In this document: positions 1 through 52,004 of the stretch, in pieces | Numbering within the stretch: the stretch's first letter is position 1 | Layout: each line of letters starts with the position of its first letter | Source: a virus | Virus record (IMG/VR): IMGVR_UViG_3300036828_001086 | Span: 1-52,004 of that record | DNA length: 52,004 bases | Direction: 5' to 3' (one strand) | Notes under the pieces: generated by a model | What the model saw: the letters and a program-made list of their open reading frames with translations, nothing else | What the model was told of the DNA's origin: nothing | Databases searched by the model: none | Made by a program: the position numbers and the translations under genes

Positions 1-210
1 TTCCTGCCGACCTCGCACTACTGGAACGAGACCTACACCAGCTACCACGCCCGAGCCCACGGCTGGCAGGTCGTCTACTACGGCCCGGTCTGCATCGTCC
101 ACAAATGGCACCGGGCCAGCGCGGTCGGCGGCCCGGTCGACACCAATTCCGCCGTCGACCGCGCCTATTTCCGCCGGGCGTGCGAAGCGCACGGAATGGA
201 TCATGATTAG
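1..210 (+). CDS. Glycosyltransferase-like protein, C-terminal fragment
   Basis: The reading frame enters from the left edge and only its last 69 codons are present, ending in TAG. The fragment is rich in aromatic residues and histidine (HYWNETYTSY, then VYYGPVCIVHKWHRAS), as is common at the C-terminal end of family 2 glycosyltransferases. That reading is inferred, helped by a clear family 2 glycosyltransferase at 725. The last residues, GMDHD, lie inside a 26-bp sequence that recurs at the end of the HNH gene, so this gene was probably once followed directly by the gene at 725. The catalytic half lies outside the window, so the family call is tentative. Confidence 0.55.
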   Translation, partial: FLPTSHYWNETYTSYHARAHGWQVVYYGPVCIVHKWHRASAVGGPVDTNSAVDRAYFRRACEAHGMDHD

Positions 211-216
211 CCATGA
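191..216 (+). repeat. Left copy of 26-bp direct repeat flanking the HNH gene
   Basis: These 26 bases match 703-728 at 24 positions; only 201 (T/G) and 204 (T/C) differ. The copy covers the last codons and stop of the upstream glycosyltransferase gene and the first four bases of the HNH gene. The spacing between copies is 512 bp, which is the HNH gene plus its junction. Confidence 0.9.
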
Positions 217-722
217 CTGACACTGTGATGATTCGCTGTCGTGGGTGTAGACGCTGGAAGGCGCCGTGTCAGTTCAACCGGCAGTCCAAGTCGAGAACTG
301 GCCGTCAGCGCGAATGTCGTGACTGCGCTCACTTGAGACTCCGGGACATCTATGAGGCGCTGTCTCCGGACGAGAAGCGTGATCGCTGGAGGAGCCAGAG
401 GGCACATCGGCGGGAAAATCCGGAGATGTACTACTGGGTCAGAGTCAGGTCGAGGTATGGCATCGAGCGAGCGCAGTTCGAGAAGCTGCTCGCTGACCAA
501 GGTGGTGTCTGTGCCATCTGCCGTACCGACGATCCGGGTGGTCGGTATCGCCAGTGGTGCGTGGACCATGACCATGGCTGTTGTGCCGGGACTAAGAGTT
601 GTGGGAAGTGTGTTCGCGGTCTCCTCTGCTGCCGTTGCAACCTCGGGTTGGGTAGCTTCCTCGACGATCGAGACAGATTGCTTCGTGCCGTTGGGTACCT
701 GGACGGAATGGAGCACGATTAG
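213..722 (+). CDS. HNH endonuclease, recombination endonuclease VII family
   Basis: A 169-residue protein with the zinc-binding and catalytic pattern of phage endonuclease VII-type HNH enzymes: CAIC at residues 100-103, VDHDH at 117-121 (catalytic His region) and the downstream RGLLCCRCNLGLG at 135-147. A second CxxC pair near the N-terminus (CRGC, then CRDC at about residues 9-39) may bind another zinc. Such enzymes cut branched DNA or act as free-standing homing nucleases. The gene lies between two glycosyltransferase genes and is bracketed by 26-bp direct repeats. Its codons end in T more often than its neighbours' (TGT, CGT, GGT), which suggests separate acquisition. The C-terminus GMEHD copies the upstream protein's GMDHD because the repeat is coding. 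Confidence 0.88.
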   Translation: MTDTVMIRCRGCRRWKAPCQFNRQSKSRTGRQRECRDCAHLRLRDIYEALSPDEKRDRWRSQRAHRRENPEMYYWVRVRSRYGIERAQFEKLLADQGGVCAICRTDDPGGRYRQWCVDHDHGCCAGTKSCGKCVRGLLCCRCNLGLGSFLDDRDRLLRAVGYLDGMEHD

Positions 723-728
723 CCATGA
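703..728 (+). repeat. Right copy of 26-bp direct repeat flanking the HNH gene
   Basis: This is the second copy of the repeat at 191-216, with two mismatches. It holds the last codons and stop of the HNH gene and the ATGA that starts the glycosyltransferase at 725. Removing one repeat unit would place the upstream gene's stop two bases before the ATG at 725, giving an intact, ordinary junction. Confidence 0.9.
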
Positions 729-1525
729 GGCAGCTCATCGCCCAGATGGTCATCAAGGACGAAGCCGGCCGGTTCCTCGACCATTCGTTGGAGTGGCACG
801 GCGGAATCTTCGACGCCATCCACGTCTACGACGACGGGTCCACCGACGACAGCGTCGAGATCGCCCTGGACCACGGCTGCTACGTCACCAAACGCCCGTT
901 CACGGTGCCGAGCTTCCTGAAACACGAGGGCAAGTTCCGCCAGGCGGCGTGGCGGGCCATGGAAGAGAAGATCCAACCGACCCTGGACGACTGGGTGTTC
1001 GCCATCGACGCCGACGAATTCGTGGTGTCCCACCGCGACGAGAGCGCCCAACTGAACGCCATCTGCCGGGACGCCGAGCAGGGCGGGGCCAGGGCTGTGC
1101 TCATCCACATCCCGGAGGTCTTTGACACCGAAGTGGTCGAAGACGGCGCCGACACCGTGCTGGTCAAACCGAGGGTGCGGGTCGACGGGTTCTGGGGCAG
1201 GATCGCTGGCACCCGACTGTTCCGCTACCAGCCCTTCGGGGTGATGGCCGACAAGACGATGGCGTCGGGCTCCGAGCCGACCTACGTGACCGGCGCCCCC
1301 CGTATCGACGCCCGTGACCTCTGGTTGATGCACTATGGCTACGCCGACCCGGCGGACCGCAAAGCCAAGTACGAGCGTTACACCGGGGCTCAGCACTTCC
1401 ACTCCGACGCCCACGTCCGCTCGATCGCAGAACCCCCGGACCTGGTCGCCTGGGACGGGCCGAGCGTCGACGTTCGTCGGGGCCGCAGAACGGAGAATGA
1501 GAGAAAGGAAACAGGAGATGGCTAA
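725..1525 (+). CDS. Family 2-type glycosyltransferase
   Basis: This 266-residue protein starts with the typical QMVIKDEAGRFLDHSLEW segment and has the nucleotide-sugar motif DDGSTDDS at about residue 36 and the DxD-type IDADEF at about residue 96, which coordinates the metal and sugar diphosphate. It fits the Glyco_tranf_2_4 group often met in actinobacteriophages. The acceptor is unknown; virion proteins, hypermodified DNA or host surface glycan are all possible. The start is the ATG two bases after the HNH stop; the stop overlaps the next gene by eight bases. The last 30 or so residues are charged and probably disordered. Confidence 0.85.
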   Translation: MRQLIAQMVIKDEAGRFLDHSLEWHGGIFDAIHVYDDGSTDDSVEIALDHGCYVTKRPFTVPSFLKHEGKFRQAAWRAMEEKIQPTLDDWVFAIDADEFVVSHRDESAQLNAICRDAEQGGARAVLIHIPEVFDTEVVEDGADTVLVKPRVRVDGFWGRIAGTRLFRYQPFGVMADKTMASGSEPTYVTGAPRIDARDLWLMHYGYADPADRKAKYERYTGAQHFHSDAHVRSIAEPPDLVAWDGPSVDVRRGRRTENERKETGDG

Positions 1526-2183
1526 GGGTGATGTGCTCATCAATCTGGTGCTGGATCAGAGCGGGTCTATGAACGGCGTGGCGCAGGCCACCATCGACGG
1601 GGTCAACGCCTTCTTGGAGGAGCAGCGGGGCGTGGTCGGCGACGCCTACCTGACCTTGACGCTGTTCGACAGCGAGATCACCGTGCGCTACGAGGCCGGG
1701 GACCTCAAGCTGATCCCGCTCCTGGCGGCCAGAGGCGACAACGCCTACCAGCCGAGCGGCTCGACCGCCCTCTACGACGGGGTGGGCAGAACGGTGGAGC
1801 AGGCCGAGAAGTGGCTGGCCGACAACCCGACCTTCGACGGCCAGGTGGTCTTTGTCGTCCTGACCGACGGCGAAGAGAACGCCTCCCGGCATTGGACGCT
1901 GGACATGGTCAACACCGCCATCCGGGACAAGAAGGAGGCGGGCTGGGAATTCGTGTTCATGGGCTCGGGCGGCGCGGGCTGGACGGAGTCACGCAAGCTG
2001 GACGTCAACACGGCCACCACGATCAACTTCGCCGGCAATGCGGCGACGACGACGGCGGCGTACAGCGCCCTTTCCACCAGCCTGTCGCAGGCCCGGGTCG
2101 CCGGAGTGGACCTGAGCGTGACCATGCCGAGCAACACGGGCTCCTTGCAGGCGGACCCCACTCTTCAGGAGCGTGATGGATGA
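1518..2183 (+). CDS. von Willebrand factor A domain protein
   Basis: A 221-residue single-domain VWA protein with a complete metal-ion-dependent adhesion site: DQSGS (Asp13, Ser15, Ser17), Thr83 in SGSTALYDG and Asp117 in VVLTDGEEN. VWA domains bind a divalent metal and mediate protein-protein contacts. No signal peptide or membrane segment is seen, so it should act in the cytoplasm or be packaged. The ATG at 1518 is chosen because AAGGAAACAGGAG precedes it and the MIDAS domain begins at once; a longer in-frame extension upstream overlaps the glycosyltransferase. Its phage function is unknown. Its place in a modification module suggests a scaffold or chaperone role, which is inference. Confidence 0.88.
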   Translation: MAKGDVLINLVLDQSGSMNGVAQATIDGVNAFLEEQRGVVGDAYLTLTLFDSEITVRYEAGDLKLIPLLAARGDNAYQPSGSTALYDGVGRTVEQAEKWLADNPTFDGQVVFVVLTDGEENASRHWTLDMVNTAIRDKKEAGWEFVFMGSGGAGWTESRKLDVNTATTINFAGNAATTTAAYSALSTSLSQARVAGVDLSVTMPSNTGSLQADPTLQERDG

Positions 2184-2403
2184 GCTGAACGTCGGCACGG
2201 CGCTCTACGACGGAGAGAACTTCGTCGGCCACAGGCCGCGGGTGTGCGGCGAGCATCGCACCGCTGGCTCGCATCGGGCCTGGTGCTACGACTGCGGCGA
2301 ATGGTGCTACCCCGAATCCCCGTGTGTGCGCTGCGAGATCATCCAGCTTCGCGAAGCCGCCGTGCGGCGCCGAGCGGCAGGGCTGGTCCATGAGGACGAC
2401 TGA
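2176..2403 (+). CDS. Small Cys/His-rich protein, possible zinc ribbon
   Basis: A 75-residue protein whose middle holds CGEHRTAGSHRAWCYDCGEWC and then CVRCE: several Cys and His residues in pairs, suggesting one or two zinc sites, followed by a basic helix. ATG 2176 is preferred over GTG 2173 because AGGAG at 2167-2171 is better spaced for it. The gene overlaps the VWA gene by eight bases and the methyltransferase gene by fourteen, so all three are probably translated together. No known family is recognised. It could be a partner or metal-binding adaptor of either neighbour. Confidence 0.65.
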   Translation: MDELNVGTALYDGENFVGHRPRVCGEHRTAGSHRAWCYDCGEWCYPESPCVRCEIIQLREAAVRRRAAGLVHEDD

Positions 2404-3028
2404 CACCACCTACGGGGCCGACTACTGGAACACCCTGGACAGCGGCCGGGGCTACCAGGATTCCACGCTCTGGGAAGACATCGCCCATATCGTCAAGGAG
2501 CTGTTCGCGATCATCGACGCCCAGGACCAGTCCGGCACCCGTCACGTCATCGACGTGGGCTGCGCCATGGGCTACCTGGTCAAGCATCTCCGCCGGCGCG
2601 GCCTGGACGCATGGGGACTGGATTCCTCCACTTACGCCCTCAACCACGCCGACGCGTTCGCCAGACCGTTCCTGTGCGACTTCGATCTCACCGGTCCGGA
2701 CCCGCCGGTGATCTCGGTGCCGTCGTGCAACCTGGTGACCTGCTTCGAGACCTTGGAACACATCCCCGCAGAGCACACCGACACCGCGCTCGGCCACCTG
2801 TGGAATCTGCTGCAACCGGGCGGCGAGGCGCTGTTCACCATCTGCGTCACCGGCCAGCCCGGCTGGGACGACGACCCCACCCACCAGAACGTCGTGGACC
2901 GGGCGTATTGGGATGAGCGCTTCGATCGTCAAGGCTGGCTCCCACTCGATGTAAAGGCTCGGCAACTTCGACAGTTTTGGTTGTTCAGCGCCCATCGGGG
3001 AGTGTGGGTGCTACAAAAGCCCTGGTAG
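2390..3028 (+). CDS. Class I SAM-dependent methyltransferase
   Basis: A 212-residue protein with the class I methyltransferase signature: motif I VIDVGCAMGYL at about residues 53-63, the acidic end of strand beta2 in WGLDSS, a motif II-like LVTCFETLEHIP and LLQPGGEALFTI before strand beta5. It resembles the Methyltransf_23/UbiG-like group, which methylates small molecules or sugars rather than DNA bases; no DNA methylase NPPY or SPPY motif is present. The ATG at 2390 is chosen over an upstream in-frame start because the family N-terminus (YGADYWNTLD) begins there. With the glycosyltransferases nearby, methylation of a glycan is plausible but inferred. Confidence 0.85.
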   Translation: MRTTDTTYGADYWNTLDSGRGYQDSTLWEDIAHIVKELFAIIDAQDQSGTRHVIDVGCAMGYLVKHLRRRGLDAWGLDSSTYALNHADAFARPFLCDFDLTGPDPPVISVPSCNLVTCFETLEHIPAEHTDTALGHLWNLLQPGGEALFTICVTGQPGWDDDPTHQNVVDRAYWDERFDRQGWLPLDVKARQLRQFWLFSAHRGVWVLQKPW

Positions 3029-3042
3029 TCGGCCTAGGTACT

Positions 3043-3059
3043 GTCCCGAACCGCGGGAC
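3043..3059 (+). terminator. Short GC-rich stem-loop after the methyltransferase gene
   Basis: GTCCCG and CGGGAC form a perfect 6-bp stem around a 5-base loop, 14 bases after the methyltransferase stop and in the only gap of this left block (3029-3097). A weak pyrimidine-rich stretch follows but there is no T-run. It could be a terminator or an mRNA boundary between the accessory module and the packaging genes. Confidence 0.35.
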
Positions 3060-3097
3060 GCTTTCCACCACTCCTGTTCAACCTTCGCCTACTCTCT

Positions 3098-3748
3098 ATG
3101 CACGTGAGTGCTCTGGGCACAGTTGCAGCCCTTCCCGACGCCGATGGGATGGTTTTAGTGCGGCTCCCGTCGGGAGCTACCTTCCCGGTCCATTCCGAGG
3201 AAGTCGACTACATCACCGAGCGCGTCGGGCTGTATCTCCAGCAGAACCACTTCCCGAACATCAGCGACCTGCAGGACGTCGACCGCATGCTGGTCCTCGA
3301 ACTCATGTGCTACCGCTGGGGTGTGTGGCTGTCCCGCCAGAAGAACTGGTGGGGCGACTCGATTGACGAGAACGAAACCCAGAAGGCGTTCTCGCAGTAC
3401 TCCAGCGAGTTGCGCCAACTGAAGAAGCTTCTCGGTATCGACAAGATGGCCAGGGACAAGCAGAAAGGCGAGGACTCCGTCACCGCTTACCTGGCCAACC
3501 TCCAAATCCGGGCCAAAGAGTTCGGTGTCATGCGGGAATCTCAGCTGGACAAAGCCCTGGAGCTTTTCCACGAGATGAAGGCGTTGCTGACGCTGAACAG
3601 GAATTGCGACGACCAGGAGAAGCGGGAGATGCACGTCACCGACGCCGACGTGTTGGAGTGGCTGCACGACATCGCCATCCCCGAGTTCGACTCGATCGAC
3701 GAGTATTTCAGAACCCATCAGCAGCGCACGTGGATCAGAGCGATGTGA
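3098..3748 (+). CDS. Phage protein of unknown function upstream of terminase
   Basis: A 216-residue, mostly helical, charged protein. Residues 1-35 look like a small beta-rich domain (GMVLVRLPSGATFPVHSEE); the rest is helix-rich (residues 85-130 are strongly charged, as in a coiled coil) and the C-terminus is acidic then basic. No catalytic motif is seen. Its position just before an HTH gene and the large terminase is where small terminase subunits and packaging accessory proteins sit. No clear ribosome site precedes ATG 3098; GTG 3104 is an in-frame alternative. Its stop overlaps the next start as GTGA. The product cannot be named with confidence. Confidence 0.7.
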   Translation: MHVSALGTVAALPDADGMVLVRLPSGATFPVHSEEVDYITERVGLYLQQNHFPNISDLQDVDRMLVLELMCYRWGVWLSRQKNWWGDSIDENETQKAFSQYSSELRQLKKLLGIDKMARDKQKGEDSVTAYLANLQIRAKEFGVMRESQLDKALELFHEMKALLTLNRNCDDQEKREMHVTDADVLEWLHDIAIPEFDSIDEYFRTHQQRTWIRAM

Positions 3749-4365
3749 GAGCTGAAGCCAGGCAGGAGTACAACTTCTCGCGTTTCCATCCCAAGTTGCC
3801 GTGGGAAGAGCGCCTCGCCCTCATCCGTCAGTTGCTTCCCTCCTCGCCGCTCATGGGCCCGCAGTCACCGGAGACAGAAGACGCGTGGCGCCGCGCCTTC
3901 GAGCGCGACGTCGACCTGATGGGCCGTGTCCTACGCGATCTGCTCAAAGCCGATCAGGCCGTCCCCGGCCGCCCGGGACCGCGACCGGCGCTGAACCCGG
4001 CCAAGGTCGGACCGCAGGTCGACAGCCTCCTCGGCAAGGACCCGCTGGAACGGCCGTACACGCTGCAACCATTCCGGGAGGCGTTCGCTCTGCTCGCCGG
4101 CGTGCGTTCCCTCACCCAACTGGCCCGCCGCACCGGGCTGTCCCGCTCCCATGTTCACCGTCTGCTGCGGGGCGAGATGATGCCGACGCGCGAGGTCATG
4201 GAGCAGATCGCCGTCGGGTTCGGCAAAGAGCCCAGCTATTTCGTGGAGTACCGCATCGCGGTGATCGTCTCTGCCATCGTGAACGGGCTGGTCAGCTTCC
4301 CGGAGAAATCGGTGGCCAGCTACGAAGCCCTGTTCTGGCGGGACTCGATGGTGGCCCGGGCATGA
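3745..4365 (+). CDS. HTH protein, candidate small terminase subunit
   Basis: A 206-residue protein with a Cro/XRE-like helix-turn-helix at about residues 113-165 (SLTQLARRTGLSRSHVHRLL, then a conserved third helix ending EPSYFVEYR). A Pro/Gly linker (VPGRPGPRP) separates it from a helical N-terminal part. It lies directly before the large terminase with ATGA overlap, the usual place of the DNA-recognising small subunit, and terminase small subunits often carry HTH folds; a transcription regulator is the alternative. GTG 3745 was chosen because it overlaps the previous stop by four bases; GTG 3730 is also in frame and would add five residues. Confidence 0.72.
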   Translation: MRAEARQEYNFSRFHPKLPWEERLALIRQLLPSSPLMGPQSPETEDAWRRAFERDVDLMGRVLRDLLKADQAVPGRPGPRPALNPAKVGPQVDSLLGKDPLERPYTLQPFREAFALLAGVRSLTQLARRTGLSRSHVHRLLRGEMMPTREVMEQIAVGFGKEPSYFVEYRIAVIVSAIVNGLVSFPEKSVASYEALFWRDSMVARA

Positions 4366-5999
4366 CCGAGATCGTCGAGAACCTCTCCGAGGAAGAGGCG
4401 TACCTGCACGCCATCCTGATGGATCCCTGCGGTCTCGACCTGGCCGAACTGGTGTGGTACGACCCCGATCCGACCAACCCTGACGGCTGCTTCCGGGCGT
4501 GGCCGTTCCAGTGGAAATGGTTCCGCAGCGAGGACCCGTTGCAGATCGACCAGGCGGCCCGCAGCGTCGGTAAGACTTTGTCGATCACGCTGCGCATGTT
4601 CTCCTTCCCGCACCGCTACCCCGGACAGGAGGCGGTGGTCACCGCCCCCGAGCTCGTGCACCTCGAGCCGCTCACCAATCTCATTGAACGGAGATTCAAC
4701 GACTGCCGTCTGGGTCGGGAGATGCTGCAGCCCGGTCGCAGCGCGGTCACGCACCGGCCGTTCATGATGAACTTCGCCAATGGCGCCCGTCTCATCGGAC
4801 GAATCCCCCAGCGAGACGGGAAAGGGATCAAAGGGATCCACCCGCTGTGGTTGGAGCTGGACGAAGCCCAGGACTACCCGGCGGCGGGCTGGACGGAGCT
4901 GATCGAGACCCTCAAACGGGGACACACCGGGGCGGTGTGGCGAGCCCACGGGGTGACCCGCGGCATTCGGGACAGCTTCTACGAATTCACCCAGGACAGC
5001 CCGACCAACCCGTGGACCATCCACCGCATCACCGCCATGCACCGCCCGAACTGGAGCGCGGAGGAGCGGGAGGAGAAGATCCGCCAGTACCGCAGCCGCG
5101 ACAACCCGGACTACCGCAGAAACGTCCTCGGCCTCCACGGCGACGCCACCAACCCGCTGTTCGTCCTCCACCGGCTGATGAAGGTTGTCGACGACGACCT
5201 GTCGTCGGAGTACAACCTGGCCGAATACCAGCACTACCAGGTCAGTCACGAGGAACTCACCGACCGGGGCCAGAACCGCGACGTGATGGAATTCCTGGAC
5301 TTCCCCGACCGCCACAAGTCGTACCGGGCGACGTGGGCCGGCATGGACGTCGGCTACACCCAACACCCGAGCGAGATCCTGGTCTTCGGGGAGGAGAAAG
5401 CGGGGAGCGTCACCCGTCTGCGTCTCCTCACCCGCGTTCACCTGGAACGGCTGTCCAACCCTCAGCAGTGCCGGGCTATCTGCTGGATGATGGAATTCTA
5501 CCGGCCGCAGGCGTTCGCCATGGACAAGAGCGGCGTCGGTCTGCCGCTGTTCCAGGACCTGCAGGAGATGGCGCCGGCGGTGGCCAACCAGATCAAGGGC
5601 TACAACTTCTCCGAGAAGATCCTGGTGGATTTCGACGACGCGGCCATCGCTGAGATGAGCGTGGGCGACGACGACGTCAAGGAGGCCGGGATCTTCCGCA
5701 ACGTCCTTGAGTACGCGACCGACACGCTGCGGGACATGGTCGACAAGCAGCAGCTCTGGTTGCCGTGGGACACCGGGCTCATCGGCGAGTTCCAGGGGCA
5801 GACGTGGGCGTATTCCAAAGAGGCGATGGACATGTACGGCCGACGTCGTCGGGTCTACAGCCAAGGCTCCTTCCACGCCCTCGACGCGGCCCGCATGGGC
5901 GTGCTCGGCTACATCCAGCGCAAGATCGAAGAGATGATGCGGATGCGTAAGCAGGTCGACGACCGGCCCGTCTACGACTACATCCTCGATCTCGGCTGA
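4362..5999 (+). CDS. terL: Terminase large subunit
   Basis: A 545-residue DNA packaging motor. The N-terminal ATPase has a Walker A variant AARSVGKT at residues 65-72 and Walker B LWLELDEAQD at about 162-171 with the catalytic acid next to the Asp. The C-terminal RNase H-like nuclease shows its three acidic positions: Asp329 (AGMDVGYT), Asp388 (AMDKSGVG) and Asp508 (FHALDAARMG). Length and domain order match full-length phage large terminases, which drive DNA into the prohead at the portal and cut it into genome units. The ATG at 4362 overlaps the HTH gene's stop; a longer in-frame extension is out of register with the family and is rejected. Confidence 0.95.
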   Translation: MTEIVENLSEEEAYLHAILMDPCGLDLAELVWYDPDPTNPDGCFRAWPFQWKWFRSEDPLQIDQAARSVGKTLSITLRMFSFPHRYPGQEAVVTAPELVHLEPLTNLIERRFNDCRLGREMLQPGRSAVTHRPFMMNFANGARLIGRIPQRDGKGIKGIHPLWLELDEAQDYPAAGWTELIETLKRGHTGAVWRAHGVTRGIRDSFYEFTQDSPTNPWTIHRITAMHRPNWSAEEREEKIRQYRSRDNPDYRRNVLGLHGDATNPLFVLHRLMKVVDDDLSSEYNLAEYQHYQVSHEELTDRGQNRDVMEFLDFPDRHKSYRATWAGMDVGYTQHPSEILVFGEEKAGSVTRLRLLTRVHLERLSNPQQCRAICWMMEFYRPQAFAMDKSGVGLPLFQDLQEMAPAVANQIKGYNFSEKILVDFDDAAIAEMSVGDDDVKEAGIFRNVLEYATDTLRDMVDKQQLWLPWDTGLIGEFQGQTWAYSKEAMDMYGRRRRVYSQGSFHALDAARMGVLGYIQRKIEEMMRMRKQVDDRPVYDYILDLG

Positions 6000-6046
6000 A
6001 CCTGGCAGAACTTCAGCTTTCTCCCACCAACGTCGAGGAGGTCGGT

Positions 6047-6430
6047 ATGACCGTGCTCGTTTTGCGCGAATCTCGTCGCGCTAAGCCCGAGGAAGTCCCG
6101 GACGAGGTCCCGGTCCCCCATCCGTCGATCAGCCATGAACAGGCATTCGTGGCCGAGGTGCGCCAGGAGATCGACGGGTACTTCTGCCGGCTGAAGCAGC
6201 TGAACTCGCTGCCTCCCGACGGGGTCTTCGCCACCTTGTCGGCCATCACCGCCCGGCTGGGGGAGATCCGTCTCAGCTTGGTGCGCAGCGAGAGCCGACG
6301 GCTGACGGCCTTGCGGACCAGGGAGATCGATCCTCTGATCGACGAGTGCGACCGGCAGTTCCGGTTGCACAGCCGCATCCAAGCCTGCCGGACCTTCGAT
6401 TGGGAGGTCAGCGGGAAGGGGCAGGTGTGA
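6047..6430 (+). CDS. Small helical protein between terminase and portal
   Basis: A 127-residue protein with a proline-rich, acidic start (KPEEVPDEVPVPHPS) followed by helices with many charged residues (EVRQEIDGYFCRLKQLN; ITARLGEIRLSLVRSESRRL). A good ribosome site (GAGGAGG) lies before ATG 6047, and its stop overlaps the portal GTG by four bases. Position suggests a packaging or portal accessory protein. No family is recognised and no catalytic motif is visible. Confidence 0.75.
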   Translation: MTVLVLRESRRAKPEEVPDEVPVPHPSISHEQAFVAEVRQEIDGYFCRLKQLNSLPPDGVFATLSAITARLGEIRLSLVRSESRRLTALRTREIDPLIDECDRQFRLHSRIQACRTFDWEVSGKGQV

Positions 6431-8214
6431 GCAACGGGAACACCACCATCGTCGAGGGGGACCCGTTCGACGGTCGCACGGTGGTCATCAACGAGAGCGG
6501 CATCGCCGGCGAGGCGATCTACAACGCGCTGCACGGACCGCACCCCGAAATCGCTCAGCTCATGCGCTGGAGCATCACCAACTCGGGCGAGTTCGGGACG
6601 GGCCGGGGCCGGGTCGGGAACCTGTTCCAGCGCGACCGCTACGTCACGCCTCAACGGGTGTTCGAGCAGTTCAAGACGGCCCGGGACATCGTCGACTCCG
6701 ACGACGTCGTCTCGGGGGTGGCGGAGTCGACCGAGAGCCTGGCTTTCAACCGCATCTCGTTCGCCTGCGACGACGAGGACGAAGAGGACATCTGGAGTCA
6801 GATCGCCTTCGACATCGACGTCGAGAGCCGTCTCCGCGAGATGTGGCGCGAGCTGTTCTCGGTCAGCCAGTTCTACGCGGTGACGTGGTGGGGGCAGAAG
6901 GACTACAAGGTGCGGGGCAAGACCGTCAACGGCACCAGACGGAAGAAGGTCTACCCGAACCTGACGGTGCCGCTCGGGGTCAGCATCCTCGACCCGACCA
7001 AGGTGGTCCCGGTCGGCAATTTGATGTTCAACCAGGAACAGCTGGCCTACGTCGCTGACCGCACGGAGACCGACCTGCTCGACGCGGCGGTCTTGAACGA
7101 CCCGCAGGCCGATCCGGTCAGCCGTCAGATCATCGTCGGTAAGTACGACCCGCCGAACTACGAGCGGACGGTGCTGGCCGGCGAGGGCATCGAAGCCGAC
7201 TGGTTGTACATTCTGAATCCCCGCAACGTGTGGCGGCACACGCTGACCCGCAGCCAGTACGAGCGGTTCGCCAAGGTGCGGCTGAAGAGCATCTTCGAGC
7301 TGCTCGACCTCAAGCAGCAGCTACGCCAGATGGACCGCGCCTACCTGATCGGCGGCACCAACTTCATCATCTTGATCAAGAAGGGCACCGAGCATCACCC
7401 GGCCCGACCGGAGGAGATCACCCAGCTGCAAACGCAGGTCACCACAGTGGCCCGCATCCCGATCATCGTCGGCGATCATCGGCTGTCGGTGGAGATCATC
7501 ACCCCGAAGCTGGACGTGACGTTGTCGGCGGAGAAGTACTCAACCATCGACTCGCGCATCACGACCCGGCTGTACCAGATGTTCCTGGTTCACAGCGGCG
7601 CCGGGACGCCCCGCAGCGACGACTCCATCAAGCTGGCCAAGGTCATCGCTCGGGGCCTCGAGTCCCGCCGCTACATGCTGAAACGCACGTTGGAGCGCGA
7701 GATCATGGGTCCCTGCGTCCTGGCCAACCCGTCCCTGACGTCGCAGCCGACTTTGCGCTACCACCCGACCCGCGTCGAGCTGGACTTCGATCCGTCGCTG
7801 GTGCAGTACATCCTCGACCTGCGAGACCGGGGCGACCTGTCGCGCGACTCGGTGTTGAACGAGCTGGACTTCGATGAGGACGAAGAGGCCATCATGCGCC
7901 AGCGGGAGGCGCTGTACTACGACAAATACTTCACGCCGACCAACGTGCCGTTCTCGGCCCCCGGGCCCGGTCACCTGGTCCCGGTGGGGCCGGGAGGCAA
8001 GCCCAGCGAGCTCCCGGCCGAGGGGGCGCCGAGTGTCGGACCGGCGCCCACCAAGCCCAAGCAGCCCTCGAATCCGGTGCCGCCGGCGCCGAACCCGAAG
8101 GCTGTGGGTCGCAGCGCCGGACGCAATCTCGGAGGCAACCGTCGGGGCGGTGGTGCCGCACCCGGAACCGGGCAGGGTGAGCCACCGAGGCGAGGGAGGC
8201 CGAAGAACACATGA
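6427..8214 (+). CDS. Portal protein
   Basis: A 595-residue protein directly downstream of the terminase and upstream of the protease. The length, an acidic helical segment (DDEDEEDIWSQIAFDI), the basic beta-hairpin part and the long helix followed by EIITPKLDVTLSAEKYSTID fit siphovirus portals, which form the dodecameric DNA channel at one capsid vertex. The last 80 residues are Pro/Gly/Arg-rich (KPKQPSNPVPPAPNPK, then GRNLGGNRRGGGAAPGTG) and probably disordered. GTG 6427 overlaps the previous stop (GTGA) and has GGGAAGGGG upstream; an in-frame extension from 6346 lies inside the preceding gene and is not used. Confidence 0.88.
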   Translation: MSNGNTTIVEGDPFDGRTVVINESGIAGEAIYNALHGPHPEIAQLMRWSITNSGEFGTGRGRVGNLFQRDRYVTPQRVFEQFKTARDIVDSDDVVSGVAESTESLAFNRISFACDDEDEEDIWSQIAFDIDVESRLREMWRELFSVSQFYAVTWWGQKDYKVRGKTVNGTRRKKVYPNLTVPLGVSILDPTKVVPVGNLMFNQEQLAYVADRTETDLLDAAVLNDPQADPVSRQIIVGKYDPPNYERTVLAGEGIEADWLYILNPRNVWRHTLTRSQYERFAKVRLKSIFELLDLKQQLRQMDRAYLIGGTNFIILIKKGTEHHPARPEEITQLQTQVTTVARIPIIVGDHRLSVEIITPKLDVTLSAEKYSTIDSRITTRLYQMFLVHSGAGTPRSDDSIKLAKVIARGLESRRYMLKRTLEREIMGPCVLANPSLTSQPTLRYHPTRVELDFDPSLVQYILDLRDRGDLSRDSVLNELDFDEDEEAIMRQREALYYDKYFTPTNVPFSAPGPGHLVPVGPGGKPSELPAEGAPSVGPAPTKPKQPSNPVPPAPNPKAVGRSAGRNLGGNRRGGGAAPGTGQGEPPRRGRPKNT

Positions 8215-9206
8215 GTGTGCTGATCGAGAGCGAGCGGAGCGTCTATCTCGGAGCGCAGGCGTTCCTGATCGAGGAGGGACGCGAGCTGGCCTGGGCGGAA
8301 CGTCACGTGGTCCGCAACCCGGCCCTCAAGTACGTGCTCGGCCGGTTCGTGGAGGCGGACCAGGCCAACCAGAACGGCCACATCTTCGACCGCAAGGAAC
8401 TGGAAGTGGCCCACACCTCGATCCCGAATTCCCCGCTCAATCTGCTGCACCAGCCCCGCTATATCGTCGGGAACTTCGTCGCCGCGGAGATGCTTTACCC
8501 GACCGGCGAGAAGGCGGCTTCGGAGAACCCGTCGAACCCGTATATCGAGGCGTTGGCCTCGTTCTGGCGCTACTACTTTCCCGACGAGTTCACCGCCGTG
8601 GAACGGGCTCACCAGGAAGGCTCCCTGTTCTTCAGCATGGAGTGCGTGCCGAAGACCGTGAATTGCGCGGCGGTGTGCGGGCAGACCTACCAGTACGACG
8701 GTCGTCAGAGTCCCACCTATTGCGACCATCTCAACCAAGCAGGAGCCAAGAAGCGTCTGGGCGAACCGCATTTCACCGGCGGGGCGCTCATCATGCCGCC
8801 GGCCAAGCCGGGATGGAACCACGCGGACGTGACCCAGTTGTCCGGGCTGATGGCCCGTTACGCCAAGGAGGCCGAGGTGGCCCACGACCAGATCTCCCAG
8901 GAATTCGGGCATCTTGACGCCTCTCGGTGGGAGGCGATGGTGGCCCAGCTCATGGGTTTCGCCTACCGGGAGGTGGAGGGGGAGTGGGGCCGGGACTTCT
9001 CCACGGCGGAGCGCAAGCAGCTGGCCGCCAAAGGTCACGCTCTGCCTGACGGTTCCTACCCTATCGTCAGTCCGCAAACTCTCTCCGATGCCATCCAGGC
9101 CATAGGCCGGGCCGGACCAGGCAAACGAGCTCAGGTCATTGCTCACATCAAGAAGCGGGCCGCAGCGTTGGGCCTGTCGTCCAAAGCGGCGCACCTCAAA
9201 GCGTAA
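8211..9206 (+). CDS. Capsid maturation (prohead) protease
   Basis: A 331-residue protein in the canonical protease slot between portal and scaffold. The N-terminal half (GRFVEADQANQNGHIFDRKEL, LNLLHQPRYIVGNFVAAEML, EGSLFFSMECVPKTVNC) fits the actinophage prohead protease pattern, with conserved His and Ser candidates for catalysis. Residues about 261-325 form a separate module (RDFSTAERKQLAAKGHALPD, then IKKRAAALGL) that recurs at the C-terminus of many actinophage and actinobacterial proteins. It would cleave the scaffold and capsid delta region during head maturation. ATG 8211 overlaps the portal stop. Catalytic residues cannot be assigned safely by eye. Confidence 0.8.
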   Translation: MSVLIESERSVYLGAQAFLIEEGRELAWAERHVVRNPALKYVLGRFVEADQANQNGHIFDRKELEVAHTSIPNSPLNLLHQPRYIVGNFVAAEMLYPTGEKAASENPSNPYIEALASFWRYYFPDEFTAVERAHQEGSLFFSMECVPKTVNCAAVCGQTYQYDGRQSPTYCDHLNQAGAKKRLGEPHFTGGALIMPPAKPGWNHADVTQLSGLMARYAKEAEVAHDQISQEFGHLDASRWEAMVAQLMGFAYREVEGEWGRDFSTAERKQLAAKGHALPDGSYPIVSPQTLSDAIQAIGRAGPGKRAQVIAHIKKRAAALGLSSKAAHLKA

Positions 9207-9242
9207 AGAGCCATGTTGCCGAAAGGTTGGGCGAGCTGACCT

Positions 9243-9282
9243 GGTGCGTCAACGCAGGTCCTCATGGTCCGTCAACGCAAGT
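9243..9282 (+). promoter_or_regulatory. Paired 17-bp direct repeats upstream of the scaffold gene
   Basis: Within the 102-base gap 9207-9308, GGTGCGTCAACGCAGGT (9243-9259) and GGTCCGTCAACGCAAGT (9266-9282) match at 15 of 17 positions, 23 bp apart start to start, about two helical turns. The core TGCGTCAACGCA of the first copy is nearly self-complementary. A T-run and a strong GAGGAGG ribosome site follow. The arrangement looks like paired binding sites for a regulator, or a promoter element for the head genes. The role is inferred. Confidence 0.45.
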
Positions 9283-9308
9283 TTTTGATTTCTGAGGAGG
9301 TCCAGACG

Positions 9309-10037
9309 ATGAGTGCGGACAGGATGAGCACGGCGATGAACAGCAGCCTCAAGAGCGTGCACGACCGGCTGATGGCGGAGAAGCCTGAAGACGCCGTGCA
9401 CGACTCCGATGGCTGTCCTCTTTGCGCCATGGATGAGGGAGGCCAGGCGGGTGATGAGATGACCTACTCCGACGAAGAGCTTGCGTCTCGGGTGGAGGCG
9501 GCGGTCGAGGCGGCCAAAAAGCCACTTGAGGACCGTATCGCTGAGCTGGAGACGGAGGTCCAGACCACCGAAGTCGAGCAGGCCAAGGCTGCCTTGCGGG
9601 CGTCGTTCGAGCCGCAGATCGCTGAGCTGCAGACGCGTCTCGACGAGGCAGTACTGGAAGCCGCCAATGCCGCGACCCAGCGTGACGCCATCGTCACCTG
9701 GCTGGAAGCGGAGTCGGTGGCAGCCGAGGAACGCGAGACGATGGTGGCCCGCAGGCAGGACCGTCTGTCCAAGATCCGTGAGGTCGCCAACTTCCCGGAG
9801 GGCTACCTCGAAGCCAACATCGACCGGTTCGCGGCGATGAGCGACGAGGACTTCGCTGCTGCCTGTGACAGCTGGTCTCAGCTGTCGGCCGTGAAGCCCG
9901 ACACCATCCCGGAGAAGACGGCTTTGCACGCCGCTCGGGACGGGGCGACGACGATCCCGTCGAGCTCGAGTTCGGCCGTCAAGGAACTGTTCGCCATGCG
10001 CCGGGAACACGGGCGCCTCGATCTCTCGACCTTGTAA
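9309..10037 (+). CDS. Scaffolding protein (putative)
   Basis: A 242-residue acidic protein lying between protease and capsid genes. Residues about 55-150 are a long coiled coil (repeated EELASRVEAAVEAAKK, RIAELETEVQ, FEPQIAELQTRL), followed by a helical C-terminus that ends in a basic stretch (MRREHGRLDLSTL), the usual form of a scaffold that binds the inside of the capsid shell. A CPLC motif near residue 36 is unusual. The ATG at 9309 is set by GAGGAGG just upstream; an in-frame upstream ATG at 9264 lacks such a site. It should be removed by the protease during head maturation. Confidence 0.75.
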   Translation: MSADRMSTAMNSSLKSVHDRLMAEKPEDAVHDSDGCPLCAMDEGGQAGDEMTYSDEELASRVEAAVEAAKKPLEDRIAELETEVQTTEVEQAKAALRASFEPQIAELQTRLDEAVLEAANAATQRDAIVTWLEAESVAAEERETMVARRQDRLSKIREVANFPEGYLEANIDRFAAMSDEDFAAACDSWSQLSAVKPDTIPEKTALHAARDGATTIPSSSSSAVKELFAMRREHGRLDLSTL

Positions 10038-10049
10038 GGAGGGGGTGCA

Positions 10050-10625
10050 ATGACCACGTATGGGCGGAACTTCGGTTTCCGCGTAGCTCCGCAGAACGAG
10101 AGTCGGCAGGGACGGTTTTCGACGCCTCCGGCCGGCAACCCGATCCCGTTGGGGGCTCCGGTGATTGCCGATCTGGCGGCCGGGCTCGACCCGTTCGGCA
10201 ACCAGATCGTCAAGCTGGCCCCGAGCGGCACGCTCACGACCGCTGGCGCTCTTCTGGGCATCTGCGTGTACGAGTACGCGCCGGCCGCTTTCGCTGGGCT
10301 CGACCCGCTGCTCACCACGTACTCGGACCTTGGGACAGCGCCGCTGGCCAAGGCCATCCAGGTCATCTTCGGAGTGCAGACGAAGCTCTGGTTGGCCAAC
10401 ACCGTGACGGAGAGCTTCCTCGGGGCGCGCACGTATCCGGGCCGGACGATGGTCAGCGGCATCGGTGCGTCGCCCACGGTCATCGTTGGCGACTACCTCA
10501 TCCCCTTCACCGGTGACGACGTCAACGGCTATTGGCAGTCAACCGCCACCGCCGCCGGAGCTTGGGCTGTCATAACCAACGTCGACACGGTTCGGGCTGA
10601 GGTCGAAGCCCGACTGCTCTTCTAA
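10050..10625 (+). CDS. Capsid decoration or head-stabilising protein (putative)
   Basis: A 191-residue protein immediately before the major capsid gene, behind a strong AAGGAGGGGG. It is beta-rich and glycine/threonine-rich (GNPIPLGAPVIADLAAG, LGICVYEYAPAAF), with an ordinary length for head decoration proteins, which often precede the capsid gene in actinophages. No enzymatic motif is present. The call rests mainly on position and composition. Confidence 0.6.
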   Translation: MTTYGRNFGFRVAPQNESRQGRFSTPPAGNPIPLGAPVIADLAAGLDPFGNQIVKLAPSGTLTTAGALLGICVYEYAPAAFAGLDPLLTTYSDLGTAPLAKAIQVIFGVQTKLWLANTVTESFLGARTYPGRTMVSGIGASPTVIVGDYLIPFTGDDVNGYWQSTATAAGAWAVITNVDTVRAEVEARLLF

Positions 10626-10640
10626 GGGGGAGGGCCAGAT

Positions 10641-11651
10641 ATGGGCAACTCGGTCATGGTCGATGCGTTTGGGCGTACTGACGACGATCGTCGTCAGCTA
10701 CGGGAGAAGTTGGATGCCGTCAACCGGGAGGCGGCCGCGAATTGGGATGACCCGGTGTGGCGTCGGGAGATGGCTCAGGACATGACTGAGACCATCTACT
10801 GGGGCTTCCAGCACGAGAACCTCCTCGGTCTGTACACCCAGGTCGACAACGTCGATTTCTCTGGGCGTTCGTTCGTGAAGGAAACCCGGGGTCTGCGGGC
10901 GTTCTGGTTGGCTCGCGGCGCCTACATCGAGCAGAGCACGTTGCATTCGGAGGTCTTCGAGATCGCCCGTGACGTGATCGGCTTCCACGTCTCGGAGATG
11001 GAAGACAAGCTGCGGGTCAGTTTCGGTGAGACGCAGGCCACCCTGGTCGATCTTGGTGTGCAACGCCTGGACGCCATGGTCAATCAACGCGTGTTGACGC
11101 TGTTCCAGGCGGCTATCCCGAACACGTCGCCGTACTACAGCTCGGCCGCGGGTATCAGTCTGACGGCGGTCAACACGGCGCTGCGCCAGGTCCGGGACGT
11201 GAGCTTGGACTTCAACATCACCATCCTCGGGCGCTCGACGGTCACCGACCAGATCATCGACGCCATCATGGGCACCGGCCAGAACACGGCCGGGTTCTTC
11301 CCCGAGACCAACGAGCAACTCCTCCAGCAGGGCGTGCTCGGCGTCTACCGGGGCGCTCGCATCGTGACCCTGAAGAACTACCGGGACGACGTGGATGTGC
11401 CGTTCTTCCCGGCCAACGAGCTGTGGGTGATCGGCCGGGACGCCTCCAAGTTCGCCTTCTTCGGTGGGCTCCTTTCCAAGGAGTACACCGAGGAGGACAA
11501 CTGGTACTGGCACTACCTGGCCCGCCGCGACTTCGGCGGCGTGGTCTACCGGCCGAACCGGCTGCGTCGGATCGTTGACACTTCGATCGCGGCGACCTTC
11601 GGCTCCGGCGGCACGTACACACCGGTGGGGAGCACCGGGGGCGGCGACTAG
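10641..11651 (+). CDS. Major capsid protein, HK97 fold (putative)
   Basis: A 336-residue protein in the capsid position. The N-terminal charged helix (DDDRRQLREKLDAVNREAA), the extended arm around SGRSFVKETRGLRAFW, a spine-helix-like region and a C-terminal half with VPFFPANELWVIGRDAS and FGGVVYRPNRLRRIVDTSIA fit HK97-type capsid proteins. It forms the icosahedral shell. The strong GGGGGAGGG ribosome site before ATG 10641 suits a highly expressed gene, and a perfect GC-rich stem-loop follows the stop. The C-terminal GSTGGGD is a flexible tail. Confidence 0.88.
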   Translation: MGNSVMVDAFGRTDDDRRQLREKLDAVNREAAANWDDPVWRREMAQDMTETIYWGFQHENLLGLYTQVDNVDFSGRSFVKETRGLRAFWLARGAYIEQSTLHSEVFEIARDVIGFHVSEMEDKLRVSFGETQATLVDLGVQRLDAMVNQRVLTLFQAAIPNTSPYYSSAAGISLTAVNTALRQVRDVSLDFNITILGRSTVTDQIIDAIMGTGQNTAGFFPETNEQLLQQGVLGVYRGARIVTLKNYRDDVDVPFFPANELWVIGRDASKFAFFGGLLSKEYTEEDNWYWHYLARRDFGGVVYRPNRLRRIVDTSIAATFGSGGTYTPVGSTGGGD

Positions 11652-11674
11652 CCGTCACGGTCAGGCATGAGGCT

Positions 11675-11703
11675 GCCCGGCGGGTCTCCGATTCCCGCCG
11701 GGC
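11675..11703 (+). terminator. Perfect 10-bp stem-loop after the capsid gene
   Basis: GCCCGGCGGG (11675-11684) and CCCGCCGGGC (11694-11703) form a perfect GC stem with a 9-base loop, followed by ATTTGGG. It starts 23 bases after the capsid stop. Without a long T-run it may act as a partial terminator or as a 3-prime mRNA stabiliser that sets capsid mRNA above downstream genes. Confidence 0.65.
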
Positions 11704-11724
11704 ATTTGGGAGAAGGACAAGGAC

Positions 11725-12258
11725 ATGGCCGAGACCCCTCGTAACGACATGGAGAGCTGGCGGAACGCCACGCTCGGGACTCATTTCATCAGCCGTCTCG
11801 ATCACCGCGGCGAGATGGTCAGGGTCGAGCAGATCGGCCCGGGCCGCACGTTTCATCTGACACCGGAGGAACGCCGGATCAACTCGGAGCGGACCGCCAG
11901 CGAGGATTTGGACGTGTTCCGCAACGGCTTCTTCGAGCCGGTCCGGTTGTTGGACGACTCCGAAGAGGCCCGGGAGTTGGCCAGCAACCCGAACGTCATG
12001 AGCGAGTCGGACATGCGGGCGTTGGTCAAGGTTCACCCGAAGACCTTCGACGCCCGGTTGCAGGCCATCACCAACGGGATGACCTTGGAGCGGTTGGCGG
12101 CCATCGCGTTGGACGAGGACGTCACCGTGAAACGGATGCGGATGATCCAGGGCCGCTTGGCCGAGGTCTCGCCGTCGTTGGCGGTCACGGTACAGTCGAC
12201 CGTGGACTACAGCAGTGACCGCAAGCCGGTCTTCGGGCAGCCGGTCACGCCCCGGTAG
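11725..12258 (+). CDS. Head-associated protein of unknown function
   Basis: A 177-residue hydrophilic protein placed between the capsid gene and the connector genes. It starts after GGGAGAAGGACAAGG. The first half contains a beta-rich segment (GEMVRVEQIGPGRTFHLTPEERR) and the second half is helical (LQAITNGMTLERLAAIALDE, EDVTVKRMRMIQGRL), with a loose resemblance to an HTH-like helical bundle. The stop precedes the next GTG by 14 bases. In related phages this slot holds small head or neck proteins; no family is recognised with confidence. Confidence 0.72.
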   Translation: MAETPRNDMESWRNATLGTHFISRLDHRGEMVRVEQIGPGRTFHLTPEERRINSERTASEDLDVFRNGFFEPVRLLDDSEEARELASNPNVMSESDMRALVKVHPKTFDARLQAITNGMTLERLAAIALDEDVTVKRMRMIQGRLAEVSPSLAVTVQSTVDYSSDRKPVFGQPVTPR

Positions 12259-12272
12259 CGCTGGGAGGTCGC

Positions 12273-12833
12273 GTGGCAGTCGATTTGGCGGACTACACCG
12301 ACGCCCTTCAACGTGAGGTCAACCCGCCGGGAGTGCAGGACTTCCCGGCGGCGTCGGACGGGGACTGGCTCGGACAGCTGGCCGACTCATTCTGGGAGGC
12401 CCGTCTGGACGGCCTGTTGGAGGGGTTCACCTGCGACGAGAACGGTCTGATCACCCCGGTCGTCCCGGCTGGCACGGATCCGAGCACCCAGCCGGATCTG
12501 GGTCGGGACATGGTGCAGCTGGTGATCCTGTATGCCAGCTTCCGGGTGATCCGTAACACGTTGCGGGACATCAGGACCACGTTCATCGCTCAGGCCGGAT
12601 CGGTGCGTTTCGAGACCGGGCAGTCGGCCAGCCTGCTGGTGGAGATCATGAAGGACATCGTCAACCGGCGGGACATCATCTTGACCCGGTTGAGCGATCT
12701 GGGGTCGACGAACGTGACGATCATCGACGCCATCACCGCCCGGGACCAGTCGATCATGCAGCGGACGACCTACTGGGTCGGTTCTGGTGAGCTTCTCCCG
12801 GCCCCCTATGCGCAGTACGGCTTGACTACCTGA
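12273..12833 (+). CDS. Head-tail connector (adaptor) protein (putative)
   Basis: A 186-residue protein in the first connector slot after the capsid. It is largely helical (DMVQLVILYASFRVIRNTL, RDIRTTFIAQAGSVRFETG, LLVEIMKDIVNRRDIILTRL), as are gp6/gp15-type adaptor proteins, which form a ring beneath the portal. Start is GTG 12273 with GGGAGG upstream. The stop TGA at 12831-12833 overlaps the ATG of a duplicated fragment of the following gene. Confidence 0.62.
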   Translation: MAVDLADYTDALQREVNPPGVQDFPAASDGDWLGQLADSFWEARLDGLLEGFTCDENGLITPVVPAGTDPSTQPDLGRDMVQLVILYASFRVIRNTLRDIRTTFIAQAGSVRFETGQSASLLVEIMKDIVNRRDIILTRLSDLGSTNVTIIDAITARDQSIMQRTTYWVGSGELLPAPYAQYGLTT

Positions 12834-12925
12834 TGGCCGAGACCAGCTCGGGCTTCAACGCCACCCGGGGCCTGGACCAAGTTGGTCCGACCGGCCGGGA
12901 ACTGAGGCAACGTCGTGGCCGGTGA
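12833..12925 (+). pseudogene. Duplicated 5-prime fragment of the next neck gene (30-codon mini-frame)
   Basis: ATG 12833 overlaps the connector gene's stop and opens a frame of 30 residues beginning MAETSSGFNATRGLDQ, then ends at TGA 12923-12925. The next gene begins VAGDGTSSGFNATQFRDA, so TSSGFNAT is shared and the DNA behind it is an exact 26-bp repeat. The mini-frame looks like the original 5-prime end of the neck gene, cut off by an 88-bp duplication or insertion, with translation now starting again at GTG 12915. It could still be translated as a leader peptide. Confidence 0.45.
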
Positions 12926-12954
12926 CGGGACCAGCTCGGGCTTCAACGCCACCC
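12841..12954 (+). repeat. Exact 26-bp direct repeat pair, 88 bp apart
   Basis: The 26 bases at 12841-12866 recur without mismatch at 12929-12954. The intervening 62 bases hold the palindrome at 12874-12888 and a new ribosome site and GTG start. The pair defines an 88-bp duplicated or inserted unit between two otherwise tightly packed neck genes. Confidence 0.85.
12874..12888. repeat. 15-bp palindrome, first of two in the window
   Basis: GGACCAAGTTGGTCC is a perfect dyad around a single central base. Flanking CCCGG and CCGGG can extend it into an imperfect longer hairpin. Its reverse complement occurs exactly at 51789-51803, again between genes. It may be a protein-binding operator or a hairpin-forming terminator or attenuator. 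Confidence 0.6.
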
Positions 12955-13358
12955 AGTTCCGTGACGCCATCCACTTCGCGATGGGGATGGGCGCCCCGCC
13001 GGCGGTGTCTGAGCAGGTCACGTTCCTGGTCCCCGGGCATGACACCTACGCGGTGGCCGACCCGGCGCACGACCCGTACGACTGGACGTCGACGCCGACG
13101 TCGACGGTGCCAGCCCAGTCGATCGTGGTGCCGGTGGCGGTCACGTTCGTGGGGGGCAACGTGGAGGGCGACGCGCTTGGTGTGTTCGACGCCAGCCGAG
13201 TCGCGCTGACGTTGCTGGACGTGGATTGGCAGCAGGTGTCGGCGGCCACCGAGGTGCTGGTGGGCGGAAGCCACTACGTGATCGACCCGCCGGGGGCGGT
13301 ACCGATCGGTCTGTTCGACGTGACGGTCTACGAGCTGCGGGCATCGGCGCGCAGTTGA
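12915..13358 (+). CDS. Head closure / stopper protein (putative)
   Basis: A 147-residue, beta-rich protein (SEQVTFLVPGHDTYAVAD, QSIVVPVAVTFVGGNVEG, ALTLLDVDWQQVSAATEVLV, HYVIDPPGAVPIGLFDVTVYE) in the second connector slot. Size, beta content and place match gp16/Hc1-type head closure proteins that seal the DNA channel and receive the tail. Translation from GTG 12915, with TGAGGCAAC upstream, is preferred because the mini-frame before it is closed by a stop. The 5-prime end is part of the 26-bp duplication described at 12841. Confidence 0.6.
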   Translation: MAGDGTSSGFNATQFRDAIHFAMGMGAPPAVSEQVTFLVPGHDTYAVADPAHDPYDWTSTPTSTVPAQSIVVPVAVTFVGGNVEGDALGVFDASRVALTLLDVDWQQVSAATEVLVGGSHYVIDPPGAVPIGLFDVTVYELRASARS

Positions 13359-13361
13359 GCC

Positions 13362-13904
13362 ATGACCGACACTCCTCCCACCATTGTCGGCGGCCTCCGG
13401 TCCCGGCTGATCTTTGACTCCACGTTCAGGTTGATCAGCGACGGTCTGACCGCTTTGGGCTGGTTCGACCCGGCCCGCCGCCACGCCCCGGTCAACCTGG
13501 TCGACGAGCCGCCGGACACCGAGCGGGAGGTGCCGCTGAACACGCTGGCCTTGTCGGACGAGAACGTGAGTGGAACGGCGTGGGAGCTGGGCAGCAACCT
13601 GGCCGAGAAGATCCGGTTCTTCTACGTGGACCTGTACGCGGAGAGCGACAGTCTGGGCAAGCACCTGATCGGGGATGTGGCCGACCTGTTGGAGGGCCGT
13701 TTCGCTTCTATCGGCCGGACGGGGCCGACGGTGGACGTCTACGACTTCCGTCAGGCCACCCCGTCGGTCGTGGCGACGTGCGACGTGGTCAATTTGCGGG
13801 TCGACCGGGCGCACGGCTGGACCAAGGAGTGGCTGCGGAACTGGTTCTCGATCCAGTTCCAGCTCGTCGATTTCTACGGCGAGGACGAGGACGAGGCGGG
13901 CTGA
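13362..13904 (+). CDS. Tail terminator / neck protein (putative)
   Basis: A 180-residue mixed alpha/beta protein three bases after the previous stop. The order (adaptor, stopper, this gene) and the central IRFFYVDLYAESDSLGKHL plus C-terminal WLRNWFSIQFQLVDFY pattern fit tail completion proteins of the gpU/gp17 type, which cap the tail tube and join it to the head. The C-terminal EDEDEAG tail is acidic. The call rests on order, size and secondary structure pattern, not a signature motif. Confidence 0.6.
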   Translation: MTDTPPTIVGGLRSRLIFDSTFRLISDGLTALGWFDPARRHAPVNLVDEPPDTEREVPLNTLALSDENVSGTAWELGSNLAEKIRFFYVDLYAESDSLGKHLIGDVADLLEGRFASIGRTGPTVDVYDFRQATPSVVATCDVVNLRVDRAHGWTKEWLRNWFSIQFQLVDFYGEDEDEAG

Positions 13905-13905
13905 G

Positions 13906-14196
13906 GTGCAGACCGCGGTGGTAGAGCTGCTGGCCAAACGCCGGGACCGGGCCATCGCCATCATCCTGGGCGTGAAGGAACGCGAGTGCGACCGTTCGCT
14001 GTCCCCGGCCGTCCAGGCCAAGCTCCGCAAGGTCATCCTGGATCAGCTCAACGAGTTCTACGACCTGGCTTTGGACCTGCTGCGCAGCCTCGACCGGGAC
14101 GACATGGTCCTCAACGAGTTCTATCTGGAGAAGATCGCCGCCCTGCACACCGACGTCGGTGAGATGCGACGCCTGCTCGAATCGATGGCGAGCTGA
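13906..14196 (+). CDS. Small helical protein of unknown function
   Basis: A 96-residue helical protein with leucine- and charge-rich heptads (KLRKVILDQLNEFYDLALDL, YLEKIAALHTDVGEMRRLLE). GTG 13906 lies one base after the previous stop, and its own stop overlaps the next ATG, so it is embedded in the neck operon. An open frame continues upstream inside the tail terminator gene, but GC-rich overlap there is a shadow. No family is recognised; it may be a neck or tail assembly helper. Confidence 0.68.
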   Translation: MQTAVVELLAKRRDRAIAIILGVKERECDRSLSPAVQAKLRKVILDQLNEFYDLALDLLRSLDRDDMVLNEFYLEKIAALHTDVGEMRRLLESMAS

Positions 14197-15065
14197 TGGC
14201 CGGTCTCAACATCGGTGCGGCCGTCGCAGCGGCCCTGCAGCCGGTCGTGGCCGAGGCGATGACGCAGGCGGTCTACCTGGCCGAGGACGACCTGGTCCCG
14301 CAGATCATCGCGGCCACCGCTGACGCCACTATGCGAACGGCCCGCACGGTCGTGACTTTCGGGGAGCTGCTCCGCCAGGGAGCGTCCGAGGTCGGACCGA
14401 AACTGGAGGCGGCGAACACCGAGCTGGCCAGAGGCGCCCAGGAGGCCACCATCGCGGCGTACCAGGCGGCCAGGGACGCCGGGCGGCACTCGCCGGCGTA
14501 CCGCACCTCGGCCCGCGATCCTCGCAACACGCGCTACGCCGGCGGGCTGCTGCTCGGCGCCCTGGCCAGCGGAGGATTCGCGACGGCGACCGACAAGGGG
14601 ATCCTGTTCGGCAACGTGCCTTTGCTGGACGGGGCGGCGCGTCAATGGGCTCGCCTCAATTTCGGCGCCGGAGCGGCCGCCGGCGCAGGGTCACCTCGGT
14701 TCAACGTGCATTGGTCGAACCTGGTGGTGGCGTCGATGGGTCTCGAGGAGGCGGCCCGGCCTCCGTTCCGGATCCCGCGTGGTTTCTGGATCAACCGCGA
14801 GGAGTTCTATCCGCTCGGTGAGCTCCCATCGGGGTTCAGCAGAGGCGGCGGGGTCGTCGAGAACCAGGAGCCGCGCATGACCAGGGGGATCCGGGCGGAG
14901 CACTGGTTGGACGCCGGGGTCGGCTATATCGCCGAGAACTTGGGTGAGACGTACCGCAACGTCTACAAGCAGATCTACCGGGAGGCGGCGGGCGCGGTGC
15001 GCGAGGCGGGCGGCGTGACGCTCACCCGTCCGGGCCGTCCTGGGACCTCGGTGGGTATCGAGTGA
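14196..15065 (+). CDS. Virion-associated protein of unknown function
   Basis: A 289-residue protein with an alanine-rich helical N-terminal third (LNIGAAVAAALQPVVAEAM), a glycine/alanine-rich middle (YAGGLLLGALASGGFATATD) and a C-terminal part with conserved-looking aromatic motifs (IPRGFWINREEFYPLGELP, RAEHWLDAGVGYIAENLG). ATG 14196 overlaps the preceding stop. It closes the neck block; the next genes are adhesin-like. A minor structural role is likely from position alone. Confidence 0.65.
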   Translation: MAGLNIGAAVAAALQPVVAEAMTQAVYLAEDDLVPQIIAATADATMRTARTVVTFGELLRQGASEVGPKLEAANTELARGAQEATIAAYQAARDAGRHSPAYRTSARDPRNTRYAGGLLLGALASGGFATATDKGILFGNVPLLDGAARQWARLNFGAGAAAGAGSPRFNVHWSNLVVASMGLEEAARPPFRIPRGFWINREEFYPLGELPSGFSRGGGVVENQEPRMTRGIRAEHWLDAGVGYIAENLGETYRNVYKQIYREAAGAVREAGGVTLTRPGRPGTSVGIE

Positions 15066-15106
15066 CACTCAAATGACACCTTCTACCAGCCGAGAAGAGC
15101 TGTTGC

Positions 15107-15505
15107 GTGAGCACACCGACAACCACTGATCCCCACACCCTCACGGTCCGTCAGGGCAAGACGTATCGCGTCGTTTTCCGGATCAAGGACGCGGCCGGCA
15201 ACCCGGTGTCCTTGCAGGGCTACGGGGCCCGGTTCCAGATCCTGAACCGGCCTGACGGCACGGCGCTGATCAACGTGGACGACACCATGGCTGATCCCGG
15301 CAACCCGGCTGACGCCAACGTGCAGCTCGAGCCGGGCGCCACCCCGGCCATCGGGGAGATCCACGTGCGTTTAGGGGCCGACGAGACTCTGCTCCTTAGC
15401 CGAACGGGTGTGTACGACTGCGGGATCTACTCGAAGGTCGACGCCACCGAGGTTCAGCCGGTGTCGTCGGGTCCGCTGGTCGTCCTGCGGGTGGGTGACG
15501 AATGA
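15107..15505 (+). CDS. Small beta-rich structural protein (fibre-base-like)
   Basis: A 132-residue protein from GTG 15107. Its core, LTVRQGKTYRVVFRIKDAAG followed by VSLQGYGARFQILNRPDG, resembles the Ig-like or BppU N-terminal domain used by phages to attach fibres, where a substrate-less beta sandwich is followed by binding modules. Its stop overlaps the next ATG. It is the first gene of the adhesin block, so a base or adaptor role is likely but inferred. Confidence 0.62.
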   Translation: MSTPTTTDPHTLTVRQGKTYRVVFRIKDAAGNPVSLQGYGARFQILNRPDGTALINVDDTMADPGNPADANVQLEPGATPAIGEIHVRLGADETLLLSRTGVYDCGIYSKVDATEVQPVSSGPLVVLRVGDE

Positions 15506-16008
15506 GCGAGCTGCAGATCAACGAGCTGGTCGTCGAGGTCGAGCAGAGCCCGCCGTGGGCGGGTCAGGTCGTCGAGGTCGACGAGGACGGCACAGGTCAG
15601 ACCATCGAGGTGGTGGGCGTCGGCCTGCAGGGACCGCAGGGACCGGCCGGTCAGCCGGTGACCAGCTACCCCTTCACCATGCTCGGGGAGCTCAGCGTTT
15701 TCCCCGGGGTGGTGCGCCTACCGATCCCGTTGAAGGGGAACATCCTCTCGGTGATCGCCACGGTGGGCACACCGCCGGCCGGTTCGGCGATCGTGGTTGA
15801 GGTACTGAAGAACGGGCAGCCGGTTTTCGTGACCGCGCCTCGGCCGACCATTCAGGTCGGGGCCATGGTGAGCGCAGAGGCGATCCCGGACGTGACGGCG
15901 GTGGCCGTCGGGGACTATTTGACCGTCAACGTGGTGCAAGTGGGATCCGCGACCCCCGGTGCCGATCTATGTGTCGTGGTCGCTGTCGTCCACACGGAGG
16001 CAGCGTGA
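15502..16008 (+). CDS. Structural protein with short collagen-like segment
   Basis: A 168-residue protein. Residues 1-35 are acidic and beta-rich, then GLQGPQGPAGQP gives about three Gly-X-Y triplets, a trimerisation-type linker common in phage fibres, and the C-terminal 110 residues form a beta-sandwich-like domain (GNILSVIATVGTPPAGSAIV). It most probably forms a trimeric appendage joined to the protein encoded at 15107, which overlaps it by four bases. Confidence 0.68.
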   Translation: MSELQINELVVEVEQSPPWAGQVVEVDEDGTGQTIEVVGVGLQGPQGPAGQPVTSYPFTMLGELSVFPGVVRLPIPLKGNILSVIATVGTPPAGSAIVVEVLKNGQPVFVTAPRPTIQVGAMVSAEAIPDVTAVAVGDYLTVNVVQVGSATPGADLCVVVAVVHTEAA

Positions 16009-16052
16009 GCTGTGTTGAAATGTCGATGCAGTAGCGAAAGGGAAGGGTAGGC

Positions 16053-16391
16053 ATGAGCGATACTCCGCCAGAGAGAGAAAGCAGAGCATGCGCGAAGTGC
16101 GGGGTGACCGATACGCATGCTCACCATGTCCAGTACGTGGCGTTCGTCCACCCGGTCACGGGTGAAGGGACCGATCTCTCGGTGTCCAAGCACATTCAGT
16201 GCTGCGCCGAGGATGGCTGCCCGATCTGCACCGTCGACGTGGATCAGGCCGCTCAGACGCTGACCGACACGGCCCCGTCGGACGAGTTCACCGCGCTGAT
16301 GCAGACCAAGGGCTCAGAGCACCTCCAGGTGCTCTTCGACACCGTGGGGGTCGAGTCCCCGGAGTTCCAGACCACGGCGACGGAGGCATAG
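16053..16391 (+). CDS. Small protein with Cys/His zinc-binding cluster
   Basis: A 112-residue protein whose first half carries CAKCGVTDTHAHHVQYVAF and then QCCAEDGCPIC: four Cys pairs or singles and three His, a pattern that fits one structural zinc site, with some likeness to degenerate HNH or treble-clef fingers. The HNH catalytic residues are not evident. A strong AAAGGGAAGGG ribosome site precedes ATG 16053. The C-terminal half is acidic. Function is unknown; its place among fibre genes suggests a structural or assembly role. Confidence 0.62.
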   Translation: MSDTPPERESRACAKCGVTDTHAHHVQYVAFVHPVTGEGTDLSVSKHIQCCAEDGCPICTVDVDQAAQTLTDTAPSDEFTALMQTKGSEHLQVLFDTVGVESPEFQTTATEA

Positions 16392-16781
16392 ATGGCGAAC
16401 TTGGTGCAGGCTGAGGCCAACGCCCTGCTGGCCGCGTCGTCGGGGCAGACGGCCTACCCGGCGGTCACCGCGCCGATCAAGGTGGCACTGGTCACCATCA
16501 TCGGCACGGCGACGGCTCCGGGCACCGAGGTGACTCCGGGCGCCAACGCCTACGCCCGTCAGACGATCACCTTCGCGGCGGCGTCGGGCGGTTCGATCAC
16601 CTCCAACTTGCTGATGACCTGGACGAACATGCCACCGGTGACGGTGGTCGGCGTAGACGAATGGGACTCGGCCGGCACACCGGTCAGACGGTGGTTCGGT
16701 CTGTTGTCAGCCTCGAAGGCCGTCAACGCGGGTGACACTTTTTCTATCGCCTCGGGGTCGTACACCAAGACGCTGAGTTAG
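16392..16781 (+). CDS. Tail appendage protein, paralogue of 46251
   Basis: A 129-residue beta-rich protein that starts directly after the previous stop. Its motifs (GANAYARQTITFAAASGGS, a central TWTNMPPVTVVGVDEWD, VNAGDTFSIASGSYT) line up with the 117-residue protein at 46251 (GRKAITFAASSGGSQASNSA, GGQSYVYFGLWTAITAGTYL). This small beta-sandwich family is frequent in actinophage minor tail regions. Having one copy in each fibre block suggests a shared attachment or capping role. Confidence 0.7.
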   Translation: MANLVQAEANALLAASSGQTAYPAVTAPIKVALVTIIGTATAPGTEVTPGANAYARQTITFAAASGGSITSNLLMTWTNMPPVTVVGVDEWDSAGTPVRRWFGLLSASKAVNAGDTFSIASGSYTKTLS

Positions 16782-16792
16782 CGGTCCGGCCA

Positions 16793-17335
16793 ATGCCGGT
16801 TGACCTGTTCTCTGAGTACTACAGGTGGACCGTCACTGCTGGCGGCACCAGCGCGCCCACGTCAGGGGCGTCCGAGACTCTCACGGTGGCGTCGTCAACG
16901 GGGGCACCCCCTGCGTCCAATGGCGCTTCGCCTACGACCCAGTTCCGGATCGTGGATGCGGCGGACACCAACGCGCCGCCGGAGATCATGGTCGTCACCA
17001 ATGTGTCGGGCACGAGCTGGATAGTGACGAGAGGCGGCGAGGGGGCAGCGCCGTGGGCGCACGCCGGTGGCTGGACGGCGCTGCCGGTTCTGACTGCTCA
17101 GGCGTTGCAGAGCCTATCGACAGTTGCGAAATTCGCTGGGGCGCTCAACGGATCTGCTTCGCCGGAAACGATCACTCACAACTTGAATACGAGGGACATC
17201 ATCGTGGCTGTGTATAACGGTGCATCGCCTTACGGCGCCGTTTCGGTCGACTGGGCACCCACCACCGTCAACACGGTGACCATCACTTATAGCCCTGCCT
17301 TGGGATCCGGATATCGCTGCGTGGTGGTGGGCTGA
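16793..17335 (+). CDS. Fibre adaptor / minor tail protein
   Basis: A 180-residue protein. The N-terminal half has the fibre-associated pattern TVASSTGAPPASNGASPTTQ ... RIVDAADTNAPPEIMVVTNV ... VTRGGEGAAPWAHAGGW, which in many actinobacterial and phage fibres precedes a shaft. The C-terminal part (HNLNTRDIIVAVYNGASPYG) is a small beta domain that is also seen at the start of the gene at 19708 (SHNFGTLNVLVQAWD). The stop overlaps the next ATG. It likely links fibre and virion. Confidence 0.7.
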   Translation: MPVDLFSEYYRWTVTAGGTSAPTSGASETLTVASSTGAPPASNGASPTTQFRIVDAADTNAPPEIMVVTNVSGTSWIVTRGGEGAAPWAHAGGWTALPVLTAQALQSLSTVAKFAGALNGSASPETITHNLNTRDIIVAVYNGASPYGAVSVDWAPTTVNTVTITYSPALGSGYRCVVVG

Positions 17336-18984
17336 TGAGTCCCAGATCTTACGGCACCACCAACGCCATTCCCCTCGCCTCGCCGCCTCCTATTGGTGCG
17401 GCGGGGGACTCCTACTACGACACGACCTACAAGACACTGTGCATCTCGGATGGCACGGCTTGGGGTGCAGTGGCTGGCCAGTATACGACGAATATTGTCG
17501 TCGATTACGGGACGACCGATCTACTCCCGTCGTACACCTACAACAATGCCGCCGGTACCATCACTTCCACTGTCAACGCTGTTTTCACTGTCGATGGGGC
17601 CAGCCCGGCGGCGGGCAGACGGATCCTGGTCAAGAACTCGCAGGGTGTCGTCGCTGGGCAGAACGGTCTTTATGCGGTTACCAATCCCGGTTCGGCCTCG
17701 ACCCCCTGGATATTGACCAGAACGAACGACCCGATCACAACCGGAACGCAGGTCTACATCCGCAATGGGTCCACGCTGGCGAACTCTGTGTGGCTGCAGC
17801 AGAACGGGCCTCCTCCGATCACCCTCGGCACCACTGCGCAGCTATGGATGGTTGTGGGGCAGCTCCAGGTCACTGGCAACAACGCCGGTGTTCCTGGCTT
17901 CGTCGGAACCGCTCAGGGCGGTCTTCCAACCGGGGGCTCTGCTGGTCAGGTGCTGGCCAAGAACTCCGCCACCAGTTACGACACGTTGTGGGTGTCTCCT
18001 TACGGCACGATCATGGGTGCCCCGGCTGACTTCAACGGCGATACCACGACCGGTATCTATTTCCAACTCAGCAGTAACCCGAACGGACCGCCGGGTAATG
18101 TCGAGTACGGGTTCCTGCAGGTCTTCAACTTCAATGCAACCAACATCACCCAGGTATGGACGGCAGAGGACGGCACCCAACACGCGATGCGGGGCTACAC
18201 GGGTGCTTGGTCTCCGTGGCAGACCGGTATCCCGCCGGCGGTGGCGACAACCGTTGCTGGTCCTGATGCGTTCGGTGCGGCGTCGGTCGTGGGTTCCAGC
18301 GCGTTGTATGCCAGGGCTGACCACCATCACGGGTTGCCAGCCACACCGGCTCCGTATGCTCAGGTGCAGGCAACAGCACCGAATGCCAGTGCTCCCGCCA
18401 TTGCTCCCCCTGCTGGCTTCCTGTGGGTGGACAACTCGACCACGGCCACCTGGGCGGCGGCACCGTTCTTCCCCAGCCAGACGCCGCCGGTCTCGGGGTT
18501 CAACTCCTTCACCGACGGTGCCGGGGACGTATGGGTGTCCCTCAACGGGAGTGCGTGGAAGAGAGCACGGGATGCTCTGCACTGTCGGGTGTACCGGAAT
18601 ACTGCCTTTACGCCTACTGTCGCCTGGGCTGCTGTCCTCTTCGATACTGTCGATCGTGATCTCACTGCTCTCTATGCGCCTGCCACTGGACGCTTCACGG
18701 CCCCGGTGGCGGGCTGGTACCTGGTCAACGGCATCATCAACAGCGGAGCTCCTGCAACGGGCCAATACATCAACTCGGCCATCTACAAAAACGGGGCATC
18801 GTATGCGAACACCGGTCAGCAGACCTACAGCGGTTCTGGGAACTGGCCGGTAGCCTATACGTCGGCAACGCTCTGGGCTGCTGCCGGAGACTACTTCCAG
18901 GTTTACCTGTCAGCGACTATCCCTTCGATTGCCCCTGGTAGTCAATCATTTTGGGCCACCTTCGATTACATGGGGACGGGCTGA
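17335..18984 (+). CDS. Tail fibre with pyocin-knob-like and C1q-like domains
   Basis: A 549-residue fibre. Residues 1-200 have the usual fibre pattern (GDSYYDTTYKTLCISDGTAWG ... ILVKNSQGVVAGQNGLYAV). About residues 220-300 (GAPADFNGDTTTGIYFQLSS to RGYTGAWSPWQTG) match the pyocin knob fold. After a linker (SGFNSFTDGAGDVWVSLNGS) the C-terminal 130 residues (YRNTAFTPTVAWAAVLFDTV, GRFTAPVAGWYLVNG) look like a trimeric C1q/TNF-like jelly roll, often the receptor-binding head. The next two genes repeat the linker and head, so this appears to be a fibre family produced by tandem duplication. Confidence 0.82.
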   Translation: MSPRSYGTTNAIPLASPPPIGAAGDSYYDTTYKTLCISDGTAWGAVAGQYTTNIVVDYGTTDLLPSYTYNNAAGTITSTVNAVFTVDGASPAAGRRILVKNSQGVVAGQNGLYAVTNPGSASTPWILTRTNDPITTGTQVYIRNGSTLANSVWLQQNGPPPITLGTTAQLWMVVGQLQVTGNNAGVPGFVGTAQGGLPTGGSAGQVLAKNSATSYDTLWVSPYGTIMGAPADFNGDTTTGIYFQLSSNPNGPPGNVEYGFLQVFNFNATNITQVWTAEDGTQHAMRGYTGAWSPWQTGIPPAVATTVAGPDAFGAASVVGSSALYARADHHHGLPATPAPYAQVQATAPNASAPAIAPPAGFLWVDNSTTATWAAAPFFPSQTPPVSGFNSFTDGAGDVWVSLNGSAWKRARDALHCRVYRNTAFTPTVAWAAVLFDTVDRDLTALYAPATGRFTAPVAGWYLVNGIINSGAPATGQYINSAIYKNGASYANTGQQTYSGSGNWPVAYTSATLWAAAGDYFQVYLSATIPSIAPGSQSFWATFDYMGTG

Positions 18985-18987
18985 TCG

Positions 18988-19704
18988 ATGCCGACGCTGA
19001 AGTACTGGGATGTCACGTCGGGGCAGTACATTGCCATCACCCCGGTGGGTCCGACCTACGCCAACGTCGCCGCTACCGCCCCCAATGCTGCCGCCCCGGT
19101 GATCAACCCGCCCAACGGGTTCCTGTGGGTGGACACCTCGACCACTGCTTCCTTTGTGGCGACCCCGTACTACCCGCCCCAGACCCCACCGGCCAGCGGA
19201 TTCAACAGCTTCACCGACTCCGGTGGCGAGGTCTGGGTGTCTCTCAACGGGAGTGCCTGGAAGAAGGCTCGGGACGGGCTTCATGCTTTCTACTACAGGA
19301 ATGCTGCCTACACCCTAGTGGTGGGAACAGTCACTGCTTTGCCATACGATACAAGGGCGAATGACACCTATGGACTGTATAACGCCTCCACTGCTCGGAT
19401 GACCTTTCCGGTAACGGGGTGGTGGAGTATTCACACACAGATGAACGTGAACTTCACTGCGGCGGGCCAGTATGGTCAAACACTTCTGCAATATATCAGC
19501 GGAGGGGGCGGTCCTGGTAACTATGCCAATAGCGTCATCGGCACCTCTGGTGCCGCCGTATGGTCATCTATTGAGTCCACTTATACGGCTTTTTTCGGCA
19601 GTGGGAACCAACTGGAGACAGATGCCCTCGCTAGTGCAGCACTACCCGTGAATTCTGGACCAGCAAACTCCTTCCTCACTATCGACTACCTCGGGACGGG
19701 CTAA
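18988..19704 (+). CDS. Short fibre with C1q-like head, second of three
   Basis: A 238-residue protein that begins MPTLKYWD, passes through a TANVAATAPNA-type spacer and the linker SGFNSFTDSGGEVWVSLNGS, then ends in a jelly-roll head (YYRNAAYTLVVGTVTALPYD, RMTFPVTGWWSIHTQ) closing in DYLGTG, as the gene at 17335 closes in DYMGTG. The head sequence differs far more than the linker, as expected if receptor-binding specificity is under diversifying change. It starts three bases after the preceding stop with no clear ribosome site, so translation is probably coupled. Confidence 0.8.
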   Translation: MPTLKYWDVTSGQYIAITPVGPTYANVAATAPNAAAPVINPPNGFLWVDTSTTASFVATPYYPPQTPPASGFNSFTDSGGEVWVSLNGSAWKKARDGLHAFYYRNAAYTLVVGTVTALPYDTRANDTYGLYNASTARMTFPVTGWWSIHTQMNVNFTAAGQYGQTLLQYISGGGGPGNYANSVIGTSGAAVWSSIESTYTAFFGSGNQLETDALASAALPVNSGPANSFLTIDYLGTG

Positions 19705-19707
19705 CCG

Positions 19708-20973
19708 ATGGCACAACTGAAGTACTGGGACGCGGGGTCGGCGCAATACGTCGCCCTGCCGGGGCTGGTGACGGGTGGATCCCTGGTCAGCAGCACCATT
19801 CTCAACACCCCTACGGTGGCGAGCTCGCCCTACACGATCTCCCACAACTTCGGCACCCTCAACGTGCTGGTGCAGGCGTGGGACGTGGTCACGGGTGACC
19901 TGATCATCACCCGGATGCACTTGGCCGACGCCAACCACGTCCAGGTCTACTTCGAGCAGAACGCACCCAACAACGTCAACGTGCTCGTCCTGGGCAACGG
20001 CGGCAGCCTGGCCTCTGCTCCTGTGGTGGCTGCTCGGATGACCAACACCACTGTCGCCCAGCATCTCGCTGGGGGTCCCGTGTCTCTCGTCTACGGTACC
20101 GTGGAGTACGACTCAAATGCTGCTTGCAATGCAGCCAACGGCACCTTCACGGTTCCCGCCGGTCAGGGAGGGGACTACTTGGTGACTGGGGGATGGGCGA
20201 CTACCAACTTGGCAGGAGGCAACACACTGGCTGCCGAGATCTACAAAAACGGTGTCATCTATGCGGATGGGAGCCAGGTTACTTTCGCTGGTTCGGGGAT
20301 TTCTGTATACGTCTCCACTGTGGTGCGCTGCAACGCCGGGGACACACTCCAGGTGATGGCAGCCCCCGGAGCAGCTTGTGATGTGTTCATCGGCGGTAAC
20401 TGGGTCTACATGTCGGTCCACCGGATCGTTCCCAACCTCCAGGCGGTGGGAGCCTACGTTCCGCCACAGGTTCCGCCGCCCTCCGGGTTCAACAGCTTCA
20501 CCGACCCCAGTGGAGAGGTGTGGATCTCCCGCAACGGCAGCACATGGAAACGGGCACGCGCTGCGCTCCACAGTCGGGTGTTTCGCAACGTAGCATGGAC
20601 GATTGGCACCGCCGCTGCCGTCGTCAATTTCGACACCACTGTCCGAGACGACTACGCGATCTACACCAGTGCTGGAGTGTTCGTTGCTCCCATCGCTGGC
20701 TGGTACTCAGTGTTTCTCAATATCGCTGCTACGTACGGTACGCCACCGTTCTGGCTGACTGGAAGCTTGTACCTGAATGGTGGTCGGGTCGGATACCCGA
20801 CAGCGAATGGACCGGCAGGCCAGAACTGGATAGCGCTTGTCTTCAGTGAGTCGTACTCCCTGGCAGCCGGCGACCAGCTGTATTTCACTGTGGCTGGATC
20901 GGTGGCCAGTATCGGGGGCGGAACGGGAAACGATCTGGGCGCTATGGGCATGAGCTACCTCGGTCCAGGATGA
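19708..20973 (+). CDS. Fibre with two C1q-like domains, third of three
   Basis: A 421-residue protein starting MAQLKYWDAGSAQYVAL like its neighbour. An N-terminal beta domain (residues 20-105) is followed by a first jelly-roll domain at about 110-235 (GTFTVPAGQGGDYLVTGGW, AEIYKNGVIYADGSQ), the linker SGFNSFTDPSGEVWISRNGS, and a second jelly-roll head from about residue 285 (FRNVAWTIGTAAAVVNFDTT, GVFVAPIAGWYSVF). It ends SYLGPG. The double head suggests fusion of a fourth copy into this gene. Confidence 0.8.
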   Translation: MAQLKYWDAGSAQYVALPGLVTGGSLVSSTILNTPTVASSPYTISHNFGTLNVLVQAWDVVTGDLIITRMHLADANHVQVYFEQNAPNNVNVLVLGNGGSLASAPVVAARMTNTTVAQHLAGGPVSLVYGTVEYDSNAACNAANGTFTVPAGQGGDYLVTGGWATTNLAGGNTLAAEIYKNGVIYADGSQVTFAGSGISVYVSTVVRCNAGDTLQVMAAPGAACDVFIGGNWVYMSVHRIVPNLQAVGAYVPPQVPPPSGFNSFTDPSGEVWISRNGSTWKRARAALHSRVFRNVAWTIGTAAAVVNFDTTVRDDYAIYTSAGVFVAPIAGWYSVFLNIAATYGTPPFWLTGSLYLNGGRVGYPTANGPAGQNWIALVFSESYSLAAGDQLYFTVAGSVASIGGGTGNDLGAMGMSYLGPG

Positions 20974-20974
20974 C

Positions 20975-22882
20975 ATGGCCTGGACGAGGGTACAGGCGAC
21001 CCAGGGGGCGCTCACCGACACGGGCGCCGCGACGAACTCTTACCTTCTTGTCCCTGGCTCCCCCATCACTGTCGGGAACACGATCGTCCTCTTCGCCCAC
21101 GTCCTCACCGATAACCCCATCCCTACTATCAGCGGCGCTATCGACAGCGTCGGGAATGCCTACACCCGTGTTGGTCGGGTCGTCTGGACACCGTCTGCCG
21201 GGGTAACCCACAACCTTCAGATCTTCATAGCCCCCATCACCGCCGGGGGTGGGACTACTCCCCAGATTACGGTGAGCAGTAACAGTGGGGGAACCTTCAA
21301 CTGCGAACAAATGGGGATGTTGGAATACGCCAGTCTTCCGAATTCTGTGGATGTCGTTGCCCTTGGCACCGGAGTTGTGAACAGTCTGACCATTCCATCC
21401 GGGACCACGCTGCCTACCGCTGGGGCTGGGGAACTGGTTCTCGGTTTCTTCGCTGATACTGGGATCGCCGCCGCCAACCTCACCGTAGGATCTGCCTCCC
21501 CCGCAGCTACTCGGGTTGCCGCTCTGTCCACTAACCAGCAAGCCATCCGCAAGCAAAGCTGGATGATCACTGAGGGAACGACAACCGCTTCTGCTACGGC
21601 CTCAATCACCGCTTCCGCTTCTGGCAGTGACTCAGGCGTCGGCATGGTCGCTGTTTTCGGAGCAGCACCTCTGCCAGCGATAGCAATGCATCCAACGGCG
21701 AGCATGACTGTTGGTGCAACCGCGTATCGGGCAGTCTCTGTTGTCCAGAGCGGAGGATGGTTTTCAACTACCACTCCCCCCTCCCTGGCTGTGTCGATGA
21801 GTCCCATCACTCCAGGCAACTCGGTTGTCGTCGTCGCCCAGAGTTTCAGCGCCGTCAACGTCGCCTCCATCAGTGGCTGCGGAGTCGTCTGGCAGAAGGC
21901 CATCTCCGGTATCGCTCAGGGGGTTGCGTCAGGGAGCCTCGACGTTTGGTACGGAGTCAACTCGCCCGGTGGGAACTCCACCGCGACTATCCTCTTCGGA
22001 GGAGCGAGAGGCGGGGGGAGCAACAACTTCGGCGTCATCATGGAGACCTCACCGATCTCTCTGGAGCAGGCCGTCAAGGTCGAGAGCGTCACCGGTCTGA
22101 TCGCTAGCCCAGCAGTGACACCGGGTGCCGTCGGGGATCTGCTTATCGGAACGATCACCGCCAACACCACCTTTGGCAGTGTCTTGCCCTGGCACGGTCT
22201 GAACCCTGTTGGGGATTATCAGATCCATGGGTATCTTGTCGCCACGTCCACGGCTTCTCAGCAGATGACACCGGCTGGCTCTCCCAACACTGGGTATTCC
22301 GCCGCCACCGTCGTCTTCAAACCCGCCAACACAGGGGTGAAGTTCTACACGGCTGAGGATCTGGGCGGCGGGGTTCAGGCCGTCAACCTGCCCGATCCCC
22401 TCAACCCCCAGGACGTGGCGACCAAGCACTACGTGGACAACCATCCACCGACGCTGTTCTCTGGGCAGATCCTGTGGGAAACCGCCTATGTCATGATCTG
22501 CAACAACAACAGCTACACGGGTGGCTGGGCCACTCTGACCACCGGCCCTAACGTCCAGACCATCACCAAGCAGCGAGCCAACACGGGCATCCGGGTGAAG
22601 ATGAGCACCACCTGTTTTGCCACCGTGGCCGGGAATATCTACTACGGAGTGTCTGTCAACGGTTCCCCCCTCGTGCAGCTCGGTCGGATGTACTTCAACA
22701 CCATCAACACCCACATGACCTTCCCGTGGACCAAGTGGACCTTGTTGTCAGGCACCTATTCTCAACTCAACACAACCGGGAGCATGAACGTGACCTTCTA
22801 CGTCAGCACCGATGCAGGCGTGACTTGGAACACCAACAGCGGCGACTGGGTCACTTGGCTCATCTCGGAGATCATGCCGTGA
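20975..22882 (+). CDS. Large modular fibre protein with ATKxYVD repeat motif
   Basis: A 635-residue protein. Two beta-sandwich modules (about residues 1-230 and 245-450), of the type with a GNTIVLFAHV / IDSVGNAYTRV pattern, are separated by one 20-residue unit (AIAMHPTASMTVGATAYRAV) of the kind that makes up the giant array downstream. From about residue 454, VKFYTAEDLGGGVQAVNLPD then PQDVATKHYVDNH is the side-tail-fibre motif, followed by a 145-residue C-terminal domain ending LISEIMP. The last part is repeated in the next two genes. It probably forms a trimeric adhesin. Confidence 0.75.
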   Translation: MAWTRVQATQGALTDTGAATNSYLLVPGSPITVGNTIVLFAHVLTDNPIPTISGAIDSVGNAYTRVGRVVWTPSAGVTHNLQIFIAPITAGGGTTPQITVSSNSGGTFNCEQMGMLEYASLPNSVDVVALGTGVVNSLTIPSGTTLPTAGAGELVLGFFADTGIAAANLTVGSASPAATRVAALSTNQQAIRKQSWMITEGTTTASATASITASASGSDSGVGMVAVFGAAPLPAIAMHPTASMTVGATAYRAVSVVQSGGWFSTTTPPSLAVSMSPITPGNSVVVVAQSFSAVNVASISGCGVVWQKAISGIAQGVASGSLDVWYGVNSPGGNSTATILFGGARGGGSNNFGVIMETSPISLEQAVKVESVTGLIASPAVTPGAVGDLLIGTITANTTFGSVLPWHGLNPVGDYQIHGYLVATSTASQQMTPAGSPNTGYSAATVVFKPANTGVKFYTAEDLGGGVQAVNLPDPLNPQDVATKHYVDNHPPTLFSGQILWETAYVMICNNNSYTGGWATLTTGPNVQTITKQRANTGIRVKMSTTCFATVAGNIYYGVSVNGSPLVQLGRMYFNTINTHMTFPWTKWTLLSGTYSQLNTTGSMNVTFYVSTDAGVTWNTNSGDWVTWLISEIMP

Positions 22883-23424
22883 AGCTCTACTCCGCGGTCG
22901 ACCTCGGGAGTGGTGTCAAGGAGATCAACAGTCCTGACCCCGTCAACCCACAGGACGCCGCCACCAAGGGGTACGTGGATCGAGGCTCGTCGCTGTTCGC
23001 CTATTGGGAGATGATCACCCAGGGCAACTCGGTAGCCAACAACTACGGCGGAGGATGGGCCAACGGTGGCGGGCTACCTCCGACGGTCACGATCACCAAG
23101 CTCTACGCCACCACCAGGATCCGGGTCAAGCTCTACAACGTCTCGGCCTGGGCGACCGTTGGCGTGGGCAACATCTACTACGGAGCCGCTGTCAATGGCG
23201 GGGCCGTTCAGGTTCTCACCCGGTACTACTTCAACCGCCTCGGCGTTCGGGCCGGTTTCCCGTTCGGGGTGGCCGACTTCGTCCCCGGTAGCTACGCCCA
23301 GGTCAATGCCACCGGCAATATGAGTGTGGTCTTCTACGTCCAGACTGATGCTGGCTGCGGCTGGAACGTGGATACCGGTGACTGTCAACTTGGTCCAGCC
23401 GGTGTGATCTCGGAGATGCCCTGA
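22879..23424 (+). CDS. Short fibre protein with ATKxYVD motif, second copy
   Basis: A 181-residue protein that matches the last 180 residues of the protein at 20975: VKLYSAVDLGSGVKEINSPD, PQDAATKGYVDRG, a beta-rich middle (NIYYGAAVNGGAVQVLTRY) and the ending VISEMP. GTG 22879 overlaps the upstream stop by four bases, so the annotated start begins exactly where the shared module begins. It appears to be a free-standing duplicate of the fibre tip. Confidence 0.75.
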   Translation: MKLYSAVDLGSGVKEINSPDPVNPQDAATKGYVDRGSSLFAYWEMITQGNSVANNYGGGWANGGGLPPTVTITKLYATTRIRVKLYNVSAWATVGVGNIYYGAAVNGGAVQVLTRYYFNRLGVRAGFPFGVADFVPGSYAQVNATGNMSVVFYVQTDAGCGWNVDTGDCQLGPAGVISEMP

Positions 23425-23987
23425 TGCCCCAGAAGCTCTACACCGCCACCGACATGAGCAGCGGTCCGACGATCGTCAATGCTCCTGACCCATCCAATCT
23501 TCAGGACGTCGCCACCAAGAACTACGTGGATGACTACCACCTGCGCTTCGGCCGGTACGAGACCCTGTGGGAGCGGGAGTACACCCAGCAGTGCTCCGTC
23601 GCCAACTTCACCAACGGCTATACCCACATCACCACTGGTCCTTCTGACATCACGATCACCAAGCTCTATCCAGAAACAGCCATCCTGATCGTTGGTCAGA
23701 TGAGCTACTACATCAATGTCTCCAGCGCCCAGACCAAGCTGGTATGTGGCATCAACGGTATCTCTGGACTGGAGATCTGTGGTCTGTGGGGAGGTGCCAC
23801 TGGCGAGCACACTTCCTTCCCCATGGGGATCCGCTGGTACTGGGGGAACAACACTTATTTCAATGGAGCTACCGGGAGCATGGTGGTGGCTTTCTACATG
23901 TATGTCAGCAATGCCAACACCACCGTGTCGACCGACTCGAATGACCTGTCCAACTGGACTATTTCGGAGGTCCGCAGTGGACCCTAA
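23424..23987 (+). CDS. Short fibre protein with ATKxYVD motif, third copy
   Basis: A 187-residue paralogue of the two preceding tips: KLYTATDMSSGPTIVNAPD, LQDVATKNYVDDY, then a divergent beta-rich domain (SYYINVSSAQTKLVCGINGI) ending NWTISEVRSGP. ATG 23424 overlaps the previous stop. The N-terminal 40 residues are well conserved across the three copies and the C-terminal domain is less so, which points to shared attachment and varied binding. Confidence 0.75.
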   Translation: MPQKLYTATDMSSGPTIVNAPDPSNLQDVATKNYVDDYHLRFGRYETLWEREYTQQCSVANFTNGYTHITTGPSDITITKLYPETAILIVGQMSYYINVSSAQTKLVCGINGISGLEICGLWGGATGEHTSFPMGIRWYWGNNTYFNGATGSMVVAFYMYVSNANTTVSTDSNDLSNWTISEVRSGP

Positions 23988-23996
23988 GGAGAAGAG

Positions 23997-24323
23997 ATGA
24001 CTTACCAGAGCATGGCGCAACTACGGATTGACTCGAGCTTCTCGTCCAGGGTTCAGTCCTGCGTGGTCGAACAGGCCCGGATCATGCCCACTGACGCCTT
24101 CACCAGGGCGGTCAAACTGAACACCATGACGATCACGTCGATGTTCGTGAACCTGATGGTGACTGACCCGGCCCTGATCGCCGCCTATGAAGCAGGTGGT
24201 GTCGACGCCATCACCGACACCATGATCTCGTCCGGGGTGCAATCCGAGTGGAGTGAGGTGTCGTTGCTGTATATGAGTACATCCGCTTCATCTCCACTCG
24301 CCGCCCGTCAACTTCCCAGTTAA
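23997..24323 (+). CDS. Small phage protein of unknown function
   Basis: A 108-residue protein behind a strong AAGGAGAAG. It starts MTYQSMAQLRIDSSFSSRVQ and CVVEQAR, a pattern that resembles the first residues of the next protein (NLTYDDHFRSRSRACITNEA), so the two may share an origin. It is helical with a central LIAAYEAGGVDAITDTMISS. In siphophages small proteins of this type often precede tail genes; its role here is not clear. Confidence 0.65.
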   Translation: MTYQSMAQLRIDSSFSSRVQSCVVEQARIMPTDAFTRAVKLNTMTITSMFVNLMVTDPALIAAYEAGGVDAITDTMISSGVQSEWSEVSLLYMSTSASSPLAARQLPS

Positions 24324-24332
24324 GGAGAATCC

Positions 24333-24908
24333 ATGACCCTGCAAGCACAGTGGAACCTGACCTACGACGACCACTTCAGGAGCCGGTCACGGGCCTGTAT
24401 CACCAACGAGGCTGTCGTGTTCGGCGTGGGGACCGTCCCCGGCGAGGTGGCATTGGCTCGGGACATTCTCGTGGGGGACGGTGACAAGATCTCCACCTAC
24501 CTGACCATCCTGGCCGGGTATCAGGACTTCGATTCGTTGGTCGACAACGGTGACGGCACAGTGGATTCCACCAAGCTTTCCGACCAGCAGATCCAGGGTG
24601 CGGTCGACGCCCTGTTCCCCCAGGTGGCCGACCTGTTCTACGGCAGCGCCCCCAGCGTCGTCGCTCCTGAGGTGACCGGCGTGTCCCCGACGTCAGGCCA
24701 AGCAGCAGTACCGATCACCATCACCGGGGCTGGCCTGACCGGAGCCACCCTGGTCAACATCGGTTCTGACTGCACCAACCTCGTCGTTGTCAGCGACACC
24801 GAGCTCACTGCGGTGACAGCCACCCCCAAGCCCAACAAGGGCTTCTACCCGGTCATGGTGACTGTTGGCGGGAACGTCGTCAGCGGCCCGAACTTCCAGA
24901 TCACCTGA
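24333..24908 (+). CDS. Structural protein with C-terminal IPT/TIG domain
   Basis: A 191-residue protein. Residues 1-105 form a helical part; from about residue 108 a canonical IPT/TIG immunoglobulin-like domain follows, with VTGVSPTSGQAAVPITITGA, then ATLVNIGSDCTNLVVVSDTE and a closing YPVMVTVGGNVVSGPNF. Phage TIG domains usually decorate capsids or tails and bind surface carbohydrates weakly. AAGGAGAATCC precedes ATG 24333. It is likely displayed on the virion. Confidence 0.82.
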   Translation: MTLQAQWNLTYDDHFRSRSRACITNEAVVFGVGTVPGEVALARDILVGDGDKISTYLTILAGYQDFDSLVDNGDGTVDSTKLSDQQIQGAVDALFPQVADLFYGSAPSVVAPEVTGVSPTSGQAAVPITITGAGLTGATLVNIGSDCTNLVVVSDTELTAVTATPKPNKGFYPVMVTVGGNVVSGPNFQIT

Positions 24909-24912
24909 GCAG

Positions 24913-25410
24913 ATGCCGGAGCGAGGCAGGGCACAGGGTCGCTGCAATGGCTGCGGAGCCTGCTGTGACCCGGTAACGCTGCCTCATGCCCGTTCAGAAG
25001 TCGAGCGGATGATGGACAGCACGCTCGGCCAGTACACCCGGTGGTGGATCCTCAACATCCTCAAGCCCATCAGTCGACGGGAGGGACTGGCTCTGGCCCC
25101 GTGGGAGCGAGGGAGCACACCGGTGATCGACATCCATCCGCCGGTATCGTCCGGTCAACCCAGCTTCCTCCAACCGATGCCGTGGCCGACCAGCTTCTAC
25201 CGCTGCGACTGGTTCGACACTGAGACCCGCCTGTGCACCCACTACGACGAGCGGCCTGACCTGTGCCGGGAGTTTCCCCGCAACAACGCTGACCGGGTGG
25301 ACGAACGCGCCAAGCTGCCGCCCATGTGCGGGTACCGGGTAGACCTGGGCCAGACGGTCGAACCGATGCCGGAAGAGTGGCATCCCGTACTGTTGAGTCG
25401 TAAGGGTTAG
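24913..25410 (+). CDS. YkgJ-family cysteine-cluster protein
   Basis: A 165-residue protein with the YkgJ/CxxCxxCC signature: CNGCGACC at about residues 12-19, then CDWFDTETRLCTHYDERPDL with a following CREFP, and a last CGY. Members of this family bind iron-sulfur or zinc, and their function is mostly unknown. The eight-cysteine pattern looks complete. ATG 24913 is chosen because the Cys cluster follows at once; it lies four bases after the TIG gene's stop. Its setting between a TIG protein and the giant repeat protein is unusual. It could modify or mature a neighbouring structural protein, which is speculation. Confidence 0.8.
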   Translation: MPERGRAQGRCNGCGACCDPVTLPHARSEVERMMDSTLGQYTRWWILNILKPISRREGLALAPWERGSTPVIDIHPPVSSGQPSFLQPMPWPTSFYRCDWFDTETRLCTHYDERPDLCREFPRNNADRVDERAKLPPMCGYRVDLGQTVEPMPEEWHPVLLSRKG

Positions 25411-25412
25411 CC

Positions 25413-28400
25413 GTGGCTGTCAGCACTCCGGTAGAAGCGGGCTTCCTCGCTAGCTCAGGAACGACTGCCATTGTGCTATCTGCAGCAGCGGGCGGCATAC
25501 CGGCTGGAGCCCTCGGCATCATCGTGACCTGCGCCAAGGTGGCCTCTGGTGCCCTTACCGTCTCGTCGATCGGAGAATCCAGAGGGAACTCCTGGGTACG
25601 TGTCGGCTCTAGCTTGAACTCGACGACCTCAGAGGTGACTGAAGTCTGGTCGGCACCGATCGTCACGGCTTATATCGCAGGCGATACTTTTGGCGTCAGT
25701 TTCAGCGCCACTTTGACGGCTGGTGTTGCCGCTGTTTACTACGTGACCGGGGCTGCTGCGATCGATCAGATCGCCTTCTCTACCGGTACCTCGACCGCGC
25801 CGAACACGGGAGCTACCGCTGCTCTGGCTAGTACCAGTGACATGGCCTTCGCGGTCTGCGCTAGTAGCAACGCAGCCTCAACGGCGACGTTCACGCCTGT
25901 TGCTGGGTACACAGCACTGACGAAGCGTGTTTATACGACTCTGCCTGGACCGACCCTGTTTCCGTATTATCAGGCGTTGTCGGCAAATACCGGGGTGACC
26001 TTCTCGGGCACCTTGAACGCGTCGTTGCCATGGGAATCCATGGTTATTACGATCCAGCCAGGAACGCTTATTGTTCCGCCCCACATCGCTCTGGTCGGCA
26101 CCATTGGTGCGGTCACCACTGGTGCCTCCGCTGCTGCCATCACCCCGGCTTGGGGAGCGGGCGAGAGCCGCACAGCGGGCAACCTGCTGGTGTTGTGGCT
26201 GGGGTGCAATCAGTCGGGCATCGCGGTGGTTACCCCGAGCGGCTGGTCGATTGCACATCAAACCACCGGCGGTGCAGTCAGTAGCACCACGATTTACTAC
26301 AAGATCGCCGCAGGAGCTGATGCTGCGCCCACGGTCGCAGGAGTAACGGGCGGCATTCTTCACGGGCAGCTAGCAGAGTTCTCTGGCACAGCTTCGGCTC
26401 CCCTGGATGGACATGCGGGCGCTAACGGTACCGCTTCTCCGCTTGTGTCAACTAACGCTGCCGTTGACGCCACCATCGGTGAACTGATGGTGTCGTGCAG
26501 CATCGCGGACTACAGCACCGCAGCCACGAAGACCCTGACGGATACCTACACCAACGCCACGCCTACGGCGACGAACGACGCAGCCACGTCAACCATTAGC
26601 CACTACGACTTCGCTTACGGCATCACTACCGCTAACGCGGTCGCTGACAAGAACAGCTTTGCCTTCACGACCACCAAAATCGGTATGGCCTCCAGTGCAC
26701 TAGCCAGCTTCAAGGTGCAGAGCGGCCCTCCGGTCGATGTAGGTACCATCACCATGGCGGGCACGGCGGGGATGACGGTAGCAGGGAGCAGGATTACCAA
26801 GATCCGTAACCTGACCGACAACTTCAACACCGCGGGGACGCCCGACACCACCAAGTGGATCCTTCAAGGAGTGTTTGGTGGCGCTACTATCGCCAACAGC
26901 GGTGGGCAGTGTGTCTTCACTATTCCGGCGAGTAATAACTCGAGCCCTGGGCTCCAGGCCGGTTCAGGTGGCTCTCGGGACTTCTTTGACGTGACCGAGG
27001 GTGCGGTAGTGGTGCAGGCCACCGCCGTGGGTGATTCTGGGACATCTGCAGGTCTCTGCAGCTTCCAGCCGATCTACTTGCAGGATGCAGGAAGCACAAA
27101 CAGCGCCAACTTCAACATCGTATCCGGCAACATCTCTGCCCAAATCGGGTTCACCACACAGGGCAGCAGCATCGCCTACAACGCGACCAACCATCAGTGG
27201 TTCAGGATCCGAGAACACGCGGGCACGATGTACTGGGATCTCAGTCCGGATGGGAGCACCTGGACGAACCTGGCCTCGGCAGCTGATATTCCGAACATCA
27301 ACGCGATGAATGTGGCAGCCACAGCCAACGGGGGTAGCGGACCGACACAGCAAACCTTTGCTATCGACAATTTCAACCTTCCACCGCCCGTAACAGGTGC
27401 AGTAGCTCATTCAGCTACGGCTGGGATGACCATCGGTGGTACTCGGGTGGTGCCAGCAGCAACCGCTCTAGCTGCTACGGCCGGCATGACGGTAGCGGGG
27501 ACGACCACCGCTGGCGCGGTGGCGACCTACATCTTCGACACGTTCACCGGCGCTAACAGCACAACCCTGGCCGCCCATACGCCGGACATCGGCGGGGCGT
27601 GGAGTGGCACCTCGGTAACGATCCAGTCCAACCGGGCGCAGGCCAACAACTTTCAGGTGCCGACCCACTTCGACAACGCCACACAGGCGGGTAGCGCCGA
27701 TTTTGATATATCGGTCGATGTTGTGATGTTCGGTGGCTCGGTAGGTCAGGACCAAGTTGGGGTGGCGGGGCGAGGTCTGCCGGGAGCGGGCAACTTCTAC
27801 GCCGCTTACTACACCGGCAACTACGGCGGCACGGCCCAGCAAGTCACGTTGTCCAAGTTCGTCAGCGCGGGCGAGACGGTTTTGGGCAGCTATTCGTTGG
27901 CCTACGTTTCCGGCCAGACCCACAACATCAAGATGAGGTGCCAAGGGTCAACCATCTCGGCGCTGGTGGACGGCGTTACGCAGATCAGCGTTACCGACAC
28001 CACCTATACCAGTGGAACGGCCCTTTGTCTCTGGATAGGTTCGGGCTCTCCGACCAGTCTGGCCGCCGACAACTTCCGAGCCACAAGCGTTTCAACTGGC
28101 GTTACCGGCGTGGGGACGTTGACTTTCGCCGGGTCGGGCACGGCGACGGTGAGTGGCGGCACCCCAGTGGTCACCTTCGACGCGGTCGGTCCTGGCTCTG
28201 GCGGTCAGATCGACAACTCAGCGCCTAGCTCGTTGACGTGGGCGCACACTTGCACTGGCCTCAACGGCCTGTTGGTGGTGGTGGCTGACTACAACAGCAG
28301 CAACGACACCGGCGTCACCATGAGCGCCACCTACAACGGCGTCGCGATGATCTCGCAAGGGATAGTCCACTCCGGTGGTCCTTCTGTGAACGTCGGTTTC

Positions 28401-31400
28401 GTGCAGATGTGGACGATGGTCGGTCCACCCACCGGCAGTCACAGTGTGGTCGTGACGGCTACGGCTGCCTCGCACGGCATGTTGGGCGGCTCGGTCAGTC
28501 TCAACGGCGTTAATCAGACCACACCGATCCGCAACTTCACCAGCGCTGGTCTGGACGGTGGTGCCAACGACGGCACTGGCCCTGGTCTTACCAGCACATC
28601 CATGACCATTGCCAGCGCCATCGGAAATATGGTGGTAGCTGGCTGTTGCTACGGTTCCGGCACGCCATCCAGCACGCAGACCATGCGGTGGTCGGGCAAC
28701 GAAGGCGACACCTACGCAGCCGCCAACTCGGGTGGAGAGGCGACCGCTACTGGAGCTTCATCTGTCGTCATGGGTTGGTCTGGCCCCGCTCTGGACTTCT
28801 GGGGACTTGTCGGTTTGGACGTGGCGGTCGCTGCGGCCCCACCCCCTTCCGTGCCGGCGGTAGTAGCCGGTGTTCTCGGTGCGCCGGTAGGGTTCTTCGT
28901 TCTCGGGAAACCATTGGCGGTTCCGGCTCAAGCCGGTGCTGTCAGCATGGCTGCCACCGCTGGTATGACCGCGGTGGGGACGGCTCCAGTTGCTGCGGCT
29001 GTCACCGAGTCAGCCACCGCTGGGCTGACGGTGGCGGGCACGGCTGTCGGTGTAGCCACCGTTGCAGAGTCAGCGACGGCAGCGTTGATGGTTGCTGCTG
29101 TTGTCACTGAGCAGGCTGTCGTTGTCGAGTCCGCCACCTCGACTTTGACGGTTGCCGGCATTCGCACCGTCCCTGCTGTGGTCGCGCTCGCCGCCTCTGC
29201 CGGTTTGACCGTCGGCGCGGTTGTCGCCACGTCGGCGGTCGTAGCCGAGTCGGCGACGGCGGGAATGACGATCGCCGCGTCGGCTACTGAGGTAGCCGCA
29301 GTCACTGAGTCGGCCACGGCCGGCATGACGGTGGCGGGGACGGTCAGCAACCTCGGTTCTGTGGTCGAGACGGCCACCGCGGGCATGACGGTAGCGGCCA
29401 CCGTTCCCACTGGTGCTTCGGTGACGGAGTCGGCCACCGCAGGCATGACTGTGGCGGCTGGGACCGTCCAAATTCAGACGGGCACGGTATCCCTGTCGGC
29501 CTCGTCGGGGCTGACGGTCGCTGGTCTCCAGGTTGTAGCCGGAGCGGTCTCAGAGTCGGCTACAGCGGGACTGACGGTGGGCGCGGTTGCTGCGACGTCA
29601 GCTTCGGTAGCCGAGTCGGCTAACGCGGGAATGACGATCGCTGCATCTGCGACCCAGGTAGCGGCAGTAACTGAGACCGCGACAGCAGGCTTGTCGGTGG
29701 CCGCTGCTGCTCCTGTGATCGCGGCGGTCACCGAGACGGCTACAGCGGGCCTGACGGTCGCCGGTGCCGCTGCGTCGGTGGCCGGTGTCGCCTTGGCGGG
29801 CACGGCTGGGTTGACGGTCGCTGCGGCGGTTCCGGTCCCTGGCGGAGTTCCCCTGTTAGCGACGGCGAGCCTGACGGTGGCTGCGGCGGTTCCCGTCCCT
29901 GGTGTCGTAGCTCTGCAAGCGACCGCAGGGATGACGGTCGCGGCTTCGGCCACGGCAGTCGCCACCGTGTCGCTGTCCGGCGCTGCTGGCATGGTCGTCG
30001 CCGCTTCGGTGCTGGAGCAGGCTGTCGTAGCTCAGTCGGCCACCGCTGGTCTAGTTGTCGCTGCTTCGGTCACAGAGATCGCGTCCATCACAGAGACGGC
30101 CACAGCCGGTCTGACCGTCTCCGCCTTGGCCGGTGCTGGCTCGACCGCGGTCATGTCCGCCGCCGCGGGCATGACGATCGCCGCTGCTGTCACCCAGGTG
30201 GCAGCGACAACGCTCGTGGCTACGGCCGGCATGACGGTCGGCGGGATAGTCGAGCGCCCCGCGGCGGCGGCTCTGACCGCTTCGGCCGGTTTGACGGTCG
30301 GGGCTTCGGCGACCCAGGTCGCTGTCATCGCCGAGAGCGCCACGGCCAGCCTGACCGTCTCGGCCGTCGCTGGTGCCGGTTCCAGCACCTCGCTGTCAGC
30401 CGTAGCGGGTCTGACGGTCGCGGCTTCCGTCACCGAGATAGCGGCGGTCGCCGAGAGCGCCACCGCGGGCATGGTCATCGCTGCTTCGGTGACGGAGGTC
30501 GCGACCGTCGCGATGAGCGCCGGCGCCGGGTTGACGGTCGACAGCACTCGTGTTGTCCCGGGAGTCGTCAACCTGGCGGCCGATGCCGGGATGACCCTGG
30601 CGGCGTCGGTCACCCAGGTCGCGGTGGTCACCGAGTCGGCGTCGACCTCACTTCTCGTCGCCAGCACGCCCACCCTGTTCGGCGTCGTCGTCCAGACGGC
30701 GACAGCCGGGATGACCATCGCGGCGGCCGCCACCCAAGTGGCTACGGTCAGCCTGACAGCCGTGGCGGGCATGACGGTCGCCGCGCAGGGCGCCGCGGTC
30801 GTCGCCGTCAACTACTCGGCGTCGGCCAGCTTGACGGTGGCCGCCGCGGTGACGGAGATGGCCTCGGTCGCGCTCGCCGCCACCACGGACATGGTCATCA
30901 GCACCGCCGGCCTGGCCACCGCGTCGGTGCTCTTGCCGGCGACAACGTCCGTTGTCGTGGCGGCCACGGTCGCCGAGCTCGGCGTCGTCTCGTTGGCTGC
31001 TGCCGCCGGGCTTGTGGTGGCAGCTACGGTCACCGAGCTGGCGGCGGTCTCGTTGGTGGCGACGAGCGGTCTCAGCGTGACGTCCGTGGTCACCGGGTTC
31101 GGGGTCGTCGTCGAACTGGCTGCCGCGGGCGAGCTGGTCGTCGGGACCGTCACCGCGGTGGCCTCTGTCAACATGACGGCGACCGCCGGGATGACGGCGA
31201 CGGGGATCACGGCCGGGTCCCAGTCGATCCTGATGTCGGTCACCGCGGGGATGACGGTCACCGCGGCGACGATGGCCATAACCGGGGCGGTGGCCATGTC
31301 GGCGACGGCGACCGTGTCGGTCACCGGGGTTGTCACCGGGCTGGCCGTCGTGGCCATGACGGCCACCGCGTCAATGGCTGTTGTCGGCGTGCCAGCGCGG

Positions 31401-31790
31401 CTCGGCGTCGTCAACATGACCGCTTTGGCGTCTATGGCGCCGGTCGGGGTGCTGGTCACCGAGGTCGCCTCGGTGGTCATGGTTGCCACCACCAGCGTCT
31501 CCGTCGCCGGGATCGACATCGCGGTGGCCTCGGTGGCTTTGGCCGCCAGCACCGCGCTCTTCGTGGTCCCAGGTGCCGTCCGGTTCGCCTCGGTGCTCTT
31601 GTCGGCGACGACGACCATGGCCTTGGTGCCGCAGGGCCTCGGGTTCACCATTCTGACCGGGGAGACGACCCTGACCGTGAGTGCCTCGGTGACCGAGCTG
31701 GCGATGGTCCTGCTCGTCGCCCTGGCCCACCTGAGTCTCGCTGGCAAGGTCCGGGGGCAGGGCTTCTGGGGTGTGCCCATCGGCGCCTGA
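25413..31790 (+). CDS. Giant modular adhesin with 46 tandem 20-residue repeats
   Basis: A 2125-residue protein, by far the longest in the window, starting at GTG 25413. Order: two beta-sandwich modules (about residues 1-217 and 223-435); one 20-residue unit; a concanavalin-like domain (466-660); two units (664-703); a second concanavalin-like domain (704-900); a third beta-sandwich module (925-1150); then residues 1177-2098, an array of 46 units with consensus VxESATAGMTVAASVTEVAx, and a 27-residue end. No signal peptide, protease or catalytic motif is seen. The repeat suggests a stiff beta-rich stalk. The protein is likely a virion fibre or surface spike; its gene lies just before the tail tube gene. 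Confidence 0.82.
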   Translation: MAVSTPVEAGFLASSGTTAIVLSAAAGGIPAGALGIIVTCAKVASGALTVSSIGESRGNSWVRVGSSLNSTTSEVTEVWSAPIVTAYIAGDTFGVSFSATLTAGVAAVYYVTGAAAIDQIAFSTGTSTAPNTGATAALASTSDMAFAVCASSNAASTATFTPVAGYTALTKRVYTTLPGPTLFPYYQALSANTGVTFSGTLNASLPWESMVITIQPGTLIVPPHIALVGTIGAVTTGASAAAITPAWGAGESRTAGNLLVLWLGCNQSGIAVVTPSGWSIAHQTTGGAVSSTTIYYKIAAGADAAPTVAGVTGGILHGQLAEFSGTASAPLDGHAGANGTASPLVSTNAAVDATIGELMVSCSIADYSTAATKTLTDTYTNATPTATNDAATSTISHYDFAYGITTANAVADKNSFAFTTTKIGMASSALASFKVQSGPPVDVGTITMAGTAGMTVAGSRITKIRNLTDNFNTAGTPDTTKWILQGVFGGATIANSGGQCVFTIPASNNSSPGLQAGSGGSRDFFDVTEGAVVVQATAVGDSGTSAGLCSFQPIYLQDAGSTNSANFNIVSGNISAQIGFTTQGSSIAYNATNHQWFRIREHAGTMYWDLSPDGSTWTNLASAADIPNINAMNVAATANGGSGPTQQTFAIDNFNLPPPVTGAVAHSATAGMTIGGTRVVPAATALAATAGMTVAGTTTAGAVATYIFDTFTGANSTTLAAHTPDIGGAWSGTSVTIQSNRAQANNFQVPTHFDNATQAGSADFDISVDVVMFGGSVGQDQVGVAGRGLPGAGNFYAAYYTGNYGGTAQQVTLSKFVSAGETVLGSYSLAYVSGQTHNIKMRCQGSTISALVDGVTQISVTDTTYTSGTALCLWIGSGSPTSLAADNFRATSVSTGVTGVGTLTFAGSGTATVSGGTPVVTFDAVGPGSGGQIDNSAPSSLTWAHTCTGLNGLLVVVADYNSSNDTGVTMSATYNGVAMISQGIVHSGGPSVNVGFVQMWTMVGPPTGSHSVVVTATAASHGMLGGSVSLNGVNQTTPIRNFTSAGLDGGANDGTGPGLTSTSMTIASAIGNMVVAGCCYGSGTPSSTQTMRWSGNEGDTYAAANSGGEATATGASSVVMGWSGPALDFWGLVGLDVAVAAAPPPSVPAVVAGVLGAPVGFFVLGKPLAVPAQAGAVSMAATAGMTAVGTAPVAAAVTESATAGLTVAGTAVGVATVAESATAALMVAAVVTEQAVVVESATSTLTVAGIRTVPAVVALAASAGLTVGAVVATSAVVAESATAGMTIAASATEVAAVTESATAGMTVAGTVSNLGSVVETATAGMTVAATVPTGASVTESATAGMTVAAGTVQIQTGTVSLSASSGLTVAGLQVVAGAVSESATAGLTVGAVAATSASVAESANAGMTIAASATQVAAVTETATAGLSVAAAAPVIAAVTETATAGLTVAGAAASVAGVALAGTAGLTVAAAVPVPGGVPLLATASLTVAAAVPVPGVVALQATAGMTVAASATAVATVSLSGAAGMVVAASVLEQAVVAQSATAGLVVAASVTEIASITETATAGLTVSALAGAGSTAVMSAAAGMTIAAAVTQVAATTLVATAGMTVGGIVERPAAAALTASAGLTVGASATQVAVIAESATASLTVSAVAGAGSSTSLSAVAGLTVAASVTEIAAVAESATAGMVIAASVTEVATVAMSAGAGLTVDSTRVVPGVVNLAADAGMTLAASVTQVAVVTESASTSLLVASTPTLFGVVVQTATAGMTIAAAATQVATVSLTAVAGMTVAAQGAAVVAVNYSASASLTVAAAVTEMASVALAATTDMVISTAGLATASVLLPATTSVVVAATVAELGVVSLAAAAGLVVAATVTELAAVSLVATSGLSVTSVVTGFGVVVELAAAGELVVGTVTAVASVNMTATAGMTATGITAGSQSILMSVTAGMTVTAATMAITGAVAMSATATVSVTGVVTGLAVVAMTATASMAVVGVPARLGVVNMTALASMAPVGVLVTEVASVVMVATTSVSVAGIDIAVASVALAASTALFVVPGAVRFASVLLSATTTMALVPQGLGFTILTGETTLTVSASVTELAMVLLVALAHLSLAGKVRGQGFWGVPIGA
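28941..31706 (+). repeat. Array of 46 coding units of 60 bp
   Basis: Within the giant gene, 2766 bases encode 922 residues in 46 units: 41 are exactly 20 residues, one is 22, two are 21 and two are 19. Nearly every unit carries a -TAG(M/L)TV- core, so the DNA motif for GMTV (commonly atgacggtcg or ctgacggtcg) recurs every 60 bases. Units differ enough that they are not recent copies. Single or paired units also occur at 26748-26805 and 27402-27521. Confidence 0.95.
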
Positions 31791-31849
31791 GCCGGTTTCA
31801 ATAGCCACGTCCGGGTGCCGAACACCTCAGGCAGCGCCGGGTAACGGCA

Positions 31850-31869
31850 GTGCATCTGATCCGATGCAC
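31850..31869. promoter_or_regulatory. Near-palindromic 20-bp element before the tail tube gene
   Basis: GTGCATC and GATGCAC flank TGATCC, so 18 of 20 bases are self-complementary. It lies in the 105-base gap 31791-31895, one of the largest gaps in the structural operon, 26 bases before ATG 31896. It may be an operator, or a stem-loop that separates adhesin mRNA from the highly expressed tail tube gene. No clear -10 or -35 hexamers are seen nearby. Confidence 0.4.
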
Positions 31870-31895
31870 CACTGAGGTCGCCAGGAGGCCAGAAC

Positions 31896-33158
31896 ATGTC
31901 GGTTCGCAGCGGACAGATCCTGTGGGATGTCAACGGCTTTGTGATCGACCGGATCCAGACCGGCGGCGTCAACAACCTGAACATCCCCACCGAGCGGGTG
32001 GCTGAACTCGGCAACTTCCAAACCGCCGGGATCATCCGGGACATTCCCGACCTGTCCTTCCAGCTGCAGAGTTACGACGTTTCCACGGACGTTGAAGCCA
32101 TGATGGTCGGCCTGGCCCCGACGGCCGTGGCGGGAGGAACCGGGGCGTCGCCCACCCCGACCCAGCTCGACTTCCTGTCCACCGTGCCCATCGACGTGAC
32201 CAGCCCGTTCCGGGCCGGCCAGAACGTCTTCAACGTGGTCAACGGCGTGGTCATCCCCTATTTGAGCCTGGAGTCGGTGGCCTACAAGTTCGGTCTCAAA
32301 GCCGACGCCGAGGAAACCTTCTCGCTGCGAGGCGACTCCATCTACTACGTGCCCGGCGTGCCCGTGCAGGAGACCTTCGCCGGCGGCGCGACCACCTACA
32401 CCTACACCCACGGGCCGGCCACCGTCTACCACGAGCTGGGCAACGCCATCTACGCCCTGTCGGTGTGGTGGAGCGACCCCACCACCGGTCTGTACAAGCG
32501 GCTCTTCCACGGCCAGGACTACACCGACAGCCCCACCGCCCTCACGTTCAACGCCGGGGTGACCTGCCCGGGCACATCCAGGGTCCACGTCTGTTACGGC
32601 ACCGCGGCCACCGCCAGTACGTCGCCGCCCTACTACTACGGCCCGACGGCGTTGTCGCCGGTTTCGGTCAAACCGGCGGCCATCCGGTCCAAGGACATGG
32701 ACGTGTACATCACCTCGCCGTCGGCCAGTCCGACCATGCTCCGACTTTCGGGTGTGCAGAGCTTCGATGCCACCTGGAAGGTGACGCTGACCAACGACGA
32801 AGAGTTCGGCAACCCGCACTACGTGTCCTCCAGCTTCGACATCCCCGACGTCTCCGGCACTATCGGCCTGAAGGGCGTTGACCCCAACGACGTCATCTCC
32901 AAGATCCAGCAGCTGGCCGGTGTCCCCTCCGCCGAGATCGCCGGCCCGCTGACCAGCCCTCCGCTGGCCATCGAGGCCCGGTTGCGGGACCCGAGCACCC
33001 ACAACCTGCTGAAAACGATCTACTGCCCGGACGCCACCATCACCGCCCCGGCCATCCAGGGTCGGGTCAACCAGCGGCTGGAGACGAGCTTCACCTGGAA
33101 CTCGAACTCCGGGGTTTTCTACGTGTACAAGGGCGAAAGAGTGGGCGGCGAGGCGTAA
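31896..33158 (+). CDS. Major tail (tube) protein
   Basis: A 420-residue protein lying directly before the tail assembly chaperones, the standard place of the tube subunit. It starts SVRSGQILWDVNGFVIDRIQ and has the tube-like pattern of alternating strands (TAGIIRDIPDLSFQLQSYDV; MLRLSGVQSFDATWKVTLTN). A middle part (TYTYTHGPATVYHELGNAIY) is probably an extra Ig-like domain displayed on the tube surface, which would explain a length above the usual 200-300. CCAGGAGGCC precedes ATG 31896. It polymerises into the tail tube around the tape measure. Confidence 0.82.
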   Translation: MSVRSGQILWDVNGFVIDRIQTGGVNNLNIPTERVAELGNFQTAGIIRDIPDLSFQLQSYDVSTDVEAMMVGLAPTAVAGGTGASPTPTQLDFLSTVPIDVTSPFRAGQNVFNVVNGVVIPYLSLESVAYKFGLKADAEETFSLRGDSIYYVPGVPVQETFAGGATTYTYTHGPATVYHELGNAIYALSVWWSDPTTGLYKRLFHGQDYTDSPTALTFNAGVTCPGTSRVHVCYGTAATASTSPPYYYGPTALSPVSVKPAAIRSKDMDVYITSPSASPTMLRLSGVQSFDATWKVTLTNDEEFGNPHYVSSSFDIPDVSGTIGLKGVDPNDVISKIQQLAGVPSAEIAGPLTSPPLAIEARLRDPSTHNLLKTIYCPDATITAPAIQGRVNQRLETSFTWNSNSGVFYVYKGERVGGEA

Positions 33159-33217
33159 AGCCGCCAAGGGAAGAAGGAGCGGCGGGGCTGTCCCCGCCCG
33201 TTAAAGGGAAGGAAGTC

Positions 33218-34060
33218 ATGCAGCTCACCAAGCGTCGGCTCACCGATTTGTGGGTCGTCGGCCGCGAACTGTCACTCGACGATGGCAGTGGCGAGCCGAT
33301 CAAGATCTGGATCCAGAAACTCAACCCGGTGGAGGCGGGCGAAACGACCCGCCGCTGCGATGCGGTCAGAGCCAAGCTCCTGGCCGCCCGTCACGAGCGG
33401 TCCGGGGTGACCTACCAGGCCGTCCAGGCGGTGGTGATGGACATCGGCAACGACGTCGCCCGGATCGCCGACATCCTCCTGGCCGAGGACCGGGTGAGGT
33501 TGGTCAATTCGACCGAGGCCCGCATGGCCAACGAGGAGGAATGGTCGAAGAACAACTACCTCCAGGGTCTGCGCGACGCGTGGACCGACGGCGTGGAGAG
33601 ACGGTGGCTGGAGGACAAGACGGATCCGGAGGCGGACCGGGTCTTCACCGAGATCAACCGTTTCACCGAGGCGGTCGGCGAGCTGGTCGACGCCGAGATG
33701 GACGTGATGCGGGAGGCCATGATGACCCGGCCGCTGCTCGAGCTGCAGGACGATCTCGTTCAACGCCTGTTGGAGCTGGACAGCAACCAGGCTTGGGTCG
33801 AGGAGCTGCGCCGCTGCGAGATCTACTACGGCACCCGGGAGACCGGCGACCATCGGCGCCGCTGCTTCGCGGATCGCGACGAGGTCGACGATCTGTCACC
33901 GACGACCTACCAGCGGCTCCGCGCTGCCTTCGAGAACTTGGAGGTCGATGTTCTGGAGGGAAAAGGCTCGCCAGCACCCACGCCTTCCTTTCCATCGTCC
34001 GGGCAGCCCGGCGAGGAGGCGGCGGAGAGCTCCTCTGGCCTCGTGGGTGCCACAGCGTAG
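33218..34060 (+). CDS. Tail assembly chaperone, short form
   Basis: A 280-residue helical, acidic protein between tail tube and tape measure, as with the lambda gpG family. It begins QLTKRRLTDLWVVGRELSL after AAGGGAAGGAAG. Near its end, at 33958-33964, the frame crosses GGGAAAA as G GGA AAA, the -1 slippery sequence used by phage chaperone genes. If no slip occurs the protein ends in a Pro/Ser/Gly-rich tail (SPAPTPSFPSSGQPGEEAAE). The short form normally outnumbers the long form during tail assembly. Confidence 0.85.
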   Translation: MQLTKRRLTDLWVVGRELSLDDGSGEPIKIWIQKLNPVEAGETTRRCDAVRAKLLAARHERSGVTYQAVQAVVMDIGNDVARIADILLAEDRVRLVNSTEARMANEEEWSKNNYLQGLRDAWTDGVERRWLEDKTDPEADRVFTEINRFTEAVGELVDAEMDVMREAMMTRPLLELQDDLVQRLLELDSNQAWVEELRRCEIYYGTRETGDHRRRCFADRDEVDDLSPTTYQRLRAAFENLEVDVLEGKGSPAPTPSFPSSGQPGEEAAESSSGLVGATA

Positions 34061-34293
34061 AAGACCTGCCCGCCGACCTGGTCCGAGCCGTCAGCCATGC
34101 TCTCACCATCCTCTCGTGGCAGGAGAACCTCTCCGAGGAGCACCTACCGCCGGAGTGGATGTGGGCTCTGGACGACGACCTCGAGGAATGGTTCGACGAT
34201 GTCCGGGTGTCGATTCGTCACCCGCGGCCGGCCGATGACGACGACGAGGTGCCGATGATGCAGAACAGCCTGGCTCGAGGGAGAGGCCGATGA
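33218..34293 (+). CDS. Tail assembly chaperone, long form by -1 frameshift
   Basis: A -1 slip at GGGAAAA leads from the short form into a second open frame that runs to TGA 34291-34293, giving about 358 residues. The added part includes an Arg/Gly-rich link and then a well-formed helical domain (VEDLPADLVRAVSHALTILS, NLSEEHLPPEWMWALDDDLE). It has no good start of its own and ends in an ATGA overlap with the tape measure gene, as in the lambda gpGT arrangement. The long form bridges tape measure and tube subunits. Confidence 0.85.
33958..33964 (+). other. -1 programmed ribosomal frameshift site
   Basis: GGGAAAA sits in the zero frame as G GGA AAA, so both tRNAs can re-pair after slipping back one base. 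Two bases downstream, CTCGCC (33967-33972) can pair with GGCGAG (34010-34015), and CCGGG/CCCGG lies inside, giving a candidate stimulatory structure. The -1 frame is open from the site to the tape measure start. Confidence 0.88.
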
Positions 34294-37200
34294 GCGACGC
34301 CATTTTCAGGGTCGGCATAGAACTCGACCCGGGCAACGTCGAGTCGTCGGTGGCGTCGGTCAAAGCGGCGATCGAGTCTTTGGCCGAGATCCCCAACCAG
34401 CGGGGAGCGGGCGGCAACGTCGGCGAGGATCTGCCCAGGCAGATCGACGCGCTGAGAGTGGAGCTCGAAGGCAGTCTGGGCAGGTTCGGGGACGCCTTCG
34501 CGGCCCAGATCCTCCACGCCTTCGATCAGGCGGTCACCGAGCTGCGGGCGGCGTCCACCGAGGCGATCGGCGCGGTCATCGCACCGGAGGCGGTAGCGGC
34601 CCGGGCGACGGCGAATGTGCGGCCCCGGGACCCGACCACGGGCCGGTTCATCTCGGCCGCGGCGGCGGGTGGCACGGAAGCGGCGGGCGCCAGCGAGGCT
34701 GACCTGGCGGAGGCCCAGCGGGCCGAGACCCGAGCCGCGGCCCGGGCAGCGGCAGCGGCGGATGAATCGGCCACCGCGGCCGAGCAGGGCGCACAGCAGA
34801 CCAAGTCGTACCAGGAGCGGCTGACCGAGCAGCAGAACTTGCGTTTAGAGGCAGCCAGAGCGGCTCGGGTGGCCACCGAGGAGGACGTCCAGGCGACCAG
34901 GACATCGGCCGCCGCCGATCGCCGCCAGATCGAGGCCGATATCCGGACCGCTTTGGAGGAGGACCTCCAGTCCATCAGGACACAGGCGTACCAGGACCGC
35001 CAGAACGCCTACACCGCGGCAGCGGGCGACCGCCTCCAGCAACGCCTGGACGCCTTGGGCGAGGGTGGCGGCGGCCCCGCGCCGCCGGCGCGGGGAGGAG
35101 CGTTCGGGGCGGCCTTCGATCCGGCCAACATCGCCCAGTTCGCCGCTTTCAATCTCCAGTTCCAGGCTTTCTTCGGTATCCAACGGGCGCTCACCGACGC
35201 CATCAGCTCGGCGGTCCAGCTCGACCGGCAACTGGCGGTGGTGCAGCAGCAGGCCGAGGCGATCGGCCAGGGCGACCAGTTCGCGGCTCTTCGCACCTCG
35301 ATCCTGGACACGGCCAGCACCACCGGTGTGGCCGCGAGCCAGGTCGCGACCCTGGCCGGGGAGTTCCTCGGTTTGTACCAGAACGCCGCGGCGGCGGCGA
35401 TCGCCACTGACAACGCGGCCAAGCTGATCAACGTCATCGGGGCCAGCGCGGCTACCGCCGGTCCGCAGATCGCGGCCATCGCCGAGGATCTGGGCGCCAG
35501 CACCCTGGATATCGGCAACTCGGTCCTTGACATCGTGGACAAGACCGGGCGGGCAGGCACCGACGCTCTCGCCGCCCTGAGCCTAGTGGCGCCTGTAGCC
35601 AAGGAAGTCAATCTGAGCTTGGACGAAACCCGCGGTCTGGTCGAAGCGGTTTCGGTCGGCTCGGCGAAGACCGGTCAACAGATCGGCGAGGGTCTGGCCC
35701 GGGTCATTCCGGAGTTGCAGGCCAATCTGGGCAAGCTCGTCAAGGACGGCATCGTCCTCGACGTCAAAGCCCAAACCGGAGACGCGGCGGCTGCTCTCAC
35801 CGACCTGTTCCAGCAGTACGGCCAGCTGTCATCCAGTCAGCAGCAGAACGTGATCCGCGATCTCGGCGGTCCTCGTAACGCCCAGATCCTGGCCGCCGCT
35901 TTGGCTGACCCCAAGCGGGCCATGGACGCCTTCAATTCCACGATTTCCGACAACAACCTGCTGAACGAGCGCAACGCGGCGGCTCAAGACACGTTGAAGG
36001 GCGCCCTGGACCGGTTGAAGCAGAGCTTCGTCACCTTGGGCGACGCCATCTTGCATTCGGGCATCGTGACCGCCTTGCAGGACATCGTCAATGTCGGCGG
36101 GGGCGTGATCGGGTTCCTCGGTCAGATAGCCAGCATCGTCCAGACCGTGAACAGTGCTCTGGGCGGTTTCCCGGCCCGAATCTTGGAGGTAGCCCTTGCC
36201 TTCAAGGCGCTCGGTGCTATCAGCTCTGTCAGCGTTTTCGGCTTTTTGTCTGCTCCTATCGGGCTGCTGGACACCATTTTGAGTGCTGCCGTCGCTGGCA
36301 TCACAAGCCTCATCGCCATGCTGAAAACCCTCATCGGGGTGCGCGAAGAAGACACGGTGGCAGCCACCGAACAGGCAGCCGCTACCACCGCGGAAACAGG
36401 GGCCGAAGAGGTCAACGCCGCAGCGGCCGAGACCGTTACCGGGGCTCAGTCGGCCGAAGCGATCGCTCGGACGGCCGGGGCGGGCACCGCCGGTCTCGAG
36501 GCCGGAGCGCTCGGTGCTGGCGCCGTCGCCGGTGTCGCACCAGTAGCCGAGGCTGGCACCTTTGGGGCCTTTGCTGCCGGTGGTTCCTCTGCCGCCATTC
36601 CCGTCGCCGGCCTGGTCATCGCCGCCGCCCTGGTCCTGCGCCAGAAGTTCACCTCCGACGTCCAAAAGAAGGTGACCGCAACAGATCAAGCCTTCAGCAA
36701 GCTGACCGACGACCAGTTGCGGAAAGTAGCGGAGGACGGCAGCAAAACCCCAGTCGGACGGCCCGGGGACATTGGGACACCGATCATCAAATTCTTGGAG
36801 CCTTACGGGGGACCGCTCACCGGTCTCTCAGGGCTCTTGGGTGGAGCGGCAGCAGGGGGTACGACCGAGCGACAGGCGGCCCAGAAGGCACTCAACGAGC
36901 GGCTGGTTGCCTCGCAGCAGGACGCATTCCAGGCGATTTCCGAGGCCGGACTGGTCGACGCCAAAGACGCCGCAAAGATCCAGAAGGAACTGCAAGACCC
37001 CGGTAAGGCGTCGAATTTCAAGGACCTGGAGAAGCAGTACAACGAGATCGCCGCCACACCCAAAGGCCAGGCCGTCATCGCCGCCTCGAAGGCCACCCAG
37101 GCCAGAAACGACGTGTTGGCGAACCTGTCCGCCAATCTGGCCGATGACTTCACCCAGGTGAGCGACGTTGTCACCGCCTACCAGTCGGGTGAGATCGACT

Positions 37201-39071
37201 ACGCCTCCGCCCTCTCCGACATGCAGCAGATCGCCGCTGCTGATGTGCAGGTCGCCGGGACGTCCACCGCCGCCTCCAAACAGGCGTTGAAAGACATGGC
37301 GGACCTGCAGAAGTTCGTCTCCTCGAACATCGTGGCGAATGTGACCAGCCTGGCCGACTTCCAGAAGAACTTCCTGGGGCAGGGCCCCCAGGTTGAGATC
37401 ACCGACTATCTGCAGGCGTTGACCGGCCCGGACTCAACTCAGCTCACCGTCGCCGACCGGGCCGCGTTGGGGCAGAAGCTGCTGCAGGCCGAGCACGACA
37501 CCTACAACAAGGCGCTGGCCGAGGCGACGTCGATCACCGATATCAACAACATGCTGACCCAGGGCTACCAGGTCAGCGTGGAAGCGGCGGACGCGGCCAA
37601 CAAGGCGGCGGCAGCGGCGAACTTGCAGTTGCCCTTCCCGCAACTGGCGGCGGTACTGGCTCAACGGCAAGCCATCGCCCAGGGGGCGCTCGGCGGTGTT
37701 CTCGGCGCACCGGACCCGGGGGCGCTGACCCAGACGCTGGCCAACCTCCCGGCGGTCACCGCGCCGACGCTGCCGGCCACCGCGGCCGACGTCCAGACCG
37801 GTCTCCAAAACGCTAAGGCGCTGGCCGACCTGAGAACCGCGACCGCTCAGGCTCTCGGGGCCGGCGCGCTGCAGATGGCGCAACTGAAGCAGCAGTCGGA
37901 TCAACAGACGTTGGCGACTTTGCAGGCGGCGCAGGCCGCTCATCCCGACATCGACCTGTCCGCCCAGATCACCGCAGCCGCAACGGCGATCCAGCAGGAC
38001 CAGGTGGCCATCAACCAGGCCATCCTGGCCCGGTATCAGGCCGAGGCCGCCTTCTTCCAGACGCTTTTCAAGAACGACCCGTTGCAGGCCGCGCAGGCTG
38101 GCCTGGCCGCGGTCAGGCAGGAGATCGCGGCGTCGCCGTATTCGAACATCGGCCGGGTTATGGCTGACATCCGGTCGGGATCGGCCAGCGCCGAGGAGTA
38201 CCAGCTCGGCCAGCAGTACGTGCAGGGCCAGCAGGCCGTCACCGACGCCCAGAACCAGATCGCCGACGCCCAGGCCCAGTACGCGGCCGATCTGGCCAAA
38301 ACCTCGGGCGACGCCCTCGGCGCGGCCCGGGCCAACGTGTCCAAGATCCAAGGCGAGATGTCCCGGCTGGCCGCTCAGGGCGGGGCGGGCGGCGCCGCCT
38401 ACATCGCCTTGGAGGATCAGATGCTGTCGGCCCAATCGGACCTGCGGGACACCCAGAATCAGATCATCGACGCCCAGATCAGCTACGCCGAGGCTCTCGC
38501 CACCGCGGCCGGTGACCCGGTGAGAGCCGGACAGCTCAAGATCCAAGAGCTGCAGACCCAGATCGCCCAGCTCCGGGCGACGGGGGCTACCACCGGGAAC
38601 AGCCCACAACTGCTCGGACTGTTGGGGCAACTGGCTCAAGCCCAATCCGATCAGATCAGCACGTTCATCAACACCGCCGTGCAGCAGAACCAGAACGCGC
38701 TCGATCTGCGCCGCATCGGGGTCGGCCAGGCCATCAATAACCTTGAAGCGACGTTGAAACAGGCGGCCGCCATGGGCGCCAACCAGACGCAGCTCGACAA
38801 CCTCCAGATCCAGATCAACAACCTCATCAAGCAGACCGAAGGTCAGCTCAGCTGGAACCTCGGCACGATCACCGTGCCCACCCTGTACGAAGCCCGTCGT
38901 CTGGAGGCGACCACGGGGGCCGGGTCGGGCTATCAGGACAACCGCACCCAGGCGATCACCATCACCGTGAACAACGCCCAGGACAACCAGGGTGCCGTCA
39001 ACACCCTGCTCGACGCGGTGGGCGGACCGAGCCGGACCGGAACGGCGCTGCCGGTCCTGAGCGCCCTGTAA
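34290..39071 (+). CDS. Tape measure protein
   Basis: A 1593-residue protein with the usual make-up: alanine- and glutamine-rich coiled coils (residues 130-260, 850-1000, 1150-1500) and two hydrophobic stretches (about 625-677, FGFLSAPIGLLDTIL; about 767-783, PVAGLVIAAALVL) that may pass through the host membrane during DNA entry. It starts with IFRVGIELDPGN, a common tape measure opening. By the usual rule of about 0.15 nm per residue it predicts a tail near 240 nm. ATG 34290 overlaps the long chaperone's stop. A lytic enzyme motif is not seen. Confidence 0.93.
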   Translation: MSDAIFRVGIELDPGNVESSVASVKAAIESLAEIPNQRGAGGNVGEDLPRQIDALRVELEGSLGRFGDAFAAQILHAFDQAVTELRAASTEAIGAVIAPEAVAARATANVRPRDPTTGRFISAAAAGGTEAAGASEADLAEAQRAETRAAARAAAAADESATAAEQGAQQTKSYQERLTEQQNLRLEAARAARVATEEDVQATRTSAAADRRQIEADIRTALEEDLQSIRTQAYQDRQNAYTAAAGDRLQQRLDALGEGGGGPAPPARGGAFGAAFDPANIAQFAAFNLQFQAFFGIQRALTDAISSAVQLDRQLAVVQQQAEAIGQGDQFAALRTSILDTASTTGVAASQVATLAGEFLGLYQNAAAAAIATDNAAKLINVIGASAATAGPQIAAIAEDLGASTLDIGNSVLDIVDKTGRAGTDALAALSLVAPVAKEVNLSLDETRGLVEAVSVGSAKTGQQIGEGLARVIPELQANLGKLVKDGIVLDVKAQTGDAAAALTDLFQQYGQLSSSQQQNVIRDLGGPRNAQILAAALADPKRAMDAFNSTISDNNLLNERNAAAQDTLKGALDRLKQSFVTLGDAILHSGIVTALQDIVNVGGGVIGFLGQIASIVQTVNSALGGFPARILEVALAFKALGAISSVSVFGFLSAPIGLLDTILSAAVAGITSLIAMLKTLIGVREEDTVAATEQAAATTAETGAEEVNAAAAETVTGAQSAEAIARTAGAGTAGLEAGALGAGAVAGVAPVAEAGTFGAFAAGGSSAAIPVAGLVIAAALVLRQKFTSDVQKKVTATDQAFSKLTDDQLRKVAEDGSKTPVGRPGDIGTPIIKFLEPYGGPLTGLSGLLGGAAAGGTTERQAAQKALNERLVASQQDAFQAISEAGLVDAKDAAKIQKELQDPGKASNFKDLEKQYNEIAATPKGQAVIAASKATQARNDVLANLSANLADDFTQVSDVVTAYQSGEIDYASALSDMQQIAAADVQVAGTSTAASKQALKDMADLQKFVSSNIVANVTSLADFQKNFLGQGPQVEITDYLQALTGPDSTQLTVADRAALGQKLLQAEHDTYNKALAEATSITDINNMLTQGYQVSVEAADAANKAAAAANLQLPFPQLAAVLAQRQAIAQGALGGVLGAPDPGALTQTLANLPAVTAPTLPATAADVQTGLQNAKALADLRTATAQALGAGALQMAQLKQQSDQQTLATLQAAQAAHPDIDLSAQITAAATAIQQDQVAINQAILARYQAEAAFFQTLFKNDPLQAAQAGLAAVRQEIAASPYSNIGRVMADIRSGSASAEEYQLGQQYVQGQQAVTDAQNQIADAQAQYAADLAKTSGDALGAARANVSKIQGEMSRLAAQGGAGGAAYIALEDQMLSAQSDLRDTQNQIIDAQISYAEALATAAGDPVRAGQLKIQELQTQIAQLRATGATTGNSPQLLGLLGQLAQAQSDQISTFINTAVQQNQNALDLRRIGVGQAINNLEATLKQAAAMGANQTQLDNLQIQINNLIKQTEGQLSWNLGTITVPTLYEARRLEATTGAGSGYQDNRTQAITITVNNAQDNQGAVNTLLDAVGGPSRTGTALPVLSAL

Positions 39072-39079
39072 GGAGAACG

Positions 39080-39463
39080 ATGCCGTCATTCCGTTGGCTG
39101 CTGCACGACCCCTTCATCGGCGACAACTACACGTTTGATATGAACCCCAACGCCGATTCGAGCCCTCAGCTCAAGAAGACGCTGGCGTTCGTGGCCACCG
39201 CCGCGCCTGACGGCGCTCTCATCATCGCCGAGGGCCGGGACCAGCCAATGCAGATGCAACTGACCGGCACTCTGCTCACCCAGACGCAGTACACCACCCT
39301 GTCGTCGTGGTTCACCCGCCGTCATCCCATCGTGCTCACCGACGACCTGGGCCGGCAGTTGACGATCTACATCACCGGCTTTTCCCCTAAACGCAAGGTG
39401 AGTCGGAACTTCCCGTGGAGGCACGACTACACCGTTGACTGTTACGTCTTCTCGGTCGCATGA
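39080..39463 (+). CDS. Minor tail protein, small (distal tail-like)
   Basis: A 127-residue beta-rich protein right after the tape measure, behind TAAGGAGAACG. It starts PSFRWLLHDPFIGDNYTFD and has LIIAEGRDQPMQMQLTGTLL and YITGFSPKRKVSRNFPWRHD. The place and size fit the small tail-tip proteins that begin the baseplate or tip in actinophages, similar to the N-terminal part of distal tail proteins. Its stop overlaps the next ATG. Confidence 0.72.
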   Translation: MPSFRWLLHDPFIGDNYTFDMNPNADSSPQLKKTLAFVATAAPDGALIIAEGRDQPMQMQLTGTLLTQTQYTTLSSWFTRRHPIVLTDDLGRQLTIYITGFSPKRKVSRNFPWRHDYTVDCYVFSVA

Positions 39464-41703
39464 GGCAACTCACCCCGTTCTTGGAGTCCCTGCTCGACGC
39501 CGGCGGACCTTTCATCGGCGACTATCGGGCGTCGACTCGTATCACGGTGGAACCGAACTGGTGGTTGACGGAGGCCGCCTTCGCGGGGAACTGGCCTGCG
39601 AACAAGCTCCCGGTGCGGTGGTGGCAACGCAAGGACAACAGCCAGGTCGAGGTCGAGCTCCCCAACCTGCAGCACGTGACCATTGACCGCACCCTGACGC
39701 AGGACGCGGCCACCATGACGGTGGACATGTACAACACCATGATGACCCCAATGACCGGTGTCGACCCGTTCCCCGGTCAGTTGGGCGAGCCCGGTTATTT
39801 CACCTGGACGCGAGGGACATCCGATGACGCCCGGGCTCGGTGGGGGCAGAACGCCAACGAGTGGAGCCAGGTCCTTCAGCCCAATGCGCTGCTGCGGGTC
39901 TACCAGGGTTACGGCGGTCATGACCTTGCGTTGAAAGGCTCAGGTGGGATCGGGGACGGGCCCGCCATAGCGGACGGGTACGTCATGCTGACCGGGGTCT
40001 TTCTCGTCGATACCGTCTCGGTGGATTCGGGGACGTCGCACAACCGGGGTCCGATGCTGCACCTTCAGTGTCGGGACATGTTCAAGCTGCTGATCGATCA
40101 ACAGCTCTACCCGCCGCTGGTACCGAGCGGCGTCTACCCCTTGTTCTATACGCGGGGAGCGACGACCGTCATCGCCGGTTACACCACTCCGCCACAGGCG
40201 GCGGGGGCGTGGCAGACCAAACGGTGCGTGTGGGTCAAGTCCGGCAACGACGTGTGGTACGGGGTGAACGCCTCGGTCGACGGTCACCGGCCCACCGATT
40301 CGGTCGACCACAATCTGGCCACCTTCTGGCTGTCGGTGGGTAACGCCGGACCGCAGTACCCCTTTGCGGTGGAGTGGGTCGAGTACGACGTCCAAGAGGA
40401 CATCAACGGCATCTGGCTCGCCCCGTGGGCCGGGAACTACACCTGTTGGATCTCGGTGATGGTGAACGGGGTGTGGCAGGGTGCTGGCGTCATCCCCTAT
40501 TCCACGGGTGGAGTCGGTCGCTATGTGGGCGCCTACGCCGCGGCCATTCACTTCGTGATGAACTTCGGTGTCGGCTGGGAGGTCGGTCAGTGGGTGGCCT
40601 TGCCCAGTCGAATGCACGCCCAGCGGGTCCGTTACACGTTCTCCAACCTGGTCCGCAGTCCGTGGGGTCCATACGAGTACCGGGCCGGGTTGCGGGAAGT
40701 AGCGGTCGGGGACAACGGCGCCGATCTCACCACCACTGTCGGCCCGACCACTCAGACAACTCCGGCCAACTACACCGATTACGTCGATGTGGTCAAGGAC
40801 ATTCTGCTGTGGTCCGGGTTCTGGCTGTACGACCCGGCCATCGTCGGCACTGCCAACCCGCCCGAGGTTTACGGCAACTTGGAGACGACCGGCGCCCCGG
40901 GGAGCGGCTCGCCGGTCGACTCTGCCGTGCTCGGCAACGACTTTTTCGAGAAGAAGGCGCCGATCGACCCGTTGAAAGCTCTCCGCGACGTCGTCGGCTA
41001 CATCTTGCGTTGCGACGGGTCGGGAGCGGCCCGGTTCGAGAGCCCGAATTGGTGGACGTCGGGCAACTTCTATGATGACGGCAGCCAGACGAGCTACATC
41101 CCGTCGCTGGATGAGCGGCTGAACGTCACCGACTTCACGGTGGCCGGTTCCGATGCGGCTTTGCGCAGCCAGATCATCACCTGCGTGCAGGACCCGGCGC
41201 TGTTCCCGACGGGCGGCACTCCGATCAGCCGGTTCCTGCCCGACAACGCCCTGACGCTGCGGGGGCTGCAGAAGCCGGCGATATTGGGTTTGCTCTCCAA
41301 CGCCACCCAGACCGACGCCAATGTCCTGGCTGAGCTCATCGCCCTGCAGATCTGGTTCATTCAGCGGCAGGGGACGGTGACCGCCATCTTCCGGCCGGAC
41401 ATTGATATCGACACCCAGGTCCGCGTCTTCGACCGGGTCAGCGGGGAAACGTACGTTCACTACGTGAGAGGTGTCCACACTGAACATGATCTCGACGCCG
41501 GTACCCACACCATGACCCTCACCACGAACTGGCTGGGCGACCGCAACACCTGGGCTATCACCACCGATCCGGCCAGCTTCGGATTCCCGGTCTCCGAAAC
41601 CCTGCAAGCCTTCATCGCGGCGCAGAGCGGCCGGAAGACCGAGGTATTCCGGGTGGGTGCCTTCCAGCAGATAACCATCGTCAACCCCTACAACCCGCTA
41701 TGA
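39460..41703 (+). CDS. Minor tail protein, tail-tip hub (putative)
   Basis: A 747-residue protein in the tip hub slot. The first 140 residues have the hub pattern (VEVELPNLQHVTIDRTLTQD, TMTVDMYNTMM), a middle part contains a carbohydrate-binding-like insert (NAGPQYPFAVEWVEYDVQED, ending RVRYTFSNLV), and the last 250 residues (PIDPLKALRDVVGYILRCDG, VRVFDRVSGETYVHYVRGVH, DAGTHTMTLTTNWLGD) match the C-terminal hub domain of actinophage minor tail proteins. It organises the tail tip and fibre attachment. It overlaps both neighbours by four bases. Confidence 0.78.
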   Translation: MRQLTPFLESLLDAGGPFIGDYRASTRITVEPNWWLTEAAFAGNWPANKLPVRWWQRKDNSQVEVELPNLQHVTIDRTLTQDAATMTVDMYNTMMTPMTGVDPFPGQLGEPGYFTWTRGTSDDARARWGQNANEWSQVLQPNALLRVYQGYGGHDLALKGSGGIGDGPAIADGYVMLTGVFLVDTVSVDSGTSHNRGPMLHLQCRDMFKLLIDQQLYPPLVPSGVYPLFYTRGATTVIAGYTTPPQAAGAWQTKRCVWVKSGNDVWYGVNASVDGHRPTDSVDHNLATFWLSVGNAGPQYPFAVEWVEYDVQEDINGIWLAPWAGNYTCWISVMVNGVWQGAGVIPYSTGGVGRYVGAYAAAIHFVMNFGVGWEVGQWVALPSRMHAQRVRYTFSNLVRSPWGPYEYRAGLREVAVGDNGADLTTTVGPTTQTTPANYTDYVDVVKDILLWSGFWLYDPAIVGTANPPEVYGNLETTGAPGSGSPVDSAVLGNDFFEKKAPIDPLKALRDVVGYILRCDGSGAARFESPNWWTSGNFYDDGSQTSYIPSLDERLNVTDFTVAGSDAALRSQIITCVQDPALFPTGGTPISRFLPDNALTLRGLQKPAILGLLSNATQTDANVLAELIALQIWFIQRQGTVTAIFRPDIDIDTQVRVFDRVSGETYVHYVRGVHTEHDLDAGTHTMTLTTNWLGDRNTWAITTDPASFGFPVSETLQAFIAAQSGRKTEVFRVGAFQQITIVNPYNPL

Positions 41704-42125
41704 GCACCACCGGACCGGGAGTCAGCTCGTACGCCTTCGACCGGCGTGACGCGGCCCGTCAACGGGCGGCGTCGCTTGAGGTCAAGGTGGTGAGCGCCAA
41801 CGGGTTCGTTCAGGCCGCGGGTGCCGGGGAGGGTCTGGTCGACGTGGTCTTTCCCAACTGGTATGTGGAGAAGCCGGCCATCAGTTTCGGTGGCGAGCTG
41901 GCCAACCAGTCCCCGGTGGCGGGGAAGTTCCCGACGGTGAGCGTCGTGGTCACCAGTTGGAGCACACAGGACCGCAACTTCAACACCTACTACCTGGGGG
42001 CGACGCTGGCGGTGGTGACGACCGGTCCGCCTGACCAGGTGTTGATCGTGCATTGGCAGGCCGAGGGTAAAGCGTTGTCGGCGCCCGGCGATATCGGACC
42101 GACCAACGCCACCGGGAACGCGTAA
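41700..42125 (+). CDS. Minor tail protein, small
   Basis: A 141-residue protein directly behind the hub with a four-base overlap. The core is beta-rich: LVDVVFPNWYVEKPAISFGG, KFPTVSVVVTSWSTQDRNF, QVLIVHWQAEGKAL. The pattern of a receptor or jelly-roll-like domain measuring about 110 residues, with an aromatic centre, is frequent in actinophage minor tail genes at this place. It probably forms part of the tip. No specific family name can be given. Confidence 0.7.
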   Translation: MSTTGPGVSSYAFDRRDAARQRAASLEVKVVSANGFVQAAGAGEGLVDVVFPNWYVEKPAISFGGELANQSPVAGKFPTVSVVVTSWSTQDRNFNTYYLGATLAVVTTGPPDQVLIVHWQAEGKALSAPGDIGPTNATGNA

Positions 42126-42134
42126 AGGAGCGTC

Positions 42135-43484
42135 ATGGCGGGACTGAGCCAGCACTATCAGCTACAGAAACTGGACAAGGGCGACCCGTTCTCCACGAGC
42201 GGGCAGAAGTACACCACCACTGACCGCGATTCCATTGACCGGCTGCTCTACATGGGAGCGGAGGGTCATCACCATTCGGGAGTGGCTGCCGTCAATCTGG
42301 ACCCGTCGGCCGCTCCCACCTTGGCCCTCGTGACGACCGCGGGTGGCCTGCCTGCGGGTCAGCGGGTCTGGTACAAGTACACGTGGGTTGACTCGCGGGG
42401 TTTCGAGACGGCGCCCAGCCCGGAGGGGCAGATCGATCTGCCCACCGCGATCGCTGATCCGGCGTCGCCCGCTCTGGCCGTTTCGCCTACCGGGGGCACG
42501 CTGCCCGCCGGCGGTTACTTCTACGCGGTCAGCGCCTACACGGGGACCAGCGCAGCGGAGACGAGTGCAGCGAACGCCTATACCACCCTTATCGGTAATA
42601 CCTGCACGGTGGCGATCATCTTTGCCACGTTGCCGGTCGGGGCTACAGGCTGGAATATCTATCGTCGTCAGCCGAGCGGTTCGGACTATCTGTTTCTGCA
42701 GAGCGTGCCCACGGGGGCGACCCCTCCGGATTCGTGGGTCGATGACGGTTCGATCACCCCGAACCCGAATCGTCGTATCCCGTCGGGCAACCTGACCAGT
42801 TCGACGAACTCGGTCACGGTCACGGTGCCGACGGTGCCGATCGGTTACACGTGGAACCTGTATCGGACCCTGCAGTCAGGGGTTTACGACAACAGCCTGT
42901 TGCACAACGTGGTGGAGACCACCGTGGAGGGCGGCACGATCATCACGCCCACCTACCCCGACGTGGGCGCCTTCACGTTCCCGGGGGCGCCGCCGGTGTC
43001 CAGCGAGCTGATCGGCACGGCCCCGCAGATCAACCTGGCCACCGACGTGACCGGCTCTCTTCCGGCGGGGTCGGTCGCTACGCATCCCTTCGTGGTCACG
43101 TTCAACTTCCCTGGACCGGTGAGCGTGCAGACGGGGAAGAGCGTCTGGGTTTGCGATTTCACGGGGGCGACGCTGATCTCGGCTCGAGCTGCGCTCGGTC
43201 GAAGCTCGGTGCCCGCTTCAACGCCCGTTCTCGTGGACGTGCTCAAGGGTTCGGGGGCGACGCCGACTTACGTCTCGATGTATTCGTCTGCCAGTCCGGT
43301 TTATCCGTCCGTGCCGGTTGCTTCCCAGATCGGATTAGCGGTGACACCGGTCATCTCCGCCATTAATCGGGGTGACTCGTTGTCTATTGACGTTCGCCAA
43401 GCCGGGGGTGGGGCGACACCAACGGACCACGACCTGACCGTGAGTGTGTTGCTGGTCGTGAACGTCACCGGGATGGGTATCTGA
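42135..43484 (+). CDS. Minor tail protein with fibronectin-like repeats
   Basis: A 449-residue protein. An N-terminal anchor (residues 1-50, including YMGAEGHHHSG) is followed by two or three FN3-like modules of the type seen in phage tails (GQRVWYKYTWVDSRGFETAP; GGYFYAVSAYTGTSAAET; ATGWNIYRRQPSGSDYLFLQ; YTWNLYRTLQSGVYDNSLL), and a C-terminal beta domain (TGKSVWVCDFTGATLISARA) that often ends actinophage tail proteins. TAAAGGAGCG precedes ATG 42135. It probably forms a short tip fibre or spacer. Confidence 0.75.
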   Translation: MAGLSQHYQLQKLDKGDPFSTSGQKYTTTDRDSIDRLLYMGAEGHHHSGVAAVNLDPSAAPTLALVTTAGGLPAGQRVWYKYTWVDSRGFETAPSPEGQIDLPTAIADPASPALAVSPTGGTLPAGGYFYAVSAYTGTSAAETSAANAYTTLIGNTCTVAIIFATLPVGATGWNIYRRQPSGSDYLFLQSVPTGATPPDSWVDDGSITPNPNRRIPSGNLTSSTNSVTVTVPTVPIGYTWNLYRTLQSGVYDNSLLHNVVETTVEGGTIITPTYPDVGAFTFPGAPPVSSELIGTAPQINLATDVTGSLPAGSVATHPFVVTFNFPGPVSVQTGKSVWVCDFTGATLISARAALGRSSVPASTPVLVDVLKGSGATPTYVSMYSSASPVYPSVPVASQIGLAVTPVISAINRGDSLSIDVRQAGGGATPTDHDLTVSVLLVVNVTGMGI

Positions 43485-43487
43485 GTC

Positions 43488-45092
43488 GTGCATATCACTG
43501 GTTCGCGGGTCGCTTACGACACCGGTTTCCCCGGTTACAACATCTTCTCCACTGGTTACCCGAAGGCGTGGCAGATCGTGGCTGGGCTGCGGTTGGGTGG
43601 CGGCGGGTTCGCGATCATTGACCAACAGCTGACGGCCGGCTATCCGAGTTCGTCGAACAACTACCAGATCCGCATGTACCGACTCAATTCTGACATGTCT
43701 GTCTCGGAGGCGGTGTATTTGTCGAAGGACGCCACCGACACGCCCGGATCGGCGATTGCCGGTGCGTCGGTCGTGTCCGGCACCAGCGAGGTGGCGTTCA
43801 CCACGTCCAACGTGGCGTCTCAGGTCAGCGTCGGGTTGCACTGTTACACCTACGACTTTTCCGGCACTCCGGCGTTGACGTCCTCGAACGAGTTGCCCGG
43901 TTCCCAGTTTGGCGGTGTTGGCGGTGGGCGCGTCCCGATCGCTTGCCTGGCGCCGGGTTTGAGCGTGGCCGTCCCGAACAACAGCCTCGCTTTCCAGGGG
44001 ATTCTCGGTCTGGCCTGGCAGTGGTCGGAGGGCATCATCGTGATCACCGGCGGCTCCCCGGCGCCGATGATCAATGTGCCCTCCTGGCACACCACCATCG
44101 TGTCGAATAATGCGGTGGGCGGGAACTACTACATCACCGATATCGCCCGCCTGTCGTCTAGCACTTTCGTGGTGATCGCGGTGAAGGGCAACACCGGCGG
44201 GAGCGGTGCGGCGGTTGGGCAGGCCACCTTCCTGATGCAGATGGACACGTCCGGCAACATTCTCTCCCAATCCCAGGTCCCGGAGTCTCTTATTTCTACT
44301 GTGTCTCAAGGCTACGAGCGTCTTTACGGACCGTATTTCCAGCGTGATCTTACCGGTGGACTGTACCTGAGCTTCATCAACGAAGCCGGTTATGTCGCCG
44401 CTGCCGGCAGTATGGGTGCGCCGTTGGTCATCGCCTTGGATCCCTCCACCGGGCAACCGTCGGGCGGGGTGTTCCATCAAAAGAATATTCTGCCGCTGGG
44501 GCCAGGCTTCGGTAACGCACATCCCCAGCCCTACGGGGATTTCACCCGGATCATCCACGCGTCGGGCATCGGTGGCGGGCGGTGGTTCTGCTTGACCCCA
44601 CAGAAGGTCTGTGTGATTCAGCAGTCGGTGGCAGATGCGGGTACCGGCGGGCCGGCGGCGTACGGAACTTACGTCGATCGGTCGTACTGGGGGGCGAGTG
44701 CCAGCCGTGATTTCCCGACGCCCCCCGATCTCAGCCCGCCCGGGTCGTGCATCGGCCTGTTCCCGGCCCCGTTCCCCGGCGCTCCGCCCACCAATCCCGG
44801 GTATTACTACACCGCTATCTTCGCTTTGTCGGCCAACAACGCTATCTGCGTCACCTCCGACTACACCCCTGGCACCGTGGTGCCGGGGCCGATCGGGGCG
44901 ATCGCGGGGACGCCCGGCTTCTTCACTCCCGCGGGGTCGACGGTGCCGGCCAACCTGGCCGCCCTGAGCGGGCTCTTCGGCGTGGGGCCGTATGGTACGG
45001 ACACGGCGTGGGCGACCGGTCAGTACGTCACCACCGCCGACGGAGCCGCCAACCACTGGACCGCCACGGGCTGGGTGGCAGGGAAAGCCTGA
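43488..45092 (+). CDS. Minor tail protein of unknown fold
   Basis: A 534-residue beta-rich protein from GTG 43488, three bases after the preceding stop. The middle holds several similar strands with SSTFVVIAVKGNTGGSGAAV, SFINEAGYVAAAGSMGAPLV and GGGRWFCLTPQKVCVIQQSV, which could be a beta-propeller or beta-helix. The C-terminal GTDTAWATGQYVTTADGAAN with WTATGWVAG is a short motif commonly placed at the end of actinophage tip proteins and may bind carbohydrate. Receptor recognition is likely by position only. Confidence 0.68.
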   Translation: MHITGSRVAYDTGFPGYNIFSTGYPKAWQIVAGLRLGGGGFAIIDQQLTAGYPSSSNNYQIRMYRLNSDMSVSEAVYLSKDATDTPGSAIAGASVVSGTSEVAFTTSNVASQVSVGLHCYTYDFSGTPALTSSNELPGSQFGGVGGGRVPIACLAPGLSVAVPNNSLAFQGILGLAWQWSEGIIVITGGSPAPMINVPSWHTTIVSNNAVGGNYYITDIARLSSSTFVVIAVKGNTGGSGAAVGQATFLMQMDTSGNILSQSQVPESLISTVSQGYERLYGPYFQRDLTGGLYLSFINEAGYVAAAGSMGAPLVIALDPSTGQPSGGVFHQKNILPLGPGFGNAHPQPYGDFTRIIHASGIGGGRWFCLTPQKVCVIQQSVADAGTGGPAAYGTYVDRSYWGASASRDFPTPPDLSPPGSCIGLFPAPFPGAPPTNPGYYYTAIFALSANNAICVTSDYTPGTVVPGPIGAIAGTPGFFTPAGSTVPANLAALSGLFGVGPYGTDTAWATGQYVTTADGAANHWTATGWVAGKA

Positions 45093-45096
45093 TGGC

Positions 45097-46239
45097 ATGA
45101 GCTGGGAAACCGACATCCTCAACGGCTTGGGCGCCCCCGGGTCGGGCAACAACGTCCAGAAGCTGGACGCCTGGAACGCCTGCGAGGGAAACAAGGCCGG
45201 TGCGTCAGGGCTGCCGATCAACAATCCGTTCAACACCACTTACTCGGGCTTCGGTGGGGTGTCGGTCAACAGTGCTGGGGTGAAATCCTATCCGAACTGG
45301 GCGTCGGGTCTGTCTGCCACCTTGGCCACCCTGAGAAGCTCCTACTACACCGCCATTGTGGCCAATCTGACCGGCGACGGGACGGGCTCCCAGTTCGCCG
45401 GTGCCGTCGGGGCATCGCCGTGGGGCACAAGTGGGTCCTGTATCGCCAGGGTGATGGGAACCGTGGTGGGCGGGGGCGACCCGGGCGGTGGCGGTGGTGG
45501 CGTCGGCGGCAGTGATGTCGGCAACATCGGCAAGGCGCACACCGTGTTCTCGGTCACTACTGATCCGGAATTCCGGCCGGCGCCGCCCGTCATCGTCACC
45601 AGCAATCAGTTCCCGGCTGGCTACAAAGGCCAGTTCACCCCTGTCCCCACTGCTGCCCAACTGCCGCAGCAGCAGGGTGAAGGCATTGACTTGCCCTATT
45701 TCTTCGAATGGGCGTTCTCCAACACCGGAACCTTCGTGTACCACGGCGGATGGCAGGGACCGCTATCCACACCTCCGCCGACCGATCCGGGATATACCGC
45801 TTTCCTCGGCATCATCGGTGCCATCTACGACAACAACGGCAACACCGGTCTCACCATTGCCGACCAAACTTCCCCCTATGTGATCACCACGGGCTCGCAG
45901 CAACCGGTGACCCTGTACCCGACCTACACGCAACGCTTCGACTACCAACTGATGGCCGGAGCGGGGCTGCCTCAGACCAATGACGACTCGGTGTGGTACG
46001 GAGAATGCATCTACACGTGGCGTTCGCTCCAGGTCGTCTGGACGTACCTGCCGGTGCCACCTCCTCCTCCGATAGTTCGGGGCAAGTTGACCATGGGCGC
46101 CCAGTCGCTGCGCCCACGGGTCCCTTTCGTTTCAACGACCGTTCCTTCGACGGCGGTCACGCTCGGCGTCAGCGGCTCGGGTGTGCCCAGCGCGGGAGGC
46201 AACCTTCAGTTCGGTCCAAGCTCAGTGCGTCCACGGTGA
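45097..46239 (+). CDS. Tail protein with lysozyme-like peptidoglycan domain
   Basis: A 380-residue protein. Residues 1-120 (ETDILNGLGAPGSGNNVQKL, AWNACEG, NPFNTTYSGFGG, NSAGVKSYPNW, GASPWGTSG) match the lysozyme-like domain often found in actinobacterial lysins and tail proteins. A Gly-rich linker (GGGDPGGGGGGVGG) leads to a beta-rich domain (residues 150-330) and a Pro-rich end. Glu at about residue 31, in NACEGNKAG, is the likely catalytic acid. The family often has EGG at this point. It may cut cell wall locally at entry. ATG 45097 is chosen because the domain starts there; an in-frame extension is not needed. Confidence 0.72.
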   Translation: MSWETDILNGLGAPGSGNNVQKLDAWNACEGNKAGASGLPINNPFNTTYSGFGGVSVNSAGVKSYPNWASGLSATLATLRSSYYTAIVANLTGDGTGSQFAGAVGASPWGTSGSCIARVMGTVVGGGDPGGGGGGVGGSDVGNIGKAHTVFSVTTDPEFRPAPPVIVTSNQFPAGYKGQFTPVPTAAQLPQQQGEGIDLPYFFEWAFSNTGTFVYHGGWQGPLSTPPPTDPGYTAFLGIIGAIYDNNGNTGLTIADQTSPYVITTGSQQPVTLYPTYTQRFDYQLMAGAGLPQTNDDSVWYGECIYTWRSLQVVWTYLPVPPPPPIVRGKLTMGAQSLRPRVPFVSTTVPSTAVTLGVSGSGVPSAGGNLQFGPSSVRPR

Positions 46240-46250
46240 AAGGATGAACG

Positions 46251-46604
46251 ATGGCTCGTATCTCGACCGCAGAGGCTGACGTTGCCCAGAACGCGGCCAT
46301 CGTCCCCTCCACCACCTACTACCTGTCCCTGCATACCGTCGACCCGGGCATCACCGGGACTGGCGAGGGCACCGACGGCCGCAAGGCCATCACCTTCGCC
46401 GCCTCCTCGGGCGGCAGTCAGGCGTCCAACAGCGCCCAGTCGTGGCCCTCCGCGGTCGGCGGTCAGAGCTACGTCTACTTCGGTCTCTGGACGGCGATCA
46501 CGGCGGGAACCTATCTGCGGGGCGGGACACTGACCCCGGTCACACCCGGCGTCGGCGCCGCCATCTCGATCCTCTCGGGCGCCATCATTCTCACCGCGTC
46601 GTGA
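46251..46604 (+). CDS. Tail appendage protein, paralogue of 16392
   Basis: A 117-residue beta protein after GAAAGGATGAACG. It shares with the 129-residue protein at 16392 the core KAITFAASSGGS, a central YVYFGLWTAITAGTYLRGG strand pair and a similar C-terminus (AISILSGAIILT). The two differ in their N-terminal 40 residues. The family is common in actinophage minor tail loci. Its stop overlaps the next GTG. Confidence 0.75.
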   Translation: MARISTAEADVAQNAAIVPSTTYYLSLHTVDPGITGTGEGTDGRKAITFAASSGGSQASNSAQSWPSAVGGQSYVYFGLWTAITAGTYLRGGTLTPVTPGVGAAISILSGAIILTAS

Positions 46605-47098
46605 CACTCGTCGTCGACCAACCGGACTCCAGTCCGGGCATCGGAGCAGCGCCGGTAACCCAGGACGCGGCACCGCCACCGGCAAATCCCAGCCTCTCGG
46701 CCATGATGTTCGGGGTCAACCTTCTCAGCGGCGGGCCCGCGGTCTTCAGATTCGGTGTCAGCACCTTTGGGACCGACACCTTCGAGTACCCCACCGCTAC
46801 CGGTTCCGCCGTCCCCCACGGGGTGTTCCAGGGTATCGCCACGGCCGGGATGACAATCGGGACGACCTCCGTAACCGAAGTGGCTTTGGTTCAGCTATCG
46901 GCGACGGCGCGCCTGCTGGTCGACACCACGGGCATCCTGACCGGTGCCGGGAACATCGTCTTCGCCGCTTCAGGTACGGCCACCACCACCGGCGGGACCG
47001 TCTCGAGCAATGGCAGGGGAGCGATAAACTTCGGTGGAACCGGGATAGTTACCTACTCCGGCGGGGATCCTGCGGTCGGATTCATTCCCGTCGACTAG
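46601..47098 (+). CDS. Small protein with two 20-residue fibre units
   Basis: A 165-residue protein from GTG 46601 (overlapping the preceding stop). The N-terminal half is Pro/Gly-rich, then from about residue 78 it carries GIATAGMTIGTTSVTEVALV and QLSATARLLVDTTGILTGAG, which follow the same pattern as the giant array at 28941, and then GNIVFAASGTATTTGGTVSS-type repeats. Thus the repeat family is spread over both adhesin regions. It is probably a virion surface or fibre protein. Confidence 0.7.
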   Translation: MTLVVDQPDSSPGIGAAPVTQDAAPPPANPSLSAMMFGVNLLSGGPAVFRFGVSTFGTDTFEYPTATGSAVPHGVFQGIATAGMTIGTTSVTEVALVQLSATARLLVDTTGILTGAGNIVFAASGTATTTGGTVSSNGRGAINFGGTGIVTYSGGDPAVGFIPVD

Positions 47099-47114
47099 CT
47101 GTCGAGGGAGAGCT

Positions 47115-47966
47115 ATGCCGAACACGATCCTGAACGATCCGGCTGCTGGCAACAATGCAGCCGACTACGCCGTCCAGGCCCGCCCGGATAAGGGTGACGT
47201 CGACGCCTGGATTGCAGGATTCTCCGGCACCGGGGTGGTGTCCGGGGCGGCTGTCACTTCGAGCGGCAGTCTGGGTCTGTCGGTAGCAGCGGGGACGATC
47301 CTGCGTGGCGGCGTCCAGAGCACCGTCTCGGGCAGTTCCCTCACTCTGGCCACGGCCGACACCACCAACCCCCGGACCGACCTCGTCGTGTGGACGTTCG
47401 GCACCGGCTATCAGCTCATCGCCGGTACACCGGCGGCGTCCCCGGTGTGGCCGAGCTTCAACCCGACAACGCAAGTTCTTCTGGCCATGGTGGTCGTACC
47501 CGCGGCCGCCGGCTCGGTCAGCAGCGCCAACATCGTGGACAAGCGGGTGGTGATCCTGCCCACGGCTTCCTCCCCGAGCCGTCAGACGGCCTCGCATGTC
47601 ACCACGTCCCTGCTGGCGTTCGGGTCGGCCACCGGCACGCAGGAGCAGTCCTCGATCTCCCTGGCCAAGTCGTACCGCCTGCTTTCGGTGACAACGTCCG
47701 TTGCCGCCAGGGTCCGCCTGTATGACCGGGCGTCCAAGCAGGCAGCCGACGCCACCAGGGCGATCGGCAATCGACCGACGGGCGATCATGGCCTGATGTT
47801 CGAGTTCGTCGGCTCGCCCACGCTGCTGTCCTGCGATGTGTCCCCACCCGCCATCGGGTCTTCGATGGAAACGACGCCGACGGTTACCATCCCCCTCACC
47901 GTTGACAATCTGTCGGCTACGAGCGGGGCGATCACGGTGACGATGCTGTTCTTCGCCCAGGAGTGA
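47115..47966 (+). CDS. Minor tail protein, fibre base type
   Basis: A 283-residue protein. The opening (GVQSTVSGSSLTLATADTTN, PRTDLVVWTFGTGYQ) is the typical tail protein domain that carries the base of a fibre and is widespread in actinophages. The C-terminal 120 residues (SYRLLSVTTSVAARVRLYDR, ADATRAIGNRPTGDHGLMFE) form a beta-sandwich tip domain. GAGGGAGAG precedes ATG 47115; its stop lies one base before the next ATG, so the two are probably one assembly. Confidence 0.74.
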   Translation: MPNTILNDPAAGNNAADYAVQARPDKGDVDAWIAGFSGTGVVSGAAVTSSGSLGLSVAAGTILRGGVQSTVSGSSLTLATADTTNPRTDLVVWTFGTGYQLIAGTPAASPVWPSFNPTTQVLLAMVVVPAAAGSVSSANIVDKRVVILPTASSPSRQTASHVTTSLLAFGSATGTQEQSSISLAKSYRLLSVTTSVAARVRLYDRASKQAADATRAIGNRPTGDHGLMFEFVGSPTLLSCDVSPPAIGSSMETTPTVTIPLTVDNLSATSGAITVTMLFFAQE

Positions 47967-47967
47967 C

Positions 47968-49911
47968 ATGGCCCTTCAGACGGTAAGCATCATTCCCAAC
48001 AACCCGATAACTCTGCCTCGAAACCTGGCGGCAGAGTGGGGGGCGGGCCTGAGCGCCGCTATCCAGGCGGCAGGGTTGGCGAAGTCCCAGCTCGAGGGCT
48101 TCAACATCTTCAGCCGCATCACCAAGACCTGGGCTCAGGCCACCGCCGGCGGGGCCAGTCCCTCCTTCGTTATCCCGATCAACGTCAAGACCAACGACTT
48201 CATGCTCGTTCAGGTCACGACCGTTTCGGGCACCACCATCACGTTGCCAAGCGGCTGGACGCTCATCCGGGCGGACACCGCAGCCGGTGGGACCGGTCCG
48301 GTCACCCAGTCCCTCTATTCCCGGTACGCGGCAGGCACCGCCGGTCAGCTGTCCACCGATTGCGGCACTACCGTCACCTTCACCCTGTCGAACACGGCCA
48401 CGGCGACGGCGGCGTCGCTGCTGGTCTACGGGGGCGTCGCCTTGTCGGGCGCGGTCAACGTCCAGGGTGTCGCCAGCGCCTCGGTGAATGGCACTACCGC
48501 CACCGCCGGGGCGCTTACCACCACCGTCGCCAATGCCTACGTCCTTCAACTGATCGGGGCTGACGCCGCCAGTCCCGGGTCGACTCTCAGTACTCCGGCT
48601 GGCTACACGGCCAAGGCGAACAACAGCAACAGCTGGCTGCAGACAAACCAGCTCATCACCAGTGGTGCCTTCGACGTTCTCCAGCCGGTGGCGGGGACAA
48701 CCGGCACTCCCACCTGCACTCTGGGCACCACCGGGTCGTGGATCATCCAGACTATTGCCTTGGTCCCGACCGTCTCGGGTGCCAATGCCTTCGTCCCGAC
48801 GGCGACGGCGGTGGCTGGGGGGTCGCTGACGGTCAGCACCACCTACTACTACCGGATCTCGGCGGTGAGCGGGTCCAACAATGGGACAGGCGTCACCATC
48901 CCCTGCGTTGAAGTGTCGGCCGCTACCGCCGGGGCCAACCTGTCGGTCCAGTTGTCGTGGTCGGCGGTCCCCAACGCTGTCGGCTACAGCATCTACGGTC
49001 GCAGCGTCGGGGCCGAGCTCCTGATCGCCACGGTCACCGCCACCACCTACACCGACACGGGAGCGATCACGCCCTCGGCGGCCATGCCCACGGCGGACAC
49101 GACCGCCGACTCCGGTCAGGCGAACTGGGGTGCAAGCCCGGTCTATTCCGGCACCAACACCAAATACAATTATGAGGTATTCCAGTTCACCGACGCTTTG
49201 CAGTCGACCTCTCCGGTCTTTATCCGATTCGATTACGGAACCGGTTCAAGCAGTGCGGGCGTTCCGCAGATGTGGATGCAGGTCGGTACAACCACGAACG
49301 GGACTGGTACGCCCGTTGCTGCCCCGCAATTTCCGCTTTCGGTCACTCTTTCCCAACTTCTTTTCGGTACGGGGTTTTGGAGCAGTACCGTGGCGTCGCC
49401 CTATTATGTTGATACCGACGGTGGTGCGTCGCTCCTGATGGCAGGGTGGGTCAACGCATCCGGTTCGGGTGCTCCAGCGTCCGCCGGGGGCGTCGCAGTC
49501 GTGGAGCGTCTGCGCGAGTGGGACGGTACCCCCAACGGTGAGGGTGTCATGGTCCTCTGGGTGCCAGCGGGCGGTTCATCGGCTCTTTACCAGGCAGTGC
49601 TCATCACCAATAGCCCCGTGCTTGTCTTCTCAGCCGCGACGAGCAATACTCCCATGGGATCCTTTCTCTCCTCGGCGTCGGCAGTACCATCCGGTATCGC
49701 TACGGTTGGATCGACCATCTACGTTTATCCGATGTTGATGGGTACCTCACCGAAGATGAGTGGTCCGAGCAAGCATGTCGTTATCGCCTATTTTGGCGAC
49801 ATGGCATCGGGTTCGAGTTTTACGGTCACACATTACGGGGCATCTCACACGTTCCTGAAGTCAAATAGCAACCTACCGGCCAGTAACTACATGTGCTTCA
49901 AAACGGCATGA
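47968..49911 (+). CDS. Tail fibre / receptor-binding protein, modular
   Basis: A 647-residue protein. N-terminal anchor (1-50), beta-sandwich module (about 50-270, TKTWAQATAGGASPSFVIPI to WIIQTIALVP), FN3-like module (275-380, TYYYRISAVSGSNNGTGV, AVGYSIYGRS), and a C-terminal domain from about residue 390 (YNYEVFQFTDALQSTSPVFI, VPQMWMQVGTTTNGTGTPV). From about 49130 the codons shift towards T/A third positions, unlike the preceding part, which suggests the receptor-binding end was acquired separately. Its stop overlaps the next start. Confidence 0.76.
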   Translation: MALQTVSIIPNNPITLPRNLAAEWGAGLSAAIQAAGLAKSQLEGFNIFSRITKTWAQATAGGASPSFVIPINVKTNDFMLVQVTTVSGTTITLPSGWTLIRADTAAGGTGPVTQSLYSRYAAGTAGQLSTDCGTTVTFTLSNTATATAASLLVYGGVALSGAVNVQGVASASVNGTTATAGALTTTVANAYVLQLIGADAASPGSTLSTPAGYTAKANNSNSWLQTNQLITSGAFDVLQPVAGTTGTPTCTLGTTGSWIIQTIALVPTVSGANAFVPTATAVAGGSLTVSTTYYYRISAVSGSNNGTGVTIPCVEVSAATAGANLSVQLSWSAVPNAVGYSIYGRSVGAELLIATVTATTYTDTGAITPSAAMPTADTTADSGQANWGASPVYSGTNTKYNYEVFQFTDALQSTSPVFIRFDYGTGSSSAGVPQMWMQVGTTTNGTGTPVAAPQFPLSVTLSQLLFGTGFWSSTVASPYYVDTDGGASLLMAGWVNASGSGAPASAGGVAVVERLREWDGTPNGEGVMVLWVPAGGSSALYQAVLITNSPVLVFSAATSNTPMGSFLSSASAVPSGIATVGSTIYVYPMLMGTSPKMSGPSKHVVIAYFGDMASGSSFTVTHYGASHTFLKSNSNLPASNYMCFKTA

Positions 49912-50690
49912 CCGCCTCTCCCCGCTTGTTCACCAGCGTGGCCGGGGCGTCCGGAGGTGGAACGACCCAGGCGGCCACGCTCGCCTCCCTGGCCGCGGGG
50001 GATGACGTCCTGGTCGCCACCTTTACCACCGGAGCCCAGACCATCACGGGTGTCTCCGATGGCACCAACAGCTACGCCAAGATCGGCTCGGTCACCAGCA
50101 CGCCGGGTACCGCGGAGCTGTGGGCGGCGTTGAACGTCGCCGCCTCTGCCATCCCCCAAACCGTCACGGCAACGTGGTCGGCCACTGCGGCCTTCGCTTC
50201 GCTGTGGGCAGCCGATATGCGAGGACTGGTCACGGCCAGCCTCCTCGACGCCAACAACACGGCCACGGGGACAAGCACGATCATGACCGGGCCGACCATC
50301 ACCTCGGCGGCCGTTCTGGAGATGCAGATAGCCCTGTTCGTCGGAGCGGGTAAGCCGCTCTTGGTTACGCCGAACACGTCGGGTTGGATAGCGTGGACGA
50401 ATTCGGCCATGCACGCCAACGGATTCGGCGTGGCCGCTCTTCAGGCCCCTGGGGTCTCGAATTCTGTGACTTGGAACCAGACGAGCTCCAGCACCTACGC
50501 GGTGTACGCTGCCGCGCTCAAGGCCACGGCCGCAACCACACCCGTTATGGGTACGAACGGGCAGTTGACCGCGCCCGGCAACGTGCAATTCGCCACTGCT
50601 CGTCGTGTCGTCGCCGTCTCGCCCGCGTTGCCCTACCCGGCTGTCCTCGGCCAGGTGTGGCCCTCGTCCTTCGGCGTATCGTCGCCATGA
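49908..50690 (+). CDS. Beta-sandwich adhesin module protein
   Basis: A 260-residue protein. Residues 10-200 form the beta-sandwich module also seen in 20975, 25413 and 47968: LASLAAGDDVLVATFTTGAQ, ITGVSDGTNSYAKIGSVTST, TAELWAALNVAASAIPQTV. A short unit (TPVMGTNGQLTAPGNVQFAT) and a Pro-rich end follow; the giant protein ends in a similar GFWGVPIGA. ATG 49908 is preferred over GTG 49893 because it makes the four-base overlap with the upstream stop. It is the last structural gene before the lysis genes. Confidence 0.7.
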   Translation: MTASPRLFTSVAGASGGGTTQAATLASLAAGDDVLVATFTTGAQTITGVSDGTNSYAKIGSVTSTPGTAELWAALNVAASAIPQTVTATWSATAAFASLWAADMRGLVTASLLDANNTATGTSTIMTGPTITSAAVLEMQIALFVGAGKPLLVTPNTSGWIAWTNSAMHANGFGVAALQAPGVSNSVTWNQTSSSTYAVYAAALKATAATTPVMGTNGQLTAPGNVQFATARRVVAVSPALPYPAVLGQVWPSSFGVSSP

Positions 50691-50730
50691 CTGTTAGGAG
50701 CCAACATGACAAGACAACCGGGAGGTCCTA

Positions 50731-50910
50731 GTGCCTGACGACGAAGTCGAACCCACCCCTGACGAGGTCGAACCCACCCCTGAGCCCGCTCAGGAGCCGA
50801 GTGAGCCCTGGCTGTCGGATGCCGGCACCAAGCTCTCCGACGACGGCCTGGCCGTGCACCGGGCCAACATCGAGGCGGCTAACATCGAGGCGGCCAGCGA
50901 TGACGCTTAA
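50731..50910 (+). CDS. Small acidic repeat protein upstream of the lysin
   Basis: A 59-residue frame from GTG 50731, preceded by GGGAGG at a good distance, ending TAA 50908-50910 and overlapping the amidase ATG by eleven bases. It begins with a tandem DEVEPTP repeat (21-bp units at 50737-50757 and 50758-50778), is strongly acidic, then has a tandem NIEAA end (15-bp units at 50863-50877 and 50878-50892). There is no membrane segment, so it is not a holin. It may be disordered and modulate the lysin or be a virion tail fragment. Function unknown. Confidence 0.6.
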   Translation: MPDDEVEPTPDEVEPTPEPAQEPSEPWLSDAGTKLSDDGLAVHRANIEAANIEAASDDA

Positions 50911-51745
50911 CCGGATCTGGATGCCCTCCCCGAACTACTCCGGCCGGGACCGCCGCTCGGTCAGGCTGATCGTTCTCCACACCAGCGAGGGTGCGCAGAG
51001 CTACCAGAGCCTCGGGTCGTTCTTCGGCCGGCCCGCGGTGCAGGTGTCCTCCCACGTCGGGATCGACGACACCCTCAACACGGTCGGGGAGTACGTCAAG
51101 CGGGACAACAAGGCGTGGACGGCGGGCAACGCCAACCCGGTGGCTGTGCAGGCCGAGCTATGCACCCCCAACGGGGCGGCGGCGGGCTGGGACTACGTCA
51201 TGTGGAAGACCCACCAGGGCATGCTCAACAACTGCGCGGCCTGGGTGGCCGAAGAGGCCGCGGCCTTCGGTATCCCGATCGTCAAGCTGACCCCCCAACA
51301 GGCTCAGAGCACCGGCCGGGGTGTCTGCCAGCACCGGGACCTGGGCAGCTGGGGGTCGGGTCACAGCGACTGCGGCAACGGCTTCCCCATCGACGAGGTC
51401 ATCGCCATGGCCGGTGGACAAGCGCCGCCGCCGACACCGCAGCCCACACCACCCCCGATACGGGGCGACGCCCCGGCCTTCCCCTACCCGCCTGGGCACT
51501 ACCTGGGCCAGCCCTCCAATGACCCCAACTGCCATTCGGGCTACTACGGCGGGGTGGACACGACCAACGTGGCCACCTGGCAGACCCAGATGGCGGCGAG
51601 GGGGTGGACGATCGTCACCGACGGTATGTTCGGTCCGGGCTCGTCCTCCGTCGCCCGTCAGTTCCAGGCGGAGAAGGGGCTGAGTCAGGACGGCCTGGTC
51701 GGCCCGCAGACTTGGCGGGCGTCGTGGACATCACCGGTCACGTAG
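50900..51745 (+). CDS. Endolysin: N-acetylmuramoyl-L-alanine amidase with PG-binding domain
   Basis: A 281-residue lysin. Residues 15-170 are an Amidase_2 (PGRP-like) domain: His27 in LIVLHTSEG, His145 in CQHRDLG and Cys158 in HSDCG are candidate zinc ligands, with WDYVMW and SSHVGID in expected places. A Pro-rich linker (residues 176-187) leads to a peptidoglycan_binding_1 domain (222-274) with TWQTQMAARGWTIVTDGMFG and ARQFQAEKGLSQDGLVGPQT. It hydrolyses the amide between muramic acid and stem peptide at lysis. ATG 50900 is set by the domain start and overlaps the small gene before it. No holin follows in the window. Confidence 0.93.
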   Translation: MTLNRIWMPSPNYSGRDRRSVRLIVLHTSEGAQSYQSLGSFFGRPAVQVSSHVGIDDTLNTVGEYVKRDNKAWTAGNANPVAVQAELCTPNGAAAGWDYVMWKTHQGMLNNCAAWVAEEAAAFGIPIVKLTPQQAQSTGRGVCQHRDLGSWGSGHSDCGNGFPIDEVIAMAGGQAPPPTPQPTPPPIRGDAPAFPYPPGHYLGQPSNDPNCHSGYYGGVDTTNVATWQTQMAARGWTIVTDGMFGPGSSSVARQFQAEKGLSQDGLVGPQTWRASWTSPVT

Positions 51746-51780
51746 GCGCCTGCAACACGCATTGAACCCGGCAGCCTTCT

Positions 51781-51811
51781 AGCCGGCCGGACCAACTTGG
51801 TCCAACCGGCT
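51781..51811. terminator. 31-bp dyad between convergent genes, probable bidirectional terminator
   Basis: AGCCGG (51781-51786) and CCGGCT (51806-51811) flank the perfect palindrome GGACCAACTTGGTCC (51789-51803), giving a long hairpin with one 2x2 mismatch. It lies between the lysin stop (51745) and the stop of the minus-strand gene (51810-51812), a typical place for a two-way terminator, though no T-run follows. The 15-bp core is the reverse complement of 12874-12888. Confidence 0.6.
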
Positions 51812-52004
51812 ACTGGCCAACAGAGAACAGTGAGGCCAGGCACCCCACCATGTGCTGGTTCACCTCGCCCAAGGCCAGCTTCTCGGTCTCGTGCGCCTCC
51901 AAGCTCTCCCACACGATGTTGGAAAAGATGATGATCTGACCGACCCAGCCCGACTTGGTTTCGATGGCGCGGGTGGTGAGGAAGTTGTCGGGCGTCTTGA
52001 CCGG
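51810..52004 (-). CDS. Convergent gene, C-terminal fragment, function unknown
   Basis: Read on the minus strand, the last 64 codons of a gene enter from the right edge and end in TAG (complement of 51810-51812). The frame is open throughout, uses strongly GC-rich third positions like the rest of the phage, and gives a plausible folded end: NFLTTRAIETKSGWVGQIII, then FSNIVWESLEAHETEKLAL and HMVGCLASLF. No family is recognised. It is the only minus-strand gene with support in the window and marks the end of the late operon; genes of replication or early function commonly lie there. Confidence 0.72.
   Translation of the reverse strand, partial: PVKTPDNFLTTRAIETKSGWVGQIIIFSNIVWESLEAHETEKLALGEVNQHMVGCLASLFSVGQ

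Follow-up and report, generated by a model that had tools for sequence, protein, structure and literature searches.

Copied gene ends at Endonuclease VII-type HNH genes in phages point to probable homing insertions that carry a replacement end for the target gene

Mitochondrial homing endonuclease genes of the mORF type replace the C-termini of other genes, namely atp6 in Allomyces and atp6, atp9, cox2 and nad3 in Glomus (PMC3630166). In T4-like phages, seg/mob genes show biased inheritance in mixed infections (PMC2988022). F-CphI of cyanophage S-PM2 is described, in an excerpt of its report (PMC6083498), as a homing endonuclease of the DHHRN family with an Endonuclease VII motif. The locus analyzed here belongs to a phage that is known from a metagenome record alone, and "the window" is the whole stretch of DNA that was analyzed, the 52,004-base virus record IMGVR_UViG_3300036828_001086. 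The features of the locus were as follows:

1 to 210, plus strand: 3' end of GT1, a family 2 glycosyltransferase gene truncated by the window start, ending in HGMDHD and a stop; 71.8% DNA match to a glycosyltransferase gene of phage GX15bay
191 to 216, plus strand: repeat copy 1, with the five final GT1 codons (193-207), TAG (208-210), CC and the HNH start ATGA; 24 of 26 positions identical to copy 2
213 to 722, plus strand: Endonuclease VII-type HNH gene, an ORF of 169 aa (PF02945, 1.1e-18), all invariant catalytic residues present
237 to 326, plus strand: N-terminal C-x2-C...C-x2-C stretch of the HNH protein (C9, C12, C35, C38), cysteines conserved in the alignment
441 to 704, plus strand: Endonuclease VII catalytic domain (DHDH, R and N motif), PF02945 match
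703 to 728, plus strand: repeat copy 2, with the five final HNH codons (705-719), TAG (720-722), CC and the GT2 start ATGA
725 to 1525, plus strand: GT2, a glycosyltransferase gene downstream of the HNH gene (PF13704, 1.4e-11), with a homolog directly after GT1 in GX15bay and in the viral contig L002

Direct comparison confirmed the claim of an earlier note that 191-216 and 703-728 match at 24 of 26 positions; the alignment is ungapped and the spacing is 512 bp. The best match between the start-side and stop-side stretches of the HNH gene scored 20 (+1/-2), while the maximum in 400 dinucleotide-preserving shuffles was 13, and a score of 20 was reached by only one of 661 control ORFs in related loci. 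Copy 1 reads AC GGA ATG GAT CAT GAT TAG CC ATGA and copy 2 reads AC GGA ATG GAG CAC GAT TAG CC ATGA, so copy 1 is the GT1 end plus the HNH start and copy 2 is the HNH end plus the GT2 start. In other words, the C-terminal coding segment of GT1, five codons and a stop, is doubled around the HNH ORF (193-210 and 705-722). The repeats do bracket the HNH gene, as had been noted, and the HNH ORF at 213-722 sits between two glycosyltransferase genes; the repeat is also coding on both sides, with the HNH protein ending in GMEHD and GT1 in GMDHD, each before the stop. Both junctions are tightly spaced (TAG-CC-ATG) and all three genes are open. The clean junction expected after removal of one unit was reproduced by scripted deletion of either 191-702 or 217-728, which leaves GT1 ending in HGM(E/D)HD and a stop, then CC and the ATG of GT2.

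At each junction the repeat takes in a stop and a start with a short spacer between them, which would suit a translation or regulatory cassette that the phage reuses at many junctions and that would be uninformative on insertion. This reading was rejected on the distribution of the core motif: the full 12-bp core, GATTAGCCATGA, is restricted to these two places within the 52 kb of the window. The coding part is, moreover, conserved as the tail of the GT1 protein in relatives that have no HNH gene, and a cassette of this kind is hardly credible. A single gene flanked by two near-identical direct repeats also resembles the product of a transposon-like target-site duplication, in which staggered cutting and fill-in leave identical 26-bp copies. 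However, the HNH ORF is the only ORF between the repeats, inverted repeats are absent from the ends of the insert and the copies track the reading frame of the target gene, while the related cases described below have diverged copies of unequal length, 5 to 30 codons, unlike a fixed duplication. A DNA transposon with a target-site duplication was rejected, as neither a transposase nor terminal inverted repeats were found inside the duplication, and we consider a duplication of this type very improbable. The better reading of the repeat, judged from sequence, is that of a replacement end of the target gene, which the insert would have carried.

The HNH protein matched PF02945 with 67.4 bits, above the curated cut-off of 23.6, and its D-H-H-R-N residues (D118, H119, H121, R135, N143) and zinc cysteines (C100, C103, C139, C142) are intact; the roles of these residues are known from T4 Endonuclease VII and F-CphI (PMC6083498). 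The N-terminal C-x2-C...C-x2-C stretch is a possible zinc-binding DNA-recognition part. The gene is free-standing, that is, it lies outside any group I intron or intein, and it has its own start and stop codons; an intron reading was rejected, as an Rfam search of positions 1-2500 returned no intron and just two sub-threshold chance matches. The gene is also compositionally foreign, with a GC3 of 0.67 compared with 0.84-0.90 in the neighboring genes. Because G[MI][DE]HD is the ending of the GT1 family, and because 14 homologous nucleases lack such a tail and end at YL plus a few residues unrelated to GMEHD, the GMEHD and stop at the end of the HNH protein are, by this comparison, the GT1 tail and stop, borrowed from GT1.

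The earlier note had also predicted that relatives lacking the insert would hold a single copy of the repeat, and two relatives with one copy of the tail were found. In phage GX15bay (MK557849), GT1 and GT2 overlap by one base with no nuclease between them, and GT1 ends in DLHGIDHD; in L002 (IMGVR_UViG_3300042691_015370), the two genes also overlap with no HNH gene, and GT1 ends in DDWGIEHD. The adjacency of GT1 and GT2 in these phages indicates that an empty site exists, and since the G-[MI]-[DE]-HD ending is present in both, it is a feature of GT1. As both relatives are distant, the empty site holds for gene order and not for exact DNA. The visible part of GT1 is 69 residues long; Pfam gave no match to this fragment, so GT1 was identified via its GX15bay relative. 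Searches of viral contigs returned no relatives with the 69-residue fragment and no match to the exact 26-bp motif. Window positions 725-3028, before the terminase, encode a glycosyltransferase, a VWA-domain protein and a methyltransferase, and a relative, L006, has a different glycan-type gene set there. L006 also has the nearest terminase relative (7363-11028), an ORF of 1221 aa with two large intein-like inserts. Further along the window (17335-20973), three successive ORFs have similar C-termini (FDYMGTG, IDYLGTG and MSYLGPG), as in repeated tail-type genes.

Homologs of the nuclease were gathered from viral contigs, genomes and annotated phages. In a direct-repeat survey, a score of at least 15 was found for 10 of 179 unique nuclease genes versus 2 of 661 control ORFs, with several kinds of arrangement included. 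A strict nucleotide register test gave just two independent cases, the window and L033, and a protein tail test yielded more. In this test the C-terminus of each nuclease was compared with that of its upstream neighbor, anchored at the stop, using HMM-called genes. A tail score of 22 was reached by 10 of the 121 phage-context Endonuclease VII HNH genes with an upstream gene, where 0.10 was expected from shuffling neighbors between loci, and ten cases were reached in none of 200 shuffles. Copied tails are concentrated at nuclease genes; about 92% of the Endonuclease VII HNH genes have no copied tail, and genome-derived loci as a group showed no excess of tail copies. The accepted set consisted of nine of the ten phage cases and one genome-derived case (L101), and the window provides no independent support because it seeded the survey. 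The shared tails and, where assigned, the target genes were:

Window: GM[DE]HD; GT1
L201: NNPFYDRRRS; terminase large subunit
L224: SDVTAVIA[AT]AGIFRAQ
L212: up to 30 residues, diverged; RuvC-like resolvase
L231: VWAGQVG
L033: LEGLRK; neighbor resembling a minor capsid protein of phage Magritte
L072: LGGAIS; major capsid
L206: L[RK]GAP
L216: LKGE[RK]; RecE-like exonuclease
L101, from a Micrococcaceae genome: QCDMEIS; portal-MuF

The target genes of L201, L072, L101, L212 and L216 were assigned by Pfam or PHROGs. In phage Magritte itself, the gene of that minor capsid protein overlaps the tail terminator gene directly. In L072, a G+C-rich hairpin-like stretch follows each copy and also follows the capsid gene of relatives (by eye, unscored). 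The remaining phage case, L031, passes the score, but its 18-residue resemblance is weak and the case was discounted. Three tandem or domain-sharing nuclease pairs (L122, L141 and L112) were set aside because their shared ends resemble the nuclease itself.

Other arrangements were also seen. In two mirror cases, it is the N-terminus of the gene downstream that the nuclease repeats at its own N-terminus: L127:1596-2318 (MALTWEKHPVDGPFATEIR versus MSLTWDKHPVDGPFAVEIR) and L093:2962-3441 (MARPGAVISATK versus MARPSAIISALK, with GTG starts). Four further arrangements from the DNA-repeat survey (L115/L120, L144, L226 and L161) were of other kinds and were not counted as tail copies. In L144:2857-3570, L115/L120 (about 2507-3485) and L226:2920-3729, two versions of part of a neighboring gene flank the nuclease; the doubled parts are an endolysin or amidase N-terminus or a tail-like C-terminus, and they look like a remnant and an intact copy. 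In L161, repeat copies around the nuclease gene (2770-2792 and 3479-3501) resemble putative tRNA 3' ends (GGTTCGAACCCA...). In Streptomyces genomes, a PF02945 match was found in 246 of 296; most of these matches lie in frames of about 200 aa, which look like a resident gene of the chromosome rather than a phage insertion.

The ten tail cases required nine Fitch changes on a catalytic-domain tree, and the nearest pair of them was 55% identical. Because the cases scatter over the tree, the tail-copy state arose repeatedly, with about nine separate origins. In a cruder control, three of the top-scoring "ordinary" pairs were themselves nucleases: L101 and L216, which are Endonuclease VII genes that the motif had missed, and the HNH_3 nuclease at L227:5662-6165 (PF13392), which ends in TIRTV and a stop like its upstream gene. 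The appearance of this HNH_3 nuclease among the controls suggests that the pattern may extend past Endonuclease VII types. Over the ten cases, 31 codons were identical, 41 differed synonymously and 11 were replaced, a ratio that is explained in part by case finding through protein similarity, which biases toward synonymous differences.

These results bear on an origin without homing, in which illegitimate recombination brought the nuclease gene and a short junction duplication was kept because it preserved both neighbors, the nuclease having its role elsewhere (junction resolution or attack on competitors) and not being the cause of the move. Cargo genes do enter phage junctions without homing, Endonuclease VII enzymes double as resolvases, and homing cleavage specificity is putative here. 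However, the clustering of copied tails at nucleases far above the shuffled expectation, the nucleases hidden among the top "ordinary" pairs and the 41 synonymous versus 11 replaced codons, which suit a homolog-derived end better than plain duplication, all argue against such an origin, and we regard it as unlikely. The earlier note had called the locus the footprint of a mobile endonuclease that carried or duplicated its target. Insertion is supported by the empty site, the foreign GC3 and the recurrence in independent phages; duplication of the target in the manner of a transposon is not, and a replacement gene end fits better.

The best case for determining which copy is native is L201. In the Streptomyces phages LuckySocke, GiJojo, BRock and pSt2308, the terminase ends in NNPFYDRRR or SNPFYDRRR, and the gene after it is a homolog of the gene 3' of the nuclease in L201. 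The codons AAC AAT CCG TTC TAC GAT of GiJojo and pSt2308 are identical to those of the nuclease-end copy in L201, and the terminase's own copy is two synonymous changes away. Because the empty relatives match copy 2, the nuclease-end copy looks native and the insert seems to have supplied the terminase copy. Between the two copies in L224, 11 codons differ; each of them has G or C in third position at the nuclease end, and none has on the upstream gene (body GC3 0.88), so that third-position composition also makes the nuclease-end copy look native and the other one supplied. Composition leans the same way in the window, L231, L201, L206 and L212, the opposite way in L033 and L072, and is tied in L101 and L216; the polarity signal across cases is mixed. 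The relatives of the window are too distant to separate its two tail copies, which match GX15bay at 15 of 18 against 14 of 18 nt; in the proposed insertion, the native tail would be copy 2, at the nuclease end.

Klebsiella phage kpssk3, which has a nuclease between gp11 and gp12, was compared with three relatives that lack it. Identity along gp11 is 22-30 of every 30 nt and drops to 18 of 30 in the final 30 nt; of the last 12 codons, 2-3 are identical, 5-6 are synonymous and 4 are replaced. Past the nuclease, gp12 matches at 18-19 of its first 30 nt, after which identity resumes. This looks like a cassette with recoded ends of both neighbors that recombined on both sides and left no duplicate.

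Taken as a homing insertion, the window locus probably arose when a free-standing gene for a homing endonuclease of the Endonuclease VII type came in at the last codons of GT1 with a replacement tail and captured the native one. The gene would have inserted in frame within the final codons as a mobile piece of about 512 bp, made up of a replacement GT1 tail and stop followed by a nuclease ORF that brought no stop. GT1 would then end in the supplied tail, and the native tail, still joined to GT2, would supply the nuclease with its five final residues and its stop. If it works like other homing endonucleases, the window enzyme would cut the GT1-tail/GT2-start site where a co-infecting phage has it uninterrupted, and repair would copy the gene in. 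Insertion would split the native site, and the supplied tail may be protected by its synonymous recoding. Homology-based repair on both sides would replace the native ends, which would be the outcome in kpssk3; joining of the right side in frame into the native tail would make that tail the nuclease C-terminus and keep the duplicate, which would be the outcome in the window.

The same arrangement at other genes in at least eight unrelated phages suggests a general way to invade without harming the host. In its broadest form, to which we give even odds, Endonuclease VII-type and perhaps HNH_3 homing endonucleases of phages would repeatedly invade terminal codons as recoded-end cassettes, capture the native end as their C-terminus (or N-terminus in the mirror cases L127 and L093) and thereby mark their recognition site with the copied tail, so that cleavage targets could be predicted from sequence alone. 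To our knowledge, it is usually not known which sites free-standing phage nucleases recognize. Were the copied tail a mark of the insertion site, every such gene would bring a testable substrate, its neighbor's native end plus the gene that comes next. The ability of selfish genes to settle at essential phage genes (terminase, capsid, portal) while the host survives would then be explained as well, and a mechanism described in fungal mitochondria would operate in phages too.

A search of open-access full texts found no phage report of such tail copying, which is weak evidence because subscription papers fall outside that coverage. The seg/mob genes of T4-like phages are likewise intronless endonuclease genes between phage genes, but they encode GIY-YIG or HNH/Mob enzymes, and neither "duplication" nor "in-frame" is a word that the review applies to them (PMC2988022). 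Homing endonuclease genes near essential phage genes have similar neighbors (terminase, capsid and replication genes), but the families surveyed were T5orf172 and IPA-HNH, and copied gene ends are not mentioned in the sections consulted (PMC10448857). The methylase insertion with a hidden HNH endonuclease in phage ShiLan, as given in part of its report, is also an in-frame HNH insertion with homing-like behavior, but it lies within one gene and has no stop codons, whereas the window insert is placed at the end of a gene and comes with a copied tail (PMC11855218). F-CphI shares with the window protein the catalytic motif, its position in the C-terminal half and the form of a small free-standing phage protein; it differs in that it cuts psbA near an intron site with proven cleavage, where cleavage by the window enzyme is putative, and the excerpt describes no copied neighbor tail (PMC6083498). 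The mORF genes place an endonuclease ORF at the 3' end of a conserved gene together with a second C-terminal coding piece, the endonuclease is in phase with the coding pieces, and in Glomus the inserted piece preserves the protein while its DNA differs largely synonymously, although the enzymes are of the LAGLIDADG or GIY-YIG type, the setting is mitochondrial and the C-terminal pieces are longer (PMC3630166). In the window, by comparison, the enzyme is of the Endonuclease VII type, the setting is a phage, and the native tail, of five codons, would be read as the C-terminus of the nuclease.
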